Below are positions 1 through 64,000 of a stretch of 64,000 bases of DNA, piece by piece (within the stretch, counting starts at the first letter, position 1; the number at the start of each line of letters is the position of its first letter). The stretch is from the IMG/VR virus record IMGVR_UViG_3300037294_000399, positions 32,308 through 96,307 of that record. The stretch is one strand, 5' to 3'. The notes below the pieces were generated by a model, which saw nothing but the letters and a program-made list of their open reading frames with translations, was not told the origin of the DNA and did no database searches. Source of the DNA: a virus. The translations under genes were made by a program, and so were the position numbers.

Positions 1-40
1 GTTAAAGTGTTAAATGTAGGTGTGAATCCTACTTCTTCTA
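1..40 (+). tRNA. 3' end of a tRNA cut by the window edge
   Basis: A T-arm (stem GTAGG/CCTAC, 16-20 and 28-32, loop TGTGAAT) is followed by a seven-base acceptor strand TTCTTCT. The 5' half and anticodon lie before base 1, so the amino acid cannot be named. Confidence 0.6.
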
Positions 41-49
41 CTAATATAA

Positions 50-120
50 TGTCGTATAGTGTAATGGCAGCACGTCTGGTTTTGAGCCAGAAGATATAGG
101 TTCGACCCCTGTTATGACAA
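50..120 (+). tRNA. tRNA-Gln (anticodon TTG)
   Basis: Acceptor TGTCGTA (50-56) pairs with TATGACA (113-119). Anticodon stem TCTGG/CCAGA encloses loop TTTTGAG, giving anticodon TTG. D-arm and T-arm (TTCGACC loop) are in place. CCA is not encoded. Confidence 0.85.
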
Positions 121-126
121 CAAAAC

Positions 127-199
127 GAGATAACCCTTTTGAGTGGGGCGGTACTAAGAGTAATTAACTTAGTTTGTGGGTTCGAATTCTATTACCTCC
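127..199 (+). tRNA. degenerate tRNA, anticodon unclear
   Basis: GAGATAA (127-133) can pair with TTACCTC (192-198) with one mismatch, and a TTCGAAT T-loop sits between GU-rich stems. The anticodon stem CTAAG/CTTAG leaves a nine-base loop rather than seven, so the anticodon is not safely read. It may be a decaying or unusual tRNA. Confidence 0.45.
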
Positions 200-251
200 A
201 CGATATGCTGTTAGATTTTAAGCTTTATTGGTAAAGGTAAAAAATTATTAT

Positions 252-334
<83 letters not shown>

Positions 335-396
335 CTGTGAAATAGGTGAGATTAAATAAATGGGTCTGAGGGAGTCCATTAAGGAACCCTCTCCAT

Positions 397-470
397 GCTC
401 TGTACGCACGAAAGGTGGTGCACTGGATTTGTAACCCAGAATAGAATCGGTTCGATTCCGATACAGAGCT
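397..470 (+). tRNA. tRNA-Thr (anticodon TGT)
   Basis: Acceptor GCTCTGT (397-403) pairs perfectly with ACAGAGC (463-469). Anticodon stem CTGG/CCAG with an inner A-C mismatch and loop TTTGTAA gives TGT. T-arm ATCGG/CCGAT. Confidence 0.85.
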
Positions 471-518
471 CAATAAATAAGTATAATACGCATTGAAATA
501 TACGTATTATACCAAAAT

Positions 519-592
519 GCGGATATAGCTCAATTGATTAGAGCACTAGCCTTCCAAGCTGGGGGTTGTGGGTTTGAGTCCCACTATCCGCT
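519..592 (+). tRNA. tRNA-Gly (anticodon TCC)
   Basis: Acceptor GCGGATA/TATCCGC, canonical D-arm, anticodon stem CTAGC/GCTGG with loop CTTCCAA, T-arm GTGGG/CCCAC with loop TTTGAGT. Confidence 0.95.
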
Positions 593-666
593 CTAGTTTA
601 AAAATCGTTGCATGTAGCGAAGATAGTCAAGCTAACTATCACCCAGTTAAGCGATTCTGGGTAAAT

Positions 667-730
667 GCGAGAGTAGCTCAGTGGTAGAGCATCTGGTTAC
701 CAACTAGAGGGTCGTTGGTTCGAACCCCAC
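667..730 (+). tRNA. tRNA lacking its 3' acceptor strand
   Basis: A good 5' acceptor (GCGAGAG), D-arm, anticodon arm (TCTGG-TTACCAA-CTAGA) and T-arm are present, but the next seven bases (AAATGTA) cannot pair with the acceptor. The sequence runs straight into an AT-rich palindrome at 731-750, as if the 3' end was replaced. The apparent anticodon ACC is unusual. Probably non-functional. Confidence 0.6.
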
Positions 731-795
731 AAATGTATATTACAATATACAAAAAGATATAAAAACAGTAAAATGTATATTATAATATACAAAAC
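731..795 (+). repeat. pair of near-identical short palindromes
   Basis: Two copies of the inverted repeat GTATATT-NN-AATATAC, each followed by an A-rich stretch, lie about 40 bp apart, directly after the broken tRNA at 667. They are the only recognisable structure between that tRNA and the orphan T-arm at 850. Confidence 0.65.
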
Positions 796-849
796 AAAAT
801 GATTATGAAAACAACAAAATTGGTATAATAGAACATTATAAATACCTTC

Positions 850-874
850 ATTGGTTCAAATCCAATCGGGGGTA
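850..874 (+). tRNA. orphan 3' half of a tRNA
   Basis: T-arm ATTGG-TTCAAAT-CCAAT is followed by an acceptor-like strand CGGGGGT. No matching ACCCCCG 5' strand is found upstream, so only the 3' half remains, possibly with a vestigial D-arm near 820-835. Confidence 0.5.
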
Positions 875-881
875 CTAAAAA

Positions 882-953
882 TCCCTCGTAGCAAACTGGC
901 GTAGGCAATAGACTTTTAATCTATGGGGCTGGGTTCGACTCCCAGCGGGGGAA
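882..953 (+). tRNA. tRNA-Lys (anticodon TTT)
   Basis: Acceptor TCCCTCG (882-888) pairs with CGGGGGA (946-952, one GU). Anticodon stem ATAGA/TCTAT with loop CTTTTAA; T-arm CTGGG/CCCAG. Confidence 0.93.
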
Positions 954-987
954 CAATTAGTTGATAATCAAGTCACTAAACTATATT

Positions 988-1028
988 TTGCACAATAAAG
1001 TAGATTGGTTTATTGTGCAATTTTTGCT
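988..1028 (+). terminator. terminator of the tRNA array
   Basis: Perfect 12-bp stem TTGCACAATAAA/TTTATTGTGCAA with a nine-base loop and a following T-run. Confidence 0.9.
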
Positions 1029-1070
1029 TTATTATAATACTATTTGGTCTGTATTTTTTATTAATATTTC

Positions 1071-1088
1071 ATATATTTATAATAAAAC
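1071..1088 (+). promoter_or_regulatory. AT-rich upstream element (late-type candidate)
   Basis: ATATATTTATAATAAAAC lies just upstream of the gene at 1095. The same GATATTTATWATAAA-like sequence precedes most endonuclease and RHH genes here and the gene at 42386. Confidence 0.4.
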
Positions 1089-1094
1089 AACAAT

Positions 1095-1417
1095 GTGAAA
1101 GACTTACTGAAAGTGTTACTTAGAGAGAACATATTAACTGAGATTGATTGGAATGAAAAATACAAAGATGTTTCTAAACAACCAACGAAAAAGGTAAAGT
1201 TGTGTTCATCAACGGTAAAAATGGCGCTAACGAATTAAAAAATCGTTTAGGTAAACTTTACAATGTTGAACCTTCTACTATATTAACTTATGATGAAATG
1301 TTAAGTATGCCAGAAGGTGAACCATTATCATATAATGTTATCGTAAATCCTAAAGGTGATGGCGATAGAGGAGCACAAAGAAATGATATTAAAACTAGTT
1401 TCTTATTGTTTCATTAA
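1095..1417 (+). pseudogene. small phage protein, frameshifted
   Basis: A GTG-started frame (MKDLLKVLLREN...) runs to about 1190 and continues one base out of frame as FINGKNGANELKNRL... to 1417. Adding one A to the five-A run at 1188-1192 restores one continuous product of about 107 residues, so this is either real decay or a homopolymer error. The N-terminus resembles that of the 42386 product (MKKSFIKDMLRES), and both genes share the same upstream AT-rich element. Function not recognised. Confidence 0.5.
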
Positions 1418-1449
1418 AAAAAAAATACTATGGATATTAAAAAAAAAAA

Positions 1450-1995
1450 TTGAGAAGTGCTTTATTAAAAGAAGGTAAACACAAAACACATAAAAATGAG
1501 TATGGTTGTCTAATGGTTTATTTAGATGTTACCAAAGAAGATTGGAATGAGTTACAGGACATGATTGATGATGATGACTTATATGTTGATAAAGAAGACC
1601 CAAGCTACGGTAGAGAGAATGAACCACATGCAACGGTTTTATTTGGTTTTCATGCAGACGTTAAAGATGTAGATATAGAAAAAGAGATTTATAAGGTTAA
1701 AACACCTAAAATTGGTTTTAAAGGTATATCAGCATTTAGCAATGAAAAGTTTGATGTGTTGAAGTTTGATGTTGATAGTGAAGATATGCATAAAATGAAT
1801 TCAAAATTTAAGCAATTCCCACACACAAATAATTTCCCAGATTACCACCCACATGTTACTATTGCGTATTTAAAACCAAAAACTGCTGATAAATACATAA
1901 AGAAAATGAAAGGTATGGAAGAAATGCCAATCAAACTAGATAAGTTGGTTTATTCAAAACCAGATGGTGATAAAAAAACCTACGAATTAAAATAA
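1450..1995 (+). CDS. 2H phosphoesterase (LigT / 2'-5' RNA ligase-like)
   Basis: About 181 residues with two H-x-T/V-T motifs of the 2H superfamily: HATVLFGF near residue 60 and HPHVTIAYL near 133. These enzymes hydrolyse 2',3'-cyclic or 2'-5' linked phosphates; phage members can cut cyclic oligonucleotide immune signals or trim RNA ends, but the substrate here is unknown. The frame opens with TTG at 1450. An ATG at 1430 after a short leader would be in frame if the A-run at 1440-1450 were one base longer, and is the likelier true start. It ends at a bidirectional terminator shared with the opposing gene. Confidence 0.75.
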   Translation: MRSALLKEGKHKTHKNEYGCLMVYLDVTKEDWNELQDMIDDDDLYVDKEDPSYGRENEPHATVLFGFHADVKDVDIEKEIYKVKTPKIGFKGISAFSNEKFDVLKFDVDSEDMHKMNSKFKQFPHTNNFPDYHPHVTIAYLKPKTADKYIKKMKGMEEMPIKLDKLVYSKPDGDKKTYELK

Positions 1996-2020
1996 AAAAG
2001 GGCCTTGAGCCCTTTTTTTT
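1995..2020. terminator. bidirectional terminator
   Basis: AAAAAGGGC-CTTGA-GCCCTTTTT between two convergent genes (1450 plus, 2022 minus). Confidence 0.9.
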
Positions 2021-2021
2021 A

Positions 2022-2168
2022 TTACTTACCTTGTCCGTTATACTTTTTTAAGTAGCTTTTAGAACGTTTAAGTTTGGAGGATTTACATTTTGAATGTATA
2101 CTTGGTCTTTTTTTTCTGGTTTTTTGGTTTGCACCAGAAGATGTTGAAGTTTGTTTTGCTTTTGCCAT
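2022..2168 (-). CDS. small basic Lys/Ser-rich protein
   Basis: Minus-strand ORF of 48 residues starting MAKAKQTSTSSGANQ with many K, R and S and ending YNGQGK. Composition suggests binding to nucleic acid or packing with DNA; similar tails are common in small phage proteins, but no named family is claimed. The larger plus-strand frame over the same bases has no plausible protein character. Confidence 0.65.
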   Translation of the reverse strand: MAKAKQTSTSSGANQKTRKKRPSIHSKCKSSKLKRSKSYLKKYNGQGK

Positions 2169-2216
2169 AATAACTATTTTTTCTAATAAATACTTGCATT
2201 TTTTCTTTTATTTGTG

Positions 2217-2224
2217 TATATTTG
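2217..2224 (+). promoter_or_regulatory. promoter -7 box TATATTTG
   Basis: TATATTTGTA with TTGCA about 20 bp upstream, 18 bp before the ATG at 2243. Confidence 0.6.
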
Positions 2225-2242
2225 TAAAAAAACATAAATTAT

Positions 2243-2518
2243 ATGAAAAACACTATTTATATCGATATCGATACGGAAAGAGAACAACCGATTCTTATTG
2301 GAAAAGGTCCAGAAACATCACCACCAGAAACTAGGGAAGAAGCTGGTAAAATGATAGTTGAAGACATTGCATGTGTATGTGATGCACTAATTAATTTGAT
2401 ACATGTAGCTGACCAAAATAGTTACGGTACCAAAGAAAGTTTAATTGAAAAAGTTAAAGGTCAGTTAAATGAGTACTTGTCAAATCCAACACCAAAAGAT
2501 AACGAAAAATCAGAGTAA
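2243..2518 (+). CDS. hypothetical acidic protein
   Basis: 91 residues, starts MKNTIYIDIDTERE, with a predicted helical middle (EDIACVCDALINLIHVA) and acidic tail. It has its own promoter. No family recognised. Confidence 0.7.
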   Translation: MKNTIYIDIDTEREQPILIGKGPETSPPETREEAGKMIVEDIACVCDALINLIHVADQNSYGTKESLIEKVKGQLNEYLSNPTPKDNEKSE

Positions 2519-2524
2519 TGATGG

Positions 2525-2656
2525 TTGGAAGAGATATTAATAACTGAAGACCAGAGAAAGAGAGCTAAAGAGCTTTACGAGTTCAATGTGTTGAACGGGT
2601 CAGTAACAGAAGGTAAAGGTAATGAAGTAGGTGCCTTGGGTGAAATTATTGTTTAA
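2525..2656 (+). pseudogene. N-terminal remnant of a phage nuclease-like protein
   Basis: The frame LEEILITEDQRKRAKELYEF...GNEVGALGEIIV stops after 43 codons. The sequence up to GALGEI resembles the start of restriction-endonuclease-fold phage proteins, whose catalytic part would follow but is absent. There is no in-frame ATG; the ATG at 2521 is one base out of frame. Probably a relic. Confidence 0.4.
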
Positions 2657-2713
2657 ACATAGGTGAACTTGAAAATAAGTCTAAAAAGATTTGGAAGAAA
2701 CAAATTAATTTAG

Positions 2714-2721
2714 TACCTTTG
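2714..2721 (+). promoter_or_regulatory. promoter -7 box TACCTTTG
   Basis: TTAGTACCTTTGTTA directly upstream of the thioesterase gene at 2738. Confidence 0.85.
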
Positions 2722-2737
2722 TTAAAAATAATTGATT

Positions 2738-3166
2738 ATGATTATAGACAAAACACAAAAAGATAAATTAACCGCTGTGCATTCGTTTACCGTTTTACCT
2801 CAAGACTTAAATTATGCAGATACTTTATTTGGGGGGAAAATAATGGCTGAGATGGATATTGCTGGTGTTAAAGTTGTAAGACGTGCTTTGTATGGTACAG
2901 GTGCTGAAGGTTCGGTTACCGCAAGTGTTGATAGAATAGATTTTAAAAAACCAGCTTTCTTGGGTGATTAAATCACCATGATTGCCGAAATTAAAACGTT
3001 AGGTAAATCCAGCATTCAAATAAAAATTAGTGTGTCTAGAGAAAGTATTCAAGGGTTTATTGAAGACATATGTGCGGCTAATTTTACTTTTGTTGCTATG
3101 AAAGATAAGAAATCTTATCCACATGGGTTAAATTTTGATAAATTAGAAATTAAGGATGATGAGTGA
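2738..3166 (+). CDS. hotdog-fold acyl-CoA thioesterase, interrupted by in-frame TAA
   Basis: Residues 1-77 (to FKKPAFLGD) and a second part from ITMIAEIKTLGK are in the same frame, separated only by one TAA at 2969-2971. Together they make a single hotdog domain of about 142 residues with the helix motif NYADTLFGGKIMAEMDIAG, typical of YciA-like thioesterases that hydrolyse acyl-CoA. A leucine or similar residue is expected at the stop, so this is a nonsense change, a read-through site or an error. The last codons overlap the next gene. Confidence 0.65.
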
Positions 3167-3353
3167 ATCTAAAAAAAAAGCAAAGGAAAAAAGTGTTTTG
3201 GTAATTAAATCATGTGTTAATTGTAACCATATCAAATGTGCTAAATTATATTTAGATTTATATCTTTTAAGGTTCAATGACCTAGAATCATATAATGAGT
3301 TATTACTTATCTACGATAAAAAGAAACAAGTCTTAAATTGTGAAAAACTATAA
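3159..3353 (+). CDS. hypothetical protein with Cys cluster
   Basis: About 64 residues; SCVNCNHIKCAKLY holds three cysteines that could bind metal. Starts inside the end of the thioesterase gene, so likely translationally coupled. Function unknown. Confidence 0.6.
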   Translation: MSESKKKAKEKSVLVIKSCVNCNHIKCAKLYLDLYLLRFNDLESYNELLLIYDKKKQVLNCEKL

Positions 3354-3627
3354 TATGGTTGAGTTAGGTGAATTTACTATAGAGGAAATAATAGAACACT
3401 TAGAGTGGGAAGCTGATAATATAACGTTACATGAATTTAAGAAATTAAAAGAAATAGTAAAAGATGTTGACGAAGTTTTTAGTGAAAAAACATTGGCCGA
3501 AAATTACTTGTACCAAAAAATATTATCTTTAGAATGTGCAATCGATAGATGGAAGTTGGATATCATATTAGAAAATTTACATAAACACACCTATAATGAA
3601 ATTTGTGAATTTTTTGAAAATAAATAA
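3340..3627 (+). CDS. hypothetical helical protein
   Basis: Starts with GTG at 3340 or, as likely, ATG at 3355 (MVELGEFTIEEIIEHLEWEA). Acidic, predicted all-helical, overlapping the previous gene end. Not recognised. Confidence 0.6.
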   Translation: MKNYNMVELGEFTIEEIIEHLEWEADNITLHEFKKLKEIVKDVDEVFSEKTLAENYLYQKILSLECAIDRWKLDIILENLHKHTYNEICEFFENK

Positions 3628-3650
3628 ATAAATAAATATAATAAGTGATT

Positions 3651-3848
3651 ATGGATGTAACATTTAGAAAAGAAATACACGGTAAAGAACTTTACCTATA
3701 TAACGCTAAAGGTGAACTAATATTTAAGCGTTGGTTAAATCAAAATAGGTCAGTGGTTTTTGATGTGATGACCTATGATAAACACACCCTAGTTTCGATA
3801 ACAGATAAAATGTTGGAGGATGATAAAGGTAGTCAAAAAAGTACATAA
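3651..3848 (+). CDS. hypothetical small protein
   Basis: 65 residues starting MDVTFRKEIHGKELYLY; beta-rich appearance with alternating hydrophobics. An upstream GTG at 3645 is less likely. Not recognised. Confidence 0.6.
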   Translation: MDVTFRKEIHGKELYLYNAKGELIFKRWLNQNRSVVFDVMTYDKHTLVSITDKMLEDDKGSQKST

Positions 3849-3875
3849 AAAGTTGCATATTGTTAAATTAGTTAG

Positions 3876-3883
3876 TACCTTTG
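3876..3883 (+). promoter_or_regulatory. promoter -7 box TACCTTTG
   Basis: GTTGCAT about 20 bp upstream; drives the gene at 3891 and probably those following to 7566. Confidence 0.85.
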
Positions 3884-3890
3884 TTATATT

Positions 3891-4220
3891 ATGAGTGATG
3901 AAAGAAAAAAAGCTGATAAAAAACCAGTTCCTAAATTGGAACCCAAAAAAAGGGTTGCGCCAATTCCCGTTCCAAAGGTAGAACCTAAGAAACGAGCAGA
4001 GGTTAAACTTATAGCCAAGGAAATTCCTAAACCAATTATTCTAGAACCAACTGAAAAAGTTAAAAGGTCTGAAAATAAATATGTTAGAATATCTTTAGAT
4101 GCTAAACAAGAAGAAAGAAAAGAGTTTAGTGAAAAAATGCAAAGGGGCGAATTAAAATTAGCTTATTATGCGATAGATGGTGATAAAAGTTATCACTATT
4201 ATTTAGTAATGAAAAAATAA
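3891..4220 (+). CDS. hypothetical protein with Lys/Pro-rich N-terminal repeat
   Basis: 109 residues. The first half repeats a PVPKLEPKKRVAPIP-like unit (low complexity, probably disordered and extended); the second half (from about residue 60) is a compact domain ending AYYAIDGDKSYHYYLVMKK. First gene after a strong promoter. Function unknown. Confidence 0.7.
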   Translation: MSDERKKADKKPVPKLEPKKRVAPIPVPKVEPKKRAEVKLIAKEIPKPIILEPTEKVKRSENKYVRISLDAKQEERKEFSEKMQRGELKLAYYAIDGDKSYHYYLVMKK

Positions 4221-4226
4221 ACGGAT

Positions 4227-4622
4227 ATGACTTTAAAAGAGCAAATCAATGCGGGTTTCATGACTGCATTTAAAGCAAAAGATATGGAAAGAAAAAACTT
4301 CTTAGGTCTTGTTAAAGGTGAAATCCAAAATGAAGAAGGAAGAGGTACAGTAACTACTGATGGAAGTGTTTTGATTATTCTTAGAAAATTAGAAAAATCT
4401 ATTAAACAAACAAACTCACCGCAGTCGTTAGTTGAATTGGAATATTTAAAACCTTATTTACCAAATCTTATGAGTGAAGACCAAATCAAAACAATTATTC
4501 AAGGTTATAAAGAATCTGGTTTAACTAATACTGGTCAAATTATGGGCCAATTTAACAAAGAACACAAAGGGTTAGCTGATAATAAATTAGTTTCTGAAAT
4601 TATTAAAGAATTGTTGCCTTAA
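4227..4622 (+). CDS. YqeY-like GatB/YqeY-domain protein
   Basis: 131 residues matching the small YqeY family in length and pattern (N-terminal MTLKEQINAGFMTAFKAKDM, central EYLKPYLPNLMSEDQI, C-terminal MGQFNKEHKGLADNKLVSEI). The domain is shared with the tail of the GatB amidotransferase subunit and is thought to contact tRNA, although the function of the stand-alone form is unknown. It fits with the other translation-linked genes in this phage. Its stop overlaps the next start (TAATG). Confidence 0.8.
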   Translation: MTLKEQINAGFMTAFKAKDMERKNFLGLVKGEIQNEEGRGTVTTDGSVLIILRKLEKSIKQTNSPQSLVELEYLKPYLPNLMSEDQIKTIIQGYKESGLTNTGQIMGQFNKEHKGLADNKLVSEIIKELLP

Positions 4623-4996
4623 TGTGGGTTTTTCTTTACATATTATTAGTACATTGGGTTGCTGATTTCTTATTACAAACTAGACACATGGCAACTAGAA
4701 AAAGTGAAAGTAATTATTACCTTAATTTTCATGTTACGATTTATTCGTTTACGACTATTGTGTTATGGGTTTTATTTTTATTAACTATAGGTGTTCACGT
4801 TACTAAAATTAGTATATTATTATCATTTGGTGTAACCTTTGCAACACATTGGTTGACTGATTATGTTACCAGTAGACAAACAAGTAAATTTTATAAAGCT
4901 GAAAATTATAAGGGTTTTTTTGATATGATTGGTTTTGACCAATTAATCCATGTTTTAATATTATTTTTAACATACAATTACATCATATTAAATTAA
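4622..4996 (+). CDS. DUF3307-like membrane protein
   Basis: 124 residues with three or more hydrophobic segments and the HWVADFLLQT start plus HWLTDYVTSRQ motif of DUF3307 membrane proteins. Likely in the inner membrane of the infected cell; role unknown. Translationally coupled to the YqeY-like gene. Confidence 0.7.
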   Translation: MWVFLYILLVHWVADFLLQTRHMATRKSESNYYLNFHVTIYSFTTIVLWVLFLLTIGVHVTKISILLSFGVTFATHWLTDYVTSRQTSKFYKAENYKGFFDMIGFDQLIHVLILFLTYNYIILN

Positions 4997-5000
4997 AATT

Positions 5001-5567
5001 ATGAATTAAGAACAAATCCATGCTAACTTAGATAACATGTTGGCAGACCATAAATCTAAAAAATTCCTTAATCATTTAGTTAGAGCTTACATGCCAGTAA
5101 CTAATATTGAAAAAGTTTGGGATACACCAACAGGTGATTTCAAATGTGTTTTAACGAGAGAACCATTGTTTTCTTTGCAAGATATATTAAAAGGTGTCCA
5201 AACTGAAGAATATAAAGTTGCTTTAATGAACAATCTTAAAACAATGTTTGATGAAAACGCTAAAACATCCAACCCAATCACTGAAGTAATTGGAGATAAA
5301 AAAATGGGTCTTACTGGTAAAGATACAACAACTTTTATGACAGTTGAGGCGTTTCAAAGTTTTTATGATTGGGTAATGACAAAAGTGTTAAGAGGCGATA
5401 AACACATCAATTGGTTGGTTAGGGGTATAAACCGAAACTTTTCTGATAACTCTACAAATAGCCCTGTTGTTCAAGTAAAAGAAACTAAAAGTAGTAAAGC
5501 AACCTATACATTAGGTGATGCTAGTGAAGCTTTATTAAAATTAAAAGAAAAATTAGAAAATAAATGA
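5001..5567 (+). CDS. phage protein of unknown function, TAA at codon 3
   Basis: The frame begins ATG AAT TAA GAA CAA at 5001 and then continues open to 5567. A second ATG at 5037 gives a 176-residue product (MLADHKSKKFLNHLVRAYMP). The twelve codons before 5037 (EQIHANLDN) look like genuine coding sequence and AAA (Lys) for TAA would give a natural MNKEQ start. Either translation starts at 5037, or the TAA is read through or is an error. No function recognised; the next gene overlaps by four bases. Confidence 0.7.
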
Positions 5568-6154
5568 GAATAAAATTAGATGACCAAAATATATGGTTTA
5601 CTTCAGATTGTCACTTTTGTCATACAAATGTGATTAAGTATGATAACCGTCCATTTAATGATGTCGAAGAAATGAATGAAAAGTTAATACTTAACTGGAA
5701 TTCAGTTGTTGGTGAAAAAGATGTAGTGTTTTATTTAGGTGACCTATCATTCGATAGGGGTGGTGGGAACACTGAAAGAATAGTAAATGAATTGAACGGA
5801 AAGATTCATTACATACTTGGGAATCACGATGACGAAAGAGATATACGTAAATTAAATCGTTTTGAAAGTATTAGTGATTATATCAACTTATCAGTTAATG
5901 ATTTGGATAACCCAAGAAAAAAACAAGGTATTGTTATGATGCACTACCCTATTTTATCGTGGGATAAAGCACACCATGGTGATTGGCATCTGCATGGTCA
6001 TTCCCATCAAAGTCTTGTTACTCAGAATCCAGAATACTACAAACGTAAAGTTTTAGATATGGGTTGTAATGGATGGGGTTATAAACCAGTTAGTTACAAT
6101 GAAATAAAAACAATAATGAACATAAAAGAAATAGAAAGAATTGACCATCATTAA
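5564..6154 (+). CDS. calcineurin-like metallophosphoesterase
   Basis: 196 residues with the dinuclear metal motifs in order: FTSDCHFCH (near residue 13), YLGDLSFDRG, LGNHDDERD, MHYPILSW and HGHSHQS. Such enzymes cut phosphodiester or phosphomonoester bonds, phage members often acting on nucleotides or RNA ends. Starts in the ATGA overlap with the previous gene. Confidence 0.85.
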   Translation: MRIKLDDQNIWFTSDCHFCHTNVIKYDNRPFNDVEEMNEKLILNWNSVVGEKDVVFYLGDLSFDRGGGNTERIVNELNGKIHYILGNHDDERDIRKLNRFESISDYINLSVNDLDNPRKKQGIVMMHYPILSWDKAHHGDWHLHGHSHQSLVTQNPEYYKRKVLDMGCNGWGYKPVSYNEIKTIMNIKEIERIDHH

Positions 6155-6174
6155 TCAAATTTAAAAATAAAAAA

Positions 6175-7566
6175 ATGAGTGAAAATAAAAAAAAGAATAC
6201 TGAAGTGACAAATTCAAATAAAAATCGTGAAACTAGACTACCTAAAAATTTAGAGGATTTAGTTAGAGGTTTACCAACAATGGATGTTGAAACGATGAAT
6301 GAAGTTGCTATTGCAATAGCGTTAAGTGAGGATGAAACTTTCGAAAACCCAAATGATTCATTTTCAAATCAAACATATGATAGTGATGAAGAAGATGATG
6401 AACCGTACTTAACTAATTCATACACTGAAGAAGTTAGTTTTATTGAGTTTGCAATTATCAACGCTTATTTACATTCAGTGATGAAGGGTAAACAAAGTGG
6501 TATGGTTGTAAATAGTTACGGTACTAGTGATAATATTGGTAGAGTAGAGTTTGGGGGTAATTTTGAGGTTACAGGTTCTTACTGGTTCATTTGTAAATTA
6601 GAAGATGATGAGAATGATTATATCTTTCAAACAAAAATGTTTTTAGATGGTCGAAATGACTTAATCAATCAATTCCATTTAACTTCTAAAAAAGGTATTG
6701 AGTTCAATGATTTCGAAAAACTAATGAAGAAAATCAAAACCCTTGCGTTCAACGAGTCTGAATACAAAGGTAAATGTATCAAAGTTAAATTGAGAGAAGG
6801 TCGTTTCAAAGGTATTGAAATCATCGATATTAAAGCTGCCAGTAACGAACTTATCCTTAATGATGTTCAAATGAAATTCATAGAACACTTTATATCACGT
6901 GTGGCTAGAGGTGGTAATGCAAGATACTTACTTAATGGTGAACCAGGAACTGGAAAAACAGAATCGATTCGTGAGATTGCTAGAAAACTTATCCCTAACG
7001 TAACATTTGTTATACCAGACTTCGGTAACTCTGAAGACTTAACGTCAATCATGGAAGCATGTGAGATTTTTGAGAACGCTGTAATCATCATGGATGATAT
7101 TGACTTGTACTTAGGTTCAAGAGACAATGGTAGCTACACTCGTTTGTTAGGTCAATTCTTATCGTTCTTTGATGGGGTTAAGAAAAGAAAAATTAGTTTA
7201 TTGGCTTCTACCAATGACAAAGGTTTAGTTGATAAAGCGGCTGAAAGACCTGGACGTTTTAACTTCACGTTAGATTATAGTTTCTTAGATGACGAACAAA
7301 TAATCAAAGTATGTAACATTCACTTACCAGAGCAATGGAAGGTTCAAGAAGTATACGATGCACTTTCTGGTAAAATAAACGGTAAAAAAGTTAACATTAC
7401 AGGTGCTTTCATAGCAAACTTAGCTGATAACATCAAAGAGATGTCTGAGGATGATGCTGAATGGGGTATTGACGATACTGTTAGTTTAATTAAAGAATCA
7501 TACAAAGGGTTTTACTCAAGCCAAGTGGAAAAAGAGAAACAAACAATGGGTTTCCAAGTTAAATAA
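6175..7566 (+). CDS. AAA+ ATPase
   Basis: 463 residues. An acidic N-terminal region (about 1-90) precedes a beta-rich domain, then an AAA+ core with Walker A NGEPGTGKTE near residue 254 and Walker B VIIMDDIDLYLGSR near 303; STNDKGLVDKAAERPGRF carries the sensor-1 Asn and arginine finger region. Probable hexameric remodelling motor; target unknown. Ends at a strong terminator. Confidence 0.88.
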   Translation: MSENKKKNTEVTNSNKNRETRLPKNLEDLVRGLPTMDVETMNEVAIAIALSEDETFENPNDSFSNQTYDSDEEDDEPYLTNSYTEEVSFIEFAIINAYLHSVMKGKQSGMVVNSYGTSDNIGRVEFGGNFEVTGSYWFICKLEDDENDYIFQTKMFLDGRNDLINQFHLTSKKGIEFNDFEKLMKKIKTLAFNESEYKGKCIKVKLREGRFKGIEIIDIKAASNELILNDVQMKFIEHFISRVARGGNARYLLNGEPGTGKTESIREIARKLIPNVTFVIPDFGNSEDLTSIMEACEIFENAVIIMDDIDLYLGSRDNGSYTRLLGQFLSFFDGVKKRKISLLASTNDKGLVDKAAERPGRFNFTLDYSFLDDEQIIKVCNIHLPEQWKVQEVYDALSGKINGKKVNITGAFIANLADNIKEMSEDDAEWGIDDTVSLIKESYKGFYSSQVEKEKQTMGFQVK

Positions 7567-7573
7567 AAAACGT

Positions 7574-7604
7574 CTCGATAATTTGTTTTATCGAGATTTT
7601 TTTT
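7574..7604 (+). terminator. intrinsic terminator
   Basis: CTCGATAA/TTATCGAG stem with a T8 tract, directly followed by the next promoter. Confidence 0.9.
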
Positions 7605-7605
7605 G

Positions 7606-7613
7606 TACCTTTG
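7606..7613 (+). promoter_or_regulatory. promoter -7 box TACCTTTG
   Basis: TTTGTACCTTTGTACTATC just after the terminator; the original promoter of the NAD block. Confidence 0.85.
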
Positions 7614-7635
7614 TACTATCAAAACAAACTCAAAT

Positions 7636-7704
7636 ATGGATATTAGAAAAAACATAGAACCAACAGATTTTGAAGTTGGGGTCATAATAGGGCGATTTAT
7701 TTAA
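7636..7704 (+). pseudogene. orphan head of the NMN adenylyltransferase gene
   Basis: A 22-codon ORF ending FEVGVIIGRFI matches the start of the full gene at 8563 (AEVGVVVGRFQ) and then stops. The break falls in the codons for the catalytic GRF..HxGH region. It keeps the native promoter, while the complete copy lies after the inserted GIY-YIG gene, so this is a relic of a homing insertion. Confidence 0.75.
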
Positions 7705-7743
7705 TTTATTTCTTTTTGAAATAGGTTTTATTATAGGTTAGTT

Positions 7744-7760
7744 GATATTTATTATTAAAT
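7744..7760 (+). promoter_or_regulatory. AT-rich upstream element (late-type candidate)
   Basis: GATATTTATTATTAAAT, 25 bp before the GIY-YIG start; matches the elements before other endonuclease genes. Confidence 0.4.
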
Positions 7761-7784
7761 AACAATTAATAATTTTAAAATAAA

Positions 7785-8558
7785 ATGGAAAATAAACCCG
7801 TAGTGTATAAAATCACAAATTTGATTAACAATAAAAAATATGTTGGTAGTGCTAAATCATTTATTAAACGTAAAAAAGACCATTTAAATAGATTAAAAAA
7901 TAATAAACACCATTCTAAAAAGTTACAAAATTCTTTTAACAAATATGGTGAAGACGCTTTTGAATTTAATATTTTAGAAGTTGTAGAAGATATCAATCTA
8001 TTAATTCAAACCGAACAAAAATGGATTGATGAATTAAAACCAGAGTATAATATGACATTAATCGCTGGATTAAATAGTCATTTAGGTATGAAACGTTCAA
8101 ATGAAACTAAAAAGAAAATTAGTGATGCTTTGACTGGTAGAAAATTGAGTGATGAACATAAAGAAAAAGTTAGGCAAACGCTAACTGGTAAAAAATTTAG
8201 TGAAGAACGTAAAGAAAAACACAAAAAGGCTTTAAATGAGTCGACAAAATTTAAAGAAATGTTAAAATCAAAAGAAAGAAACGAAAAAATTAAACAAACT
8301 AGATTAAAAAACGGAGGGTACATCGTTACCTATGAAACAAAAAAATTAATAAGTGAAACGTTAAAAAAACAAAATCTACAATCAGCTATTAGTGTTGAAA
8401 TAGAAAAATATAGTTTAGATGGTGGTTTTATTGAATCTTATCCGAGTATGCTCAAAGCTGAAAACGATAATAACATAGGTAGAGGTTGTTTGTATTATAA
8501 TTTGGTTAAAAATAAAAAAGAAGAGTATAAAGGATTTATTTGGAAATTTAAAAATTAA
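7785..8558 (+). CDS. GIY-YIG homing endonuclease
   Basis: 257 residues. N-terminal catalytic domain: VYKITNLINNKKYVGSAKSF carries the Y...YVG signature, with a conserved Arg and the Glu of QTEQKWIDELKP. It is followed by repeated NUMOD3-like DNA-contact motifs (HLGMKRSNETKKKIS, GRKLSDEHKEKV, GKKFSEERKEKH) and a C-terminal NUMOD1-like helix-turn-helix. Makes a site-specific cut that drives its own spread. Sits between a truncated and a complete NMNAT gene. Confidence 0.92.
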   Translation: MENKPVVYKITNLINNKKYVGSAKSFIKRKKDHLNRLKNNKHHSKKLQNSFNKYGEDAFEFNILEVVEDINLLIQTEQKWIDELKPEYNMTLIAGLNSHLGMKRSNETKKKISDALTGRKLSDEHKEKVRQTLTGKKFSEERKEKHKKALNESTKFKEMLKSKERNEKIKQTRLKNGGYIVTYETKKLISETLKKQNLQSAISVEIEKYSLDGGFIESYPSMLKAENDNNIGRGCLYYNLVKNKKEEYKGFIWKFKN

Positions 8559-8562
8559 TTAT

Positions 8563-9567
8563 ATGGAAATTAAAAACTATAAAGAAGAAATAATTAAAAA
8601 TGCAGAAGTTGGTGTTGTTGTGGGGAGATTTCAAACAAACCGATTACATACAGGACATATTGACTTGATTAGCCACGTCCTATCAAATCATAAAAAAACT
8701 GTACTTATCCTAGGTGTGTCTAGAGTACAAAACACCAAGAAAAACCCTTTGGATTTTGCTAGTCGTAAAGCTATGATTCAAAAATTGTTTCCTAGTTTAA
8801 TGATTTTACCAGTAATGGACCAAAGATACGATGAGAAATGGAGTTCAGAAATTGATTCAGCTATTTCTATGCCGTTTGGTGAAAAGAAAACAGTTATCTA
8901 TGGTAGCCGTGATTCATTTATTCCTCATTACAAAGGTAAGTTTCAAGTTATTGAGTTAGAAGCTATTCCTTACCATAACGCCACAAACATTAGAGCAGAT
9001 ATTGCTAAAGAAACTATTGACTCTACTGATTTTAGGTCTGGTGTTATCTACTCAGCATTCAATCAAAGACCAGTTTCTTATCCAACAGTTGATATCTGTG
9101 CATACAACGATGATGGTGAGATTCTTATGGGTAGAAAACCTAACGAGAAGTATTGGAGATTCGTTGGTGGGTTTGTTGACCCGACAGATGAAAGCTATGA
9201 AAAAGCAGCTTTGAGAGAGTTTCATGAAGAAACTGGTGGTAATTGTGTTATCAGCGACTTAAAATATATCTTAAGTCACAGAGTAAAAGATTGGAGATAT
9301 GCCAAAGAAGAGTCTGGGATAATGACTACTTTATTCTTGGGGCGCAGAAATATGGGTTACGCAAAAGCTAGTGATGATATCGCAGATGTTAAATGGTTTC
9401 CAATTAGGGAGTTCAGCAACTTTGATACTGTTAGAACTAAAGTAATGCCAGAACACCGTGAAATGATGTTAGCTTTGGTTAACAAAGTGTACAGCGAAAA
9501 ACTTATACCAAATATTGGTGAAAGATTAGCTGAAAGAACTGATAATGTAACTTACATTGGTGAATAA
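8563..9567 (+). CDS. nadM: bifunctional NMN adenylyltransferase / Nudix hydrolase
   Basis: 334 residues. Residues 15-180 form a nucleotidyltransferase domain (VVVGRFQTNRLHTGHIDL with the HxGH signature; later NIRADIAKE), which joins ATP and nicotinamide mononucleotide to make NAD+. Residues 200-320 form a Nudix domain with the box GGFVDPTDESYEKAALREF..E, probably an ADP-ribose pyrophosphatase. The same fusion occurs in other phages next to NAMPT. It begins four bases after the GIY-YIG stop, so the gene now depends on read-through or the element at 7744 for expression. Confidence 0.92.
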   Translation: MEIKNYKEEIIKNAEVGVVVGRFQTNRLHTGHIDLISHVLSNHKKTVLILGVSRVQNTKKNPLDFASRKAMIQKLFPSLMILPVMDQRYDEKWSSEIDSAISMPFGEKKTVIYGSRDSFIPHYKGKFQVIELEAIPYHNATNIRADIAKETIDSTDFRSGVIYSAFNQRPVSYPTVDICAYNDDGEILMGRKPNEKYWRFVGGFVDPTDESYEKAALREFHEETGGNCVISDLKYILSHRVKDWRYAKEESGIMTTLFLGRRNMGYAKASDDIADVKWFPIREFSNFDTVRTKVMPEHREMMLALVNKVYSEKLIPNIGERLAERTDNVTYIGE

Positions 9568-9587
9568 TATTAAATAAAAATAAAAAT

Positions 9588-12111
9588 ATGGGTTTACAAA
9601 AAAAAGTAATTGAAAAATTAGAAACTGCAATAGAAAACAAAGATTGGGTGTCTATTGAAGATATTCAAAAGTATCTTAGCAAAGCATTAACAAAACCGAA
9701 CAACTTGATTTTGTGTTCAGATGCTTACAAATATTCACATCACAGATTCTATGGTGGTGAAATGACCAAGATGGTATCTTACTTGGAATCAAGAGGTGGT
9801 AAATTCTCTGAGACAGTATTCTACGGATTACAAATCTTCTTAAAACAATACTTAGAAGGTGTTGCCATTACGAAAGAAGAAGTTGATGAAGCATTTGACT
9901 ATTTAGGTACAAAGCACGGTGTGTTTGGCCGTGACGATGTATTCGATAGAACAAAATTCGATTATATTATCGAGATGTATGATGGTAAATTACCTATCAG
10001 CCTAAAAGCAGTTCCAGAAGGTTAACAAATGTAGCCATTCATACTAGTAATAGTATGTCTAAAGAAATCTAATTGCTGGGAACCCCTTAGAGCCTTTAAC
10101 ACTACAACGTAGATAGCAATATCAAGCGTGAATGTTTGAAAAGATAAAGGATTGGGAAATCAGCAGCGAAGTTTCTAAATTTAATTTCAATTAATTAGTG
10201 CGTTTTTAAAAGTTTATGATATTTATTAATAAACGCATTAATCATGAGAGAGTATAAAAAAGGGAAAGAATCACCATTGTTTAAAGATTTAACTGGTGAA
10301 AAGTTTGGTAAATTAACAGCTAAAAACTACATTTACGATGACACAAAGAAATATAAAAAACATATGTGGATTTGTGATTGTGATTGTGGTAATGAAGCTA
10401 AAGTTAGAACCAATGAATTAACAAAGGGTGAAAGAACACAGTGTAAACAATGTTCAATCAATGAAGTATCAAAAACTAGAACAAGACCAGATAATGGTGC
10501 ATTAATAACAAGAGTTATTAAACAGTATAAAGCTGGTGCTAAAAGAAGAGGTTATGAATTCTTATTAACAGATGAAAAACTAAAGGAATTAATTTTTTCA
10601 AATTGTTATTATTGTGGTGAAGAACCAAAAATAAATAAGGGTGAAGAACGTTATTTTAGAGGTGGTTTAGAGTTTAAAAGAAATGGAATTGATAGATTGA
10701 ATAATAAAATTGGTTATACAAATGAAAATGTTGTTACTTGTTGTGAAACATGTAATAGAGCTAAAATGTGTTTAGAGCATGATGATTTTTTAACCCTTAT
10801 TAATAAAATATACTTAAATTTAGAAAAACGTTCAACGACTATCCCACAAGGGAGTACAGAACAAGCTAATGGTTCTGGAAATGGTTTTGACCCTAGTAAA
10901 TAGGGTTTTGATATAGTCTAGTCTTTATCTAAAGATAAAGCAGTTCGTAAGAGAACGTATTCAACTGTTGCGAGTTGAGTAGAATGTAAACGTCAGTAGT
11001 TGGAACTAAAAATGTTTTGTTCGTTATCGAATCTTTAGATGAGAACTGCGCATGGTTAACCAATTTTTTAGAAACTATCTTGTTGCAAGTATGGTATCCA
11101 ATTACGGTTGCTACACTTTCAAGAGAAGTTCGTAAAATCGTAGATGCTAGTTTTCAAAAAAACACATCATATGATACTGGGTTAAGAGAGTTTCTGGTTG
11201 ATTACGTGTTGAATGACTTCGGTTTCCGTGGTGTATCGTCTGTACAATCAGCTGGTATTGGTGGGTCTGCTCACTTGGTAAACTTTAGAGGTTCTGATAC
11301 AATCATGGCATCTAAATACATCAGAGATTACTACAATACAGAAACAGTTTATGGGTTATCTATCCCAGCAACTGAACACTCTATCATGACACTTAAAGGT
11401 GAAGAAGGTGAATTGGAAATGATGAAACGAGTACTTACAACATTCCCTACTGGGTTAGTTGCGTGTGTATCTGATTCATACAATATCTTTCGTGCATGTT
11501 CTGAGTATTGGGGAACTGAATTGAGAGACTTAGTACTATCTCGCCCATCAGAACCAGGAAATCAACTAGTTATCCGTCCAGATTCTGGTGACGTGTTAAT
11601 GACATTGAAAGAAATTTTCACTATATTATTCGACAAATTCGGTTACACAGTAAACGATAAGGGTTATAAAGTGTTACCACCACAAGTTCGTGTGATTCAA
11701 GGTGATGGTGTTAATCTAGATTCAATTAAAGAAATCTACGCATTGTTAGAGGAAGAAAAAATATCACCAGAAAACTTAGCTTTAGGTATGGGTGGTAAAT
11801 TATTACAAGCAGTGGACCGAGACACATGTGCATTTGCTACCAAAGCTTGTACAGCCGTAGTTGACGGTGTTGAAGTTGAAGTACAGAAAAATCCTACCGA
11901 AATGGACGAGAATGGGAATTTAACAAAAAGTTTCAAAAAGTCTAAAAAGGGTAGATTGAAGTTGGTAAAAACTGATAACGGTTATATTACTTTAACTTCT
12001 AAAGATGAAGGATTCGAAGAAGCTAAGGATGAACTCGTAGAGGTTTTCCGCATGGGAGATATTCTTAAAGAGTGGTCTTTTGAGGAAATCCGTGAGAGAG
12101 CCAAAATTTAA
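9588..12111 (+). CDS. nadV: nicotinamide phosphoribosyltransferase, split by a group I intron
   Basis: Exon 1 is 9588-10022 (145 codons, with the LCSDAYKYSHHRFYGGEMTK start typical of NAMPT). Exon 2 is 10993-12111. Joining GGT at 10020-10022 to TCA at 10993 gives PEG-SVVGTKNVLF, matching the family consensus and placing a U before and a G at the end of the intron, as group I splicing needs. The spliced product has 517 residues, in the range of phage NadV. It converts nicotinamide and PRPP to NMN, feeding the upstream NMNAT. The extreme C-terminus may have been exchanged during the homing event downstream. Confidence 0.9.
10218..10234 (+). promoter_or_regulatory. AT-rich upstream element (late-type candidate)
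   Basis: GATATTTATTAATAAAC, 10 bp before the intron HNH start; nearly identical to 26537-26553. Confidence 0.45.
10244..10903 (+). CDS. HNH homing endonuclease of the group I intron
   Basis: 219 residues. A four-Cys zinc motif (CDCDCGNEAKV...CKQC) near residues 40-75 precedes an HNH-type core: NCYYCGEEP, NGIDRLNNKIGYTNENVVTC, CETCNRAKMCL. Its last 25 codons run over the intron catalytic core (the P3/P7 bases), as in T4 introns. Cuts intron-less alleles to spread the intron. Confidence 0.9.
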   Translation: MREYKKGKESPLFKDLTGEKFGKLTAKNYIYDDTKKYKKHMWICDCDCGNEAKVRTNELTKGERTQCKQCSINEVSKTRTRPDNGALITRVIKQYKAGAKRRGYEFLLTDEKLKELIFSNCYYCGEEPKINKGEERYFRGGLEFKRNGIDRLNNKIGYTNENVVTCCETCNRAKMCLEHDDFLTLINKIYLNLEKRSTTIPQGSTEQANGSGNGFDPSK

Positions 12112-12116
12112 CTAAT

Positions 12117-12151
12117 AAAAGCCATTCTATAGAATGGCTTTTATGTTTTTT
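12117..12151. terminator. bidirectional terminator between convergent genes
   Basis: Perfect 11-bp stem AAAAGCCATTC/GAATGGCTTTT with loop TATA and T-rich flank, between NAMPT and the minus-strand endonuclease. Confidence 0.9.
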
Positions 12152-13038
12152 AATATATCATCTTCATCATGTTTGATACTAATTAGGTTAATCTTTTTGA
12201 AACTACAATAATCAAGTTTTATCTTATCTTTCTTTTGTCGGTCCTTTAAACCCAATACACCACCCCATTGTTGTATAGTTTCAAAGTGTTGTCTACCTTG
12301 ATATTCAATACATGTATTATATTTTGGTAAATAGAAATCGAATGGTAATGGTCTTTTATCTCTACAATCTGGAAATCTGTGTTGTGGTGTAAATTCAATA
12401 TCATTTTCAAGTAACCATTCTAAAATTTTTTCTTCACCTTTGGATATTATACATAATGGACATCTAGTACCACTTTTATGGTTCGATGGTAATTGTTCAA
12501 AATCACCATGTTTAGAACAGATAATAGTAACCTTGGTCCTATTATCAACATAATTTACTTTAGAGTAATCATATTTGTTTCCGTGAACCAATTTAGCTTT
12601 TTTAATAAAAGTATCTGTATCGTCACTAAAATCGTTTGAAACCTTATCTAATGAACATTGTTTACAACCACTACCATTTAAATGATTAGTGGCTTTTTGT
12701 GTAAATTCACCATGCAACGGACATTCTATAGTAATACAATTTAATGCACCAATATAATTTATGTTACTATAATTGTAAAAAAAACCATGAATTTTTTCAG
12801 CTTTTTCAATAAATTTATTTCTAGTTGTTTTTGTGCTATTTCTACCACATGAATAGCATCCGTAACCCTTTAAGTGACCATTTGGTGTTTGTTCAAATTC
12901 TCCATGAATAGGACATATAATGATTACTTTAATATTTCTATTGGTATAGTTAACTTTAGTGTAATCATATTTATCACTATGTAGAATAGTTGCCTCAATA
13001 ACAAACTCAGCTGTTGTTTTACGTTTCTCAGCACCCAT
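12127..13038 (-). CDS. homing endonuclease: DUF723-type repeats plus VSR-like nuclease
   Basis: 303 residues. Four repeats of about 50 residues (pattern H.DKYDYTKVNY......IICPIHGEFEQTPNGHLKG.GC..C) form likely DNA-recognising zinc modules up to about residue 195. The C-terminal domain (EEKILEWLL..., FDFYLPKYNTCIEYQGRQHF) is a VSR/PD-(D/E)XK-like nuclease. Starts in a TAATG overlap with the RHH gene 13038-13190, so the two are co-expressed. It separates full-length NAMPT from an orphan NAMPT tail. Confidence 0.85.
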   Translation of the reverse strand: MGAEKRKTTAEFVIEATILHSDKYDYTKVNYTNRNIKVIIICPIHGEFEQTPNGHLKGYGCYSCGRNSTKTTRNKFIEKAEKIHGFFYNYSNINYIGALNCITIECPLHGEFTQKATNHLNGSGCKQCSLDKVSNDFSDDTDTFIKKAKLVHGNKYDYSKVNYVDNRTKVTIICSKHGDFEQLPSNHKSGTRCPLCIISKGEEKILEWLLENDIEFTPQHRFPDCRDKRPLPFDFYLPKYNTCIEYQGRQHFETIQQWGGVLGLKDRQKKDKIKLDYCSFKKINLISIKHDEDDILKNIKAIL

Positions 13039-13190
13039 TATTTAAGAGAATTAAAATGTTGTTCTAATAACCAGTTAATTAATTTAGATTTATTGATTTT
13101 TTCATCAGACATTAATTCATAATTATCTTTTGAAATAGATAACGATATTTTTGTTTTTTTATCTTCTTGTGGTTTTATTTTTCTTCCCAT
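13038..13190 (-). CDS. ribbon-helix-helix protein coupled to the VSR-like endonuclease
   Basis: 50 residues: MGRKIKPQEDKKTKISLSIS then helices with INKSKLINWLLEQHF. The short basic start, a beta strand (KISLSI) and two helices fit the CopG/Arc RHH fold, a dimeric DNA-binding protein. Its stop overlaps the endonuclease start (TAATG). Probably represses or times the cassette; this is inference. Confidence 0.75.
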   Translation of the reverse strand: MGRKIKPQEDKKTKISLSISKDNYELMSDEKINKSKLINWLLEQHFNSLK

Positions 13191-13210
13191 GATATTTTAT
13201 TTAAGTATTT

Positions 13211-13230
13211 GTTATACTAATAAATATCTA
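13211..13230 (-). promoter_or_regulatory. AT-rich upstream element (late-type candidate)
   Basis: On the minus strand TAGATATTTATTAGTATAAC precedes the RHH gene start at 13190. Confidence 0.4.
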
Positions 13231-13260
13231 GAAATAATATAAAAGTCATAAAATTATGAA

Positions 13261-13398
13261 TTATTTTAATTTTTTATCTTCATAGTGTTTGGTTAATAAC
13301 TCATCGATAAGTTTAGAACGATTATAATTACCCTCATCTATTTTTTTAATTAGGTTTTTATCTATGGCTACACCAATAATTTTATTTTCTTGTTTCAT
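13261..13398 (-). CDS. second ribbon-helix-helix protein of the cassette
   Basis: 45 residues: MKQENKIIGVAIDKNLIKKI then EGNYNRSKLIDELLTKHY. RHH-like; closely resembles the 40104-40232 protein (KEGNYNRTQL), which sits in the same place in the 39 kb cassette. Confidence 0.7.
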   Translation of the reverse strand: MKQENKIIGVAIDKNLIKKIDEGNYNRSKLIDELLTKHYEDKKLK

Positions 13399-13450
13399 AA
13401 TCTTTTTATATAAATATATGTTTTTTATTGATATTGTAAATTAAATGTTG

Positions 13451-13458
13451 TATCTTTG
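13451..13458 (+). promoter_or_regulatory. promoter -7 box TATCTTTG
   Basis: ATGTTGTATCTTTGTA upstream of the orphan NAMPT tail and the NADAR gene. Confidence 0.65.
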
Positions 13459-13471
13459 TAAAAAATATAAT

Positions 13472-13780
13472 ATGATAAAATTAAGTGATACACAAAACTT
13501 TGCAACCAAAGCATGTTATGCCATTGTAAATGGTGAAGAAAAGAACATAATCAAGTCACCAACTGAAATGGACGCTAACGGTAACATTACAAAATCATTT
13601 AAGAAATCAAAACAAGGTTTGCTTAAATTGGTTAAGAATGAAGATGGTACCTTTAGAACAGTAACTTCAATGGATACTGAGTTCAACAATGTTACAGACG
13701 AGTTGGTAGAAGTATTTAGAAACGGTATAATCACTAAAGAATGGACATTCGAAGAAGTGAGAGAACGAGCAAAACTTTAA
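13472..13780 (+). pseudogene. orphan C-terminal part of NAMPT
   Basis: About 100 codons (from QNFATKACYAIVNGEEKN to FEEVRERAKL) align with the last ~95 residues of the intact NAMPT (CAFATKACTAVVDGVEVE to FEEIRERAKI) at roughly 60% identity by eye. No catalytic region is present. Probably the original gene tail, displaced when the endonuclease cassette arrived with its own tail. A promoter and ATG precede it, so a short peptide may be made. Confidence 0.8.
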
Positions 13781-13782
13781 TT

Positions 13783-14277
13783 ATGGGAACAAAAAACGTT
13801 ACAATAACAGACGAGTTTGTGTTCTTTTGGAATGGGGTTTACAGTCAATGGCATCCATCAAAGTTTGTAATTGCTGGAATCACTTACACTAGTTGCGAAC
13901 AATACATGATGGCACAAAAAGCTTTATATTTCAAAGATATGGAAGTATATGAAACTATCATGGTTTCTAACAACCCAAAAGAACAAAAAGCTTTGGGTCG
14001 TAGTGTTAAAAATTTTGACACTAAGCGTTGGAATGAAGTATGTAGAGAATTTGTTTATCAAGGTAACTTGGCCAAGTTTACACAAAATTATAACTTTAAA
14101 TCGACACTATTAGCGACTGAAGATAAAGAAATTGTTGAAGCAAGTCCCTACGATAAAATATGGGGAATTGGAATGGGTATTGAGCACCGAAATATTGAAG
14201 ATAAGAGCAAATGGGAAGGTCTTAATTGGTTAGGTGAAGCTATTATGCGAGTAAGAGAAACTTTAAAACAAAAATAA
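13783..14277 (+). CDS. NADAR (YbiA-like) ADP-ribose hydrolase
   Basis: 164 residues with the family pattern FWNGVYSQWHPSKF, CEQYMMAQKALYF, WGIGMGIEHR and C-terminal NWLGEAIMRVRE. YbiA/NADAR proteins are N-glycosidases on ribosylated substrates; some remove ADP-ribose from guanine in DNA and so oppose DarT toxins. Lies between NAD-making and ADP-ribose-handling genes, which supports a counter-defence role. Confidence 0.85.
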   Translation: MGTKNVTITDEFVFFWNGVYSQWHPSKFVIAGITYTSCEQYMMAQKALYFKDMEVYETIMVSNNPKEQKALGRSVKNFDTKRWNEVCREFVYQGNLAKFTQNYNFKSTLLATEDKEIVEASPYDKIWGIGMGIEHRNIEDKSKWEGLNWLGEAIMRVRETLKQK

Positions 14278-14279
14278 AT

Positions 14280-14729
14280 ATGATAAAATACATTGATGGT
14301 GACTTAGTTAAAGATGCCGAATTATTTGATGTGGTTGCACACTGTTGTAACTGCTTCTGTAGTATGGGTGCTGGTATAGCCCCACAAATCAAAAATAAAT
14401 TTCCAGAAGCTTACGAGGTTGATTGTGAAACAATAAAAGGTGGTAAAAGTAAGTTAGGTACAATTACCTATACCGAAAACACGACACCTATAATTGTTAA
14501 TTTGTATGGTCAATATGACTATACTGTAAGACGAAATGGCCAAATGGATTTAGATTATGATGCTTTACGTTCTGCGTTAAGAGAAATGAAAAACCAATTT
14601 ACGGGGTTACTTTTTGGTATGCCACTTATTGGTTGTGGGCTTGCTGGGGGTGATTGGGATGTGATTGAGGCAATCATTGAAGAAGAACTAGAAGGTGAAA
14701 GAGTGATTGTGGTAAATTACGTTCCCTAA
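14280..14729 (+). CDS. macrodomain protein (ADP-ribose 1''-phosphatase-like)
   Basis: 149 residues. IKYIDGDLVKDAELFDVVAH, CNCFCSMGAGIAPQIKNKFP, then GLLFGMPLIGCGLAGGDW and a C-terminal VVNYVP follow the Poa1-like macrodomain order. Binds ADP-ribose; may remove ADP-ribose from targets or its 1''-phosphate. Starts two bases after the NADAR stop. Confidence 0.9.
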   Translation: MIKYIDGDLVKDAELFDVVAHCCNCFCSMGAGIAPQIKNKFPEAYEVDCETIKGGKSKLGTITYTENTTPIIVNLYGQYDYTVRRNGQMDLDYDALRSALREMKNQFTGLLFGMPLIGCGLAGGDWDVIEAIIEEELEGERVIVVNYVP

Positions 14730-14769
14730 TTTATTTCACTAAAACATTTGATTTATGTAAATTTTTTAG

Positions 14770-14777
14770 TACCTTTG
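14770..14777 (+). promoter_or_regulatory. promoter -7 box TACCTTTG
   Basis: TTTAGTACCTTTGTAATA; a 15-codon ORF (14791-14838) lies between it and the gene at 14840. Confidence 0.85.
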
Positions 14778-14839
14778 TAATATAAAAGTAATGTTCTTAG
14801 ATATTAAAGATAAAATAATAAGTTTTTCGGACAAATAAT

Positions 14840-15283
14840 ATGAGTATAATAAAATCAATAAATGTAAATCATTTTGGGTATATGGTTTCTAAAAACTGGG
14901 ATAGAACTTTTTGGGCGTTTGATATCCATGGCACCATACTTAAACCTAATTACGAATATGGTAACACTCCAGATGAGTTTTACCCTATGGCAAAAGAAAC
15001 CTTGCAATTAATTAGCAAGTTGCCAGATGTTGTTATGTTTTTATATACATGTTCTCACCCACATGAAGTCAATGAGTATTTAGCTTTATTCAAAGCTAAC
15101 GATATTCTATTCAAGTATGTCAACGATAATCCAGAGGTGCCTACTCAACCAGATGGTTATGGGAACTACGATAAAAAACCTTATATGAATGTTTTGTTTG
15201 AAGACAAAGCTGGTTTTGACCCAATCACTGATTGGTCAGAGGTTTATGATTTATTAACTAAACACTATGGCGAGTTTAAATAA
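14840..15283 (+). CDS. HAD-like phosphatase domain protein
   Basis: 147 residues. WAFDIHGTILKP near residue 24 is a HAD motif I variant (DxHGT), with YTCSHPHEV as the motif II region and LFEDKAGFDP as motif III/IV. Similar to small HAD proteins that Bacteroidota and their phages carry. Substrate unknown. Confidence 0.7.
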   Translation: MSIIKSINVNHFGYMVSKNWDRTFWAFDIHGTILKPNYEYGNTPDEFYPMAKETLQLISKLPDVVMFLYTCSHPHEVNEYLALFKANDILFKYVNDNPEVPTQPDGYGNYDKKPYMNVLFEDKAGFDPITDWSEVYDLLTKHYGEFK

Positions 15284-15638
15284 CCCTTACAATTTATCTT
15301 TCGATGATAGTCGAAAAGATTATATAAAAATAAAAACGGTTAATGATGAAACTGTTTTGATGTCAGCAGATGATTTGAAAGCTATTATGGTTGATTACCT
15401 AAAGACAGAAATAGATTTTTTCGTTGATGGTATCACTGAACAAGATAAAATAAAATTCAAAGACCGTTTAGATTTTAAGCTAAAGCAAATCGAAAATGAT
15501 ATATTAAGACACATTGATGATAAGATAAATTGTATTACTGAAAAAATAATTTCAAATTGTACCACTAGAATCATTGAAGGTGAAGTTGACCGAAGAATTA
15601 ACGAAAAATTAAAAATTAAATACGATGTTAGAATTTAA
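15267..15638 (+). CDS. hypothetical protein, helical C-terminal half
   Basis: 123 residues; overlaps the HAD gene by 17 bases. The second half has long charged helices (coiled-coil-like, from FKDRLDFKLKQIENDIL). Not recognised. Confidence 0.65.
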   Translation: MASLNNPYNLSFDDSRKDYIKIKTVNDETVLMSADDLKAIMVDYLKTEIDFFVDGITEQDKIKFKDRLDFKLKQIENDILRHIDDKINCITEKIISNCTTRIIEGEVDRRINEKLKIKYDVRI

Positions 15639-15819
15639 AACCCCAATACCAGTAATTGTTGAAGAAGACAAAGAAGGTTATGCTATTTATGTCGCTAATG
15701 GTGGAACATTTGAAAACGATATCTGGTGTGTGGTTTTATGTGATGGTGGTATTGTTAGACATTATCTTAGTAACCAAATTAAAATTTATAAGAACTTAAC
15801 CTTTAAGATTACAAAATGA
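15625..15819 (+). CDS. hypothetical small protein
   Basis: 64 residues, starts MLEFKTPIPVIVEEDKEGYA, overlaps its neighbours on both sides. Looks beta-rich. Not recognised. Confidence 0.65.
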   Translation: MLEFKTPIPVIVEEDKEGYAIYVANGGTFENDIWCVVLCDGGIVRHYLSNQIKIYKNLTFKITK

Positions 15820-16118
15820 AAAAATTAATTATATTATTTGCGTTTTTTACGCTATTATTAATAACTGGATGTGCTGATGTTTCACAAATCCAATATATGA
15901 ATCCTAGTGAGCATGTATATGGCTTTTGGGGTGGTACATGGCATGGTATGATTACGATACCTTCATTTATCGGTAGTCTTATCTGGAATGATGTAGCTAT
16001 CTATGCTGTTAATAATAACGGTGGGTGGTATGATTTCGGTTTCATCGGTGGGTTTTATTTAATAGTTAAAGTTATCAAAACCATGATTCTTGGGGTTAAA
16101 TCGGCTGTTCAGAAGTAA
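15816..16118 (+). CDS. small lipoprotein
   Basis: 100 residues. MKKLIILFAFFTLLLITGC is a signal peptide with lipobox LITGC at Cys19, so it should be exported and lipidated by the host. Two further hydrophobic stretches and aromatic residues follow (YGFWGGTWHG). Could be a membrane-surface or superinfection factor; no evidence for a specific role. Its stop shares bases with the sirtuin start. Confidence 0.75.
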   Translation: MKKLIILFAFFTLLLITGCADVSQIQYMNPSEHVYGFWGGTWHGMITIPSFIGSLIWNDVAIYAVNNNGGWYDFGFIGGFYLIVKVIKTMILGVKSAVQK

Positions 16119-16846
16119 TGAAAAAGAAAGTAGTTATATTTACAGGTGCTGGAATAAGCAAAGAATCTGGTGTTGATACATTCAGAGATTCGGTAGATGG
16201 CCTTTGGGAAAACCATAAGATTGAAGAAGTTTGTACTCTTGATGGTTGGAGAAAAGACCGTGAGAAAGTACTTAACTTTTACAATGACCGCAGAAGACAA
16301 ATGCCAAGTGTTGAACCTAACAATGCACATAAAGCATTGGCTAGGTTAGAAGAAGACTTTGATGTAACTATCGTTACACAAAATGTTGATGATTTGCACG
16401 AAAGAGGTGGGTCCACTAACATCATTCACTTGCATGGTGAGTTAACTAAAGCTAGGAGTTCTTATTTAACTGGTAATCTTTTAAAAGTTAAGTTAGATTC
16501 TATTGACATTGGTTATTCTGATATTAATATTGGTGATAAATGCGAGAAGTATGGTGCACAATTAAGACCACACATTGTATGGTTTGGTGAATATCCTTTT
16601 GATATAAATAAAGCTTATGATGCTTTTTTAACAGCTGATATTGTAATAATTGTTGGAACTAGTTTACAAATTGGTTATACCTTAAGTTTTTTTGATAACC
16701 TACCGAAAGGTTTTAACGTAATATACATTGACCCTAACCCTAGTCATGATTTAGACACACTTGATTTAAACATTGAGTACGTAGAGAAAAGTGCTGTTGA
16801 AGGGGTGACAGAAATTGTGGAAAGAATTATTAACGAACAAAATTAA
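16118..16846 (+). CDS. sirtuin (NAD-dependent deacylase family)
   Basis: 242 residues. IFTGAGISKESGVDTFRD (NAD loop), TQNVDDLHERGG (variant of TQNIDGLH), catalytic HLHGEL His, LRPHIVWFGE and GTSLQIGYTLSF match Sir2. The four zinc cysteines are not evident in the segment between HLHGEL and LRPH. Sir2 enzymes consume NAD+ to remove acyl groups or hydrolyse NAD+. In this NAD block it could modify proteins or act on ADP-ribose derivatives. Confidence 0.88.
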   Translation: MKKKVVIFTGAGISKESGVDTFRDSVDGLWENHKIEEVCTLDGWRKDREKVLNFYNDRRRQMPSVEPNNAHKALARLEEDFDVTIVTQNVDDLHERGGSTNIIHLHGELTKARSSYLTGNLLKVKLDSIDIGYSDINIGDKCEKYGAQLRPHIVWFGEYPFDINKAYDAFLTADIVIIVGTSLQIGYTLSFFDNLPKGFNVIYIDPNPSHDLDTLDLNIEYVEKSAVEGVTEIVERIINEQN

Positions 16847-16850
16847 ATAT

Positions 16851-17198
16851 ATGCATTATTTTTTAGATGGTACAATTAAACAAATTGGAGAGATACAGGA
16901 ATTTGGTAACTTTAAAAAGAGAGAATTTGTTGTAAAAACAGAAGAACAATACCCAGAGATTGTTAAGTTAGAATTTATTAATGAAAACGTTGAAACGTTA
17001 GAAAGATTTAGCCTTAATGAAGTAGTAACAGTTGCTTTTGTGGTTAAAGGAAACGAACATAACGGTAAATTTTATAACAATTTAAGGGCAATAGCTATTT
17101 GTGAGTATATGGATAATAGAGTTGAGAAAGAACAAGCGAAAGCTAAAAAAGAAAATAAAAGGGTTCAAGCATTATTGGACGCTAAGGTAAAAAATTAA
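16851..17198 (+). CDS. DUF3127-like single-strand DNA-binding protein
   Basis: 115 residues: GEIQEFGNFKKREFVVKTEEQYPEIVKLEF and VAFVVKGNEHNGKFYNNLRAIAI follow the DUF3127 OB-fold pattern common in Bacteroidota and their phages. Likely binds single-stranded DNA. Start chosen at ATG 16851, four bases after the sirtuin stop. Confidence 0.75.
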   Translation: MHYFLDGTIKQIGEIQEFGNFKKREFVVKTEEQYPEIVKLEFINENVETLERFSLNEVVTVAFVVKGNEHNGKFYNNLRAIAICEYMDNRVEKEQAKAKKENKRVQALLDAKVKN

Positions 17199-17202
17199 TA
17201 AA

Positions 17203-17571
17203 ATGTCAGTACTAAAATTAGAACTAAAAAAAGAACACGTAACATTGTTATCAAAATTACGTTGGTCGATGAAAGATAACATTATTTCTGGTGTTAAACA
17301 TGATGGTGAAGAATATATGCCACCATTTAATGGTGATAGTCTTTACGAAGAGGTTGACCTTATATTGAATGGTATGCCAGCAGATTTTGACCCATTTACT
17401 ACAGAAGAACCTAGAGAATATTCAGAGGAACAAAAAGCCGAATGGGATAAATTATATTCTGAATTACCGATGGCTTTAGATATCATATTACACAACAATA
17501 GTTTTGAGTTGGGAACGTATAAAACAAAATTTCATGACCGAATGTGGAAAAAAATAAATAATATTTTGTAA
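17203..17571 (+). CDS. hypothetical phage protein
   Basis: 122 residues, starts MSVLKLELKKEHVTLLSKLRW; acidic, soluble. It has the look of a widespread phage protein but no family was recognised. Confidence 0.7.
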   Translation: MSVLKLELKKEHVTLLSKLRWSMKDNIISGVKHDGEEYMPPFNGDSLYEEVDLILNGMPADFDPFTTEEPREYSEEQKAEWDKLYSELPMALDIILHNNSFELGTYKTKFHDRMWKKINNIL

Positions 17572-17587
17572 ATTAAATTAATGGTTG

Positions 17588-17595
17588 TGCCTTTG
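17588..17595 (+). promoter_or_regulatory. promoter -7 box TGCCTTTG
   Basis: GGTTGTGCCTTTGTTAAA; the ATG a few bases on opens only MPI, after which the endonuclease remnant begins. Confidence 0.55.
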
Positions 17596-17611
17596 TTAAA
17601 AATATGCCAAT

Positions 17612-17815
17612 ATGATAGAATCAGTTGATTATTTTGGTGGTACAAGTGGTTTAAAAGAACAACAGAAGAAAGATAAAATAAAAAAAGATTACTGTGACAA
17701 TAATAAAATAAAGTTAATAATAATAAAATACAATGAAAAAACAGATAATTTATTAACTAAAATAAATAAAATAAATAAAATAAATAAAATTTTAAAAAAT
17801 AATGGTAAAAATTAA
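17612..17815 (+). pseudogene. C-terminal remnant of a VSR-like homing endonuclease
   Basis: VDYFGGTSGLKEQQKKDKI and KKDYCDNNKIKLIIIKYNE match the ends of the VSR-like proteins at 12127 and 19397. The catalytic part is missing. Its tail is a run of AATAAA-type triplet repeats (INKINKINKI). It replaces the start region of the next operon. Confidence 0.75.
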
Positions 17816-19415
17816 ATTTAAAGATTTAACTGAAATTGAAATTGAGAAATTTAGGTTAGAATATGTTAATAGGTTAGAAAATAATTTAACAGTTGAGAAA
17901 TTAGCAATTAAAATTAGTAATGACTTAGGGTTATCGGAAAGAACCGTTAGAAAATGGTTTAAAAAATTAAACTTCAAAGAAAAAGTTGAAATTGAACCAG
18001 AACAGTATGTAAAAGCCAAAACAAGAGTCCATGACGGGACTAAAAAACGTTTTATAATAAGTTGGGCCCAGAACAATACACCTGTTCATACTGGTTTGAT
18101 GAAAAACTTAGAAGCTTATGGTGAATTTATCGATGCTGATATCCATATCATAGCTGGTAGGTATAGAAACCCTACTAGTATGTGGACAAATCAACAAGAA
18201 GAATCAGAATTTTGGGTTTCAGAGGTATTACCATACTTAGACGCTAATAGACATGACATACATAAGTATGTGTCTATTATGTCAGATATTAAGATTCAAC
18301 CAACTGCTGTGAACCCAATGACTGGGTTACAAGCGTTGAGTGGTATTAATTCTTGTGTGTTTGGTAGTCCAAAGGTTCAATTAGAAATGATTCCAGTATT
18401 AGAAGGTAACAACCCTAAAATGATGACTACTACTGGTGCGGTAACTAAAAAGAATTATACTGATTCTAAAGCTGGTAAAACTGGTGACTTCCATCATACA
18501 TTTGGTTTTGTTATCGTTGAGATTAAAGATGATAATACTTTTTTCCTAAGACAGGTAACTGCTGATGACAAAACAGGTAACTTTACTGATTTATATTATC
18601 GAGTTGAAAAAGGTGAAGTAAGTGAAGTAACTAAATTTGCTGCGGCTATCTTAGGTGATATTCACTACGGACATCATGACCAAGAAGTTTTAGATACAAC
18701 GCTTAGTTTATTTGAACGAGTAAAACCACAGCACGTTATATTACATGACGTATTTGATGGTTCTTCAATTAGTCATCATGAGATGAAAGACCCTTTCATT
18801 CAATACGGTAAAGAAATATCTGGCACCAACGACTTAGGTAAAGAGGTTGATTTTATGTTGGAATCTTTAAAGTCGTTTGAAAAGTTTGATAATGTGGTTA
18901 TTGTTAGAAGTAATCATGATGATTTCTTAGACCGTTGGCTTAAGAATGAAGATTGGAAGAAACAACCAACATACAAAAATTCTAGGCTTTATATGAAAAT
19001 GTCTGATATGTTATTAGAACAATATGCTAATGACCCATACAACGTAAAAGGTGTAATCCCAAGTATCATCAATCAGAAGTTTCCTAAGTTTATCACACTA
19101 GGTCGAAGTGCTTCTTATCGAGTTAAAGATTGGGAACTGGGTCAACATGGTGATATTGGTTCAAATGGTAGTCGAGGTTCATTATTACAATTCAGAAAAT
19201 TAAACACTAAGATTGTTGTTGGACATTACCACTCGCCTGGTCGTAAGGACGGAGCGTTAGCCGTAGGTACATCAACAAAATTAAGGGTAGGTTATAACAG
19301 AGGTGCGAGTTCATGGTTACAATCACATGTTATCATCCACACAGATGGTCGAGCCCAACACATAAATTTTATGCTAGATAAAGACGGTAACTTGGGTTAT
19401 ACTACTTTTGAATAA
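17802..19415 (+). CDS. A1-like metallophosphoesterase with N-terminal helix-turn-helix
   Basis: 537 residues. Residues 27-60 look like a helix-turn-helix (KLAIKISNDLGLSERTVRKW). The C-terminal part has LGDIHYGHHDQEVL, HDVFDGSSISHHE, VRSNHDDFLDRW and VGHYHSPGRK, the metal-binding set of calcineurin-like enzymes. The order and length resemble phage T5 A1, involved in host DNA degradation. The HTH overlaps the remnant at 17612, so the extreme N-terminus may be chimeric. Confidence 0.75.
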   Translation: MVKIKFKDLTEIEIEKFRLEYVNRLENNLTVEKLAIKISNDLGLSERTVRKWFKKLNFKEKVEIEPEQYVKAKTRVHDGTKKRFIISWAQNNTPVHTGLMKNLEAYGEFIDADIHIIAGRYRNPTSMWTNQQEESEFWVSEVLPYLDANRHDIHKYVSIMSDIKIQPTAVNPMTGLQALSGINSCVFGSPKVQLEMIPVLEGNNPKMMTTTGAVTKKNYTDSKAGKTGDFHHTFGFVIVEIKDDNTFFLRQVTADDKTGNFTDLYYRVEKGEVSEVTKFAAAILGDIHYGHHDQEVLDTTLSLFERVKPQHVILHDVFDGSSISHHEMKDPFIQYGKEISGTNDLGKEVDFMLESLKSFEKFDNVVIVRSNHDDFLDRWLKNEDWKKQPTYKNSRLYMKMSDMLLEQYANDPYNVKGVIPSIINQKFPKFITLGRSASYRVKDWELGQHGDIGSNGSRGSLLQFRKLNTKIVVGHYHSPGRKDGALAVGTSTKLRVGYNRGASSWLQSHVIIHTDGRAQHINFMLDKDGNLGYTTFE

Positions 19416-19985
19416 GTTAATTTATCACCAACATTGTCATTATATTTAATAATAATAAGTGGAATATTGTTTAGTAAACAATATTCCCTTTTTATTTTAT
19501 CATTAATTTTCCTAGAATTAAACCCTTGAACCCCACCAAAATGTTCAACTACTTTATAATGTTGAATCCCGTTAAATTCAATACAAATATTAAAATCTGG
19601 TAAATAGAAATCAAAAGGTAATTTTAATTTATTTTTACAATTATTAAATTTATATTGTGGTAAATAATTGATATTAAATGACTCTAAAAAAAACTCTAAT
19701 TTTTTTTTCACCTAGTGATTCATTACAAGTTGGGCAACCATTACCATTCTTATGATTATTTGGTGTTTGGTTAAAAACCCCGTGTTTTAAACATTTTATA
19801 ATTATTTTTTTATGGGCTGAAACATAAATAACTTTAGAATAATCATATGTTTCACCATGTATTTTTTTAAAATCGTTAATTAATTTTAAGATTGTTGGTT
19901 TTTCTAACCCAGCACATTGTTTACAACCTTGGCCATTTTTATGGTTATTAATTGTTTGTGTGAAATTACCACTTTTTTTTATCAT
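19397..19985 (-). pseudogene. DUF723/VSR-like homing endonuclease, truncated and frameshifted
   Basis: The first part (19985 to about 19690) holds two zinc repeats ending CPTCNESLGEKK; the nuclease part (LEFFLESF..., FDFYLPDFNICIEFNGIQHYKVV) is in another frame. The break lies in a run of A (T on plus) near 19695. N-terminal repeats are missing compared with the 12127 protein. Convergent with the A1-like gene. Confidence 0.8.
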
Positions 19986-20012
19986 TTACTTGCATAATTT
20001 AAAATATAGTAG

Positions 20013-20020
20013 TACCTTTG
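20013..20020 (+). promoter_or_regulatory. promoter -7 box TACCTTTG
   Basis: TAGTAGTACCTTTGTAATATG; TTGCA about 20 bp upstream. Drives the 20025-23262 operon. Confidence 0.88.
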
Positions 20021-20024
20021 TAAT

Positions 20025-20456
20025 ATGAAAAATACAATTGAAATCAACGTGGATTTTGACGGAACGTGTGTTACGCACGACTACCCAAGAGTTGGTCATG
20101 ATATAGGTGCGATTACTGTTTTAAAAAAATTAGTTGAGAATGGTCATAGACTTATTCTTTTTACTATGAGAAGTGATGGTAGCGGTTTTGAAAGACTTGA
20201 CGGTACTGTTGATAACCATGGTTTAAGCGATGCAATAAATTGGTTTAAAGAAAATGAAATACCTTTGTATGGTATTCAAACGAATCCAACTCAGTTGAAT
20301 TGGACGACATCACCTAAAAGCTATGCTCCGTTAATGATTGACGATAGTGCTTTAGGTTGCCCTTTGAAAATGGACCTTAGTGTTTCACCAAGACCATTTG
20401 TTGATTGGGTTAAAGTAGAAGAAATATTAACTGAAATGGGTTTAATAAATGTATAA
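20025..20456 (+). CDS. HAD-like hydrolase
   Basis: 143 residues. VDFDGTCVTHDYP near residue 9 is HAD motif I and FTMRSDGSG motif II; APLMIDDSALG gives the acidic motif. Probable phosphatase; substrate unknown. Leaderless-like spacing: the ATG is only five bases after the -7 box. Confidence 0.75.
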   Translation: MKNTIEINVDFDGTCVTHDYPRVGHDIGAITVLKKLVENGHRLILFTMRSDGSGFERLDGTVDNHGLSDAINWFKENEIPLYGIQTNPTQLNWTTSPKSYAPLMIDDSALGCPLKMDLSVSPRPFVDWVKVEEILTEMGLINV

Positions 20457-20631
20457 AGTATCAATAGCACATTTAAAAGCTTTTAAAGAAGCGTTACAAG
20501 AATCAAATAGGTTACTTAAAATTACGTTAGAAACTTTTGATGACGATGTAATTAAACGGGCCATTTACTCTAACGATAAACAAATTAAAATAATTACTGA
20601 ACAATTCCACATAGATGAAACAAGAAATTAG
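20449..20631 (+). CDS. hypothetical helical protein
   Basis: 60 residues, MYKVSIAHLKAFKEALQESNRLLKITLE; predicted helical hairpin, overlaps genes on both sides. Not recognised. Confidence 0.6.
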   Translation: MYKVSIAHLKAFKEALQESNRLLKITLETFDDDVIKRAIYSNDKQIKIITEQFHIDETRN

Positions 20632-20947
20632 CTTTGACGAATTTTTAGAAATCGAAAGCAAACTAGAAATTAAAGTTGGTCTAATCACAGAAGCGTCATC
20701 AATACCAAAAAGCTACGGTATTAAAATGATTGTTGATTTTGGTGATGGTGATATTAGAAGTGTTTTTACCAATTTAGGTAAAACATATAAACCAGAACAA
20801 TTTATTAACTTCACAACAAATTTTGTAACTAATTTAACGCCTTTTGAAATTAAAGGAGTTTTAAGTCAAGCAATGATTTTACCACCAAAGAATATTTCTG
20901 GTGGTGAAGAATTTGGCGAGTTATTAGTTGGTACTAAAATAATTTAA
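20615..20947 (+). CDS. CsaA-like tRNA-binding protein
   Basis: 110 residues, the usual CsaA length. FDEFLEIESKLEIKVGLITE, the strand IKMIVDFGDGDIRSVFTNLG and GVLSQAMILPP follow the EMAP-II/Trbp111 OB-fold that binds tRNA; CsaA also has chaperone activity. Another translation-linked gene in the same operon as IF-3. Confidence 0.82.
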   Translation: MKQEISFDEFLEIESKLEIKVGLITEASSIPKSYGIKMIVDFGDGDIRSVFTNLGKTYKPEQFINFTTNFVTNLTPFEIKGVLSQAMILPPKNISGGEEFGELLVGTKII

Positions 20948-20948
20948 A

Positions 20949-21404
20949 ATGGCAAAAACAATAGCAGCGGGTCTTTTTATCGTAAGAAAAAATAAAAAGT
21001 TATTAGTAGCTCACCCAACAAATCACAAACCCGATTTTTGGAGTATTCCAAAAGGAAAAGTTGAGTTTAATGAAACATTCTTAGAAGGGGCTTTGCGTGA
21101 AACGTATGAAGAAACAAACCTAGAATTAACTGATTCTACCAATTTTGATATTTTTCCGATGTTAGGTGTTAATTACGGACATAAGAAAAAAATTCTTTAC
21201 CCATTTTTGTATTTGGAAAAAGAAGAATCGACATTTAATTGGGATGAACAAGAACTTAAATGTAATTCTAATGTTCCAGCTGAACGTGGTGGTTTTCCAG
21301 AAATGGACGATTATAAATGGGTTACTTTAGATGAAGCTAGAGGCTTATTGCATGAAACGCAAGTTGCCTGTATTGATAAAATTTTAGAAACAATAAATAA
21401 ATAA
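20949..21404 (+). CDS. Nudix hydrolase
   Basis: 151 residues with the Nudix box FSIPKGKVEFNE..-EGALRETYEETNLE (residues about 33-58). Hydrolyses a nucleoside diphosphate linked to another moiety; could act on ADP-ribose, NAD derivatives or RNA caps. Begins one base after the previous stop. Confidence 0.88.
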   Translation: MAKTIAAGLFIVRKNKKLLVAHPTNHKPDFWSIPKGKVEFNETFLEGALRETYEETNLELTDSTNFDIFPMLGVNYGHKKKILYPFLYLEKEESTFNWDEQELKCNSNVPAERGGFPEMDDYKWVTLDEARGLLHETQVACIDKILETINK

Positions 21405-21414
21405 ATAAAAAAAA

Positions 21415-21489
21415 ATGGGTAAGGCGTTGCCATTAGGTGAGTCTGTGACCTCCGAAGCCCAACCCATCGGCTCTGCCGTGGGTTGGTAG
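21415..21489 (+). other. GC-rich 24-codon ORF ending in UAG, in frame with the next gene
   Basis: MGKALPLGESVTSEAQPIGS...GW then TAG at 21487-21489. The frame continues after the stop (FTWTC) into the ATG at 21505. Base composition is far more GC-rich than the surroundings, suggesting RNA structure, read-through, or an attenuating leader. Confidence 0.5.
21459..21486 (+). promoter_or_regulatory. strong hairpin abutting the UAG codon
   Basis: CCAACCCA-T-CGGC-TCT-GCCG-TGGGTTGG: 12 base pairs with one bulge and a three-base loop, ending directly before TAG. AGTCTG at 21440 can also pair with CAGACT at 21508, enclosing the hairpin. No T-run follows, so it is not a standard terminator. Confidence 0.75.
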
Positions 21490-21504
21490 TTCACTTGGAC
21501 ATGT

Positions 21505-21837
21505 ATGCAGACTAACTCGAATCAAGCGACAGTAATTACTGGTATCAACTACGCATATGCTTATGATGGTTACGGTAGTGCAATGGTACCTAAACCTAAA
21601 AAAGGTATTTCTGCTTTTGCTAAAAACATCATTGATAAAATACATGATGATAGTGAAGACAGTGAAGACAGTAATATGGTAAGCGAAGAGAGAGTAATGC
21701 CTTCTAAACCAATAAGAGTTAAATCAGTTGATAGAATTAGCCATTCTGATATTAGTGAAAGCTTTTTACGAAGTGATTCATTCATTGAATCATATAGTGG
21801 TTCAGAAGGAATTTCAGAAGGCCCTTCACAAGGATAA
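21505..21837 (+). CDS. hypothetical Ser/Asp-rich protein
   Basis: 110 residues from ATG 21505 (MQTNSNQATVITGINYAYAY). The N-terminal third is ordered-looking; the rest is acidic and serine-rich (DDSEDSEDSN, SYSGSEGISEGPSQG) and probably disordered. May be the continuation of the 21415 ORF. Not recognised. Confidence 0.6.
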   Translation: MQTNSNQATVITGINYAYAYDGYGSAMVPKPKKGISAFAKNIIDKIHDDSEDSEDSNMVSEERVMPSKPIRVKSVDRISHSDISESFLRSDSFIESYSGSEGISEGPSQG

Positions 21838-21858
21838 AAACAAATAAATTTAAAGAGT

Positions 21859-22098
21859 ATGTATAACAAAATAAGACATATTGGTGATGGAAAATTCGAA
21901 GCAGTAATGCCAGACGGAGAAATCAAGTCTGTTGGTCCCAACATTAGTGGTATGATTCGTTATACATACTTTGAAGATTATACATTACCACCAATTGGTT
22001 GGTCAGTTACACGAGAAAAATTGTTGAACGATTACCAAGAAAAGGTAATACCAGATATTATTGCTGGTAAAATAACACCAAATACTATGAATGGTTAA
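21859..22098 (+). CDS. hypothetical small protein
   Basis: 79 residues, MYNKIRHIGDGKFEAVMPDGEI; beta-rich start, then IPDIIAGKITPNTMNG. Not recognised. Confidence 0.65.
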   Translation: MYNKIRHIGDGKFEAVMPDGEIKSVGPNISGMIRYTYFEDYTLPPIGWSVTREKLLNDYQEKVIPDIIAGKITPNTMNG

Positions 22099-22305
22099 AT
22101 GTTAATAAGAAAAAAGGTAGATTTAGGGGAATATATCATCGACATAGAATACGATGACGTAACTGGTGCAATTGAAGTGACCGTATTAGACGAACTTGAA
22201 GGAGTAATTGAATCTATTACTATTAATAACACAGACGATTCTAGTGATGACGAAGATAATAATGATGATGTAGGTTTTAACGATTACACTATCAACTTGA
22301 ATTAA
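22099..22305 (+). CDS. hypothetical acidic protein
   Basis: 68 residues immediately after the previous stop; beta-strand pattern then an Asp/Asn-rich acidic tail (TDDSSDDEDNNDDVG). Could mimic nucleic acid, but that is speculation. Confidence 0.6.
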   Translation: MLIRKKVDLGEYIIDIEYDDVTGAIEVTVLDELEGVIESITINNTDDSSDDEDNNDDVGFNDYTINLN

Positions 22306-22313
22306 AATGTTTC

Positions 22314-22775
22314 ATGGAAAAATCAAAAGAAATACAAGCACCAAATGATTTGACATTCGCTAAAAACAATAAATGTATTTTTTTGGCTGGGTCAATCGAA
22401 ATGGGTAAAGCCGAGAATTGGCAAAAAAGAATAGTAGACGAGTTATCTGATAAAGGTTACACGTTTTTAAACCCAAGAAGAGATGACTGGGACAGCTCAT
22501 GGGAGCAAAAAATTGAGAATAAACAATTCAATGAACAAGTATCTTGGGAATTGAAAGCGTTAGAGATGGCAGACATCATTTTGATGTACTTTGACCCTAA
22601 CACGCAATCACCAATTTCATTGTTGGAATTGGGACTACACGCCAAAGATGGCAAACTAATCGTTTTATGTCCAGAAGGTTTCTGGAGAAAAGGCAACGTT
22701 GATATCGTATGTGAGAAATACGGGGTTAAACAGGTTGAATCGTTTGAAGAATTAATCAAAGCAATTAATGAGTAA
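22314..22775 (+). CDS. nucleoside 2-deoxyribosyltransferase-like protein
   Basis: 153 residues. CIFLAGSIEMGKAENWQKR, FLNPRRDDWDSSW, EMADIILMYFDPNTQSPISLLELGL and the C-terminal region match the nucleoside 2-deoxyribosyltransferase-like fold (FLAGSI and the SLLELG Glu). May swap bases on (deoxy)nucleosides or cleave a nucleotide; it also fits NAD/nucleotide counter-defence. Overlaps IF-3 by eight bases. Confidence 0.8.
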   Translation: MEKSKEIQAPNDLTFAKNNKCIFLAGSIEMGKAENWQKRIVDELSDKGYTFLNPRRDDWDSSWEQKIENKQFNEQVSWELKALEMADIILMYFDPNTQSPISLLELGLHAKDGKLIVLCPEGFWRKGNVDIVCEKYGVKQVESFEELIKAINE

Positions 22776-23262
22776 AAAAAGAAGAGAACATAAACTTAAT
22801 TCAGAGATAACAGCAAGTGAATTGCGTATTACTGATGAGGGAATAATGGCATTAGCTGATGCCATTAAATTAGCCAAATCAAAAGAACTTGATTTGGTTA
22901 TGATTAACGAAAAAGCGCAACCACCTGTTTGTCGTATAATGAATTATGAAAAGTTTATATACGAACAAAGTAAAAAACCTAAGAATAAAACACTTGACAT
23001 GAAAGAAATCAAACTAGGACCTAATACGTCTGAGAATGATTTGAACTACAGAATCAAACACATGGTTGAGTTTTTACAAAAAGGTCATAGGGTTAAAATT
23101 AGTCTTCAATTTAGGGGTCGACAAATGCAACATATTGACATTGGTCAAGAACAAATTCTTAAGATGATACTTGCTGTTGAACAATATGGTAGTCCAGAGG
23201 CTATGCCTAAGTTAGAAGGTAAAAAAATGTTCGCCACGATTAAACCAAAACCGTCTAAATAA
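22768..23262 (+). CDS. infC: translation initiation factor IF-3
   Basis: 164 residues, near full length. NSEITASELRITDEG (N-domain start), linker with KPKNKTLDMKEIKLGPNTSEND, then C-domain KHMVEFLQKGHRVKISLQFRGR. IF-3 controls start-codon and initiator tRNA choice on the 30S subunit. A phage copy could favour phage mRNAs, which here mostly lack strong Shine-Dalgarno sites. Co-transcribed with CsaA-like and Nudix genes. Confidence 0.92.
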   Translation: MSKKRREHKLNSEITASELRITDEGIMALADAIKLAKSKELDLVMINEKAQPPVCRIMNYEKFIYEQSKKPKNKTLDMKEIKLGPNTSENDLNYRIKHMVEFLQKGHRVKISLQFRGRQMQHIDIGQEQILKMILAVEQYGSPEAMPKLEGKKMFATIKPKPSK

Positions 23263-23280
23263 CTTTTACTAGTCTTAGGG

Positions 23281-23397
23281 TTATATGTAATGTTGTATAT
23301 TAGTTTTTTTAATATCTCGATTAATTTTTTCTTTATTATTCTCACGCCAAAGTTTAGAACGTTCTCTAGCTAAAATTTTATTTTCTTCTGGTGTCAT
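23281..23397 (-). pseudogene. N-terminal remnant of an HNH endonuclease
   Basis: 38 codons, MTPEENKILARERSKLWREN, similar to the lysine-rich start of the HNH protein at 27787-28431. The catalytic part is lost. It follows the RHH gene 23402-23539 on the same strand. Confidence 0.6.
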
Positions 23398-23401
23398 ATC
23401 A

Positions 23402-23539
23402 TTACAAATTTTTAATTAGGTCCTCAATAAATTTAGATTTATTATTTGTTAATTTTTCTAATTTTAAATTAGTTTCATTAGATAAAGTAATACTAACTTT
23501 TACTTTTTTATCTTCTTTTGGTAATTTAGGTCGTGCCAT
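23402..23539 (-). CDS. ribbon-helix-helix protein of a decayed cassette
   Basis: 45 residues: MARPKLPKEDKKVKVSITLS then LEKLTNNKSKFIEDLIKNL. RHH-like, close to the 13038-13190 protein. Survives next to a truncated endonuclease. Confidence 0.72.
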   Translation of the reverse strand: MARPKLPKEDKKVKVSITLSNETNLKLEKLTNNKSKFIEDLIKNL

Positions 23540-23546
23540 ATTTTAT

Positions 23547-23565
23547 TCTTTGTTAATAAATATCA
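23547..23565 (-). promoter_or_regulatory. AT-rich upstream element (late-type candidate)
   Basis: On the minus strand GTGATATTTATTAACAAAG, just upstream of the RHH gene. Confidence 0.4.
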
Positions 23566-23621
23566 CGAAAAAATAAAAAAAGTAGCATTTAAACAAGATT
23601 TTTATTTACTTATAATAAAAA

Positions 23622-23641
23622 TGAGTTAAAATTAACTCATG
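23622..23641. repeat. palindrome over a start codon
   Basis: ATGAGTTAAAATTAACTCAT is a perfect inverted repeat whose last three bases are the ATG of the gene at 23639; it could hide the start in mRNA or be an operator. Confidence 0.6.
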
Positions 23642-24094
23642 GAAAAATTCATATACACTTACTTATCGGAAAATTATTATATACAAACTAGTGATGTTGG
23701 GAACCAAGGTATCTATCAAAGGTATGATGACTTAAGAATCCCAATTCCATTCAATGGTGATAGGCTTGTAAAAGATATCACAACCGTTTTTGGTGTTACT
23801 AAAGTTGAAGCCAAAGGTTACATAAGTGGATGGGCACAAGTTGTCGAACCTAATATTAATTTAGATTTTTATTGGAAAATTGCTGAAGTATTTGGTAACC
23901 TTGTGTTTCCAGTAATTCAAAACATTGCCGCAAGTACAATTTCACGAGATTTAATTAGCGTTCAATCAATGTCAGCACCAACGGGTGAGTTGTATTACAT
24001 AGATTATGTTTACTCAAACAAAAATATATTTGAAAAGGTTATTAAATTTTTACAAAATATTTATAAACGAATATTTGGAATATTCAAAAATTAA
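23639..24094 (+). CDS. hypothetical protein with capsid-like motif
   Basis: 151 residues. DLISVQSMSAPTGELYYIDY near residue 105 resembles the VQPM.GPTG motif of T4 gp23-type major capsid proteins, but the protein is far too short to be a capsid protein. It ends in a hydrophobic/basic helix (FLQNIYKRIFGIFKN). Could be a fragment or a paralogue that borrowed the motif. Confidence 0.5.
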   Translation: MEKFIYTYLSENYYIQTSDVGNQGIYQRYDDLRIPIPFNGDRLVKDITTVFGVTKVEAKGYISGWAQVVEPNINLDFYWKIAEVFGNLVFPVIQNIAASTISRDLISVQSMSAPTGELYYIDYVYSNKNIFEKVIKFLQNIYKRIFGIFKN

Positions 24095-24097
24095 GAT

Positions 24098-24105
24098 TAC
24101 CTTTG
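24098..24105 (+). promoter_or_regulatory. promoter -7 box TACCTTTG
   Basis: GATTACCTTTGTAAAAG 17 bp before the ATG at 24122; TTTGG about 22 bp upstream. Confidence 0.82.
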
Positions 24106-24121
24106 TAAAAGAAAAAAAAGA

Positions 24122-24625
24122 ATGAAATTTGATATATTAAAAACAAGACGGGGGAAACTTTCAGAAAAACTAAATAATGAGATTCAAAAACCCAAACCAA
24201 ACATTGAAAATGTTTTAAGAATCATAGATGATTATGAAAAAAATAACTTGGAAACTATAGATAAATTAAAGAAAGAAAAGTTATTTGAAACAAAAAGAAT
24301 AAGTGGTGCGCTTAAACAAACAATAAATGCACATTCAAATATAACAAAAGAATTAATTGGGAGTGCAACTAAAAGAATAATGGGTGCGTTAAAATCAAAT
24401 GATTTAACTCAATCCCAAAAAATTTGTAAAAAAATTAGTAGTATTTATCATACTTTTATAAATATAATTATATTTATAATTAAACTAGAGTTTATGAAAA
24501 CAAATAAAGATAAAATATCTGTAACTATTTCAAATAAAAATAATGAGTTATTAAATAACTTATCTATTAATAAATCTAAATTAATAGATAAGTTATTAGA
24601 TAATTATTTCAAAAAGATTGATTAA
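24122..24625 (+). CDS. phage gene with foreign tail fused to an RHH domain
   Basis: The 167-codon frame has two parts. Residues 1-124 are a helical protein with two ISGALK/IMGALK repeats (LFETKRISGALKQT, LIGSATKRIMGALKSN) and a hydrophobic end. From Met125 (24494) it reads into an RHH protein (DKISVTISNKNNELL...SINKSKLIDKLLDNYF). The LIGSATKRI.GAL segment is repeated in the orphan tail at 25404-25594, so this gene was invaded and its tail replaced. Whether the RHH is made as a fusion or from its own ATG is open. Confidence 0.65.
   Translation: MKFDILKTRRGKLSEKLNNEIQKPKPNIENVLRIIDDYEKNNLETIDKLKKEKLFETKRISGALKQTINAHSNITKELIGSATKRIMGALKSNDLTQSQKICKKISSIYHTFINIIIFIIKLEFMKTNKDKISVTISNKNNELLNNLSINKSKLIDKLLDNYFKKID
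24494..24625 (+). CDS. ribbon-helix-helix protein of the GIY-YIG cassette
   Basis: 43 residues from an internal ATG, same frame as the upstream gene. Strand KISVTI and SINKSKLIDKLLDNYF match the other RHH proteins. It ends two bases before the endonuclease ATG. An AT-rich ATATTTATAATTAA element lies just upstream. Confidence 0.7.
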   Translation: MKTNKDKISVTISNKNNELLNNLSINKSKLIDKLLDNYFKKID

Positions 24626-24627
24626 TT

Positions 24628-25413
24628 ATGGGTTGTATTATTGAAAATATATCAATAGAAAATAACTATAACGTTATTTATGGTTTGTTAGAACCAAACA
24701 CACATGAGATTAAATATATTGGTAAAACAATTAATTTAAAAGAAAGAGTTAGGAAACATTTACAACCGTCAAAATTGGTTAAAAAGAATTATAAAAACAA
24801 TTGGTTAAATAAATTAATTAAAAATAACGAGAGACCAATTGTTGTTGTTCTAGAAAATTGTTCAAGTGAAGAAAACTTAAATGATGCAGAGATTAAATGG
24901 ATTTCTCACTACTTGGATATAGGTTGTAGTTTAACAAATGCAACTATAGGTGGTGATGGTGGTAAAATGTTACCCGAATCGATTACCAAAATGAAGATGA
25001 CCAAAAAAGAAAACCCTCAAACACCGTACTGGTTAAATAAAGTTTTTAGTGAAACACATCGAAATAATATATCGTGTGGGAAAAAAGGTTATACACCAAC
25101 AATTGAAACTCGTAATAAATTGTCAGAATCACACAAGGGTTTAAATATTTGGAGTAAGGGTAAACAATTAAGTTTAGAAATTAAAGAAAAAATGAGTATG
25201 AGTAAGTCTGGTAAACCAAAAAATTTAACTCCAGTTTATCAATTATCATTAAATAACGAAATAATAAAGGAATGGGGTAACCCATACGAAGCCGAGCAAT
25301 TTCTATCAATAAGTCGAGGAAAAATAAATTCTGTTTGTAATGGAAAAAGAAAAACGACTGGTGGTTTTAAATGGGTTTATATCAAAGACTATAAGGATGG
25401 CGATGAAAATTAA
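24628..25413 (+). CDS. GIY-YIG homing endonuclease
   Basis: 261 residues. VIYGLLEPNTHEIKYIGKT carries the GLxx...YIGKT form, with Arg (KERVRKH) and Glu (DAEIKWISHY) of the active site; then GGDGG and NUMOD3-like motifs (ETHRNNISCGKKG, ETRNKLSESHKG) and a C-terminal NUMOD1-like helix-turn-helix (EAEQFLSISRGKINS). Preceded by its RHH gene; overlaps the orphan tail of the invaded gene. Confidence 0.9.
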   Translation: MGCIIENISIENNYNVIYGLLEPNTHEIKYIGKTINLKERVRKHLQPSKLVKKNYKNNWLNKLIKNNERPIVVVLENCSSEENLNDAEIKWISHYLDIGCSLTNATIGGDGGKMLPESITKMKMTKKENPQTPYWLNKVFSETHRNNISCGKKGYTPTIETRNKLSESHKGLNIWSKGKQLSLEIKEKMSMSKSGKPKNLTPVYQLSLNNEIIKEWGNPYEAEQFLSISRGKINSVCNGKRKTTGGFKWVYIKDYKDGDEN

Positions 25414-25594
25414 AATAAAAAAAATAATACCAATAACTTCAGTGTTGATTGGTTCAGCAACAAAAAGAATACATGGTGCTCTTTTAAGTAATGGTTCAAA
25501 ACATAATCACTATCTAAGGGTTCACAAAGCAACATTAATGCTAATAACAATGGTTTTAATAGTGGCAAGTGTATTTGTGGTATTAATAAAATAA
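25404..25594 (+). pseudogene. orphan tail of the gene at 24122
   Basis: From ATG 25404 the frame reads MKIKIKKIIPITSVLIGSATKRIHGALLSNG and ends with a hydrophobic helix (LMLITMVLIVASVFVVLIK). It repeats the LIGSATKRI.GAL segment of the upstream gene, so it is the displaced original 3' part. Could still be made as a small membrane peptide. Confidence 0.7.
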
Positions 25595-25607
25595 AGTTTT
25601 AAATTAA

Positions 25608-26450
25608 ATGACAAAATTAACAGCTATCTTTAAAGAAAATTGGGGTTCAATATTATTTTCATATTTCCTTTTTTCGATGCAATCCATTTTTATATTGATT
25701 TACCCAAAAGTTTTAGGTGAATCAATTGACCACTTGATAGCTAAAGATTATTCTTTTATGTTTTATCTGGTTTTAACTTTTTTTGGTATGATGATTTTTA
25801 ATTATTTTAGTAGAGTTTATGATACTATAGTTTTCTCTAGAATATATAGACGTTTTGCTTCTATTGAAACTAGTAAACAGTTTGATAATAATATTGAAAC
25901 AACTAAAATTAATGGTAGATTAACATTAATGTCTAGTATTGTTAACTTTTTTGAACGAGATATGGTTAGTATACTTAACGCTGCTTTTGGTCTAATTGGT
26001 TCAATTTATTTTATATCTTTAGTTGACGCAACATTAGTACCTTATTTAATTTTTAGTGGTGTATTAACGTTAATAATTAGTTATTATTTTTCACCAAAAA
26101 TAGCGTTAATAACTAAAGATTCGAATGATATATCTGAAGAACAAACTGACATCATCAACCAACGAAAAATATCATTAGTAAATAATTTGTTAAGAAGAAA
26201 ACAATCATTATCTGTTAAATTGTCTAATCTAGATGCTAAATTCTTTTTTCTTATTCAATTTATTGCTTATGGAACAGTGACAGCTCTATTAACATATTAT
26301 GTAGTATTCAATAATGTAAGTGTGGGTAGCGTATTCTCAACTTATAGGTATCTTTTTGACTTTGTGGTTTCTGTGTCGATACTACCACACATAATAATAT
26401 CATTTATTAACATTAAAGACGTAATTAAACGTTTAGAAACAGAAAATTAG
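25608..26450 (+). CDS. ABC exporter transmembrane domain without ATPase
   Basis: 280 residues with about six hydrophobic segments (for example ILFSYFLFSMQSIFILIYPKV, FMFYLVLTFFGMMIFNYF, LIGSIYFISLVDATLVPYLI, FLIQFIAYGTVTALLTYYVV) and a type I ABC exporter layout, ending where the nucleotide-binding domain would begin. No Walker motif follows. May combine with a host ATPase, block a host exporter, or have another membrane role. Confidence 0.65.
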   Translation: MTKLTAIFKENWGSILFSYFLFSMQSIFILIYPKVLGESIDHLIAKDYSFMFYLVLTFFGMMIFNYFSRVYDTIVFSRIYRRFASIETSKQFDNNIETTKINGRLTLMSSIVNFFERDMVSILNAAFGLIGSIYFISLVDATLVPYLIFSGVLTLIISYYFSPKIALITKDSNDISEEQTDIINQRKISLVNNLLRRKQSLSVKLSNLDAKFFFLIQFIAYGTVTALLTYYVVFNNVSVGSVFSTYRYLFDFVVSVSILPHIIISFINIKDVIKRLETEN

Positions 26451-26454
26451 AATT

Positions 26455-26514
26455 ATGGAAAATATAAATAAATTATCGGTATTTGATTTTGATGGAACGT
26501 TGGTTGTAAAATAA
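26455..26514 (+). pseudogene. orphan head of the HAD gene at 27252
   Basis: MENINKLSVFDFDGTLVVK then TAA. Aligns with MEKKITRLAVFDFDGTLLMT of the full gene and breaks right after HAD motif I. The GIY-YIG gene lies between head and full copy. Confidence 0.8.
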
Positions 26515-26536
26515 ATTTGATTTTGAGAAATATTGT

Positions 26537-26553
26537 GATATTTATTAATAAAA
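26537..26553 (+). promoter_or_regulatory. AT-rich upstream element (late-type candidate)
   Basis: GATATTTATTAATAAAA, 8 bp before the GIY-YIG ATG. Confidence 0.45.
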
Positions 26554-26560
26554 CAATATT

Positions 26561-27247
26561 ATGGAAAAAAAGATTTGTCAAATTTATAAAATAGTTTCGC
26601 CATCTGGTAGAATTTATATCGGTAAAACGAGTAATTTAAAATTAAGACTTGATTATTATAGACGTTTAAAATGTAAAAAACAACCATTAATATATTACTC
26701 ATTATTAAAATATGGTTTTAGCGGTCATAGTTTTGATGTTATATACGAAGGTGAACATTCGTTAAATGAAATAAATGAAATTGAAATCAATTATATAAAT
26801 GAATATAATTCTTTTCATGGTAATAATGAAAACGGAATGAATTTAACATTAGGTGGTGATGGTGGTTTTGGTGTTATTTATTCAGAGGAACGTAAACAAA
26901 AAATAAGAGAAGCAAATAAAAATAGAGTTTATAACCCACATTCAGAAGAAACAAAAAAATTAATTTCTGAAAATAGAAAAAAAACTGGTAAAACTTTAGC
27001 TCACCAGAAAGCTATTGATAACCTTAGAGGTAAAAAAATAATTAAATCTGAAGAATGGGTTAAAAATAATGCTGAAAGTATTAAAAAACCTATTTTACAA
27101 TACGATTTAAATAACAATTTTATTAAAGAATGGAAAAGTGCACAAGATGTTGAGAATGAACTTGGGTTGTCTAGAAAAAACATTAGTGCAAATTTAAGAA
27201 ATAAAACAAAACACGCTTATAAATACATTTGGAAATATAAAAACTAA
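26561..27247 (+). CDS. GIY-YIG homing endonuclease
   Basis: 228 residues. IYKIVSPSGRIYIGKTSNLKLR gives the IYK...IYIGKT signature; Glu in NEIEINYINEY; then GGDGGFG, NUMOD3-like motifs and a C-terminal helix-turn-helix (SAQDVENELGLSRKNISANL). No RHH partner here. Inserted at HAD motif I codons. Confidence 0.92.
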   Translation: MEKKICQIYKIVSPSGRIYIGKTSNLKLRLDYYRRLKCKKQPLIYYSLLKYGFSGHSFDVIYEGEHSLNEINEIEINYINEYNSFHGNNENGMNLTLGGDGGFGVIYSEERKQKIREANKNRVYNPHSEETKKLISENRKKTGKTLAHQKAIDNLRGKKIIKSEEWVKNNAESIKKPILQYDLNNNFIKEWKSAQDVENELGLSRKNISANLRNKTKHAYKYIWKYKN

Positions 27248-27251
27248 TATT

Positions 27252-27776
27252 ATGGAAAAAAAAATAACTAGACTAGCTGTTTTCGATTTTGACGGCACTT
27301 TATTAATGACACCTCTTCCAGAATTTGGTAAAAAAGAATACCAAGAAAAAACTGGAAAGGTTTGGCCTTTCCCTGGATGGTGGGGACAACCTTTGAGCTT
27401 AGATATGGATATCTTTGATATGCCAACGGTGCCAATGGTTACTTCAGCATATAAGAAAGAGAAAGTTAACGCAAACACATGTATGGTTATGTTGACTGGT
27501 CGAATAGTGAAGCTAGGTGACTTGGTAAAGAAAATCTTAGACGCAAAAGGGTTAATATTCGATGAGTACCATTTCAACAGAGGTGGTAGTACTGATGTTG
27601 CTAAAATAAAAACAATGGAATCATTGTTAGAAAAATATGCTAACGTAAATGAATTAGAAGCTTGGGATGACCGTAAGGAGCATATCCCAATATTTCAAGA
27701 ATTTGGTGATAAGTTGGTTAAAGCTGGTCGATTAACGAGTTTTAAAATTAATTTAGTTCCAGCACATAGACATTAA
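27252..27776 (+). CDS. HAD-family hydrolase (HAD_SAK-like)
   Basis: 174 residues. AVFDFDGTLLMTPLPEFGKK (motif I plus the FxTP element), VMLTGRIVKLGD (motif II) and EAWDDRKEHIPIF (motif III/IV) fit the HAD domain found in RNA-repair-type proteins, and PGWWGQPLSLDMDIFD is typical of that subfamily. Probable phosphatase, perhaps on RNA ends. Its original promoter was separated from it by the cassette. Confidence 0.8.
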   Translation: MEKKITRLAVFDFDGTLLMTPLPEFGKKEYQEKTGKVWPFPGWWGQPLSLDMDIFDMPTVPMVTSAYKKEKVNANTCMVMLTGRIVKLGDLVKKILDAKGLIFDEYHFNRGGSTDVAKIKTMESLLEKYANVNELEAWDDRKEHIPIFQEFGDKLVKAGRLTSFKINLVPAHRH

Positions 27777-27777
27777 T

Positions 27778-27805
27778 AAAAAGAGATTAATATTGGTCTC
27801 TTTTT
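27778..27805. terminator. bidirectional terminator between convergent genes
   Basis: AAAAAGAGA/TCTCTTTTT nine-bp stem, ten-base loop. Confidence 0.85.
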
Positions 27806-28431
27806 ATATTTCTATTAGTATAACTACAAAGTGGTTGTAGATTGGTGTAGTGATTAAGTTTAATAACGTCTTCTTCACACATTGCTGAACTAAGTGGTAG
27901 TATATGGTCAATATCCCAAGCAGTATTAATTTCTTTGGGTACCCCATTCCAATTACCACGATTTTTCCAATTCATCCATTGTTCAAACTTAGATTCGATA
28001 TGGGTTTTAAATTCTTCATAAGAACACCCAAGTATTTCATACGACCTAGATTTTCTATAAAAACCTTTTTTCTTTAAACTTTGATTTATTGATGCGGAAA
28101 CACATCTCTTTAGTTTATAAAGAATATCAGTACTCATCATTTTCTTTACATAACCATATTTAGCTTTTTTATGTTTTTCTGGGTTTTCTAACCCCCATAA
28201 TTTCTTTTTTAAATTTAATTTTTCTTTATTTTTAATAGCATATTCTTTATCTTTTTTTTTCTTTTTTTCTTTATCTAATTTTTCGTATTTATTTTTATTA
28301 ATGATTAAACGTTCTTCATCACTTAAAGCATTATATCTAGCTTTTTGTTGTTTTGATATTCTTAATTTATTTTTTTTACGATATTCCATATCGTAAAGTC
28401 TTTTAGCTTCTTTTTTTTCTTCTAGTGTCAT
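27787..28431 (-). CDS. HNH homing endonuclease
   Basis: 214 residues. A long Lys/Glu-rich N-terminal coil (about 1-95) leads to LGCSYEEFKTHIESKFEQWM and the HNH core NTAWDIDHILPLSSAMCEED...NLQPLCSYTNRNIK. Free-standing, convergent with the HAD gene. The fragments at 23281 and 43782 come from the same family. Confidence 0.88.
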   Translation of the reverse strand: MTLEEKKEAKRLYDMEYRKKNKLRISKQQKARYNALSDEERLIINKNKYEKLDKEKKKKKDKEYAIKNKEKLNLKKKLWGLENPEKHKKAKYGYVKKMMSTDILYKLKRCVSASINQSLKKKGFYRKSRSYEILGCSYEEFKTHIESKFEQWMNWKNRGNWNGVPKEINTAWDIDHILPLSSAMCEEDVIKLNHYTNLQPLCSYTNRNIKRDQY

Positions 28432-28440
28432 AATTTATAT

Positions 28441-28455
28441 TTATTATAAATATCC
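28441..28455 (-). promoter_or_regulatory. AT-rich upstream element (late-type candidate)
   Basis: On the minus strand GGATATTTATAATAA, about 10 bp before the HNH ATG. Confidence 0.4.
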
Positions 28456-28517
28456 ACATATTTTTAAAAAGACGATAGAATTGAACATTATTATTTGGAT
28501 ATATAAAAAATTAATAG

Positions 28518-28525
28518 TACCTTTG
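28518..28525 (+). promoter_or_regulatory. promoter -7 box TACCTTTG
   Basis: TAGTACCTTTGTAATATG with TTTGG near 28495; starts the 28530-32203 unit. Confidence 0.88.
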
Positions 28526-28529
28526 TAAT

Positions 28530-28838
28530 ATGAAAGAATATATTTTATGCGCAGCCAATCATTATGATGATGGTAAAGAGATGGTTCATGGACCAAAAAA
28601 CATTGAAAGTGGATTTGTAATTTGTGGTAGAAGACACCATAACTGTATTAGCATGTTTGCTGAAATGGTTGGGTTTCCATATGATGAAAACGCACATGCT
28701 TTGATGCGAACTGAAAGACAAGGGTTCTTAACCAATACTGATAGATTTGTTGAACGTGAAGAAGCGGCACAAATCGCTTTTGAGGCTGGGCAAATAACAC
28801 AACACAAAATAGTGTTGTTCTCTGAAGACTTATATTAA
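28530..28838 (+). CDS. hypothetical conserved-type phage protein
   Basis: 102 residues, MKEYILCAANHYDDGKEMVHG, with RHHNCISMF and QGFLTNTDRFVEREEAAQIA. Short 5' leader after the promoter. Looks like a common phage protein; function not known. Confidence 0.7.
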   Translation: MKEYILCAANHYDDGKEMVHGPKNIESGFVICGRRHHNCISMFAEMVGFPYDENAHALMRTERQGFLTNTDRFVEREEAAQIAFEAGQITQHKIVLFSEDLY

Positions 28839-29353
28839 TGATAGACAAAAAAATCATAGATAAACTAATTGAACGTGATGGAAAATACGATTTCATCAAA
28901 TTGGTTCAGTTTATGGTGGGTTCTGAATTTGTTTATAAAGATAGAAAACTTAGAGGACCTTTGGCCATTGCTACGCTTAATGGTGTATTGTTGGATATGT
29001 CGGTGATTAATAGATACCATGACAAGTTGGTTTACTTCATATTGCTTCACGAAACTGCACACATGAAACGTATTAGTAGAATGGGTAAAGACTTGATGTT
29101 AGCTAATTTATCAATAGAAGACTTTAATGAATTCACAGCACATATCTTTGAAGAAGAAATTTTTGCAGACAGATACGCATGTAGATTGTTCTACCACTTC
29201 AACAAGGAAATCTACCCATGGTATGAAACACAACAATTAAACCTAAAATATAAACAAGAACAGTATGGGCCAATGGCTAGAATGTATTACGGGAAAATAC
29301 AAAATAACGAAGAAAAGTACAATGAGATGATTAATGATTTCATTGTCGATTAA
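28838..29353 (+). CDS. zinc metalloprotease-like protein
   Basis: 171 residues. LLHETAHMKRI is an HExxH zinc-binding motif near residue 69, with a downstream acidic helix (FEEEIFADRYACRLFYHF) where the third ligand of zincins is expected. Could be a small peptidase acting on host proteins; not assigned to a family. Start overlaps the previous stop (TAATG). Confidence 0.6.
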   Translation: MIDKKIIDKLIERDGKYDFIKLVQFMVGSEFVYKDRKLRGPLAIATLNGVLLDMSVINRYHDKLVYFILLHETAHMKRISRMGKDLMLANLSIEDFNEFTAHIFEEEIFADRYACRLFYHFNKEIYPWYETQQLNLKYKQEQYGPMARMYYGKIQNNEEKYNEMINDFIVD

Positions 29354-29362
29354 TAAAAAAGA

Positions 29363-31345
29363 ATGATTAAAATAAACGATATATTAGAAGGAAGACTAAG
29401 CATGAACGCTAGTGGGTCCGCATATTTGGTGAGTGAGAATTTACCAAAAGACATTTATGTCCATAAAACCAACACTAACCATGCGTTGCATTTGGATAAG
29501 GTAAAGATTGAAGTAATGGCTGGTCAAGGTCGTACACTTGAGGGTAAAGTAATTGAGGTGGTTGAACGCTTTAGAACTGAGTTTGTTGGTGTAATCCAAA
29601 TAAACCCTAAATTTGCTTTCTTTGTTCCAGATAGCAACAAACTACCTATTGACTTTTTTATTCCATTAAACAAGACAATGGGTGCTACAGAAGGCCAAAA
29701 AGTAATTGCAAGTATAACTGAATGGAAAGAAGGTGCTAAAAACCCTAACGGTGAAGTTATAAGAATTATAGGTAATGCTGGTGAACACGAAACTGAGATA
29801 CATAGTATTTTAGAAGAATATGGTTTACCTTACGATTTTGAAACAGATGTAATCATGGAGGCCAATTTAATTTCCACAGAAATCACACAAGAAGAAATTG
29901 ATAAACGTAGAGATATGCGTGATATACTTACCTTCACAATTGACCCAGCTGACGCCAAAGACTTTGACGATGCGTTGAGTGTGGAATGGGTTGACGGTGA
30001 GTTGTATGTTGGTGTTCATATTGCCGATGTATCACATTACTTACGTCCAGATACCGAATTGGATAAAGAAGCTTTTGCCAGAGGTACAAGTGTTTACTTA
30101 GTTGATAGATGTGTCCCTATGCTTCCAGAGAACTTATCTAACGGTTTGTGTTCGTTAAGACCTAACGAAGATAAATTATGTTTTTCTGCTATTTTTAAGT
30201 TAGACCACAATGGTCATGTGTTAGAAGAATGGTTTGGTAGAACCGTAATTAATTCTGACCACAGATTTACCTACGAAGAAGCACAAGCTATCATTGAATT
30301 AGATAAGCTACCTAAAGACGATGTTGAGGGTAGAACCAAAATACTATTGGAAGACACTGGTTTAAGGTTATTAGGTTGGGACCCAGCTAGAAAACTAGCC
30401 GATGCTGTATTGGCGTTGAACAAGATAGCTAAAAAGATGCGTAAAGTTCGTTTGATAAAAGGTTCTTTATCATTTGATAAACAAGAGGTCAAATTCAAAT
30501 TGGATGAGAATAGTAAACCAACTGGGATTATATTCAAGGTTGCCAAAGACTCAAACAAACTTATTGAAGAATACATGTTGTTAGCGAATAAACACGTAGC
30601 TCAGTTCATCAACACGAAAGGTTTACCCAACGTGAATAGAGCACACGATAAACCTAACGAAGAAAAGTTAGCAGCGTTAAAAGACTTTATTGTTCAGTTT
30701 GGTTACGATATTAAAATCGATACACCAGAAGAAACTACAAAAACACTTAACAAATTGTTAACGGATGTGCGTGGTACTGCTGAAGAAGATATGGTTAATA
30801 ACTTAGTTGTTAGGACAATGCAAAAAGCAAACTATACGACAAAAAACATTGGTCACTATGGTTTAGGTTTTGCTAACTATTCACACTTTACTAGTCCAAT
30901 CAGACGTTACAGTGATATATTAGTTCATAGATTGTTAGCTTTGTATTTGGATGAGAACAAGAAAACAACACCTAAGTTAGAGAAGTTAGAAACTAGATGT
31001 ATTCATTTATCTGAAAGAGAAAAGAAAGCACAGAAAGCTGAACGTGACTCAATCAAATTCATGCAATGTATTTACATGAGTGAACACATAGGTAAAGTAT
31101 TTGAAGGTATCGTTACATCAGTTGCTGAGTATGGTGTTTTCGTTGAAATACTTGAGAACAAATGCGAAGGACTTATTAAGTTATCTGAAATTTCTGGTGA
31201 TACATATCAAGTTGATATGAGTAACTATTGTGTTAAAGGGTATAACACAGGTGATAAGATTCGTTTGGGTGATATGGTTCACGTTGTAGTTTCTAGTGTA
31301 GATATCGATAAAAAGAATATTAATTTAACAATGATTCGATTATAG
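29363..31345 (+). CDS. rnr: ribonuclease R (RNB family exoribonuclease)
   Basis: 660 residues. Cold-shock-like domains (about 1-130), RNB catalytic domain starting FTIDPADAKDFDDALSVEW (catalytic Asp cluster) and continuing with LSNGLCSLRPNEDKLCFS and HFTSPIRRYSDILVHR, then a C-terminal S1 domain (VFEGIVTSVAEYGVFVEI). Processive 3'-5' RNA decay through structure; in bacteria it partners SmpB-tmRNA to degrade non-stop mRNAs. With SmpB encoded 11 kb away, it suggests phage control of mRNA decay or ribosome rescue. Confidence 0.95.
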   Translation: MIKINDILEGRLSMNASGSAYLVSENLPKDIYVHKTNTNHALHLDKVKIEVMAGQGRTLEGKVIEVVERFRTEFVGVIQINPKFAFFVPDSNKLPIDFFIPLNKTMGATEGQKVIASITEWKEGAKNPNGEVIRIIGNAGEHETEIHSILEEYGLPYDFETDVIMEANLISTEITQEEIDKRRDMRDILTFTIDPADAKDFDDALSVEWVDGELYVGVHIADVSHYLRPDTELDKEAFARGTSVYLVDRCVPMLPENLSNGLCSLRPNEDKLCFSAIFKLDHNGHVLEEWFGRTVINSDHRFTYEEAQAIIELDKLPKDDVEGRTKILLEDTGLRLLGWDPARKLADAVLALNKIAKKMRKVRLIKGSLSFDKQEVKFKLDENSKPTGIIFKVAKDSNKLIEEYMLLANKHVAQFINTKGLPNVNRAHDKPNEEKLAALKDFIVQFGYDIKIDTPEETTKTLNKLLTDVRGTAEEDMVNNLVVRTMQKANYTTKNIGHYGLGFANYSHFTSPIRRYSDILVHRLLALYLDENKKTTPKLEKLETRCIHLSEREKKAQKAERDSIKFMQCIYMSEHIGKVFEGIVTSVAEYGVFVEILENKCEGLIKLSEISGDTYQVDMSNYCVKGYNTGDKIRLGDMVHVVVSSVDIDKKNINLTMIRL

Positions 31346-31393
31346 TATTGATTTACACCAAAAAAAAGATTACACTGGTAAAAAATTAATACC

Positions 31394-32203
31394 ATGACTG
31401 ACGAAAAATTAATTACAGATTTCCTAGAAAAAAACTACAGAGTAATTGCTAATGATACTTATTTTAAAGTAGCCGAGATAGATAGTTATAAACGTATAAC
31501 GCTGAGTGAATTTTTGGATACGTTTAAAACTATCTTTGGTGATTTTACAACACTTGATAATGAAACTAGTATTGAGCTATTTCAGAAATGGTTTAGCTTT
31601 CATAAGCGTATATTAACAAAAAAACTTACAGAGTATTTAGAGACATTAGATATGTCTGAGGGTAGTGTTAAACTACTTTTTAAAGCTGTTAATAGATTTA
31701 GTCATGGGAATGATAAAGATTTATATAATGGTGAGTTCATCGAGAACTATTTCAATGATTACTACAAAGAAACAGTGATTGACCCACAATTGAAAAAAAT
31801 ATTAAAAAGTTTTCATGTTGAAGCTGGTAGCCAAGCTTTAGTAGAAACAATCTCTGAGAAACTTACTTTTGAAACACCAAAAATTTATCAATATGCTTTG
31901 GACCATTTAAACGAGTGGTACGCCAATACTGTTATTGGTGATAAGATGAAAGACTTTTTAACTCAATTAGTTATCACTTTAGGTTCTAGAAATTGGGTAG
32001 TTACTTGGATTGGTCATGGACCTTTGAGTAGAGAAAAATTATTGAGTCAGTTCAAGAATGAGAACGAATATCACCATAAATTTATTGTTAAGATGTATGA
32101 CGAGTGGTATGAAACTGCTGTGATTGACGCATCTGAAAGAACACTAATGAGAAACAATTATGGGAACACTTTTCCGACTGTTAATATCCCATCAAATTTT
32201 TAA
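31394..32203 (+). CDS. hypothetical protein, paralogous to 41988
   Basis: 269 residues. The N-terminus (ITDFLEKNYRVIANDTYFKV, FKTIFGDFTT, FQKWFSFHKRILTKKL) resembles the small 41988 protein (MNYLDKNYRFSL..., SETIFGISKETFLPIWDKW), so they share a domain. Helical; ends VNIPSNF. Function unknown. Confidence 0.7.
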   Translation: MTDEKLITDFLEKNYRVIANDTYFKVAEIDSYKRITLSEFLDTFKTIFGDFTTLDNETSIELFQKWFSFHKRILTKKLTEYLETLDMSEGSVKLLFKAVNRFSHGNDKDLYNGEFIENYFNDYYKETVIDPQLKKILKSFHVEAGSQALVETISEKLTFETPKIYQYALDHLNEWYANTVIGDKMKDFLTQLVITLGSRNWVVTWIGHGPLSREKLLSQFKNENEYHHKFIVKMYDEWYETAVIDASERTLMRNNYGNTFPTVNIPSNF

Positions 32204-32240
32204 ATTTTCATAAAAGCTTGGTTTATTGAATTTTATTTCG

Positions 32241-32248
32241 TACCTTTG
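32241..32248 (+). promoter_or_regulatory. promoter -7 box TACCTTTG
   Basis: TTTCGTACCTTTGTATAAC before the RlpA-like gene. Confidence 0.85.
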
Positions 32249-32267
32249 TATAACAAATACGAAAAAT

Positions 32268-32786
32268 ATGAAAAATGTGAAAACAATTTTGATGTTAATA
32301 GTCCTAGGTTTTATCGTATTAACATCATTTACAAAAACTACAAAACATACTTTTGTCAAAGCGACATGGTATGACATGCATGGAAGAATAAGTGCTTCTG
32401 GTGTTAGTATGCACCGAGATTCAGCTACCTGTGCTTACAACTCTTTACCCTTGGGTACTAAATTATTAATAACCAACACTCAAAACAATAAACAAACCGT
32501 GTCGATTATTACTGATAGAATGGGTAATAAAAAACCAATGATAATTGATTTGAGTTACAAAGCTTTTGGTAATATTGCCAATCATAAGACAGGTGTTATA
32601 AATGCTAAAATTCAAATTATCTATATATTTATTAATGTGGATACAAAAATAAATAAAACAAACGAAATTCATTTAAGAATCACAGATTCTATTAAAACTG
32701 AATTGCAGCAATATTGTTTGGAAAACAATATTGGTATGTCTAAATTAATTACTAAACTGATTCTAAAAGAATTAGAAAATAAATAA
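32268..32786 (+). CDS. RlpA-like lipoprotein domain fused to a ribbon-helix-helix domain
   Basis: ATG 32268 opens MKNVKTILMLIVLGFIVLTS, a signal or anchor segment, then a double-psi beta-barrel of the RlpA type (KATWYDMHGRISASGVSMHR, CAYNSLPLGTKLLITN, SIITDRMGNKKPMIIDLS). RlpA proteins bind or cut denuded peptidoglycan. After INAKIQI the frame passes into an RHH protein (NEIHLRITDSIKTELQQ...MSKLITKLILKEL) that belongs to the following TnpB. An exported enzyme and a DNA-binding protein in one frame is explained by insertion, not by function. Confidence 0.75.
   Translation: MKNVKTILMLIVLGFIVLTSFTKTTKHTFVKATWYDMHGRISASGVSMHRDSATCAYNSLPLGTKLLITNTQNNKQTVSIITDRMGNKKPMIIDLSYKAFGNIANHKTGVINAKIQIIYIFINVDTKINKTNEIHLRITDSIKTELQQYCLENNIGMSKLITKLILKELENK
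32637..32786 (+). CDS. ribbon-helix-helix protein of the TnpB cassette
   Basis: Likely GTG start (VDTKINKTNEIHLRIT), 49 residues, in the RlpA frame. Strand EIHLRI and GMSKLITKLILKEL match the other cassette RHH proteins. An ATATATTTATTAATG element lies directly upstream. Ends in an ATG overlap with tnpB (AAATAATGA). Confidence 0.65.
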   Translation: MDTKINKTNEIHLRITDSIKTELQQYCLENNIGMSKLITKLILKELENK

Positions 32787-33952
32787 TGATTAGAACCTCT
32801 AAACATATTATCTCAAATGCTAATCAAGGGAAGCTTGCTTCCCTTGACCAAGTATTTATTGATTATAAACATGATTTAGAAATATATATTAATTATATCA
32901 TAGAAGGTATATTACCCCTTAAACCTAATTTATCTAGCAAATTACTCCCTACAGAAGTAATAAAACATAGTAGATATAAACAAATAATTTATAAACAAGC
33001 ATCAGAAATTATAAGAAGTCAATTAGATAAATCAAAGAAAAAAAGATATTCATCATATAAAAAAATATATACATATATGATGAAGAATCATCCTGATTCT
33101 TCATTCTGTAAAACTAAATTTTCTGACCTATCATTAAATAATATATTAAAAACTAAATATTTCACTAAACCTAATCTAAATAATGTTAGTATTAATTTAG
33201 ATGAAAGATTTTTTAACATACAAAATGGGAACCATTTTGATAAGTTTGTTAATCTTAAATTACCTTATTTTAATGAAAAGGGCGCTCGTGCCCTACAAAT
33301 AAATATTCCATTTAATTATCATAAACATTCGTTATCATTTAAACATAATACGTTTAAATTAAGAAATAATATACAAATTAAGAAGGTAAAAAATAATTAT
33401 TATATTGCGTTAATTTGGGAAAAAGAGATTGATATTAAAACCAATGGCAAAGCCATTGGAATTGATATGGGTTATAAAAAATTAATTGTTACATCTGATA
33501 ATCAGTTTATTAATGGTGATTTAAGTGATATATATTCTAAAATAAGCAGATGTAAACAAGGTAGTAATGGATTTAAACGAAGTTTAAATCATAGAGATAA
33601 TGAAATAAATAGGTTATGTAATTTAATTAACATCGAAGATGTTAATAATATAATCATAGAAGATTTAGTATCAGTTAAAACTGGTAAAAAATATTTTACA
33701 AATAAAATACAAAGATGGTCTTATGTCAAGACCATTGATAAAATAAATAGAATATGTGAGGATAACGGTATTATGCTGGTGAAGGTTTCACCAGCATATA
33801 CCTCACAAACATGTTCTAGTTGTGGTGTTGTAGATAAGAAGTCTCGCCAAGGCGAGAACTTCAAATGTACAAGTTGTGAATATGAAATAGATGCTGATTA
33901 TAATGCAAGTATTAATATTTATGATAGAGGGATTTATAGTTTCTCTAACTAA
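32786..33952 (+). mobile_element. tnpB: TnpB RNA-guided nuclease gene (no TnpA)
   Basis: 388 residues. RuvC-like residues: IGIDMGYKKLIV (first Asp), NNIIIEDLVSV (Glu) and CEYEIDADYNASINI (final Asp), with the zinc ribbon TCSSCGVVDKK...FKCTSCEYE between them. The N-terminus is divergent from IS605 TnpB. Coupled to an RHH gene and no transposase, so it behaves like a homing nuclease. Several coding GC-rich hairpins (for example near 33470 and 33845) punctuate it. The guide RNA would be expected across its 3' end, about 33900-34020. Confidence 0.85.
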
Positions 33953-34038
33953 AAAAATTCATTATTTTTCATAATAATGGGTAACTATTGAAGAAATAAT
34001 ATATAAACTCATAATTTGGAGTTGTAATTTATTTGTAG

Positions 34039-34046
34039 TACCTTTG
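34039..34046 (+). promoter_or_regulatory. promoter -7 box TACCTTTG
   Basis: TGTAGTACCTTTGTATC upstream of the glycosyltransferase gene. Confidence 0.85.
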
Positions 34047-34068
34047 TATCAACTTTAAAATTATATGA

Positions 34069-35385
34069 ATGAAATTTTTAGACAAACTTAAAAACATTTT
34101 CTTGTATTTTGGAAAATACAAAACACATTCAGAAGGTGTGATTATCGCTTGTTATTACAACCCAAGAAACAATCCTTACAGATTAATTGCATTCAACAAA
34201 TTTTACAAATCAATCAAACACCTTAACCACAGGATAGTGGAATGTGTTATTGGTGATTCAGAAGCACAATTGCCTCAAACAGAATTTATCACTAGAGTTT
34301 CAACAAACACCACTTTATGGCATAAAGAATCGCTATTGAATGGTCTTATATCTAAATTACCTACAAATTTTAAATATGTTTTTTGGGTAGATGCAGATGT
34401 AATATTCACCAATAAAAATTGGATGGTTGATGCAGTAGCTGAATTACAACCATCTAAAAACAGAATGGTTCAGTTATTTGAATATTGTATTCATTTGGGC
34501 CAAGATGAAACTAAACCTAGTTTTGCTGTTGAATATGAACGTCCAGTTGTTGATGAACCAAAAAGAAGACACCCTAAAATGTGGAGAAGCTTCGGTGCTA
34601 ATTTTGCAACTACTAATTATTCAGATGATGAAAATTATGACCGTCATGGTCATGTTGGTTTTGCTTGGGGTGTAAGACGTAGTGTTGTGGATGCTATGCC
34701 ATTGTATGACAAAGCACTTATTGGTGGGGCCGACCATATTATGGCACATGCGGCTGCTGGTCATGTTAACCATAAATGTATCTGTAAGTCATTTACTGAT
34801 GATATCTATGCGATAAGTGTATGGTCAGAACAGTTTAGAAGAGTTGTTGGGCAAAGAATTGGTTATGTTAAAGGTGATTTGTATCACATTTGGCATGGTG
34901 ATGTTGCTAAACGCCAATATTTAAAACGTATACAAGACTTTACATCAACAGCAAAAGAAATCACTGAGAAGGATGAGAATGGTTTGTATGTTACTGACAA
35001 AGATGAATATGTAAAACAATATATGGAACACCGTGAGAACACTGGTGGTACTGAAACGCATGTTCAAGAACCTGTGGTTAAAAAAGTAGTTCATGTGATG
35101 AAGAAAAACAAATTACCTAAAAATAAACCAACCAAAAAACAAATTGAATCTAAGCGTATTGAGTTGAGAAACCAATACCCTAATAATGATGATTCATTCA
35201 TTGAATCAATGTTGATTGGTTATATGACTGACTCTACTTTGATTGGTGGTATGATGGGTGGAAACCTTATGGGTGCTGCTATCGGTGATATGTTAAATAC
35301 TACCGACCAAGTTTTTGATAGTGGTTTCGGTGGCGGTGCTGGTAGTTCATGGGAAGACGACAAAAACGCAGAAAACTTTTCATAA
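34069..35385 (+). CDS. glycosyltransferase-like protein (GT-A fold)
   Basis: 438 residues. Residues 20-285 look like a GT-A domain: VIIACYYNPRNNPYRL, then YVFWVDADVIFTN with a DxD metal motif near 113, GFAWGVRRSV and a GGADHIMAHA segment. The last 100 residues are a Lys-rich linker and a Gly-rich hydrophobic tail (IGGMMGGNLMGAAIGDML). May glycosylate DNA, virion proteins or a host surface; the acceptor is unknown. Confidence 0.75.
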   Translation: MKFLDKLKNIFLYFGKYKTHSEGVIIACYYNPRNNPYRLIAFNKFYKSIKHLNHRIVECVIGDSEAQLPQTEFITRVSTNTTLWHKESLLNGLISKLPTNFKYVFWVDADVIFTNKNWMVDAVAELQPSKNRMVQLFEYCIHLGQDETKPSFAVEYERPVVDEPKRRHPKMWRSFGANFATTNYSDDENYDRHGHVGFAWGVRRSVVDAMPLYDKALIGGADHIMAHAAAGHVNHKCICKSFTDDIYAISVWSEQFRRVVGQRIGYVKGDLYHIWHGDVAKRQYLKRIQDFTSTAKEITEKDENGLYVTDKDEYVKQYMEHRENTGGTETHVQEPVVKKVVHVMKKNKLPKNKPTKKQIESKRIELRNQYPNNDDSFIESMLIGYMTDSTLIGGMMGGNLMGAAIGDMLNTTDQVFDSGFGGGAGSSWEDDKNAENFS

Positions 35386-35534
35386 TGACTATTACTGCAC
35401 TGTCTGACACACATAACCAACACAACAATATTCCCAGCAAATATTTAGCTGGGGGTGTATTTTTGAACGCTAGCGTTTTGAATGCTAGATATGTAATGAG
35501 TAATTTACCACATGAAATTGAAATAACAAAATAA
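35385..35534 (+). pseudogene. remnant of a metallophosphoesterase
   Basis: 49 codons: MTITALSDTHNQHNNIP carries the first metal motif (SDTHNQH) of calcineurin-like enzymes, then LAGGVFLNASVLNARYVMSN. The remaining metal sites are missing, so the middle appears deleted. Confidence 0.6.
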
Positions 35535-35535
35535 T

Positions 35536-35892
35536 ATGATTGATAGAATTAAAAAACACATTATTGATAGAATTAAAAAACACATTATTGAACGAGATGC
35601 TATTATAGTTGAATTAAAAACTATTATGGGTCATTGTGATGATAGCCCAATTAACTTGGATTTCATCGACAAAAAATGGTTGGTAAATGATGATGAACTC
35701 CATCTTCAAGTTGATGATGAAGATTTAGAAGATAACTATTATGGTTATGAGATTTCATCTATGGGAGCCAAAGGTGAAGATTTCTTCATGGGTGATAAAG
35801 ATGGTTACACCTATGTGATGGGACATACTGGTGATTGGGAACAAACGCAAGTGTTTATATTGACAACAAAAAACAAAGTTGAATATGAGTAA
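35536..35892 (+). CDS. hypothetical acidic protein with duplicated start
   Basis: 118 residues. A perfect 27-bp tandem repeat (35539-35592) duplicates the segment IDRIKKHII at the N-terminus. The rest is acidic (DDEDLEDNYYGYEIS, GYTYVMGHTGDWEQ). Not recognised. Confidence 0.65.
   Translation: MIDRIKKHIIDRIKKHIIERDAIIVELKTIMGHCDDSPINLDFIDKKWLVNDDELHLQVDDEDLEDNYYGYEISSMGAKGEDFFMGDKDGYTYVMGHTGDWEQTQVFILTTKNKVEYE
35539..35592 (+). repeat. 27-bp tandem duplication
   Basis: Two consecutive exact copies of a 27-base unit at the start of the gene at 35536; adds nine residues in frame. Confidence 0.8.
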
Positions 35893-36174
35893 TAAAAAAC
35901 AACAGATGAAAAAGAAATATTAACCTGTGAGTGTCACTCAACCGACCATCAAGTTATAATTCTTTATAGTGAAGATGAATTAGATAATGGTAGCAAATAT
36001 CCAATGTGTTATTTCCGTATTCATTTAAACAAAAAACCATTTTGGTAAAGAGTTAAATACGGAATCAAATATATTTTTGGGTATAAATGCAACTATGGTG
36101 CATTTGATGAATTTATCTTTAACCCAAAAGATGCGAACAAATTACAAGAATTAGTAGATTACTTAAATAAATAA
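35885..36174 (+). pseudogene. small phage protein with a frameshift and an in-frame TAA
   Basis: ATG AGT AAT AAA AAA opens at 35885; one extra A in the six-A run (35893-35898) would join it to EKEILTCECHSTDHQVIILY. The frame then meets TAA at 36046 (KKPFW-stop-RVKYGIKYIFGYK) and stays open to 36174. A Lys codon is the obvious expectation at the stop. Restored length is about 96 residues. Confidence 0.6.
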
Positions 36175-36176
36175 AT

Positions 36177-36404
36177 ATGACTAGTAGAGACTTCGCATTC
36201 TGGCTTCAAGGTTTCTTTGAAGTAGCTAACCCAATTACTATCGGTAGCAAAGAAACCGATATGATTAAAAAACACTTGAACCTTGTGTTTAAGCATGAGA
36301 TTGACCCAAGCATGGGTGGTCCAGAACATCAAGCTGAATTAAATGAAATTCATAAACCACAATTTCCTATGAGGGACAGTGATGGTTCAGTTTTAAGGTG
36401 TTAA
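36177..36404 (+). CDS. hypothetical phage protein
   Basis: 75 residues, MTSRDFAFWLQGFFEVANPI...DMIKKHLNLVFKHEIDPSM. Intact despite its broken neighbour. Looks like a widespread small phage protein; role unknown. Confidence 0.72.
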   Translation: MTSRDFAFWLQGFFEVANPITIGSKETDMIKKHLNLVFKHEIDPSMGGPEHQAELNEIHKPQFPMRDSDGSVLRC

Positions 36405-36457
36405 ATAAAAAACAAAAAAAATGATACAAAATACTTGCATTTTTAAAAAAGAGTTAG

Positions 36458-36465
36458 TACCTTTG
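36458..36465 (+). promoter_or_regulatory. promoter -7 box TACCTTTG
   Basis: TTAGTACCTTTGTATC, TTGCA 20 bp upstream; drives the untranslated 36.5-38.3 kb RNA region. Confidence 0.85.
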
Positions 36466-37024
36466 TATCATATTAATCACATATAGAAAGACAAACAAGT
36501 AATAAGTTAGTTACAATACTACAAGAGGTGTTATGTTTGTTAAGTAAGATAAGTTGTAAACTTAACTGTAGAAAGAATGTAAGTCTCATAAGGTAATTTG
36601 AGCAAAGTTTTATAAGGGTGTTAAGCTAGGCGGTGTATGAGGGTTTGGGCTCATATAACTTATACATTCTTGGTGATATGTGATTTATTAAAATATTTGT
36701 TCAAAGTCAACAAGTAGTGTTAACCACACTGATACCAGTAAGGTCTGGTGCGTGATATTAGGCTTAGCAGCTGAGATGTAATCAAAACTTATGAACTTGG
36801 TATGTTCAGACACTATAGTCAAACACAAATGGCGTTTGTTGATTAGAGGTAGCACTTAGTCGGCTAGACCGAAAATAGTAGGGAGTACGAGTTCCTAAAG
36901 AGGTGAAATATCCTCGTGCATGTACGCTACTCATCGTGTTGTGACGATGGCAAATATTAGACAAGTGGTGGAAAAACTGAGCTGGCTTCGTAGGGAGCGG
37001 TGGTTCTAGGAGAATCTTAAATCA

Positions 37025-37124
37025 GTAGACACAATAACGGCTGGAGGTGTGGGCAAATCTCATTAAATACCCAATCCGAGCGTGGCTAGCTTGGCGGTGC
37101 TGGTTCAAATCCAGTCTTGTCTAC
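37025..37124 (+). tRNA. tRNA-like unit, expanded (100 nt)
   Basis: GTAGACA (37025-37031) pairs perfectly with TGTCTAC (37118-37124), and a T-arm CTGG-TTCAAAT-CCAG sits inside, but two extra bases separate T-stem and acceptor and I cannot place a canonical D-arm or anticodon. Confidence 0.45.
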
Positions 37125-37184
37125 AAAAACCGTTCGGGAGGAAGAATGATTGGATTTTCTTTTGTTTAACGTGTTAGCTTAAAA

Positions 37185-37289
37185 TTGGAGAGGTGTACAA
37201 CTCAAAGAGGAGGTTACTAACATTTAGAAAGAAAGTTATTCGCTGAGGGCATGACCTAGAGATTGCGGGTTCGAGTCCCGTTCTCCCCA
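37185..37289 (+). tRNA. tRNA-like unit, expanded (105 nt)
   Basis: T-arm GCGGG-TTCGAGT-CCCGT followed by TCTCCCC; TTGGAGA upstream pairs over five of seven positions. The middle is about 30 bases longer than a normal tRNA and its anticodon arm is unclear. Confidence 0.4.
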
Positions 37290-37366
37290 CAAAACCTATA
37301 ATGACACAATAGAATAGGTTGTGTACTGATAGAGATGCAGTTACGATTTTTTAATTGTAAATATCT

Positions 37367-37391
37367 TGACAACTAGGAAAGACTAGTGAAT
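37367..37391 (+). repeat. conserved hairpin before a tRNA-like unit, copy 1
   Basis: TGACAACTAGGAAAGACTAG: stem ACTAG/CTAGT with loop GAAAGA. Repeated at 37781 just before another tRNA 5' end, so it may be a processing signal. Confidence 0.7.
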
Positions 37392-37392
37392 T

Positions 37393-37483
37393 GGTTAGCT
37401 TGGATAGAAGGTCGGTTCGACTCCGAAGGAAGGTGTTGGCACGGGTAGCTCCCTGTAGAGAGGTTCGAGTCCTCTCCTAATCA
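37393..37483 (+). tRNA. tRNA-like unit (91 nt)
   Basis: GGTTAGC (37393) against CCTAATC (37476) pairs six of seven; T-arm AGAGG-TTCGAGT-CCTCT is perfect. A second T-arm-like stem (TCGG-TTCGACT-CCGA) lies inside; if it is the anticodon arm the anticodon would be CGA (Ser), with a long variable arm. Confidence 0.4.
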
Positions 37484-37780
37484 CAAATCAACAGCATCTT
37501 GGGGAGATTTGTATCTTATTTCCTCTTGACGAAAACCAATAACACGGGGTACGCTTTCAGTGTGAGGCAACTAGTCGGTAGAAACATGATGGTCTGGATT
37601 TGAACGAAACATCTCTTGTGGGGGTTTGGTTGGTGAGAAAGCTTAACGGCTTTGAAGGTACTTAACTGGCTAAGAACATCAAACAAGAGGAGCCAGAGAG
37701 TTTTACGTTGACGAGGTTTACAAAGGCAAAGCTTGTTTTCGGTGATGTGTGACAGAACCGATGGTAGAAGGGAAAACCTC

Positions 37781-37805
37781 TGACGACTAGGAAAGACTAG
37801 TAATT
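37781..37805 (+). repeat. conserved hairpin before a tRNA, copy 2
   Basis: TGACGACTAGGAAAGACTAG, same stem-loop as 37367, ending one or two bases before the Leu-type tRNA. Confidence 0.7.
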
Positions 37806-37806
37806 T

Positions 37807-37904
37807 GCGAGAGTGGCGAAGTGGTAAACGCTAAGGTCTTTAGCCCGAAGTACAAGGGAACAACTAGGGACTGGGTGTCGGTGGTTCGAGTCCACCCTCT
37901 CGCA
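37807..37904 (+). tRNA. Leu-type tRNA with a ~15-25 nt insertion
   Basis: Acceptor GCGAGAG/CTCTCGC is perfect, the D-arm (GGCGAAGTGGTAAACGC) is Leu-type, and T-arm GGTGG-TTCGAGT-CCACC is perfect. The anticodon region begins TTTAG (TAG likely) but its 3' stem is displaced; the stretch CCCGAAGTACAAGGGAACAA looks inserted. Confidence 0.6.
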
Positions 37905-37931
37905 CAAAATTGGGGAATAGCAACATGAAGG

Positions 37932-37984
37932 TCGGCAAACTTTCAGACGGTTATAATCCTTTCTATCACGTTTAGCTTTGCCGA
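37932..37984. repeat. inverted repeat in the tRNA spacer
   Basis: TCGGCAAA (37932) and TTTGCCGA (37977) can pair around a 37-base loop. Confidence 0.5.
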
Positions 37985-38001
37985 GCGACATAGTGATAGT
38001 T

Positions 38002-38073
38002 GATTCATTAGTAGAGTGGGCACTATGGCGGGATTTTAGCCCGCAGACGCTGGTTCGAATCCAGTATGAGTTT
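38002..38073 (+). tRNA. tRNA-Lys-like (anticodon TTT)
   Basis: Normal size. Acceptor GATTCAT/ATGAGTT (two GU pairs), D-stem AGT/ACT, perfect anticodon stem GCGGG/CCCGC with loop ATTTTAG, T-arm GCTGG/CCAGT. Confidence 0.75.
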
Positions 38074-38131
38074 CTAGGTTATATTATTAAAGCGACATTG
38101 ATGTGAGTAATCATGTGAGGCACACATAAAA

Positions 38132-38159
38132 CAGTACCAATGAAAACATTGTGGTGATA
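38132..38159 (+). repeat. CAGTACCAAT hairpin element, copy 1
   Basis: CAGTACCAAT...ATTGTGGTGATA folds as ACC-AATG/CATT-GT-GGT. A related copy is found inside the tRNA at 38184. Confidence 0.55.
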
Positions 38160-38183
38160 GACCACCATGTAGTATAACCACAT

Positions 38184-38282
38184 ATATCGTTAGTTCAATG
38201 GTAGAATACCGAAATGGGAACACATCGGAAGATGCAGTACCAATCGCTTGCGGTGACATAGGTTCGATTCCTATACGATGTA
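38184..38282 (+). tRNA. tRNA with an inserted hairpin in the anticodon loop (99 nt)
   Basis: Acceptor ATATCGT/ACGATGT and T-arm ATAGG-TTCGATT-CCTAT are perfect and the D-arm is normal. After CCGAA-ATGGGAA (anticodon GGG, Pro, by position) about 30 extra bases occur before the expected 3' stem. The insert ends with CAGTACCAAT..GCGGTGACA, copy 2 of the spacer element. Confidence 0.55.
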
Positions 38283-38301
38283 CAACTAATTAATAAAAAT
38301 T

Positions 38302-38832
38302 ATGATTACTGAAATTGAGTATAAAAAAGCTTTGAAAATTGTTGCTGATTATCGAAAACAAATAAAAGACGCTAAACCTAAAGAATGTAAACACTACAAT
38401 ACAGATTGGAACGTTGAAGAGCAAAGATTTATTTGCCCAGATTGTGGAAATAAATGTTCTCACCCCTTATTAATCGGACTTTTTTAATTTCACTAGTACT
38501 AAGGTACAAAATTCTTCTTTATCTTTGCTCTGCGAGGAACAAACGAAGGTGAATATTATACCGAAGTTTGTAAAATGTGCCAGCGCTGGTCATTTTTACT
38601 TAAAATAAGATTTTGTAATAAAACTTTAATGCCTTATAAATTTGAAATATTACTAGAGACAACGCATTCACCTAATATAATTTTTAATACTGAAATTGAA
38701 AATAAACAAATTTTTAAACCATCAAAATATAAACCTTTAAATAAATTTAGTGGGTGGAATGAATGTTTTAACGTAAATATCGCAGAAAATTTGATAGAAC
38801 TAATAACGAAAAAAATAAAACATGGCAAATAA
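38302..38832 (+). pseudogene. broken zinc-ribbon gene joined to a T5orf172 endonuclease tail
   Basis: Residues from MITEIEYKKALKIVADYRKQ to RFICPDCGNKCSHP, then three in-frame stops (38485-38505), then the same frame again with EYYTEVCKMCQRWSFLL, the second CxxC of the zinc ribbon. From about 38620 the sequence changes to LMPYKFEILLETTHSP...GWNECFNVN, which matches the end of the GIY-YIG/T5orf172 domain at 38929-39879. So an endonuclease remnant has replaced the gene's end. Confidence 0.65.
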
Positions 38833-38932
38833 AAAAATTTGTACCAATAAGAAAGCATACTTTGAGTATTTCATTCTAGAGAAACACACTGCTGGTATCC
38901 AACTACAAGGTTCAGAAGTTAAAGAAAATTAA
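38822..38932 (+). pseudogene. smpB: orphan head of smpB
   Basis: 36 codons, ending HTAGIQLQGSEVKEN, align with the first 34 residues of the full SmpB at 40310 (VSGIVLVGSEVKS) but are clearly diverged. It breaks at the conserved GSEVK codons and abuts the stop of the minus-strand endonuclease. Confidence 0.85.
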
Positions 38933-39879
38933 TTTAATTGTTTATTACAATAGTTTAAAATTTCTGGTTTATCTTTTATATAATAACACTCACCCATACC
39001 ATGGAATTTTATAGTCGGGGTGTATTTAATTTTTTTAAAATACCTGTGTAACGCTTTTTCTATGTTAAACACTAATTCTGGTTCAGCTTCATGTGTTAAT
39101 ATTATATCATATTTATAAGGCATATGTTTATTACTAGGGTATCTTCCTTTTAAGTTGTTTATTGTTATACCTATTTTAATGAATTCTTCAGTATCATTAT
39201 AACATTTAATAATATATAACATTGGTTTAGCCTTTATGTTTTTAGATATAATATTTTTCCAACTTGATAGTGAAAAACTATGTGAATTATTAATTGCTTT
39301 TTTAGACACCGTTATATAACCACATTTACGGCAACCACAACCTTTTAAATGCATATTAGGTGTTTGTTCAAAGTCACCATGTATTGGACAAATAATTGTG
39401 ATATTAACTTTACTATTTAAATAAATAATTTTAGAATAATTATATTTATCGCTATGAACTTTTTCGGCTTTTAATATGAACTCATTATTTGATGTGGTTC
39501 TATCCTCATTAAAACACTTCCAACAACCAACACCACTAATATGAGAACTTGGTGTTTGTTCAAATTTATCATGTATTGGGCAAATTATTTTAATTTTTTC
39601 ATAACAATTTTTATAATCTACCAATGAATAATTAAATTTATTTTTATGAACTATATTACATTTATTAATAAATTCTTCATTAGTTAAACCTTTTCCAGAA
39701 CATTTAATACAACCATTACCTTTTAAATGGTTATGTACTAATTGTTCAAAAACACCATGTTCAGAACAAATTATTTTAACGTTAGTTCTTTTATTAATAT
39801 AGTTAACTTTTGAATAATCATATTTATCACCATGTATTAATTTAGCTTTTGAAATAAAATTTTCAGTTTTATTTTCCAT
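38929..39879 (-). CDS. homing endonuclease: DUF723-type repeats plus T5orf172 GIY-YIG domain
   Basis: 316 residues. Four zinc-type repeats (HGDKYDYSKVNYINKRTNVKI..CSEHGVFEQ..., to about residue 195) precede a T5orf172-like nuclease (LYIIKCYNDTEEFIKIGITI...RYPSNKHMPYKYDIILTHEA, FNIEKALHRYFKK). The repeats match those of the 12127 protein, whose nuclease domain is unrelated, so the DNA-reading module is shared between nuclease types. Sits between a broken and a complete smpB. Confidence 0.85.
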   Translation of the reverse strand: MENKTENFISKAKLIHGDKYDYSKVNYINKRTNVKIICSEHGVFEQLVHNHLKGNGCIKCSGKGLTNEEFINKCNIVHKNKFNYSLVDYKNCYEKIKIICPIHDKFEQTPSSHISGVGCWKCFNEDRTTSNNEFILKAEKVHSDKYNYSKIIYLNSKVNITIICPIHGDFEQTPNMHLKGCGCRKCGYITVSKKAINNSHSFSLSSWKNIISKNIKAKPMLYIIKCYNDTEEFIKIGITINNLKGRYPSNKHMPYKYDIILTHEAEPELVFNIEKALHRYFKKIKYTPTIKFHGMGECYYIKDKPEILNYCNKQLN

Positions 39880-40027
39880 TTTTTAAAGTGTTAAAATGTT
39901 CAATTAATAACCATTCGAAGAATTTACTCTTATTATTAATTACATCTAAATGAATTATTAATTCATTAGGAATCTGGATACTTATGGTTTGTTTTCTCTC
40001 TTTTGGTGATAATTTGTCTTTTTTCAT
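39869..40027 (-). CDS. ribbon-helix-helix protein coupled to the endonuclease
   Basis: 52 residues: MKKDKLSPKERKQTISIQIP then LDVINNKSKFFEWLLIEHFN. Overlaps the endonuclease start by 11 bases. Same place and pattern as 13038-13190. Confidence 0.75.
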   Translation of the reverse strand: MKKDKLSPKERKQTISIQIPNELIIHLDVINNKSKFFEWLLIEHFNTLKNGK

Positions 40028-40040
40028 AATATTTTGTTTG

Positions 40041-40058
40041 TATACATATAAATATCAT
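40041..40058 (-). promoter_or_regulatory. AT-rich upstream element (late-type candidate)
   Basis: On the minus strand ATGATATTTATATGTATAC before the RHH gene. Confidence 0.35.
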
Positions 40059-40103
40059 GAAACAATGAAAACGGTGAAAAAACCGTAAAATAATTAAATT
40101 ATT

Positions 40104-40232
40104 TTACTTTTTGTTAATATAATTTTTTAAAAGACTAACTAATAACTGAGTACGGTTATAATTACCTTCTTTTACTTTTTTAATTAACTCTGTTGGAAGG
40201 GTGATGTTGAGTTTAGTTGTATCTGTTTTCAT
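40104..40232 (-). CDS. second ribbon-helix-helix protein of the cassette
   Basis: 42 residues: MKTDTTKLNITLPTELIKKV then EGNYNRTQLLVSLLKNYI. Homologue of 13261-13398 in the NAMPT cassette; the two cassettes therefore share a three-gene layout. Confidence 0.7.
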   Translation of the reverse strand: MKTDTTKLNITLPTELIKKVKEGNYNRTQLLVSLLKNYINKK

Positions 40233-40295
40233 AAATATAAATATAGTTATAAAAATTAAATAAGTAAATAAATTGTATAATTAGAAATTATTTAG

Positions 40296-40303
40296 TACCT
40301 TTG
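40296..40303 (+). promoter_or_regulatory. promoter -7 box TACCTTTG
   Basis: TTTAGTACCTTTGTATATTATG, only six bases before the smpB ATG. Confidence 0.88.
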
Positions 40304-40309
40304 TATATT

Positions 40310-40753
40310 ATGAAAGTTATTTTAACTAATCGCAAAGCGAGATTTGAGTATGAGATTATCGAAACTTTTGTATCGGGAATCGTCTTGGTTGGGTCTGAGG
40401 TAAAGAGTATCAAGGCTGGTAAGGTTTCTATTGTTGAGGCTTATTGTTTCATCTCCAATGGTGAGTTGTTTATCAAAGGCATGCACATTGCTGAACATAA
40501 AGAAGGTGGTAAACATAACAATCATTTGCCGCTAAGAGATAGAAAGCTTCTTATGAATAAAAAAGAAATCTTTAAGTTAGATAAAAGTTTATCACAAAAG
40601 GGCTTGACTATTGTACCTATTGAAGTTATAATATCGAACACTGGGTTCGTCAAGGTTAACATTGGTTTGGGTAAAGGTAAACACTTATACGATAAAAAAC
40701 AGTCCATCAAAGAAAAAGACTTAAAAAGAGATTTAGAAAGAAACACTGATTAA
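40310..40753 (+). CDS. smpB: SmpB, tmRNA-binding protein
   Basis: 147 residues, normal length. ILTNRKARFEYEIIETFVSGIVLVGSEVKSIKAGKVSI, EAYCFISNGELFIKGMHIAEH, then RDRKLLMNKKEI and a basic tail (YDKKQSIKEKDLKRDLERN) follow the SmpB order. SmpB carries tmRNA to stalled ribosomes and its tail probes the mRNA channel. A tmRNA gene was not found in the window, so the phage protein may use host tmRNA or a phage RNA outside. Start at ATG 40310 gives a very short leader. Confidence 0.95.
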   Translation: MKVILTNRKARFEYEIIETFVSGIVLVGSEVKSIKAGKVSIVEAYCFISNGELFIKGMHIAEHKEGGKHNNHLPLRDRKLLMNKKEIFKLDKSLSQKGLTIVPIEVIISNTGFVKVNIGLGKGKHLYDKKQSIKEKDLKRDLERNTD

Positions 40754-40779
40754 TATTTTTTAAAACCAAATATATTCAT

Positions 40780-40787
40780 TACCTTTA
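40780..40787 (+). promoter_or_regulatory. promoter -7 box TACCTTTA
   Basis: CATTACCTTTACATAAC before the sigma factor gene. Confidence 0.7.
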
Positions 40788-40817
40788 CATAACATTAACT
40801 AAAAATATAAATTACTT

Positions 40818-41696
40818 ATGAAGCAATTAAAAATTTCACACAAACTTACAAACAGAGAAAATGAATCTTTCAAACAATACTTGAAAGAAATTGGAGAGGT
40901 TGCTATCTTTTCAACACCAGAAGAAGAATACGCTGTTGCTGAAAGAGCAAGTTTGGGTGACCAAAAAGCTATCGCTGAACTAATTGAACGAAACTTACGT
41001 TTTGTTGTTTCTGTGGCTAAACAATACGTTAGTGATGGTATTCCATTGGAAGACCTTGTAAATGAGGGTAATATTGGGTTGGTAATAGCTGCTGAGAAGT
41101 TTACACCAACTATGGGTTATAAATTCATTTCATACGCTGTATGGTGGATTAGAAAGATTATCTTAGAACACATCGCTAAGAATGGTAAGATGGTTCGTAT
41201 CCCAGCAAACAAGTTGAATAGCTTATCTAAGTTGAATAAAAAGATTGCTGAACTTGAACAAATAAAAGGTCGTAAAGTAGATGTTCAAGAAGTAATGGAA
41301 GAATTTGGTAACGAAATAAACGATGAAGATTTCATGTTCTTAGATGTATTAAGCACATATAATATGGATTCATTGGACCGTCAAGTTGGTAACGATGAGG
41401 GTGGTTCAGTGTTAGGTGAATTAATTGCTGATAATTCATTTAAAGCAACTGACCATCTATTGAATGATTCAAATATAACTAACGAAATCAATACAATTCT
41501 TGGTATTTTGTCTTTAAGAGATAGAGAAATTATGGAATGTTTATTTGGGTTAAATGGTAATAGTCCTATGACTCTCAATGAAGTTGGTGATAGAATGGGT
41601 ATAACTCGTGAAAGAGCACGTCAAGTTCGTGAAAAATCACTTAAATTATTAAGAATAAACCCTAGAGTTCTTTTAGCTTACAATGAACTTGGTTAA
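40818..41696 (+). CDS. sigma-70 family RNA polymerase sigma factor (primary-type)
   Basis: 292 residues, the short length of Bacteroidota primary sigma factors. Region 2: RNLRFVVSVAKQYVSDGIPL, NEGNIGLVIAAEKFTPTMGY, FISYAVWWIRKIILEHI; region 3: RIPANKLNSLSKLNKKIAEL; region 4: LSLRDREIMECLFGL and MGITRERARQVREKSLKLLR. The N-terminus (MKQLKISHKLTNRENESFKQ) is also Bacteroidota-like. Could redirect the host enzyme to a phage promoter class such as the AT-rich elements listed here; that link is inference. Confidence 0.92.
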   Translation: MKQLKISHKLTNRENESFKQYLKEIGEVAIFSTPEEEYAVAERASLGDQKAIAELIERNLRFVVSVAKQYVSDGIPLEDLVNEGNIGLVIAAEKFTPTMGYKFISYAVWWIRKIILEHIAKNGKMVRIPANKLNSLSKLNKKIAELEQIKGRKVDVQEVMEEFGNEINDEDFMFLDVLSTYNMDSLDRQVGNDEGGSVLGELIADNSFKATDHLLNDSNITNEINTILGILSLRDREIMECLFGLNGNSPMTLNEVGDRMGITRERARQVREKSLKLLRINPRVLLAYNELG

Positions 41697-41988
41697 TACT
41701 GAAGAAGATATTTTTAATGTGATGCTTGTCAAAAAATATATTGACAAGCATTATGTTGTTTATAGAATTTATGCTGATAGAGCTAAAGAAAAACGTTTTC
41801 CTTTGGCACATGACTTTAGTATCAAAGAAATAGAATCAGATAAAAATACTGACCTTTGGGGTGTAGAGTTACGGTTACGTAAAATTTTTTGTGTTGATTT
41901 TAAAATAATAAACCAAGCATTTAAAGAAGTAGTTATGCTACAGATAGAGAAAGACTTTGAAAAACAAATTAAACTAAAATTTTTCTGA
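41683..41988 (+). CDS. hypothetical protein
   Basis: 101 residues, overlaps the sigma gene end by 14 bases (MNLVNTEEDIFNVMLVKKYI). Mixed fold pattern with a conserved-looking DLWGVELRLRKIF. Not recognised. Confidence 0.7.
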   Translation: MNLVNTEEDIFNVMLVKKYIDKHYVVYRIYADRAKEKRFPLAHDFSIKEIESDKNTDLWGVELRLRKIFCVDFKIINQAFKEVVMLQIEKDFEKQIKLKFF

Positions 41989-42302
41989 TGGAAAAAATTA
42001 TAATGAACTATCTAGATAAAAATTACAGGTTTTCTTTATCAACATTGTCATCATATAAGTTATACGATAAAATAAACAAAATCGACATTTCAATTACGTC
42101 AATTTGGGGTGATAGTGAAACTATATTTGGAATATCTAAAGAAACCTTTCTACCAATTTGGGATAAATGGGCTGATATTAAAATAACTGACTTAAATAAT
42201 AGAATAACCGATATACGATATAAACTATACGAGTTAAACGGTACTGATTTTGAGATAACATCAAAAGATATCAATATGATATTAAACATAGAAATGATAT
42301 AG
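41988..42302 (+). CDS. hypothetical protein, paralogue of 31394
   Basis: 104 residues; stop/start overlap with the previous gene. MEKIIMNYLDKNYRF and ETIFGISKETFLPIWDKWADI resemble the N-terminal domain of the 31394 protein. Confidence 0.65.
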   Translation: MEKIIMNYLDKNYRFSLSTLSSYKLYDKINKIDISITSIWGDSETIFGISKETFLPIWDKWADIKITDLNNRITDIRYKLYELNGTDFEITSKDINMILNIEMI

Positions 42303-42308
42303 TTAAGT

Positions 42309-42325
42309 ACACATTTGTGTACATA
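42309..42325. repeat. dispersed 17-bp palindromic repeat, copy 1
   Basis: ACACATTTGTGTACATA, with GTACACA/TGTGTAC arms here; identical copy at 62982-62998. Confidence 0.7.
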
Positions 42326-42357
42326 GACATATGTTTTATTGATTTTTATTAGTTTTA

Positions 42358-42376
42358 GAGATATTTATTATAAAAG
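42358..42376 (+). promoter_or_regulatory. AT-rich upstream element (late-type candidate)
   Basis: GAGATATTTATTATAAAAG, 10 bp before the ATG at 42386; a non-endonuclease gene with the element, which argues it is a promoter rather than cassette-specific. Confidence 0.45.
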
Positions 42377-42385
42377 AATTGAGAT

Positions 42386-42769
42386 ATGAAAAAATCATTT
42401 ATAAAAGACATGCTTAGAGAATCTTTGTTTAGCAAAATAAAAGAAGCGAACAAAGAAGGTGGTGAAGAAGATACCGAAAAAGAAGGTGGTGATGGTCAAT
42501 TCAGTGAGTTGAACCAAGACGAAAAGAAAAAAGTTCAAACGCTAACAAAAAAAATTAAAAACGCAACGCAAGGTGCTGGTAAACTTTTAAAGTTATCTCA
42601 AGTAATGGATGCTGCGGGTGTGGGTAGTGCGGACAACGCAACCGACAGGTCAGCAATTGGTAAAGCAGTGTCTGGTAAGCCAGATGCCGATGGTAAGGTC
42701 AGACACTTGTCAGTAAAACAAGCGAACTCCATGGGTAAAGTTGTAGACAACCCAGTAGCTTTTAAATAA
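42386..42769 (+). CDS. hypothetical charged protein, possibly late/virion
   Basis: 127 residues: MKKSFIKDMLRESLFSKIKE, an acidic Gly/Glu linker (NKEGGEEDTEKEGG), then a folded part rich in Gly/Ala (GAGKLLKLSQVMDAAGVGSA). Resembles small scaffold-like or virion-associated phage proteins in composition only. Monocistronic: late-type element upstream and a strong terminator downstream. Confidence 0.65.
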   Translation: MKKSFIKDMLRESLFSKIKEANKEGGEEDTEKEGGDGQFSELNQDEKKKVQTLTKKIKNATQGAGKLLKLSQVMDAAGVGSADNATDRSAIGKAVSGKPDADGKVRHLSVKQANSMGKVVDNPVAFK

Positions 42770-42779
42770 TAAACACTGA

Positions 42780-42804
42780 CCCAGAACTAGTTCTGGGTTT
42801 TTTT
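42780..42804 (+). terminator. intrinsic terminator
   Basis: Perfect palindrome CCCAGAACTAGTTCTGGG followed by T7. Confidence 0.92.
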
Positions 42805-42853
42805 ATATCCATACTTTTTTAATATCCAAATTATTTAACATTTATTTAGTTGA

Positions 42854-42966
42854 CGGTGATTATCACCGCAGCCGACACCAACACGTAAACCCGAACACTC
42901 TATTGAGTATCAGGTCGCATGGCTCTTTATAATGTAGTTGGTAAGACCACAGGTTTTGTGAAAGTT
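42854..42966 (-). ncRNA. candidate structured small RNA on the minus strand
   Basis: A consensus promoter at 42970-43001 fires leftward into about 110 bases without a usable ORF. The RNA can fold: ACCAAC/GTTGGT encloses CATGCG/TACGTG, which encloses ACCTGA-T-ACTC-AATA-GAGT-G-TTCGGGT. A 6-bp hairpin CGGTGA-TAA-TCACCG ends it at 42854. No recognised family; it is not tmRNA-like in its ends. Confidence 0.65.
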
Positions 42967-42969
42967 CTA

Positions 42970-43001
42970 CAAAGGTAATACAAATAATTTAATCATCCAA
43001 A
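42970..43001 (-). promoter_or_regulatory. minus-strand promoter (TTTGG ... TACCTTTG)
   Basis: On the minus strand TTTGG (43001-42997) and TACCTTTG (42977-42970) are 19 bp apart, an ideal Bacteroidota promoter, pointing away from the gene at 43156. Confidence 0.85.
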
Positions 43002-43043
43002 CAAATACTAAAAAAAAATAATTCCAGGAAATTCATAAAAATA

Positions 43044-43075
43044 TTTGGTGGATTAAAATATTATATGTACCTTTG
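43044..43075 (+). promoter_or_regulatory. promoter (TTTGG ... TACCTTTG)
   Basis: TTTGG at 43044 and TACCTTTG at 43068-43075; divergent from the minus-strand promoter, driving 43156. Confidence 0.88.
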
Positions 43076-43155
43076 CATTATAATAATTAACACAAACCAA
43101 AAATGGAGAAATTAAAGATAGAGCAATAATATAAATAATATAAATAATATAAGTT

Positions 43156-43785
43156 ATGGCAAAGACAATTGAAAAAATAGCAGATTTAGAGTACAATGAA
43201 TTGGTTACTCTAGGTATTATCGAACAAAACAATGATTTAAGAGAAATCTTCACAGATGAAATTAAAGCACCGTTTACTATGTTGTATTCTCTGCAAAAAG
43301 AGGGTAAGTTAAATGAAGAAACCAAAGAATTGTTGGTTGGGTTGTTTGAAAACCTTATTCTTACAAGTAAAGATTTAATCAATAAGTATCAACGTTTAAT
43401 GCAGTCACCACCAACACCACAAACTGAACCTATTGAGGTCGCAGAGGTGATTGAAGTTGAAGAAGTAGTTGAGCAAGTTGTGGAACCTATCAAGGTCATT
43501 GTCAAGGACAAAGTGTCCGAGAAGAAAGAAGCTTTGATTCCTAGAAGATATGGTAAAGAAAAGATTACCAAGGACATTGAAGCACAAGGTGGTGTTGCAT
43601 CACCAGTTCAACGTGCTATGTTAAAGGGTAACACACTGAAGAATATCTATGTTAACCTTAATAATCGTCTTATTAAAGATTATTTTACAAAAAATGATAC
43701 TTTAAACAACGAAGACTATCGAAAAATAACATCTGCAATCAAAATAATTGAACAGGTTATTAACCCAATAATAAAAAAAAGTTAA
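43156..43785 (+). CDS. phage protein with Val/Glu-rich linker
   Basis: 209 residues. Helical N-terminus (KIADLEYNELVTLGII...), a Pro/Val/Glu linker (TPQTEPIEVAEVIEVEEVVEQ, about residues 96-118), then a C-terminal helical domain (PVQRAMLKGNTLKNIYVNLNN...). The last ~50 residues have a diverged second copy at 43998, so the 3' end was exchanged in an endonuclease event. Function unknown. Confidence 0.75.
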   Translation: MAKTIEKIADLEYNELVTLGIIEQNNDLREIFTDEIKAPFTMLYSLQKEGKLNEETKELLVGLFENLILTSKDLINKYQRLMQSPPTPQTEPIEVAEVIEVEEVVEQVVEPIKVIVKDKVSEKKEALIPRRYGKEKITKDIEAQGGVASPVQRAMLKGNTLKNIYVNLNNRLIKDYFTKNDTLNNEDYRKITSAIKIIEQVINPIIKKS

Positions 43786-43926
43786 GAAATGATTTTATTT
43801 TTTTTAATTAATCTGTTATGATAACTACACATAGGTTGTGTGTTAGAAAAATGAAATAGTTTATATAACATATTTTCTGTTTTAGCTGATGATAATGGAA
43901 CTATATGGTCAATATCCCATGTCTTA
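43782..43926 (-). pseudogene. C-terminal remnant of an HNH endonuclease
   Basis: On the minus strand KTWDIDHIVPLSSAKTENML...NTQPMCSYHNRLIK matches the HNH core of the 27787 protein. Everything before it is missing. Its stop overlaps the stop of the plus-strand gene. Confidence 0.78.
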
Positions 43927-43943
43927 TTTAATTGATATATATG

Positions 43944-43951
43944 TACCTTTG
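43944..43951 (+). promoter_or_regulatory. promoter -7 box TACCTTTG
   Basis: ATATGTACCTTTGTATT; a perfect repeat TTAATCAG/CTGATTAA (43971-43998) follows. Upstream of the orphan tail. Confidence 0.75.
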
Positions 43952-43997
43952 TATTAATTAAGTATTTAATCAGATTAATATTGTACTGATTAAATAT

Positions 43998-44159
43998 TTG
44001 AAGAACATCTATGTCAATTTGTCCACTAGAGGTATCAAGGATATGGTTGGCGGTACTGACTCTTTGTCTGACGAAGATTGTCGTAAGATTGTATCAGCGA
44101 TTACAACATTTGAAAGACAAATGGGTGATATTGTAAAAACAAAAGCAAAAAAGAAGTAA
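43998..44159 (+). pseudogene. orphan tail of the gene at 43156
   Basis: 53 codons LKNIYVNLSTRGIKDMVGGT...DEDCRKIVSAITTFERQMGDIV align with the end of the 43156 product (LKNIYVNLNNRLIKDYF...NEDYRKITSAIKIIEQVI). No ATG; the HNH remnant lies between the two. Confidence 0.8.
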
Positions 44160-44160
44160 T

Positions 44161-44307
44161 ATGAAATACATTAAAACAAGAAATTTTTTATTCGGAACAT
44201 CATTTGGTTTATGCCTTGCATGTTTGGATGAACCTAATTACATATATCCACTAATAATTGGTGGGTTAGCATTTGTATCATTTTTAATCAATTTAAAAGA
44301 AAAATAG
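44161..44307 (+). CDS. small membrane protein
   Basis: 48 residues, MKYIKTRNFLFGTSFGLCLA then IYPLIIGGLAFVSFLINL: two hydrophobic helices. Follows the orphan tail by one base. Not recognised. Confidence 0.6.
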   Translation: MKYIKTRNFLFGTSFGLCLACLDEPNYIYPLIIGGLAFVSFLINLKEK

Positions 44308-44308
44308 T

Positions 44309-44449
44309 ATGTAAGTATTTTTAGCACTAGCGGGATTGGGTGTAGCATTTGTCGGATTATCAATATTGTTTAATGGGTTTCCAAGTATCAATATTACAAG
44401 GCATTACCACACAAAAGAAAAAAAAAAGTCAAAAAAAGATGGTAATTAA
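44309..44449 (+). CDS. small membrane protein with TAA as codon 2
   Basis: ATG TAA GTA TTT TTA: after the TAA the frame is open for 44 codons (VFLALAGLGVAFVGLSILFN..., then a Lys-rich end). One transmembrane helix is evident, so the coding sequence looks real. ATG AAA would be the expected start. Either read-through, nonsense, alternative start, or error. Confidence 0.5.
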
Positions 44450-44473
44450 TTTGGTAGTATAGAAAATTATACA

Positions 44474-44481
44474 TACCTTTG
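44474..44481 (+). promoter_or_regulatory. promoter -7 box TACCTTTG
   Basis: TACATACCTTTGTAATC, TTTGGTAG about 22 bp upstream. Confidence 0.88.
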
Positions 44482-44516
44482 TAATCTAAATAATAAAAAC
44501 TTAAAAATTTAAACGT

Positions 44517-45101
44517 ATGACAAACACTAATGGTGAAAACAAGTTTGACAACCAATTCCTAATTAAATTAGGGCTGATTGGTTTAGGTATTATCTTTATC
44601 GTAGTATTCTTCTCTAACTTTGTATCGTTCTCTAATACGGAGATTGATTTGAGAAACACATTTGACCAAAAGATTGAGGAAAGAACTTCATTCTATGATA
44701 AAATGTACAAAGTAATTGCACAGAAAACACAGATTGCAGTCAAGAATGATGAATCATTCAGACAAAACATTAACATTATTATGGAAGGTCGTAAAGATGC
44801 ACCACAAGTGTTTATGAAATGGATAACAGAATCTAACCCTAATTCAAATTATAGCGAAGTTAGTGCATTATATAAAGATTTATCTAGGTCAGTTGAAGCA
44901 CAGCGTGAAGGTTTCTTTAATGAAGAAAAGGTTATTCAAGATGTTGTAAAACAACACAAGAACCATATACAAAAATTCCCTAATAGCTTCTATAATGTTT
45001 TTATGGGTAGACAAGCGTTGGTTTACAAACCGATTACATCTACACGTACAGATGAAGTTATGAGAACTGGCAAAGACGATAACATTAGTTTAGAACTATA
45101 A
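44517..45101 (+). CDS. LemA-like membrane protein
   Basis: 194 residues. N-terminal helix FLIKLGLIGLGIIFIVVFFS, then a helical body with REGFFNEEKVIQDVVKQHKN, FPNSFYNVFMGRQ and STRTDEVMRTGKDD, a pattern shared with phage LemA-like proteins. Coupled to the next membrane gene (shared TAATG). Role unknown. Confidence 0.65.
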   Translation: MTNTNGENKFDNQFLIKLGLIGLGIIFIVVFFSNFVSFSNTEIDLRNTFDQKIEERTSFYDKMYKVIAQKTQIAVKNDESFRQNINIIMEGRKDAPQVFMKWITESNPNSNYSEVSALYKDLSRSVEAQREGFFNEEKVIQDVVKQHKNHIQKFPNSFYNVFMGRQALVYKPITSTRTDEVMRTGKDDNISLEL

Positions 45102-46255
45102 TGATTTGGTACGCACTATTAATACCCATCTTAGCTGTAATAGTTGGATGGGTATTATTTAAAAAAGAAATTGTTTGGTGGGAGTTATTCATACCAACTG
45201 CGGGTTCAATCCTTTTCATATTGATTTCGTACTATTCAATGAAAAGCTATACGTTAAGTGATACCGAATACAATGGGTTCATCGTAACAGAAGCTAGATA
45301 CTACGAAGCTTACGAAACTTGGGTCAAGAGAACGTGTAGTAGAACCTATACAACTGGTAGTGGTAAAACTAGAACAACGTACACAGTGTATTATGATTGT
45401 TCATATTGTGATTACACATCGGAAAGATACACAATTATAGATACAAAAGGTAACGAGATTGATATTAGTCTAGCCAAGTACAAATCGTTGATGAAGCAAT
45501 GGCACGGTAAACCTAAATTTGTTGAGCTTAATCGAGATATAGATTATAGAGGTAGTTGTGGTAAAGATGGTGATATGTACTTCTTCGCATGGGATAAACA
45601 GACACATACGTCTGAAACAACAACCTATGAGAAATCGTTTACAAATATATTAAAAAGTAATCACTCTGCGTTTAACTACCCAGACATTACCGAAGAAGAA
45701 GCAAAAAAAGCTAGTCTATACGAGTACCCAGAAATTAATGGTTACAATTATCAAACATCAGTATTAGGGTTAGAGAATACCAAAATAAAAAATAAATGGG
45801 GGTTTACTAAAACGCTAGACCATATAAACGGTGCTTATGGTAGTCAGTATAAAGTAAAGGTATTTACACTATTCTTTAAGAGCAAAGACATAAACACAGC
45901 ATTCTTGCAAGAAGCATATTGGGATGGTGGAAACCAGAACGAGATAGTTGTTTGTATTGGTGTTGATAAGAATGGTAAGTTTGAATGGGTCAAACCATTT
46001 TCATGGTGTGATAATAAAAGGGTGTTGATTGATATTCGTGAAGAATTGATGTCAGCTAAAAACCCAGATAGTAAATTATTCCACAAGACATACTATAATG
46101 CAATTAGAACACATTGGAAATATAAATCGTTTGAAGACTTTAATTATCTGTCATTTGAACCGACTAGTGGTCAATTGATATTTGTTTACTTATTAACGCT
46201 AATCATCTCTGTAGCAACGGTTTGGTGGTGTGTAACGAATAATGAAAAAGAATAA
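45101..46255 (+). CDS. membrane protein partner of the LemA-like protein
   Basis: 384 residues: two N-terminal helices (about 1-46), a large soluble Cys/Tyr-rich domain (VKRTCSRTYT, DCSYCDYTSERY, YRGSCGKDGD), and a C-terminal helix (LIFVYLLTLIISVATVWWCV). Likely faces the periplasm. Together with the previous gene may form an envelope complex; no family known to me. Confidence 0.65.
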   Translation: MIWYALLIPILAVIVGWVLFKKEIVWWELFIPTAGSILFILISYYSMKSYTLSDTEYNGFIVTEARYYEAYETWVKRTCSRTYTTGSGKTRTTYTVYYDCSYCDYTSERYTIIDTKGNEIDISLAKYKSLMKQWHGKPKFVELNRDIDYRGSCGKDGDMYFFAWDKQTHTSETTTYEKSFTNILKSNHSAFNYPDITEEEAKKASLYEYPEINGYNYQTSVLGLENTKIKNKWGFTKTLDHINGAYGSQYKVKVFTLFFKSKDINTAFLQEAYWDGGNQNEIVVCIGVDKNGKFEWVKPFSWCDNKRVLIDIREELMSAKNPDSKLFHKTYYNAIRTHWKYKSFEDFNYLSFEPTSGQLIFVYLLTLIISVATVWWCVTNNEKE

Positions 46256-46275
46256 ATGTAAAATAATTTAAAAAT

Positions 46276-46307
46276 AATGGCACTATCGTTTGGTAGTGTC
46301 ATTTTTT
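46276..46307 (+). terminator. terminator directly before a promoter, type copy 1
   Basis: AATGGCACTA-TCGTTTGG-TAGTGTCATT plus T6. A homologous terminator-promoter unit occurs at 51589. Confidence 0.9.
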
Positions 46308-46312
46308 ATTTC

Positions 46313-46320
46313 TACCTTTG
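46313..46320 (+). promoter_or_regulatory. promoter -7 box TACCTTTG
   Basis: TTTCTACCTTTGTCATG, six bases after the terminator T-run. Confidence 0.85.
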
Positions 46321-46348
46321 TCATGTAATAATTAAAAAACCAAAAGTC

Positions 46349-46753
46349 ATGTCAAAAAAAGTAGCAAAATTAGTAAGAGTATCTTTAGTAACAAGAGTAA
46401 TTGTTGATGTAGATGCGACAGAACAAGAAATCATGGAACTTGCCGTACCAAAACTATCTGAAAACCTCATGGATGCACCATTTGAGAACTTGGAAGAAGT
46501 CGTTGATGATACCGAGTGTCCTTATGAGGGAGAATACCTAGACCTATATGGTAGTATTTCTGATAAACTTTGGAAAGTTTATGAGAAGAACATCATGAAA
46601 GTTTCAGTTGATGGGGTTAACTACCACGACAACGATTGTCGTATTGAACAAACTGACGACCACAATGTCAATATCCGTATTGCTAAAGAAGAGCTTTGGA
46701 GAATCGTACCATTCTTCACTTCATTGGAAACCAATGAAGTTGTAATCGACTAA
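46349..46753 (+). CDS. hypothetical acidic protein
   Basis: 134 residues from ATG 46349 (MSKKVAKLVRVSLVTRVIVD); the region before this ATG is promoter and leader. Acidic middle, mixed alpha/beta. Not recognised. Confidence 0.7.
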   Translation: MSKKVAKLVRVSLVTRVIVDVDATEQEIMELAVPKLSENLMDAPFENLEEVVDDTECPYEGEYLDLYGSISDKLWKVYEKNIMKVSVDGVNYHDNDCRIEQTDDHNVNIRIAKEELWRIVPFFTSLETNEVVID

Positions 46754-46806
46754 AAAATATTTTGAAAAAACCTGGTCAAAAATTTGCAAGTGTCCAGGAA
46801 ATTACT

Positions 46807-46814
46807 TACCTTTG
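46807..46814 (+). promoter_or_regulatory. promoter -7 box TACCTTTG
   Basis: TACTTACCTTTGTATC with TTTG about 21 bp upstream. Confidence 0.88.
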
Positions 46815-46843
46815 TATCATATTAATAATTAAAATATAAAAAC

Positions 46844-47086
46844 ATGAAAATAAACAAAAAATTATTTACAGTTAATGAAGTTTGTTCAACATTATCTAAA
46901 GACCAAACAATTAGTTTTTTATCAATATTAATTGAAGCTAGAAATGAATTAGTAGCTAGTTTAGAGTTAGTTGACTCAAACCCTAAAAATGACGATGCGA
47001 AATTAGATTTAGTAAATAATATCGAAACTCAATTAGTTATCGTTAATAAAAACATTAACATATTTAATGATGTATTATCATTATAA
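46844..47086 (+). CDS. hypothetical helical protein (paralogue of 48364)
   Basis: 80 residues: KINKKLFTVNEVCSTLSKDQ, then helices with DAKLDLVNNIETQLVIVNKNI. The 48364 protein shares this pattern (INKKLFTLNEVYSTLNHS, DAKLDLVEHIELQLVYINKN), so they arose by duplication. Confidence 0.75.
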   Translation: MKINKKLFTVNEVCSTLSKDQTISFLSILIEARNELVASLELVDSNPKNDDAKLDLVNNIETQLVIVNKNINIFNDVLSL

Positions 47087-47151
47087 GAAGTTGCTGTTGC
47101 AAATTAATTAAAAAATATGGGAAAAGATTTGGTTATTTCATTTCTTTTCCC

Positions 47152-47159
47152 TACCTTTG
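47152..47159 (+). promoter_or_regulatory. promoter -7 box TACCTTTG
   Basis: TTTCCCTACCTTTGTATC, TTTGG upstream. Confidence 0.88.
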
Positions 47160-47189
47160 TATCGTATTAATAATTAAAACCAAAAAGCC

Positions 47190-47582
47190 ATGTCAGTACA
47201 AGAATTTAAAATTAAGAAAGAAGGTAACTATTTTGTAGCTTACGACACCGTAGATAAAAAACGTTCATACGGTAAAATCAATATCAAGAAAGGAAACTTT
47301 TTTGGTGACACACGTTGCATGATTGCATTACACAACCATTTGGATGGGTACAACCAAGAAAACACCAATACAATCAAAGTAATTGAGTACGCAGATTATT
47401 CAAGTGATGAAAATCTTTTCTACCAACACAAGGGTGATGTTGTTTGCCTACATGACGACTTGAAAGAAGGGTCTAGTGAGTTAGGTTGGTTCAAGGTATG
47501 GTTTGATGCAGAAATGGAAGACAGAGAGTACATTACGGTCAATGATACAGTTATTTATCTGGATTCAATTGATGAATTATAA
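47190..47582 (+). CDS. hypothetical protein
   Basis: 130 residues, MSVQEFKIKKEGNYFVAYDT; acidic with many aromatic residues (WFKVWFDAEMEDREY). Not recognised. Confidence 0.7.
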   Translation: MSVQEFKIKKEGNYFVAYDTVDKKRSYGKINIKKGNFFGDTRCMIALHNHLDGYNQENTNTIKVIEYADYSSDENLFYQHKGDVVCLHDDLKEGSSELGWFKVWFDAEMEDREYITVNDTVIYLDSIDEL

Positions 47583-47599
47583 ACTAAAAAATAAAAAGT

Positions 47600-48274
47600 A
47601 TGGTAAGTAATTTTTTCCCAAAAAATATTTTCAGAGGCAAGAATGCTGATGGAAGTAAATTTACAGTTAAAGAATACGATTTTGAAACTATTGCTCATTT
47701 AGATTTTGCTAGAGGGTTTTTAATGTTATTCAGCGGTGCAATCATAGGTGTGTTTTTAGCGCCATTATTGTTTGTATTATCTGTTTTATCCTTTGATGGG
47801 TTTTCAAAGATAAAGTTTTGGGTGGTAATGTTAATCAGTGGTTATGTGTTATTTGATTTTACACATGGTTGGTTGATGTTAAGGTTGTTAGACTTCTTTT
47901 TTGAGGAACCATCTTTAAATGTTCTATTTGCTATCAATACTGGTGTGTTTGTAAGTTGTATAGTAATGATATTGGTTGGTAGTTTACTATATAGATGGAT
48001 AATAGATATTAACAACACTGTTGGTTCTCGTTGGTTATTTTATGTGATTGTTGTTTGTGTTATGTTTTTTATTGGGTATAATATTGGTAAAAGTAATATA
48101 AAAAATGATGTTGGTTGGGTTAGAGAAATCCTGGGGTTTAATGAAAAGACACCTTCAGAAATTGAACATGAAAGAGTTGGAAACATGACCGACCAACAAA
48201 TTGAAGACGAAGCTCAAAAAAGATATGAAGACCAGTTAAGGAAAGAAGGAAAAGACCCCGCAAATTACAGGTAA
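47600..48274 (+). CDS. multi-pass membrane protein
   Basis: 224 residues with about four hydrophobic helices (FLMLFSGAIIGVFLAPLLFV, FWVVMLISGYVLFDFT, VFVSCIVMILVGSLLYRWII, WLFYVIVVCVMFFIGYNI) and a charged cytosolic tail. Role unknown. Confidence 0.7.
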   Translation: MVSNFFPKNIFRGKNADGSKFTVKEYDFETIAHLDFARGFLMLFSGAIIGVFLAPLLFVLSVLSFDGFSKIKFWVVMLISGYVLFDFTHGWLMLRLLDFFFEEPSLNVLFAINTGVFVSCIVMILVGSLLYRWIIDINNTVGSRWLFYVIVVCVMFFIGYNIGKSNIKNDVGWVREILGFNEKTPSEIEHERVGNMTDQQIEDEAQKRYEDQLRKEGKDPANYR

Positions 48275-48328
48275 TCAATTAGATGTAAAAAAGTTTTGAA
48301 TAGACTTTTTTTTATGGAAAAAAATCCG

Positions 48329-48336
48329 TACCTTTG
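48329..48336 (+). promoter_or_regulatory. promoter -7 box TACCTTTG
   Basis: TCCGTACCTTTGTAGTC. Confidence 0.85.
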
Positions 48337-48363
48337 TAGTCTAATTAATAAACAATAGAAATT

Positions 48364-48672
48364 ATGAATATTCAAATCAACAAAAAATTATTCACATTGA
48401 ACGAAGTATATTCAACGTTAAACCATAGTACTACAAGTGCTTTCTTGAATGAGTTATTCAAAGTACGTACTGAATTACTAGGTGAATTAGATACTACTGA
48501 CCTTATTGTTGATAGTGATGCTAAATTAGATTTAGTTGAACATATTGAATTACAATTGGTTTACATCAACAAAAACATTAGAACCTTTGAAGATGCTTTA
48601 TTATGTTACGAAACCAAAATATATGAGGTAGGAAACATATTAGGTGAAAACACAAAAATCTGGTTAAATTAA
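48364..48672 (+). CDS. hypothetical helical protein (paralogue of 46844)
   Basis: 102 residues; shares its first 80 residues' pattern with the 46844 protein and has an extra C-terminal helix (ALLCYETKIYEVGNILG). Own promoter. Confidence 0.75.
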   Translation: MNIQINKKLFTLNEVYSTLNHSTTSAFLNELFKVRTELLGELDTTDLIVDSDAKLDLVEHIELQLVYINKNIRTFEDALLCYETKIYEVGNILGENTKIWLN

Positions 48673-48713
48673 AAATAAACCAGGAATTATTTGGTAGTTT
48701 AAAATATTATACT

Positions 48714-48721
48714 TACCTTTG
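48714..48721 (+). promoter_or_regulatory. promoter -7 box TACCTTTG
   Basis: TACTTACCTTTGTACC with TTTGG 22 bp upstream. Confidence 0.9.
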
Positions 48722-48751
48722 TACCATCATTAACGTTAAAACCAATTTAAG

Positions 48752-49255
48752 ATGAAAAAATTAACTTCAATCGTTGACTGCAAAAACAAAATATTAACTC
48801 TTATGTTCCAAAATGAGAAACACGTAATTGACCTTAGAGAGGGTGACTTACATGATAACTGGAATGCTTTCACTGACAAGAATAGTGAGGTTTGGGATGT
48901 TAATTTCACATGGGAAGACACTACTGGTGAAAAACCATATCTTTCAATCTATCCAGTTCTTCAAAACGAAGACGGTACGTTTCCAGAAAACTCAACTCAA
49001 TGGGATGAAGACATTTCTTTCAAGGTAAAAAAGATTGGTACTCGTGATGAGTATTTTAGAGAAGTAAGATTTGGTTATAGATTTGATTCTTCTTTACCTT
49101 TAAAGTTTGAGGTATTTGATTCAAAAGGTGTTGTTATACTTAAAACTAAAAGTGGTAACAAAGCAAGTGATGAAGCTTATTATCGATTATTACAATTCAA
49201 TGACCAATGTGTTATTGTTGCAACTGATTCCAATGGTGCAACAAGAAAACTTTAA
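48752..49255 (+). CDS. hypothetical protein
   Basis: 167 residues, MKKLTSIVDCKNKILTLMFQ; strand-rich with VWDVNFTWEDTTGEKPYL and YRLLQFNDQCVIVATDSNG. Not recognised. Confidence 0.7.
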   Translation: MKKLTSIVDCKNKILTLMFQNEKHVIDLREGDLHDNWNAFTDKNSEVWDVNFTWEDTTGEKPYLSIYPVLQNEDGTFPENSTQWDEDISFKVKKIGTRDEYFREVRFGYRFDSSLPLKFEVFDSKGVVILKTKSGNKASDEAYYRLLQFNDQCVIVATDSNGATRKL

Positions 49256-49351
49256 ATTATACACTGTAATATTATGATTAAAACAATCGTTTTAATGTTG
49301 TTTATCATTTATTAGCATTAGTACGAATTATTAAACTATAAATAAATCAAG

Positions 49352-49540
49352 ATGATAAAATTAGAACAAAAAGAAAACGAAAAAAGACAAGAGTATTTAG
49401 TTAGATTGGCAATAGCATACATTATTGAGCATACGGGATATGTTGGTGTAGATGATTATTTATTTTATGATGATGCTGAATGTGATGGTTATTGCCTTGC
49501 CGAAGATTTACGGATTGAATTTGACATTGACGAAGATTAG
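49352..49540 (+). CDS. hypothetical small acidic protein
   Basis: 62 residues, KRQEYLVRLAIAYIIEHTGY then an Asp/Glu-rich end. No obvious own promoter box; leader of 97 bases. Confidence 0.6.
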   Translation: MIKLEQKENEKRQEYLVRLAIAYIIEHTGYVGVDDYLFYDDAECDGYCLAEDLRIEFDIDED

Positions 49541-49545
49541 TATTA

Positions 49546-49731
49546 ATGCTAACGGTTTGTATAAAAAATGTAGGGGTGCTAGATACTATGTTATATAAAA
49601 AAGACTACGTTGAAGACGTTGATTTTGTGAAAGTAACTGAACGTGGCACTTTAAAAAATTGTTTTCCAATATTGAGTAGAAATGAAGATTTTGTTGAACT
49701 TGTGTATGATTTATACGAAGTGATACCGTAG
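49546..49731 (+). CDS. hypothetical small protein
   Basis: 61 residues, MLTVCIKNVGVLDTMLYKKD; five bases after the previous stop, so co-transcribed. Not recognised. Confidence 0.6.
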   Translation: MLTVCIKNVGVLDTMLYKKDYVEDVDFVKVTERGTLKNCFPILSRNEDFVELVYDLYEVIP

Positions 49732-49777
49732 TATTGTACATAACTACTGGATATACGAACTTTTAATTGTATAATAT

Positions 49778-49889
49778 ATGAAACTAATTAATAAACTTTA
49801 AAAATATAACAGATGAAAAGTTAAAACTTAATGCTATAGCTATAAAAGAAGAATTTATTTTAGAAATAATAGAAGATTGTCCATTTTAA
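49778..49889 (+). pseudogene. very small gene with a frameshift
   Basis: ATG at 49778 reads MKLINKL then TAA; the other frame carries NITDEKLKLNAIAIKEEFIL...DCPF to 49889. Removing one T near 49799 would join them (about 36 codons). Confidence 0.4.
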
Positions 49890-49914
49890 ATTTGGTAGAT
49901 TAAAATATTTTTCC

Positions 49915-49922
49915 TACCTTTG
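49915..49922 (+). promoter_or_regulatory. promoter -7 box TACCTTTG
   Basis: TTCCTACCTTTGTAGTC with TTTGG 21 bp upstream. Confidence 0.9.
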
Positions 49923-49948
49923 TAGTCTAATCAATTAAAAATATTATT

Positions 49949-50299
49949 ATGTCAAGATTATCACCAAAAGAATTAGCTGATGCGATAACTGATTTCGTTA
50001 ACTCTAGCAACAAAGAGAAGAATAAAGAGTTTGTCGAAATCTTCTCGTGGCAACACAGAACACTACAACAATCAGCCTTTGGTTTGATGTTGCAGACTAT
50101 CGAACACATGGCATCTGATGAGTACCATACAGACGCTAGAAACGAAGATAGCAAGAAAGTGGCACAAACGCTTATATCTGGTTTTAAAGTGGCTAAAACG
50201 GCTCAATACATTGCCGAGGGAACTTCAGAAGAAAGAGCAAAAGAATACATGGAATTGGATGGCTTCGATAAACCAAGTAGATATTTAGGATGCAAATGA
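49949..50299 (+). CDS. hypothetical helical protein
   Basis: 116 residues, MSRLSPKELADAITDFVNSS; all-helical with QQSAFGLMLQTIEHMASDEYH. Not recognised. Confidence 0.7.
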   Translation: MSRLSPKELADAITDFVNSSNKEKNKEFVEIFSWQHRTLQQSAFGLMLQTIEHMASDEYHTDARNEDSKKVAQTLISGFKVAKTAQYIAEGTSEERAKEYMELDGFDKPSRYLGCK

Positions 50300-50366
50300 A
50301 ATGGTGTTCCATTTTGTGTTGGTTAGCTACACTACCATTTATTTTTATAGTTATAAATAATTTTAA

Positions 50367-50374
50367 TACCTTTG
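50367..50374 (+). promoter_or_regulatory. promoter -7 box TACCTTTG
   Basis: TTAATACCTTTGCCGTATG, four bases before the ATG at 50379: near-leaderless. Confidence 0.82.
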
Positions 50375-50378
50375 CCGT

Positions 50379-50606
50379 ATGAAAACAAAAATAGTAAATA
50401 TCGCCCTTAAAAACGATTTAAAAAAAATCCTTGAAACCCCTACTAAATTTGGTGAGGTTAGCAAAGGTGATGTGAGTGGTTTTTCAATTGAACTTGAAGA
50501 AAAAGACCCACAATCTTTTAGTAGCTACACCTATTATGACTATGAAAAACTACGTGATGCTGACTTTGATGAATTACAAACACTATTAAAGTCAAAAGAT
50601 GTCTAA
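50379..50606 (+). CDS. hypothetical protein
   Basis: 75 residues, MKTKIVNIALKNDLKKILET; overlaps the next gene by eight bases. Not recognised. Confidence 0.65.
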   Translation: MKTKIVNIALKNDLKKILETPTKFGEVSKGDVSGFSIELEEKDPQSFSSYTYYDYEKLRDADFDELQTLLKSKDV

Positions 50607-50943
50607 AGTAAAAAGAACATTCCACGTATTTGATGAAGGACTTCACGAATACAGTATTACTGACAAACCCACTAAAAATGGTAGAGTAATATCATTGTTT
50701 CATTCAAATGGTGAGCAATGGACTAGTCATACTCGTGGTGAGTTTATCGTGAAAATAACTGTTACTGGTAACGGTGTTAAGTTTAGTAACAAGATTAACA
50801 AAATGGGTTATGATATTCTACATTCAATGCGTTTGTTGATTAACTACGAACGAGAAACTGACACCAATGGTTACAACAAAATTAAATCACAGGTTTACGA
50901 AACCACACAGGATAGTGTGAATAACCAAAACTTTGAGATATGA
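50599..50943 (+). CDS. hypothetical protein
   Basis: 114 residues, MSKVKRTFHVFDEGLHEYSI; strand-rich. ATGA overlap with the next gene. Not recognised. Confidence 0.65.
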   Translation: MSKVKRTFHVFDEGLHEYSITDKPTKNGRVISLFHSNGEQWTSHTRGEFIVKITVTGNGVKFSNKINKMGYDILHSMRLLINYERETDTNGYNKIKSQVYETTQDSVNNQNFEI

Positions 50944-51212
50944 GTTCATTAGATAAATACAAGGAATACTTGTTGGAAGAAGAAAAGAGGAAAAAAGCTG
51001 AATTAGATTTGAAAATTTCAAAAGCAAAGTTTTTTTATTTGCTGTTTGAGTTCTGCATATCAGTTGTTGGTTTTTTTATCATTGGTTACCATACCAACCG
51101 TTGGGTGTGCTTAGGATTGTTCCTAGTTTTATGGGGTAACAATATGGGTGTGATAAGAAATATTTTATCACCAAAGAGTAATTCTGCTCGAAAAATTTGG
51201 AAAAGACAATAG
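50940..51212 (+). CDS. small membrane protein with coiled N-terminus
   Basis: 90 residues: charged helix (YKEYLLEEEKRKKAELDLKI) then two hydrophobic segments (LLFEFCISVVGFFIIGY, WVCLGLFLVLWGNNMGV). Confidence 0.65.
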   Translation: MSSLDKYKEYLLEEEKRKKAELDLKISKAKFFYLLFEFCISVVGFFIIGYHTNRWVCLGLFLVLWGNNMGVIRNILSPKSNSARKIWKRQ

Positions 51213-51219
51213 TTTTATT

Positions 51220-51227
51220 TACCTTTG
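51220..51227 (+). promoter_or_regulatory. promoter -7 box TACCTTTG
   Basis: ATTTACCTTTGTAGTAT with TTTGG 20 bp upstream, inside the previous gene end. Confidence 0.88.
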
Positions 51228-51255
51228 TAGTATAAATATTAAAAAAAAAAATAAA

Positions 51256-51564
51256 ATGGAAAGTTTATTAGTATTGATTGGTGTGATTGGTTTAACATTA
51301 GGTATCTTATGTTACAACGCATTTGTCTGGGGTTTTATCGCACACACATTGTATGGTTGGTTTATCTTATCGGCATTTGCTGATGCACCACATTTCACAG
51401 TGTTGCAGTTTGTAGGTTTTTCGTTGTTTTTAACAGCAATAAAACCTAGTTTAGGTGTATCGATTAAGAGTGAATATCAAGACAACGGCAAAATGTGGGG
51501 TAAGTTATTACTCACACCATGGTTAGTATTGTTATTTGCGTGGTTTATTAACTTGTTTTTTTAA
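51256..51564 (+). CDS. small membrane protein
   Basis: 102 residues with three hydrophobic helices (LLVLIGVIGLTLGILCYNAF, VLQFVGFSLFLTAIKPSLGV, LLTPWLVLLFAWFINLFF). Confidence 0.7.
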   Translation: MESLLVLIGVIGLTLGILCYNAFVWGFIAHTLYGWFILSAFADAPHFTVLQFVGFSLFLTAIKPSLGVSIKSEYQDNGKMWGKLLLTPWLVLLFAWFINLFF

Positions 51565-51588
51565 TATTACTGAAAATAAATTAAAAAT

Positions 51589-51619
51589 AATGACATTATC
51601 TTTTGGTAGTGTCATTTTT
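51589..51619 (+). terminator. terminator directly before a promoter, type copy 2
   Basis: AATGACATTA-TCTTTTGG-TAGTGTCATT plus T5; nearly the same as 46276. Confidence 0.88.
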
Positions 51620-51625
51620 ATTTTA

Positions 51626-51633
51626 TACCTTTG
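51626..51633 (+). promoter_or_regulatory. promoter -7 box TACCTTTG
   Basis: TTATACCTTTGTACCATG, four bases before the ATG at 51638; the TTTTGG in the terminator loop lies about 22 bp upstream and can serve as -33. Confidence 0.88.
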
Positions 51634-51637
51634 TACC

Positions 51638-52078
51638 ATGAGTAGAATAGAACACATAGTTAACATTAAAACGGCTACCGTAGAATCTACAGCTGATGTT
51701 ATATTTGTAAATGGTGAAGCCTTTACCTACAAGAACACTGGATTGACCAGACGTGTGTTTGTTAATAAAGACAAAACACTTATTGTCAAAGTACCTATCA
51801 ACAAATATGACCAAAAACACAATGATAATGAAGCGGAACATTGGAATGAATGTACAGAAGACGAACGTAGTCAATTAGCTGAAACAAAACGCTTATACAA
51901 TGGTTATATTCTTCAAGAGTTCTTACAAACACTAGATGATGATACGACACCAGAATGGTTAGGTCGTTCTTTGACTATGAGTGAAATTTCATTTGCTAGT
52001 TCATGTAGAAGCGATGTAGGGTTTGACACCAATGGTGTGTTGAAGTGTTACGATTATGATGAATTTAAACAATACTAG
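51638..52078 (+). CDS. hypothetical protein, kinase-N-lobe-like pattern
   Basis: 146 residues from ATG 51638. RRVFVNKDKTLIVKVPINKY followed by HNDNEAEHWNECTEDERSQL recalls the Lys-strand and Glu-helix of small kinase-like phage proteins, but no catalytic loop is visible. Function not assigned. Confidence 0.6.
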   Translation: MSRIEHIVNIKTATVESTADVIFVNGEAFTYKNTGLTRRVFVNKDKTLIVKVPINKYDQKHNDNEAEHWNECTEDERSQLAETKRLYNGYILQEFLQTLDDDTTPEWLGRSLTMSEISFASSCRSDVGFDTNGVLKCYDYDEFKQY

Positions 52079-52080
52079 AT

Positions 52081-52596
52081 ATGGCAAAAGATTTTGTTAG
52101 ACAATCAATTATTACCAACGTAGGAAACTTTGTTAAAAATATTTCAAATTTAGAACTATATGATTTGGTTAACTTTGTTTGTTATGTACCGAACATAGCA
52201 CCAACACAAAATATTGAAAATGAAACACAACGTAAATTTGTTGACGAGATTTTGGGTACAAATGATTGGGAATTGTACATAAATGATTTGATTAAAAAAC
52301 CATATTTTTTAAGTAGTTCTGGTAGTTTTAGAAGTAACCTAGACCTAATTGAAAAAATATTACATTCAGAAGTATTTTTTAGATTTCAAGAAACTATAAA
52401 ATCAAAGGTAGTTGAAAAACCATTATTTACCAAAGGTGAGAAACAAACGTTGACAGATATACTTGATGAACACAAAGTAATGCTTGAATATCAGTTGGAA
52501 GATGAGAAATCTATTATAGAATCTTGTGGTGATGATAGTGAAGAATTAATAAAGTTAAAGAAAAAACACTTAAAATTTATCAAAAAGTTTGCATAG
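52081..52596 (+). CDS. hypothetical protein
   Basis: 171 residues, MAKDFVRQSIITNVGNFVKN; helical with a C-terminal coiled coil (YQLEDEKSIIESCGDDSEEL). Two bases after the previous stop. Confidence 0.68.
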   Translation: MAKDFVRQSIITNVGNFVKNISNLELYDLVNFVCYVPNIAPTQNIENETQRKFVDEILGTNDWELYINDLIKKPYFLSSSGSFRSNLDLIEKILHSEVFFRFQETIKSKVVEKPLFTKGEKQTLTDILDEHKVMLEYQLEDEKSIIESCGDDSEELIKLKKKHLKFIKKFA

Positions 52597-52611
52597 TTCA
52601 AATATTATCAT

Positions 52612-52619
52612 TACTTTTG
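52612..52619 (+). promoter_or_regulatory. promoter -7 box TACTTTTG
   Basis: CATTACTTTTGTCTTAAC with TTTGC upstream. Confidence 0.7.
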
Positions 52620-52640
52620 TCTTAACAAAATAAAAATCCT

Positions 52641-53105
52641 ATGAATATATTTGTCCTTGACAACAACCCAAAAAAATGTGCTAAATACCACGTGGACAAA
52701 CACGTTGTTAAAATGGTCTTGGAGGTCAGCCAATTACTTTGCGGTGTTCATTGGGTTTTAGGTGGTGAAGCACCATACAAACTATCACACAAGAATCACC
52801 CATGTGCCATTTGGTCACGTGAGTGTATTGAGAATTACATTTGGCTATGTGACTTAGGTCTTGAACTATGTACTGAATACACATACCGTTACGAGAAACG
52901 TCACAAGTCACAGGAAATCATCGAGTGGTGCCTACTGAACCAACCAGACTTGCGTGACAATGGTGATATTACCGAGTTCGCTTTGGCTATGCCAGATGAA
53001 TGCAAGGTTGGTAGTGTAGTTGATTCATACAGAGAATATTACATGGCAGAAAAACGTAGTCTAGGAGTTTGGAAGAACAGAGAAATACCAGAATGGTTTA
53101 AATAA
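52641..53105 (+). CDS. conserved-type phage protein
   Basis: 154 residues. MNIFVLDNNPKKCAKYHVDKHVVKMVLE, LSHKNHPCAIWSRECIENY and EYTYRYEKRHKSQEII are a pattern I recognise from many phage genomes, rich in conserved His, Lys and Trp, but its biochemical role is unknown to me. Confidence 0.7.
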   Translation: MNIFVLDNNPKKCAKYHVDKHVVKMVLEVSQLLCGVHWVLGGEAPYKLSHKNHPCAIWSRECIENYIWLCDLGLELCTEYTYRYEKRHKSQEIIEWCLLNQPDLRDNGDITEFALAMPDECKVGSVVDSYREYYMAEKRSLGVWKNREIPEWFK

Positions 53106-53116
53106 AATTATAAAGT

Positions 53117-53476
53117 ATGAGTGTTTGTAAGAAAATATGTAACGAATGTCCGTTCAGTAACAAATCATTAAATGGTTGGTTAGGTAGTTATTCTATCGAA
53201 GATGTAATTAACTTCCAAAGAACTGAAACATCTTTCCCTTGTCACAAAATGATGAGTGAGAATAATATGAACCAAACACAAGCGGATAAGGCTATCAAGA
53301 ATGGTACTATGAAACTTTGTAGAGGTTACGTTGAATCTATGATTAAATCTTGTAAAAGTCCTTTTGGTAATAAGTTACTGGTACAAGCAATTGCCGAAGT
53401 AAAAGCAGAAGGATTGTCAGAGGATTCCATGGCAATATGGGATTTCAAAAAACATCACGAAAAACTTGCACAGTAG
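53117..53476 (+). CDS. DUF6283-like Cys-rich protein
   Basis: 119 residues. CKKICNECPFSNKSLNGWLG, FPCHKMM and LCRGYVES give the CxxCPF...C-H...CRG pattern of DUF6283 phage proteins; probably binds zinc. A shorter relative is at 58517. Confidence 0.72.
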   Translation: MSVCKKICNECPFSNKSLNGWLGSYSIEDVINFQRTETSFPCHKMMSENNMNQTQADKAIKNGTMKLCRGYVESMIKSCKSPFGNKLLVQAIAEVKAEGLSEDSMAIWDFKKHHEKLAQ

Positions 53477-53488
53477 AAAATAATTTCA

Positions 53489-53496
53489 TACCTTTG
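53489..53496 (+). promoter_or_regulatory. promoter -7 box TACCTTTG
   Basis: TTCATACCTTTGTAAACG. Confidence 0.85.
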
Positions 53497-53524
53497 TAAA
53501 CGAAATATAAATAAAAGATTTATT

Positions 53525-53719
53525 ATGACAGCATTAGAAATTATATTAATCATTATTATTTGGGTAATCCTAGGGTTATTCATTTGCCACAAACGAAATT
53601 GGTATGTTGAAGAAGGTACTGATGCTAACTTTGCATGTGTATTTGCTTTAGCTTTAGCACCATTCAATTTTACATTAACTTTCTTTAAGGTTTATCTTAT
53701 TGATAAATGGAAAAACTAA
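53525..53719 (+). CDS. small membrane protein
   Basis: 64 residues, two hydrophobic segments (LEIILIIIIWVILGLFICH and ACVFALALAPFNFTLTFFKV). Confidence 0.65.
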   Translation: MTALEIILIIIIWVILGLFICHKRNWYVEEGTDANFACVFALALAPFNFTLTFFKVYLIDKWKN

Positions 53720-53732
53720 AAACAAATAAATT

Positions 53733-53894
53733 ATGAAAAATTACTTTATAAATGTAGCAATATACTACATCTTACTATCTCTAGTGATAGCGTTTATATG
53801 GGTTTTAACTGGCATTACTGGGTTTATAGTTTTACGTATCGTATTGGCTTTAGGTTTAGCTTACTACAACCCTTTGACTGACAAATGGTCATAG
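53733..53894 (+). CDS. small membrane protein
   Basis: 53 residues, MKNYFINVAIYYILLSLVIA and FIVLRIVLALGLAYYNPLTD: two hydrophobic helices. Overlaps the next start. Confidence 0.65.
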   Translation: MKNYFINVAIYYILLSLVIAFIWVLTGITGFIVLRIVLALGLAYYNPLTDKWS

Positions 53895-54055
53895 TACTAA
53901 CTATATTAGGTGTAATTTTATTCTTCGGAATAGTAAGAGTTATCTTAAGTCCTAGACAAGGATTTTGGGGTAACTTATTCGCTATATGGTGGTTAGACCT
54001 ATTGGTTGGTGTAGTTGAGAATATGTTTGAAAACTTAGACGATTTTACAGACTAA
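53885..54055 (+). CDS. small membrane protein
   Basis: 56 residues, MVIVLTILGVILFFGIVRVI then FAIWWLDLLVGVVENMF; TAATG overlap with the next gene, so four small genes are coupled. Confidence 0.65.
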   Translation: MVIVLTILGVILFFGIVRVILSPRQGFWGNLFAIWWLDLLVGVVENMFENLDDFTD

Positions 54056-54303
54056 TGCAAAAGTATAGAATAGTAACGCAATCAAGACATGACTTCACCA
54101 AAATGACTTGGCACATACAACGCAAAGGTTTTTGGGGTTGGAGAATGGTTAAGTCTAGTGATAATGGTGATTACAATATATTATCATTTGGGTCTTATGT
54201 TGAAGCCGAACATCACATGAAAAAAAATTATTTTGGTGACGGTCACTTGTATCAACCAAAACCAAATGAATATTATTATACACAAGCAACTTATTATATG
54301 TAA
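54055..54303 (+). CDS. hypothetical protein
   Basis: 82 residues, MQKYRIVTQSRHDFTKMTWH with aromatic-rich WHIQRKGFWGWRMVKS. Not recognised. Confidence 0.65.
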   Translation: MQKYRIVTQSRHDFTKMTWHIQRKGFWGWRMVKSSDNGDYNILSFGSYVEAEHHMKKNYFGDGHLYQPKPNEYYYTQATYYM

Positions 54304-54306
54304 ATT

Positions 54307-54442
54307 ATGACAAAAAAACCTTACAACAACAAAGAAATTAGAGAGTAAAGATTACATCAAAAAACAAGTGAGAGCTTGGGTTGAAAGTGAACTAGAACTT
54401 TTGGGTCGAGAAGAAGAAATTAAAAGAGGTGAAATAATTTAA
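54307..54442 (+). pseudogene. small gene with a frameshift
   Basis: ATG 54307 reads MTKKPYNNKEIRE-stop; the other frame continues SKDYIKKQVRAWVESELELL...EEIKRGEII to 54442. One surplus base near 54345 separates them. Confidence 0.45.
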
Positions 54443-54482
54443 AAATAATTGGTAAAAATTTGGATATATCATTTATTATCTT

Positions 54483-54490
54483 TACCTTTG
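54483..54490 (+). promoter_or_regulatory. promoter -7 box TACCTTTG
   Basis: CTTTACCTTTGTATC with TTTGG 20 bp upstream. Confidence 0.9.
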
Positions 54491-54512
54491 TATCATAATT
54501 AAAAATCAAACT

Positions 54513-54833
54513 ATGCAACGCAATAATGAAATCCCGTTTTTTAGTTTTTTCGGTAAAAAAACAAAATCTAGTAAAAATGTTAAAGTTGGTGATATTGGTA
54601 TTTACCACGATATTTTAACTTACTACAACCAAAATGACACTGGTGATGCTGTTAAGCACAATGTGTTTACCAAAGTCAAAGTTCTTGAAGTTTACCAAGA
54701 CTTGGTTGAAGTTGAAGTGTTACACATAGAGATTTCGGAATCAGTTAACCCATGCGTTTCTGAATTGTCGAAAATAAATCTTTCGAGATATGTTAACCCT
54801 AAGAATATTAAATGGCAAATCAGAGAAAATTAA
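54513..54833 (+). CDS. hypothetical protein
   Basis: 106 residues, MQRNNEIPFFSFFGKKTKSS; beta-rich with VKVLEVYQDLVEVEVLHIEI. Not recognised. Confidence 0.68.
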   Translation: MQRNNEIPFFSFFGKKTKSSKNVKVGDIGIYHDILTYYNQNDTGDAVKHNVFTKVKVLEVYQDLVEVEVLHIEISESVNPCVSELSKINLSRYVNPKNIKWQIREN

Positions 54834-54864
54834 TAATAAGAAGCTTTTTAGCCTCTTTTTTTGC

Positions 54865-54905
54865 ATATGTGAACTACCCACCCACGCCAGAGGCGATGGG
54901 ATGGG
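54865..54905. repeat. hairpin at the 3' end of the TnpB element
   Basis: CCCACCCACGCC-AGA-GGCGATGGGATGGG folds with single-A bulges and overlaps the last codons of tnpB; likely right-end hairpin and part of the guide RNA. Confidence 0.6.
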
Positions 54906-56049
54906 CTTCAAGGGTTAACGCTCCAACTAATGTTGGCAACTTACCTTGATTTTTAAGAGTATGTTCCGTACTCAAGATATTTTTTAAAGCAAAAGATTTT
55001 ATGTTACAAGCGGCATTTACATCACGGTCTAATACAGAATTACATCCTTTACAAGTCCATTCACGGTCTTTTAATTGTAGTTCTTTGTTTATACCACCAC
55101 AGTTACCACAAGTTTTTGATGATGGTGCAAAACGTCCTATTCTTAGGATATTTTTACCATACCAATCAGCTTTGTATTCCAACATAGTTACAAAAGTTGA
55201 CCAACTTACATCATTAATGGCTTGTGCTAAATTGTGGTTCTTAACCATATTTTTTACCGCTAAAGTTTCAAGTGCAATAGTTTGGTTCTCACTAATTAAT
55301 TTACTTGATAGTTTATGTAAAAAATCTTTGCGTTTGTTTACTACCTTTTCATGTAGTTTAGCAAGTTTCTTTTTAGTACGCTTACCTTTGTTCTTTGAAT
55401 ATTTTCGTTGTACATATTTTAATTTATCCTGTGCTTTACGTAAGTATTTATGGTTTTCAATTTCAAGTCCATTGGAAGTAACCAAAAAAGACTTAATTCC
55501 TAAGTCCACCCCAATAGCAGTTTCTTCTTTTATTGCTACTTTTTGTGGAATAATCTCATTAGTATCAACTAATATAGAAGCAAAATATTTACCTGTTGGA
55601 GTAACACTAATAGTTGCACTCTTTATAGTTCCATTAATTGGTCTGTGTAAAACAATTTCAATACCATCTTTAAATTTTGGGATTATCAAAAAGTTGTTTT
55701 CTAAAAGAACATTTTGTGGTACGGCAAAAGATTGTCTGCCTTTATGTTTTGATTTGAATTTAGGGAAACCAGCACCTTTGAAAAATTTCTTAAAAGCAAT
55801 ATCCATATTTTGGATGGACTGTTGTAAGGATTGGCTATTTACTTCTTTCAGCCACCCACATTCTTTTTTAAGTTCAGGGAGTTGTTTGATTAAATCGAAA
55901 GGTGAAAAATTGTGTTTGGAGCCTAAATATGCGGAGTTCTTTGTTTCTAAAGCTAAATTATACACGAATCTGCTACCACCAATATGCTTGGCAATCAACT
56001 CTTTTTGTGAGTTGGTCGGATACAATCTATATTTAAAACCTTTAAGCAT
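54874..56049 (-). mobile_element. tnpB: IS200/IS605-type TnpB nuclease
   Basis: 391 residues, canonical TnpB: MLKGFKYRLYPTNSQKELIA start, IGVDLGIKSFLVTSNG (RuvC Asp), SENQTIALETLAVKNMVKNH (Glu), zinc ribbon SSKTCGNCGGINKEL...WTCKGCNSVLDRDVNAACNI (final Asp). No TnpA nearby. Higher GC and different codon use than neighbours show recent arrival. Flanked on both sides by related CCCA...TGGG hairpins, so an element of about 54.86-56.19 kb is likely. Confidence 0.92.
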
Positions 56050-56149
56050 ATATTATTAAATAGTCTAAATTTTTGTAAAAGTACAATATTTTTTGACAAA
56101 AACGAAAATTTGTTTAAATTTAAAAAACGTAAGTGGAAAAAGGTGTCGC

Positions 56150-56180
56150 TTACATCCCATCCACGCAAAAGCGATGAATG
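56150..56180. repeat. hairpin at the left end of the TnpB element
   Basis: CATCCCATCCACGC-AAAA-GCGATGAATGGG resembles the 3' hairpin at 54865 and marks the opposite end. Confidence 0.55.
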
Positions 56181-56212
56181 GGTTTTACGCTCCTTATATA
56201 AAAAATTAATTG

Positions 56213-56220
56213 TACCTTTG
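56213..56220 (+). promoter_or_regulatory. promoter -7 box TACCTTTG
   Basis: AATTGTACCTTTGTACTATG, five bases before the ATG at 56225. Confidence 0.85.
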
Positions 56221-56224
56221 TACT

Positions 56225-56701
56225 ATGAAAGGAATTTTAGACAAATACGATAAAGTAGATAGCGGTTGGATAGTACGTTATAAAGTCAATAGAGATAACC
56301 TTATCGTTTACCAACATGTGATGTTGCACCCAAATCAAACGAACTATGCTGAAATAGATAAAGAAGTCGAGTTCCGCTTTCTAAGTTGTCCTAACTTAGA
56401 TAATGGTGGTGAGTTGGAAGACATGGCTATTATTGATACTGGTGAAGCTAAAAGTATTAGTGAGATAATGGAAAAGTTTAAGGGTAAAACAATGTTCCCA
56501 CAAGCGTTAAAAAGAGCAGAAGAATCTTTAAGAGGTGTTGTATTACCACATGTTAAAAACAACTCTAAAATGTATCACGAAAATGAATTGGGAAAGATTC
56601 TTTTCGATTTTATGATGTTTGACCGTCAAGAAGGAGATACGAGAGGTTCTGTTATCAAAAGGTTTTTATCTGAACTTAAAAATAAAAATAATGAGAAGTA
56701 A
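56225..56701 (+). CDS. hypothetical protein
   Basis: 158 residues, MKGILDKYDKVDSGWIVRYK; a beta-rich first half (small barrel-like, HVMLHPNQTNYAEIDKEVEF) and helical second half. Not recognised. Confidence 0.68.
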   Translation: MKGILDKYDKVDSGWIVRYKVNRDNLIVYQHVMLHPNQTNYAEIDKEVEFRFLSCPNLDNGGELEDMAIIDTGEAKSISEIMEKFKGKTMFPQALKRAEESLRGVVLPHVKNNSKMYHENELGKILFDFMMFDRQEGDTRGSVIKRFLSELKNKNNEK

Positions 56702-56843
56702 AACAGCACAACGTATTTTATCCGAAACATCAGAAGAAGTGAAAGATAAAGTTAGACTTGAAGGTTATAAACGAGCAAAGAAAATTTGTTGGTTGAAGCG
56801 TTGGTTCCCATTTACTAAAAATTTATTACCAAAAATATGTTAG
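56691..56843 (+). CDS. hypothetical basic protein
   Basis: 50 residues from ATG 56691, MRSKTAQRILSETSEEVKDK; ends KRWFPFTKNLLPKIC. Overlaps genes on both sides. Confidence 0.6.
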   Translation: MRSKTAQRILSETSEEVKDKVRLEGYKRAKKICWLKRWFPFTKNLLPKIC

Positions 56844-57247
56844 AGCTATTATTATTGGACGATGAAGTCCAAAAGAAAACCAAAACTCTTATCGAGTATG
56901 CAGATAACCATGTGGTGTCTTATGATAAAATGGTTGAACTACAACAAAAAGTAGACAGTGAAGAAGCAATCGATGATGCTATCGGGAATAACCCAAACCA
57001 TTCAATTGAATTACCCATGGGGTATCGTGTAGCCTATTCAATAGAAACACACCCTATTGGTGAGTGCAGACATATTTCTGTTTCAGTAAATAATGAAGAA
57101 CCAGAAATTGATAATTTACGTTTTATTCTTGACTTATTCGGTTTTAAATCAAACTTGGAAGATGGTAAATGTTATGCGTATGTGGAAAGCTACACAGTAG
57201 ATGATGTACAATATTCTGCAATAAATGTTATTGAACCTACCTATTAA
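56837..57247 (+). CDS. hypothetical acidic protein
   Basis: 136 residues, MLELLLLDDEVQKKTKTLIE, helical start then strands (MGYRVAYSIETHPIGECRHI). ATG overlaps previous stop. Not recognised. Confidence 0.65.
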   Translation: MLELLLLDDEVQKKTKTLIEYADNHVVSYDKMVELQQKVDSEEAIDDAIGNNPNHSIELPMGYRVAYSIETHPIGECRHISVSVNNEEPEIDNLRFILDLFGFKSNLEDGKCYAYVESYTVDDVQYSAINVIEPTY

Positions 57248-57540
57248 TGGTAAAACATGAAACAACCTATTATGAGGATTTCACCATTAAAACTTTTACT
57301 GAATACTCTAATGGGTCAATCACATCTTTTGAAAACTACGATAAAAAAGGCAAATTAATTTATCGTGTTGTAGGTGATTTAGCTGAACAATGGGAATATA
57401 GTAGAGGTAAATTAAGACGATATTCAAACTCAAAGCGTTACTGGATAAGGTATTCATATAAAAAAGGTATGGTACACGTAATAGAAAACGGTGAAACAGG
57501 TATAAGAACTTATGGATACATAGAAAATATAATTTATTAA
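57247..57540 (+). CDS. hypothetical beta-rich protein (MORN-like toxin-immunity pattern)
   Basis: 97 residues with repeated tyrosine/glycine hairpins (TFTEYSNGSITSFENYDKKG, YSRGKLRRYSNSKRYWIRYS) that recall MORN-variant repeats, but this is a weak likeness. Confidence 0.6.
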   Translation: MVKHETTYYEDFTIKTFTEYSNGSITSFENYDKKGKLIYRVVGDLAEQWEYSRGKLRRYSNSKRYWIRYSYKKGMVHVIENGETGIRTYGYIENIIY

Positions 57541-57570
57541 AAAATATTTGGATATGTCATTTTTTATCCA

Positions 57571-57578
57571 TACCTTTG
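57571..57578 (+). promoter_or_regulatory. promoter -7 box TACCTTTG
   Basis: TCCATACCTTTGTAATC with TTTGG 21 bp upstream. Confidence 0.9.
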
Positions 57579-57597
57579 TAATCTAATAATCAAAAAC

Positions 57598-57981
57598 ATG
57601 GAAAACGTATTATTCTTACACCAGAAAAACATTCAAAAAATTTCATTGGATTCTCGTCCATCTGAAGAACTAGGTTTTGACTATGATACACATGAAGACT
57701 ACACCGAATTGGGTGAAACCTTATTTTCAGATGCGGGTCTGGTTAACATAGAAAACCTAATCAACAAGTTAACAGAAATGCGTTCGCATGGTGCAACACA
57801 CGTTGCTTGTGACTGGCATTGTGACCACCAAGAATTGGACTTGTATGGTGTTGAATACCGTTTGGCAACGCAAGACGATATCGATGCGTACCACAACAAG
57901 AACAAAAAACAAGTAGAAGATAAAAAACAACGTGAAATTCAGTTGTTGGAAGATAAACTAAAACGCTTGAAAGGTGAGTGA
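57598..57981 (+). CDS. hypothetical acidic protein
   Basis: 127 residues, MENVLFLHQKNIQKISLDSR; THVACDWHCDHQELDLYGVE and a C-terminal coiled coil (KQREIQLLEDKLKRL). Not recognised. Confidence 0.68.
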   Translation: MENVLFLHQKNIQKISLDSRPSEELGFDYDTHEDYTELGETLFSDAGLVNIENLINKLTEMRSHGATHVACDWHCDHQELDLYGVEYRLATQDDIDAYHNKNKKQVEDKKQREIQLLEDKLKRLKGE

Positions 57982-58279
57982 AGATAGAAACGAATACTTA
58001 GAAAGTGATGGGTTGTATTGGGAATCTGAAAGCCATGAATGGTTTCATGACAAAATATCTACCCAATATGCTAGAAAGAAATCCGAACTATGGGGTTCTG
58101 GAACGCAAAATGATGCACTTGATGTAGCTTGTTTTGTTGTTAGGGATAAAAAAACTGGTGACTACGATAGAGTAATGATGGATTCAAAAACAAGTCAACC
58201 TATCTATGACACAAAATCCTTGGAACAAATGGGTTTTGAAATTGATAAAATGAAAGTACTTAAACGATTTAAAACATAA
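57974..58279 (+). CDS. hypothetical protein
   Basis: 101 residues, GTG start (MSEDRNEYLESDGLYWESES) overlapping the previous gene by eight bases. Not recognised. Confidence 0.62.
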   Translation: MSEDRNEYLESDGLYWESESHEWFHDKISTQYARKKSELWGSGTQNDALDVACFVVRDKKTGDYDRVMMDSKTSQPIYDTKSLEQMGFEIDKMKVLKRFKT

Positions 58280-58281
58280 CT

Positions 58282-58533
58282 ATGAACGAAGACTTAGATT
58301 TACGCTGTAACTTCATTAGCGTTGACCACAAAATAGCAAGAAACTCTTATGGTGACTTTTTTAAGGTTGGTGAACTTGTTGGTCATGAAGAGTTGAATAA
58401 TGAAACTGCTACAATCATGTCCTTTGAATTGGACGAAGAATCTAACGAAGTGAAAGCATGGACTGACAAAGGTTGGTCACATATCGACTTCATCTGCAAA
58501 CTAGAAGAAGAAAAACATGGCGAAACCTTGTAA
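58282..58533 (+). CDS. hypothetical acidic protein
   Basis: 83 residues, MNEDLDLRCNFISVDHKIAR; small-barrel-like strand pattern. Overlaps the next gene by 17 bases. Confidence 0.62.
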   Translation: MNEDLDLRCNFISVDHKIARNSYGDFFKVGELVGHEELNNETATIMSFELDEESNEVKAWTDKGWSHIDFICKLEEEKHGETL

Positions 58534-58714
58534 AGAATGTCCATGGGTTATTAGAAACCATTTTAACGACAGAATCATTGAACATTCTAAGAACCATAAC
58601 AAACCACACAATTGCCATATGATACCACCAGAAAAAAGAGGTATGCTTTGGGATTGTAAAGAAGAAACTAAATGTGTTGGAAGGCACCTATACGAAAAAG
58701 AAAATGAGCAGTAA
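58517..58714 (+). CDS. DUF6283-like Cys-rich protein
   Basis: 65 residues: MAKPCKECPWVIRNHF, HNCHMIPPEKRG and KCVGRHLYE keep the CxxCPW...C-H...C pattern seen in the 53117 protein. Probable zinc-binding phage protein. Confidence 0.7.
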   Translation: MAKPCKECPWVIRNHFNDRIIEHSKNHNKPHNCHMIPPEKRGMLWDCKEETKCVGRHLYEKENEQ

Positions 58715-59075
58715 ACAAACATATTTCAGAGTATGCCACAAAGATACACTACAAGGTCTTTGGTACGCATTCAATGGTGAGTTTACTGGACTTATCCATA
58801 ATCAGTTTAGCTTTTGTGCTAACACAAATTTAGCTATGGATTTTGATGAAGAAATCGTAGGTTGGTTATCAGCAGTTGAAACGCTAGAAAACTTGTTTTT
58901 TTGGTTTACCGAAAAAGACATTAAAGCATTGCAAAAGCATGGTTGGTTTATCCACGAGTTTGAGGCAGAAGACGTTAAGTTCTATGAGAGGTTCCAACAC
59001 ACCGTAATCAAACAAGATACATCAAAAGTGGTAAAGGTTCACGAACTTATGCTAAACGGTCAAACACGTGAGTAA
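58704..59075 (+). CDS. hypothetical protein
   Basis: 123 residues from ATG 58704 (MSSKQTYFRVCHKDTLQGLW). FNGEFTGLIHNQFSFCANTN and GWFIHEFEAEDVKFYERFQH suggest an alpha/beta fold. Overlaps the previous gene. Confidence 0.66.
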   Translation: MSSKQTYFRVCHKDTLQGLWYAFNGEFTGLIHNQFSFCANTNLAMDFDEEIVGWLSAVETLENLFFWFTEKDIKALQKHGWFIHEFEAEDVKFYERFQHTVIKQDTSKVVKVHELMLNGQTRE

Positions 59076-59389
59076 GACGAGAATACTGGAATCATCGAGA
59101 TAAACCAACAGATTTTATTAATTTAGTTGATATTGAATACAATTACCCAAACAACAAATACACATTTGACTTCTCAAAGATAACACAGGAAGAACAAAAT
59201 GCGTTATGGGAAATAATCGACCATGTAAGAAAGATGAGGACTGAATGGGTGCAAACAAAACCTTATGATTTAACCAGAGGTGATGAAGTTACTACCAGTT
59301 GGAAGTATGAATATATTATCTTTGAATTGGTTAGACTATATAAAACATTTGATTGGAAAAAGAATATTATGATTTATTATGGGTATTAA
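59068..59389 (+). pseudogene. hypothetical protein, frameshifted near its start
   Basis: GTG 59068 reads VSKTRILESSR then stops. Another frame is open from YWNHRDKPTDFINLVDIEYN to 59389 (about 100 codons, ending KNIMIYYGY). A two-base loss near 59080 (VSKTREYWNHRD) would join them. Confidence 0.55.
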
Positions 59390-59413
59390 TTTGTTTATTA
59401 CTGATTAATTTCA

Positions 59414-59421
59414 TACCTTTA
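59414..59421 (+). promoter_or_regulatory. promoter -7 box TACCTTTA
   Basis: TTCATACCTTTACACC before the gene at 59442. Confidence 0.7.
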
Positions 59422-59441
59422 CACCATTATAAAACTAAACT

Positions 59442-59603
59442 ATGAAAACATTCGGATTATTTATGTTATTGTTCCTATTCATTACAATAGGACTTTCTCT
59501 GTTGCTACCTAAAGAATGGTCAGCACCAGAAATACTTTTACAAAGCACATTACTTGCGTATATCGTGCAACAGTATCGTACAAAAGAAATTGACGATGAA
59601 TAA
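59442..59603 (+). CDS. small membrane protein
   Basis: 53 residues: MKTFGLFMLLFLFITIGLSL hydrophobic helix, then a soluble tail (EWSAPEILLQSTLLAYIVQQ). Not recognised. Confidence 0.62.
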   Translation: MKTFGLFMLLFLFITIGLSLLLPKEWSAPEILLQSTLLAYIVQQYRTKEIDDE

Positions 59604-59673
59604 TGGTTAGACACGAAGTAACAAATCACGAAAATTATAACAGATAAAATTTGCATATAATAAATATTATATG

Positions 59674-59681
59674 TACCTTTG
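59674..59681 (+). promoter_or_regulatory. promoter -7 box TACCTTTG
   Basis: ATATGTACCTTTGTACCATG, four bases before the ATG at 59686; near-leaderless. Confidence 0.88.
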
Positions 59682-59685
59682 TACC

Positions 59686-60327
59686 ATGGAAGCAGAAAAA
59701 GACATATTCGACCAATGGAAAGATAAAAGAGATTCTAAACCTTGGATAATTAGAAAATTAAGGTTTATACCCATGTGGTGGCGACATGATGGCAGATTCA
59801 TGGGCAAAGAGTTCGTTAGAGGCGTTAAAAAACTTATCTATTGGTTTCCTATCATATGGAAAGATAGAGATTGGGATAGCCACTATATCTTCGAAATACT
59901 AAAACATAAACTATCAGCACAAGCCAAATATATTGGGGATAGAGATATTCATACCAGAGCAAAACAAGATGCAAGTACAATGAGGCTTTGTGTTCGTTTA
60001 ATGAAACTTGTACAAGATGAGTTTTATTCAAGTGAGTATTCTGATTATCATAAAACAAAACATTGGTTCGAACCTGTACCAGACAACGATAAACTATCAC
60101 GTTGGGAAACTAGGATATTGGAAGAAAACTTTGACGACTACTTTAAAAAATATCCTAGGATATACAAACAAGTAATAAATGGAAAAGGTATCTTCACCCT
60201 TGATGGTGAAAATCAAATTGAAATAAAACAAAAAATTGCAATGAATATTGGATATATAAACCATGAACGTGCAAGAAAACTGTTGTTTAATATAATGGAA
60301 AACAATATTGAAGGTTGGTGGGACTAA
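59686..60327 (+). CDS. hypothetical protein
   Basis: 213 residues, MEAEKDIFDQWKDKRDSKPW; basic/aromatic N-terminus (FIPMWWRHDGRFMGKEFVRG), helical rest with a His-rich core (GDRDIHTRAKQDASTMRLCV). Looks like a conserved phage protein; function unknown. Confidence 0.7.
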   Translation: MEAEKDIFDQWKDKRDSKPWIIRKLRFIPMWWRHDGRFMGKEFVRGVKKLIYWFPIIWKDRDWDSHYIFEILKHKLSAQAKYIGDRDIHTRAKQDASTMRLCVRLMKLVQDEFYSSEYSDYHKTKHWFEPVPDNDKLSRWETRILEENFDDYFKKYPRIYKQVINGKGIFTLDGENQIEIKQKIAMNIGYINHERARKLLFNIMENNIEGWWD

Positions 60328-60371
60328 AACAAATAAGTTATGAAAAACATACACGTAATAACAACGGAAAA

Positions 60372-61523
60372 ATGAAAGAAGAATTAACAAAACAAGAAGA
60401 GGCGTTAACATTGGTAGTAAGAGACAAATGGATAAATAAAGCCTACAATGATTGCTCAATGGGTATTGACAAATCAAAATTTGAAACAGGTATAAGTTGG
60501 TTATATAATAACCTTGTTAGTTTACCTAACCCACAAGTTATCTATTGTGATTCGATAATTGATGCTATTATTAAAATAACTATGTTTAAGGATTTTAATA
60601 TGGATGTATCAGAATACCCAACTATTTTTGAAAAATATAAAAATAGTAAATTAAAATCCGATTTTTTAAAAAAAATGGATGAAAACAAAGAATTGAAAAG
60701 TTCATACATTGGGTGGTCAAATTTTGGTTGGATTTCGTTTTATGATTATTTCACACAGATTGGTGTGTTAAATGATGAAAAGTTCAATATGTACCAATCA
60801 TTAATTGAGTCAAATGTTTTTGAAACGTTTGAATTTGAAAATGTTGTTTTCGCTGTACAACCACCTAAATACATTCTTTCTGAAAATTTATTGCCTCACA
60901 ACACAGAGGATTTTGCGATTGAATTTAATGATGGTACTGGTTGCTATTTTATCAATGGTTTAAATGTTGATGCTGATTTATTTTTAAAGTTGAAAAATAG
61001 AAAGTATACATTTAGTGATTTTATTAAGGAAGAGAACGAAGAAACCAAGTCAATGATTTTACTTTACATTGAAAGTAGAGATGGCACAGAAGCTGTTTTT
61101 GACTTCATGCGAGATAATCTAAAACAGGTTGATTCATTTATGAATGATACTAAAAATGAATATTTGGAAGGCACAACTAGGTCTAACAGAATTGGTGTTT
61201 ACACACTATTTAAGGGTCAAATAAATGACGTAAATATTGCATATGTAAGGTGTTATTGCCCATCAACAGATAGAATGTTTTTTTTAGGTGTTGAGCCAAG
61301 TTATGACTCCGCTAAAGATGCTATCGCTAGTTTGTACAGAGTACCTACTATTTTAAAAAATAATATTGTTAGTATTAGTAGACAAGGTGAGAAATTTTCA
61401 ACTATATTTGATGATGATATTACCTATAAATTAGAAAATGGTGAATTTAGTAATGATGAACTTCAACGTTACTCTAGTTTATCGGGTAACGATTACTTCA
61501 AATTAATGACTTATGAATTTTAA
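60372..61523 (+). CDS. DUF6745-like protein without its internal repeat
   Basis: 383 residues from ATG 60372. VVRDKWINKAYNDCSMGIDK, NPQVIYCDSIIDA (Cys59-Asp-Ser), GWSNFGWISFYDYF (119-127) and DFAIEFNDGTGCYFINGLNV follow the DUF6745 order as I know it. In many members a tandem tetrapeptide repeat (xxSV or xxQV) lies between the CDS motif and the W..FYD motif; here that interval (residues 62-112) is ordinary sequence. Directly downstream are genes made of that very repeat. Overlaps the first of them by 11 bases, so one operon. Function unknown. Confidence 0.7.
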   Translation: MKEELTKQEEALTLVVRDKWINKAYNDCSMGIDKSKFETGISWLYNNLVSLPNPQVIYCDSIIDAIIKITMFKDFNMDVSEYPTIFEKYKNSKLKSDFLKKMDENKELKSSYIGWSNFGWISFYDYFTQIGVLNDEKFNMYQSLIESNVFETFEFENVVFAVQPPKYILSENLLPHNTEDFAIEFNDGTGCYFINGLNVDADLFLKLKNRKYTFSDFIKEENEETKSMILLYIESRDGTEAVFDFMRDNLKQVDSFMNDTKNEYLEGTTRSNRIGVYTLFKGQINDVNIAYVRCYCPSTDRMFFLGVEPSYDSAKDAIASLYRVPTILKNNIVSISRQGEKFSTIFDDDITYKLENGEFSNDELQRYSSLSGNDYFKLMTYEF

Positions 61524-61812
61524 TATAGGTAAATCAATAAAAGATAAAGTAAGGAATTCAGTAAGTGATTCAGTAAATGGTTCAGTAAGGAATTCAGTAA
61601 GGAATTCAGTAAGTGATTCAGTAAAGAAGTCAGTATTTAAATCAGTAAGTAATTCAGTATGGGATTCAGTAATTGATTCAGTATGGGGTTCAGTAAGGAA
61701 GTCAGTATTTAAATCAGTAAGTGATTCAGTAAGGAAGTCAGTAAGGAAGTCAGTAAGTGATTCAGTATGGGATTCAGTAAGTGATTCAGTAAGTGATTCA
61801 GTAAAATTTTAA
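61513..61812 (+). CDS. xxSV tetrapeptide-repeat protein 1
   Basis: 99 residues. Leader MNFNIGKSIKDKV, then about 21 tandem tetrads of the form xxSV (RNSV, SDSV, WDSV, RKSV, FKSV...) and a short end KF. DNA is a 12-base repeat around TCAGTA. Starts inside the DUF6745-like gene. Positions 1-2 of each tetrad vary among RN, SD, RK, WD, FK, ID, WG; S and V are nearly invariant. Confidence 0.85.
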   Translation: MNFNIGKSIKDKVRNSVSDSVNGSVRNSVRNSVSDSVKKSVFKSVSNSVWDSVIDSVWGSVRKSVFKSVSDSVRKSVRKSVSDSVWDSVSDSVSDSVKF

Positions 61813-61815
61813 ACA

Positions 61816-61833
61816 ATGATACTAGGTAAATAA
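61816..61833 (+). pseudogene. abortive repeat-gene start
   Basis: ATGATACTAGGTAAATAA reads MILGK-stop. It is the start of the repeat-gene leader (MILGKSIKDK) cut off, probably by deletion. Confidence 0.6.
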
Positions 61834-61836
61834 ACA

Positions 61837-62046
61837 ATGAAACTAGGTAAATCAATAAAAGATAAAGTAAGTGATTCAGTAATTGATTCAGTATGGGATT
61901 CAGTAATTGATTCAGTAAGTGATTCAGTAAGGAAGTCAGTAAGTGATTCAGTAAGGAAGTCAGTAAGTGATTCAGTATGGGATTCAGTAATTGATTCAGT
62001 AAGTGATTCAGTAAGGAAGTCAGTAAGTGATTCAGTAAAATTTTAA
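61837..62046 (+). CDS. xxSV tetrapeptide-repeat protein 2
   Basis: 69 residues: leader MKLGKSIKDKV, then about 14 xxSV tetrads and KF at the end. Uses the same tetrad alphabet as protein 1, and long stretches are identical at DNA level, so copies recombine or were recently duplicated. Confidence 0.85.
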   Translation: MKLGKSIKDKVSDSVIDSVWDSVIDSVSDSVRKSVSDSVRKSVSDSVWDSVIDSVSDSVRKSVSDSVKF

Positions 62047-62055
62047 ACAATAAAT

Positions 62056-62301
62056 ATGAGTAGTATGGAAAAATTAAATGTGGGTGTAAATGTAGCACCA
62101 AGTAGTACAAGTGGTCACTTCATCAAAAACGCTAAAAAAGTAGTAGATATTGATGCAGTAAATGAAACGTTCTTAGTTGAGGGTGAGTCTGTTTTAACAA
62201 CAGAAAATCACACAACTTTAGAACAAAAGAAAAGTTGTTTAATCACAACACAAGTTGTTTACAATCCTTTGAAAGCGGTTTACGAAAAGTCAAAAGATTA
62301 A
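62056..62301 (+). CDS. hypothetical protein between repeat genes
   Basis: 81 residues, MSSMEKLNVGVNVAPSSTSG; no repeat. VDIDAVNETFLVEGESVLTT and ends with a basic tail. Followed by a terminator. May be a partner of the repeat proteins; function unknown. Confidence 0.65.
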   Translation: MSSMEKLNVGVNVAPSSTSGHFIKNAKKVVDIDAVNETFLVEGESVLTTENHTTLEQKKSCLITTQVVYNPLKAVYEKSKD

Positions 62302-62310
62302 TTAAATTAG

Positions 62311-62347
62311 GTGCAGAGGGAAAAATAATAACCTTCTGCACTTTTTT
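62311..62347 (+). terminator. intrinsic terminator inside the repeat cluster
   Basis: GTGCAGAGG/CCTTCTGCAC stem with T6. Confidence 0.85.
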
Positions 62348-62356
62348 ATTAAAACA

Positions 62357-62536
62357 ATGATACTAGGTAAGTCAATAAAAGGTAAAGTAAGGGGTTCAGT
62401 AAGTGATTCAGTAAGTAATAAAGTACTTGATAAAGTACTTGATTCAGTAAGTGGTTCAGTATGGTATTCAGTATGGAATTCAGTATGGAATTCAGTAACG
62501 GATTTAATGCCAAAAATAAACAATGATACTAGGTAA
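62357..62536 (+). CDS. xxSV tetrapeptide-repeat protein 3
   Basis: 59 residues: MILGKSIKGKV leader, then tetrads RGSV, SDSV, SNKV, LDKV, LDSV, SGSV, WYSV, WNSV..., and a degenerate end (TDLMPKINNDTR). It reads through the start of protein 4, overlapping it by 14 bases. The tetrads here include xxKV variants. Confidence 0.78.
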   Translation: MILGKSIKGKVRGSVSDSVSNKVLDKVLDSVSGSVWYSVWNSVWNSVTDLMPKINNDTR

Positions 62537-62681
62537 ATCAATAAAAGATAAATTAAGGAATTCAGTATATAATTCAGTACGTGATTCAGTATATAATTCA
62601 GTACGTGATTCAGTATGGTATTCAGTAAGTGATTCAGTAAGGAAGTCAGTAAGTAATTCAATACCAAAGATAAAACGATAA
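62523..62681 (+). CDS. xxSV tetrapeptide-repeat protein 4
   Basis: 52 residues: MILGKSIKDKL leader, tetrads RNSV, YNSV, RDSV, YNSV, RDSV, WYSV..., end SNSIPKIKR. Confidence 0.82.
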   Translation: MILGKSIKDKLRNSVYNSVRDSVYNSVRDSVWYSVSDSVRKSVSNSIPKIKR

Positions 62682-62685
62682 AACA

Positions 62686-62886
62686 ATGAAACTAGGTGAG
62701 TCAATAAAAGATAAATTAAGGAATTCAGTATGTGTTTCAGTAAGTGGTTCAGTAAGTGATTCAGTAAGGAATTCAGTATGGTATTCAGTAAGTGATTCAG
62801 TAAGGAAGTCAGTAAGTAATTCAGTAAGTAATTCAGTAAGTGATTCAGTAAGTGATTCAGTACCAAATATAACACAACAATCCTAA
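62686..62886 (+). CDS. xxSV tetrapeptide-repeat protein 5
   Basis: 66 residues: MKLGESIKDKL leader, about 12 tetrads, end PNITQQS. Four bases after protein 4. Confidence 0.83.
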   Translation: MKLGESIKDKLRNSVCVSVSGSVSDSVRNSVWYSVSDSVRKSVSNSVSNSVSDSVSDSVPNITQQS

Positions 62887-62949
62887 TACCTCCCTCTTCA
62901 ACGAAAAAATAATTGTGGTAATAGATTTGCATATGTAAAAGATAATATG

Positions 62950-62957
62950 TACCTTTG
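62950..62957 (+). promoter_or_regulatory. promoter -7 box TACCTTTG
   Basis: ATATGTACCTTTGTAGTAA with TTTGC 20 bp upstream. Confidence 0.88.
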
Positions 62958-62981
62958 TAGTAATTAATAACAATACTAGAA

Positions 62982-62998
62982 ACACATTTGTGTACATA
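62982..62998. repeat. dispersed 17-bp palindromic repeat, copy 2
   Basis: ACACATTTGTGTACATA, identical to 42309-42325; lies in the 5' leader of the gene at 63020. Confidence 0.7.
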
Positions 62999-63019
62999 CA
63001 AAAAAAACCAAATAATACA

Positions 63020-63199
63020 ATGAAAGAAATAAAATATAAAATAGAAAAACAACTCGTGCTGAAACATGATGTCATTCTAGGAAGTACATAAGAATTACAA
63101 GACGTTCTAGTTGAGGTAAGCGATAATCTAGATGGTGAAAAAGCAATGAACAATGAAGTAAGTGTAGTTATTCCCATAGAGAAAACCAAACCCATATAG
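63020..63199 (+). CDS. small protein with in-frame TAA
   Basis: ATG 63020 reads MKEIKYKIEKQLVLKHDVIL...GST, then TAA (63089-63091), then ELQDVLVEVSDNLDGEKAMN...to TAG at 63197. Both sides look coding and the promoter and leader are proper. AAA for TAA would give GSTKELQ. Confidence 0.5.
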
Positions 63200-63206
63200 T
63201 GATGTA

Positions 63207-63341
63207 ATGACACAAGAAACCATAGAACAAAACTTGGGTTCTAACAATGTAAATTCTTATGGTTTTCCCCCTACAACAATAAATGCTCATACAATAAGCG
63301 GTGGACAAATCATAGTAGAGAAAATACGAAAAGAAAGATAA
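63207..63341 (+). CDS. hypothetical small protein
   Basis: 44 residues, MTQETIEQNLGSNNVNSYGF ending IIVEKIRKER. Close after the previous gene; not recognised. Confidence 0.5.
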   Translation: MTQETIEQNLGSNNVNSYGFPPTTINAHTISGGQIIVEKIRKER

Positions 63342-63396
63342 ATAATGAAGTAGATAAAAATACCACCATGTGTCGATAAATAATGAAGTAGATAAT
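63338..63396 (+). repeat. 21-bp direct repeat
   Basis: GATAAATAATGAAGTAGATA occurs at about 63338 and again at about 63375. Confidence 0.7.
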
Positions 63397-63401
63397 CCAT
63401 A

Positions 63402-63445
63402 TGTACACAAAAGTGTACACGGTTCCACCGTGTCCCAAAGGGACA
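63402..63445. repeat. three overlapping perfect hairpins
   Basis: TGTACAC-AAAA-GTGTACA (63402-63419), ACACGG-TTCCA-CCGTGT (63417-63433) and TGTCCC-AAA-GGGACA (63431-63445) share bases, so they are mutually exclusive folds in RNA. Confidence 0.75.
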
Positions 63446-63876
63446 TTCTACAACTACTTTATATACAGACTTATACAAAAAACCATGTACTTTTGTACCT
63501 GTGCCGAACACGTAAATTAAATAGGGTGTTTTTAACAAGAAAGTGGAAATTTGTGGTAAAATGTGGTAAAAAGGTTTGATTTCATAGCTAAAAAATAGAA
63601 AATGGTTTTTTCATGGGCAATATGGTATAAATTAATAATAAAAAATAATACAAAATAATGCTGAAAAGTTTTATACTGTTCAAACACTCTCGACAAATTT
63701 TCGCCTGAAATTTTTGGACATAGGTATTCCATGACGCAAAAGCGAAAAATTTTTGGCAAACAAATTTAGCCCAAAGTTACGATAAACTTGGACAAAACGC
63801 TACTGTTCTCCCATGTAGATACAATGGGCAGTAAAGCCTTAACACGTTCACTATATGTGAGGTGTCGAATATGGTA

Positions 63877-63884
63877 CAAAGGTA
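63877..63884 (-). promoter_or_regulatory. minus-strand promoter -7 box
   Basis: Minus strand TAATACCTTTGTACCAT; transcribes leftward into a stretch with no clear gene. Confidence 0.65.
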
Positions 63885-63950
63885 TTAAAAACTTTTTTAA
63901 TAAACAAGCGAAATAAATTTGGATATTAAATATTTTTGTTGTATCTTCGC

Positions 63951-63958
63951 AAACTTTT
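63951..63958 (+). promoter_or_regulatory. promoter -7 box TATCTTCG
   Basis: TTTGG at 63918 and TTGTATCTTCGCAAAC; a degenerate plus-strand promoter near the window end. Confidence 0.5.
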
Positions 63959-63982
63959 TTCAATGGTATAATGATTTAACTA

Positions 63983-63990
63983 CAAAGGTA
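63983..63990 (-). promoter_or_regulatory. minus-strand promoter -7 box
   Basis: Minus strand TTTGTACCTTTGTAGTT; its -33 box lies partly outside the window. Confidence 0.6.
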
Positions 63991-64000
63991 CAAAATGATT

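What the first reader, a model, noticed from the sequence alone, without database searches (positions are those of the whole stretch)
60372..62886. DUF6745-like protein with its tetrapeptide repeat encoded in separate mini-genes
Sequence: one DUF6745-like gene without internal repeats is followed by five ORFs (plus one abortive start) that consist of a short leader M(K/I)LGKSIKDKV and 8-21 tandem xxSV tetrads on a 12-bp DNA period. Family knowledge (from memory): DUF6745 proteins in bacteria often carry a run of xxSV or xxQV tetrads between the CDS and W..FYD motifs. Inference: the repeat has been moved from cis to trans and multiplied, giving a set of length variants that may complete the DUF6745 fold, assemble into fibres, or act as decoys. 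The near-identical 12-bp units would expand and contract easily, so the array could be a rapid diversity store.
Basis: partly seen in the sequence, partly recalled or inferred. Interest (0 to 1): 0.86.

Follow-up and report, generated by a model that had tools for sequence, protein, structure and literature searches.

The report
Phage repeat domain split into mini-genes
Many phages carry a protein (DUF6745) with a long four-residue repeat inside it; in this phage and several unrelated lineages the repeat has left the protein and become a row of 5 to 39 tiny, fast-changing genes beside it, a design not found described anywhere searched and possibly a store of variants used against bacterial defences.

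Summary
In detail: a 383-aa gene, five xxSV mini-ORFs and one abortive start lie where stated. The gene is a distant DUF6745 relative: Pfam gives only 12 bits (cut-off 27), but a phage-built profile gives E=4e-11. Canonical phage and bacterial DUF6745 proteins carry a period-4 tract (xxSV, xxQV, xxQL, xxNI, xxAT) in cis and lie beside a small 'Q' gene (YRQGDVLI...GHAH...EH...). In window-type phages the DUF6745 gene lacks the tract, and the tract is encoded nearby as mini-genes; each phage has its own leader, tail and core dipeptide. Tractless genes have arrays in 13 of 28 loci, tract-bearing genes in 0 of 50 (Fisher p=2e-7). The trans state needs about 7 changes on the tree, at least 4 on well-supported branches. 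Turnover is fast: the close relative L002 shares the DUF6745 gene (8/1152 nt differ) and the Q candidate (1/246) but has at least 39 different mini-genes; another pair differs inside its array by 12-bp multiples. Function is inferred. The closest worked example is mycobacteriophage Tweety gp54, an unrelated protein whose tetrapeptide repeat number tunes counter-defence (literature). I propose that the arrays are a trans-acting repertoire of tract variants serving the DUF6745-Q pair. Binding, fold and phenotype are untested.

The parts
60372..61523 (+). Tractless DUF6745-like gene (383 aa)
   Evidence: Pfam PF20530 12 bits, E 0.13, below cut-off; local phage DUF6745 HMM E 3.7e-11; BLAST to the true DUF6745 of L005 E 3e-8 pairwise; alignment with L133, which has 44 xxSV pairs exactly where the window gene has none
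61513..61812 (+). xxSV mini-gene 1 (99 aa, 21 tetrads); start overlaps the end of the DUF6745-like gene
   Evidence: AlphaFold2 single helix 5-98, pLDDT 83, pTM 0.37
61816..61833 (+). Abortive mini-gene start (MILGK*), remnant of a deleted copy
   Evidence: the same remnant sequence occurs in L002
61837..62046 (+). xxSV mini-gene 2 (69 aa, 14 tetrads)
62056..62301 (+). Probable short, divergent member of the 'Q' family (phrog_27831-like partner of DUF6745), 81 aa
   Evidence: Best hit of all window ORFs with the Q profiles but weak: E 0.05-0.2, 1-5 of 2000 shuffles score as high; position in the module as in relatives; 1/246 nt different in L002
62357..62536 (+). xxSV mini-gene 3 (59 aa, about 6 tetrads plus SNKV/LDKV variants)
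62523..62681 (+). xxSV mini-gene 4 (52 aa, 9 tetrads); start overlaps mini-gene 3
62686..62886 (+). xxSV mini-gene 5 (66 aa, 12 tetrads)

Best explanation
This is a three-part phage module: (D) a DUF6745-type protein, (Q) a small partner protein, and (T) a tetrapeptide tract x1-x2-S-V whose surface positions vary (pooled SV mini-genes: x1 mostly W/R/S/Y, x2 mostly D/N) on a fixed core dipeptide. In most phages T is inside D. In window-type phages T has become physically separate and multicopy: a cluster of mini-genes with a common leader and tail and tracts of different length and sequence, beside a D that lacks T. SHOWN by comparison: T in cis and T in trans are mutually exclusive alternatives around the same D-Q pair, they alternate several times on the D tree, and the array turns over far faster than D and Q, through 12-bp steps and loss or gain of whole mini-genes. 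INFERRED: the mini-proteins act in trans for, and probably bind, the tractless D (with Q), so that one phage makes many alternative D-Q-T complexes at once. MOST LIKELY USE (inferred, weaker): counter-defence or host interference in which tract length and sequence tune the target, as shown experimentally for the unrelated tetrapeptide-repeat protein Tweety gp54. The array would replace one tunable tract by a standing repertoire.
For: Canonical D genes carry the tract in cis and sit beside Q in most loci with room to see it. Tractless D: arrays in 13 of 28 non-redundant loci; tract-bearing D: 0 of 50, after the four automatic flags were inspected and rejected as spurious and L188 added (p=1.7e-7). 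Restricted to the A1 scan, which was not aimed at arrays: 3 of 6 versus 0 of about 38, p=0.0015. Arrays: window, L002 39 leaders, L200/L005, L236-L238, L240, L242, L245/L246, L248, L249, L243/L241 (xxNV), L250/L253 (xxQV), L252 (xxAV/SV) and L234 (xxAV), L188. On the D tree the trans label needs 7 changes, at least 4 forced by starred branches. The motif is the same in different codons (TCA GTA, TCT GTA, TCT GTT, TCC GTC), so it is kept at protein level. Core fixed at 93% S and 93.5% V while x1 is W 22, R 21, S 15, Y 10% and x2 D 34, N 30%. Window versus L002: D 8/1152 nt different, Q candidate 1/246, first mini 99 versus 57 aa. L236 versus L237: 99.6% over 21 kb, internal length differences 12 and 36 bp plus one 1-bp gap outside the array. 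D-Q neighbours are enriched for YqaJ/RecE exonucleases, with RecT, ERF, Sak4, helicase and methylase genes. Tweety gp54: 12-bp tetrapeptide repeats (PMC2884959) and counter-defence tuned by repeat number (PMC9262239, PMC8549241).
Against: No contact, expression or phenotype is shown. Some tractless D genes have no array in view (L214, L226/L228, L231, L255, Microcystis phage LMM01, several bacterial ones), so D can exist without T. Two array phages show no D on their incomplete contigs (L004, L046) and one (L047) only a doubtful hit; L004 has a Q relative but arrays may stand alone. The tract also occurs in an unrelated protein family (L026, L100, L118), so T is not specific to D. Tweety gp54 is not homologous to D or Q, so its function is an analogy. 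Q in the window is only probable. The window's D is a very long branch in the tree.
Confidence: 0.6

Rival explanations
1. Structural assembly: the mini-proteins are subunits or rulers of a polymer or bundle (long helices or a solenoid held by the core dipeptide) that D and Q nucleate or cap; many copies give dosage and length variation rather than target variety.
For: Within one array all minis share the same core dipeptide (SV, NV, QV or AV) and the same leader and tail, as expected if they must pack with each other; AlphaFold2 gives one continuous helix for mini 1.
Against: x1/x2 are strongly variable and rich in W/R/Y, more like an interaction surface than a lattice; low model confidence (pTM 0.37), and the cis tract is not confidently folded; no virion-gene context dominates.
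Confidence: 0.2
2. Neutral or selfish repeat expansion: a 12-bp repeat inside a coding tract spread and fragmented into extra ORFs without function.
For: 12-bp slippage and near-identical units are evident; many copies; an abortive start at 61816.
Against: About 39 L002 ORFs kept open, with leader and tail kept and 99.7% of SV in one register; SV conserved across phages with different codons; repeated evolution of the same arrangement beside D-Q; absent beside tract-bearing D.
Confidence: 0.1
3. Stand-alone family: the arrays are an independent phage gene family (decoys or inhibitors) with no physical link to D; linkage reflects shared location in an accessory region.
For: L004 and L046 arrays without a detected D on the contig; the tract also exists in an unrelated family and, as a different tetrapeptide, in Tweety gp54.
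Against: Cis/trans exclusivity around D-Q in several lineages; arrays directly overlap or flank D and Q.
Confidence: 0.2

Closest known systems
Pfam PF20530 DUF6745 (PHROG phrog_31813), function unknown
   Same: Homologous core domain; canonical members carry the same kind of period-4 tract and the same small Q neighbour (phrog_27831)
   Different: The window protein is far below Pfam's cut-off, has no internal tract, and is accompanied by 5 stand-alone tract genes
Mycobacteriophage Tweety gp54 (with Che8 gp57, PMC gp51)
   Same: 12-bp unit, tetrapeptide tract with two fixed and two variable positions (AA + G/W/Q + S/Y), number varies between phages; shown to be a tunable counter-defence protein (PMC2884959, PMC9262239, PMC8549241)
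   Different: No sequence homology to DUF6745 or Q; single gene with the tract in cis; core AA instead of SV; no mini-gene array described
Bordetella phage BMP-1 bbp36 VR2 repeats (as described in PMC2884959)
   Same: Phage coding repeat with variable copy number, dispensable for growth
   Different: 24-bp unit, in cis, no relation tested here
Unnamed phage family 'MC(K/Q)FFS...LWE.GLVPSFDGKTWRLH' (L026, L093, L100)
   Same: Carries the identical xxSV tract in cis
   Different: No Pfam, NCBIfam or PHROG family; not DUF6745; no arrays seen with it

Membership tests
DUF6745 (PF20530) | Full-protein score above Pfam gathering cut-off (27 bits) | tested here: not met
   12 bits, E 0.13; hence called DUF6745-like, not a Pfam member
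DUF6745 (PF20530) | Homology to the core domain by profile | tested here: met
   HMM from six other phage DUF6745 domains: E 3.7e-11 among window ORFs, residues 133-250 of the 402-aa ORF; BLAST to L005 DUF6745 3e-8
DUF6745 (PF20530) | Period-4 tract between the N-terminal part and the HDAxW motif (typical, not universal) | tested here: not met
   No tract in the window gene; tract in trans instead
DUF6745 (PF20530) | Adjacent Q gene (phrog_27831 family) | tested here: inconclusive
   62056-62301 is the best window ORF for Q profiles but E 0.05-0.2; 1-5 of 2000 shuffles score as high
Tweety gp54 counter-defence proteins | Homologous N- and C-terminal regions | tested here: not met
   No match between gp54 and the D or Q profiles; gp54 has no Pfam family
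Tweety gp54 counter-defence proteins | 12-bp tetrapeptide repeat with two fixed and two variable residues and changing copy number | tested here: met
   for the window type; for Tweety
Tweety gp54 counter-defence proteins | Defence escape by change of repeat number | not testable with these tools
   Needs phage genetics
Known anti-phage or defence systems (PADLOC) | Match to a defence model | tested here: not met
   Only weak chance matches on repeats

The most novel reading that the evidence does not exclude
A phage-borne repertoire: a common DUF6745-Q core presents interchangeable mini-proteins drawn from a rapidly recombining multi-gene array, so a single phage genome carries dozens of differently tuned counter-defence specificities at once; the cis-tract phages carry the one-specificity form of the same machine.
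Probability: 0.25. Interest if true: 0.95.

Novelty: categorically new. Interest (0 to 1): 0.84.

Why it matters
Recurrent separation of a repeat tract from its host protein into a multicopy array of tiny genes is, as far as I could find, undescribed (no paper in the searched library names DUF6745 or prints the motif). It links three uncharacterised pieces (DUF6745, phrog_27831, xxSV genes) into one module found in many phages and some bacterial genomes, and with Tweety gp54 suggests that tetrapeptide tracts are a general tunable device in phages. The natural cis/trans switch makes the question testable: whether tract number and sequence set the target can be asked by comparing arrays, not only by mutating one gene. 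It also warns annotators that such tiny repeat ORFs are probably genes.

Tried and rejected
Pfam, PHROG and PADLOC hits of the mini-proteins are low-complexity noise. PDB profile searches for Q and D gave nothing. Foldseek of the DUF6745 model against PDB gave no match at E<=0.001; against BFVD only other DUF6745-type proteins. A DNA-level role of the 12-bp repeat was rejected because the SV motif is kept in different codons between phages. Diversity-generating-retroelement style mutagenesis was considered for x1/x2 but the spectrum does not fit adenine-to-any change (x2 is D/A with little G or V in cis tracts); no reverse transcriptase search was made. Direct homology to Tweety gp54 was tested and rejected. 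Four cis loci flagged as also having arrays were contig-edge or alternative-frame artefacts. An all-helix structure is not accepted outright: AlphaFold gives a helix for mini 1, but 77% of x2 residues in SV minis are D/N/S/G, x1 is G in a quarter of GC-rich cis tracts, and the cis tract is low-confidence, so a beta-solenoid stays possible. Neighbour scan: recombination genes are enriched but no single partner gene stands out.

Full report
OBSERVATION. A 383-aa gene (60372-61523) is followed by five mini-ORFs of 52-99 aa made of a short leader and 6-21 x-x-S-V tetrads on a 12-bp period, plus the abortive start ATGATACTAGGTAAATAA at 61816. No other run of four or more xxS[V/I] tetrads exists in six frames of the window. 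The window is the end of a 96,307-bp IMG/VR contig.

IS IT DUF6745? Pfam alone gives 12 bits against a cut-off of 27. However, L005 (another phage) has an unmistakable DUF6745 (E 1e-50) beside a similar mini-gene array, and BLAST joins it to the window gene (3e-8 pairwise). A profile from six other phage DUF6745 domains finds the window gene at 3.7e-11. The 476-aa protein of L133 aligns with the window gene from the first residues (VRDEWINAA/VRDKWINKA) through W.(S/A)FYD.F..IG(I/V)L, and carries 44 xxSV pairs in cis exactly where the window gene has none. I call it DUF6745-like.

THE NORMAL MODULE. Eighty phage loci and 17 bacterial or archaeal contigs with DUF6745 were fetched. Two things recur: a period-4 tract inside the protein, whose core dipeptide differs by lineage (SV, QV, QL, NI, SL, AT), and a small neighbour gene, here Q (consensus YRQGDVLI...GE.TGH.H...EH..I.LP.G.Y.V..QREY.PE.IR.V.D; phrog_27831). 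Both families have unknown function. Among named phages the pair occurs in Microcystis phage LMM01 (gp174 and gp175), the Mycobacterium prophage prophiGD102-1 and a siphovirus from Manatee Spring. Neighbouring genes are often recombination or replication genes: YqaJ/RecE exonucleases most often, with single RecT, ERF, Sak4, helicase, primase and methylase hits. In LMM01 the pair lies between uracil-DNA glycosylase and DNA polymerase genes; gp173 and gp178 are middle-class genes (PMC5780444), while the class of gp174 and gp175 is not stated in the passages found.

THE SPLIT MODULE. In a minority of lineages DUF6745 has no tract, and the tract is found nearby as mini-genes: window (5), L002 (39 leaders up to the contig end), L200/L005, L236/L237, L238, L240, L242, L245/L246, L248, L249, L243 and L241 with xxNV, L250 and L253 with xxQV, L252 with xxAV/SV, L234 with xxAV, and the GC-rich L188, where two minis lie just behind the DUF6745 gene and the second follows AAAGGAGG. 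Every phage has its own leader and tail (for example MNKIND...DYFKQK, MTLKDSV...IKSHDT, MNIEKEI...EYEY, MILGKSIKDKV...P[KN]IK). Among non-redundant loci with an intact gene, arrays accompany 13 of 28 tractless and 0 of 50 tract-bearing genes (with manual inspection; p 1.7e-7). One scan was aimed at a trans-type DUF6745 and enriches for arrays; in the neutral scan the contrast is 3 of 6 versus 0 of about 38 (p 0.0015). On a tree of the DUF6745 domain the trans label needs 7 changes, at least 4 forced by well-supported branches. The tree is 'quick', and the window/L002 branch is very long. The direction (cis to trans or the reverse) is not resolved.

WHAT IS CONSERVED AND WHAT VARIES. Within a phage the S and V codons are almost frozen, but they differ between phages (TCA GTA in the window, TCT GTA in L109, TCT GTT in L104, TCC GTC in L188), so the motif is kept as protein, while units within an array are homogenised. 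Pooled over arrays, position 3 is 93% S and position 4 is 93.5% V; x1 is W 22%, R 21%, S 15%, Y 10%; x2 is D 34%, N 30%. In GC-rich cis tracts x1 is R, W or G in 85% of tetrads. Window and L002 differ at 8 of 1152 nt in the DUF6745 gene and 1 of 246 in the Q candidate, yet the mini-gene in the same place is 99 versus 57 aa with different x1/x2, and the arrays hold 5 versus at least 39 genes. L236 and L237 (99.6% over 21 kb) differ inside the array by 12 and 36 bp. The abortive start looks like the scar of a deleted mini-gene.

STRUCTURE. AlphaFold2 makes mini-protein 1 one helix (residues 5-98, pLDDT 83, pTM 0.37). In a canonical protein (L162) the DUF6745 parts on both sides of the tract are confident (mostly above 90) and the tract is not (about 40), consistent with, but not proving, an excursion that can be removed without breaking the domain. 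The DUF6745 model has no PDB neighbour. The D/N/S/G-rich x2 and frequent G at x1 in GC-rich tracts make me hold the helix loosely.

THE 81-AA GENE. It is the best window ORF for three Q profiles, at E 0.05-0.2; only 1-5 of 2000 shuffles score as high. With its place in the module I take it as a probable shortened Q. The L004 phage, which has scattered xxSV genes and no detected DUF6745, has an 88-aa Q relative (E 8e-5).

FUNCTION. The literature library holds nothing on DUF6745 or the motif. The best lead is mycobacteriophage Tweety gp54: a tetrapeptide tract on a 12-bp unit, two fixed alanines and two variable positions (G/W/Q, S/Y), copy number differing between phages (PMC2884959), and shown to be a counter-defence protein whose escape mutants gain or lose repeats, 'tuning' it to Phrann or MichelleMyBell prophage defence (PMC9262239; PMC8549241). 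It is not homologous to DUF6745 or Q, so it is an analogy: 'works like', not 'is a'. An unrelated phage family (L026, L100 and others) carries the xxSV tract in cis too. I therefore propose that tetrapeptide tracts are tunable interaction modules used by several phage proteins, and that arrays turn one tunable tract into a standing repertoire acting with DUF6745-Q. Shown: exclusivity, recurrence, fast turnover. Inferred: physical association. Inferred more weakly: counter-defence.

VERDICT. The finding is real and broader than reported. It is not a member of any characterised system; its parts belong to families of unknown function, and its gene architecture has no described counterpart that I could find.

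Noticed in passing
L026:489-1292, L093:4023-4739, L100:496-1257, L118:8684-9508: An unrelated phage protein family (MC(K/Q)FFS... N-terminus in three of the four, ...LWE.GLVPSFDGKTWRLH C-terminus) carries the same xxSV tract in cis; no Pfam, NCBIfam or PHROG family.
   Followed up: partly
L267 (Tweety EF536069) 2145-3269: Tweety gp54, an experimentally tuned counter-defence protein, has an analogous AA[GWQ][SY] tetrapeptide tract on a 12-bp unit but no homology to DUF6745 or Q.
   Followed up: yes
L143, L193, L196: Some DUF6745 proteins carry a different low-complexity tract (AARAAWDAWDA...) in the same place instead of a tetrad tract; L193 has a tandem duplication of the whole Q-DUF6745 pair.
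   Followed up: no
L264:1165-1839 (-): 224-aa protein in the L004 phage whose middle and end vaguely resemble the C-terminal half of DUF6745 and then a Q-like 'IIRQGDCILI' motif; possibly a rearranged DUF6745/Q (all scores weak).
   Followed up: partly
window 54874-56049 (-) and 32786-33952 (+): Two genes of the phrog_506 'transposase' family (E 2e-119 and 8e-30).
   Followed up: no
window 11017-12111 and 8563-9567: Nicotinamide phosphoribosyltransferase-like gene (match starts at profile position 134, so perhaps short at its N-terminus) and a cytidyltransferase/NUDIX fusion: a phage NAD salvage pair.
   Followed up: no
window 17802-19415 and 40818-41696: A phrog_1745 'DNA transfer protein' gene (E 6e-151) and a phage RNA polymerase sigma factor gene.
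   Followed up: no
L138:1396-1881, L137:1294-1860: REDGPAI/WYKDG repeat proteins in phages with mini-gene arrays hit the same motif (LHxxxGPAIxYxDG) that occurs once inside DUF6745, suggesting the domain contains one such repeat.
   Followed up: no
L229:7359-8603, L204:7572-8621, L159:3035-4071: DUF6745 genes broken within or next to the tract (frameshift or stop), either assembly errors or natural intermediates between cis and trans forms.
   Followed up: no
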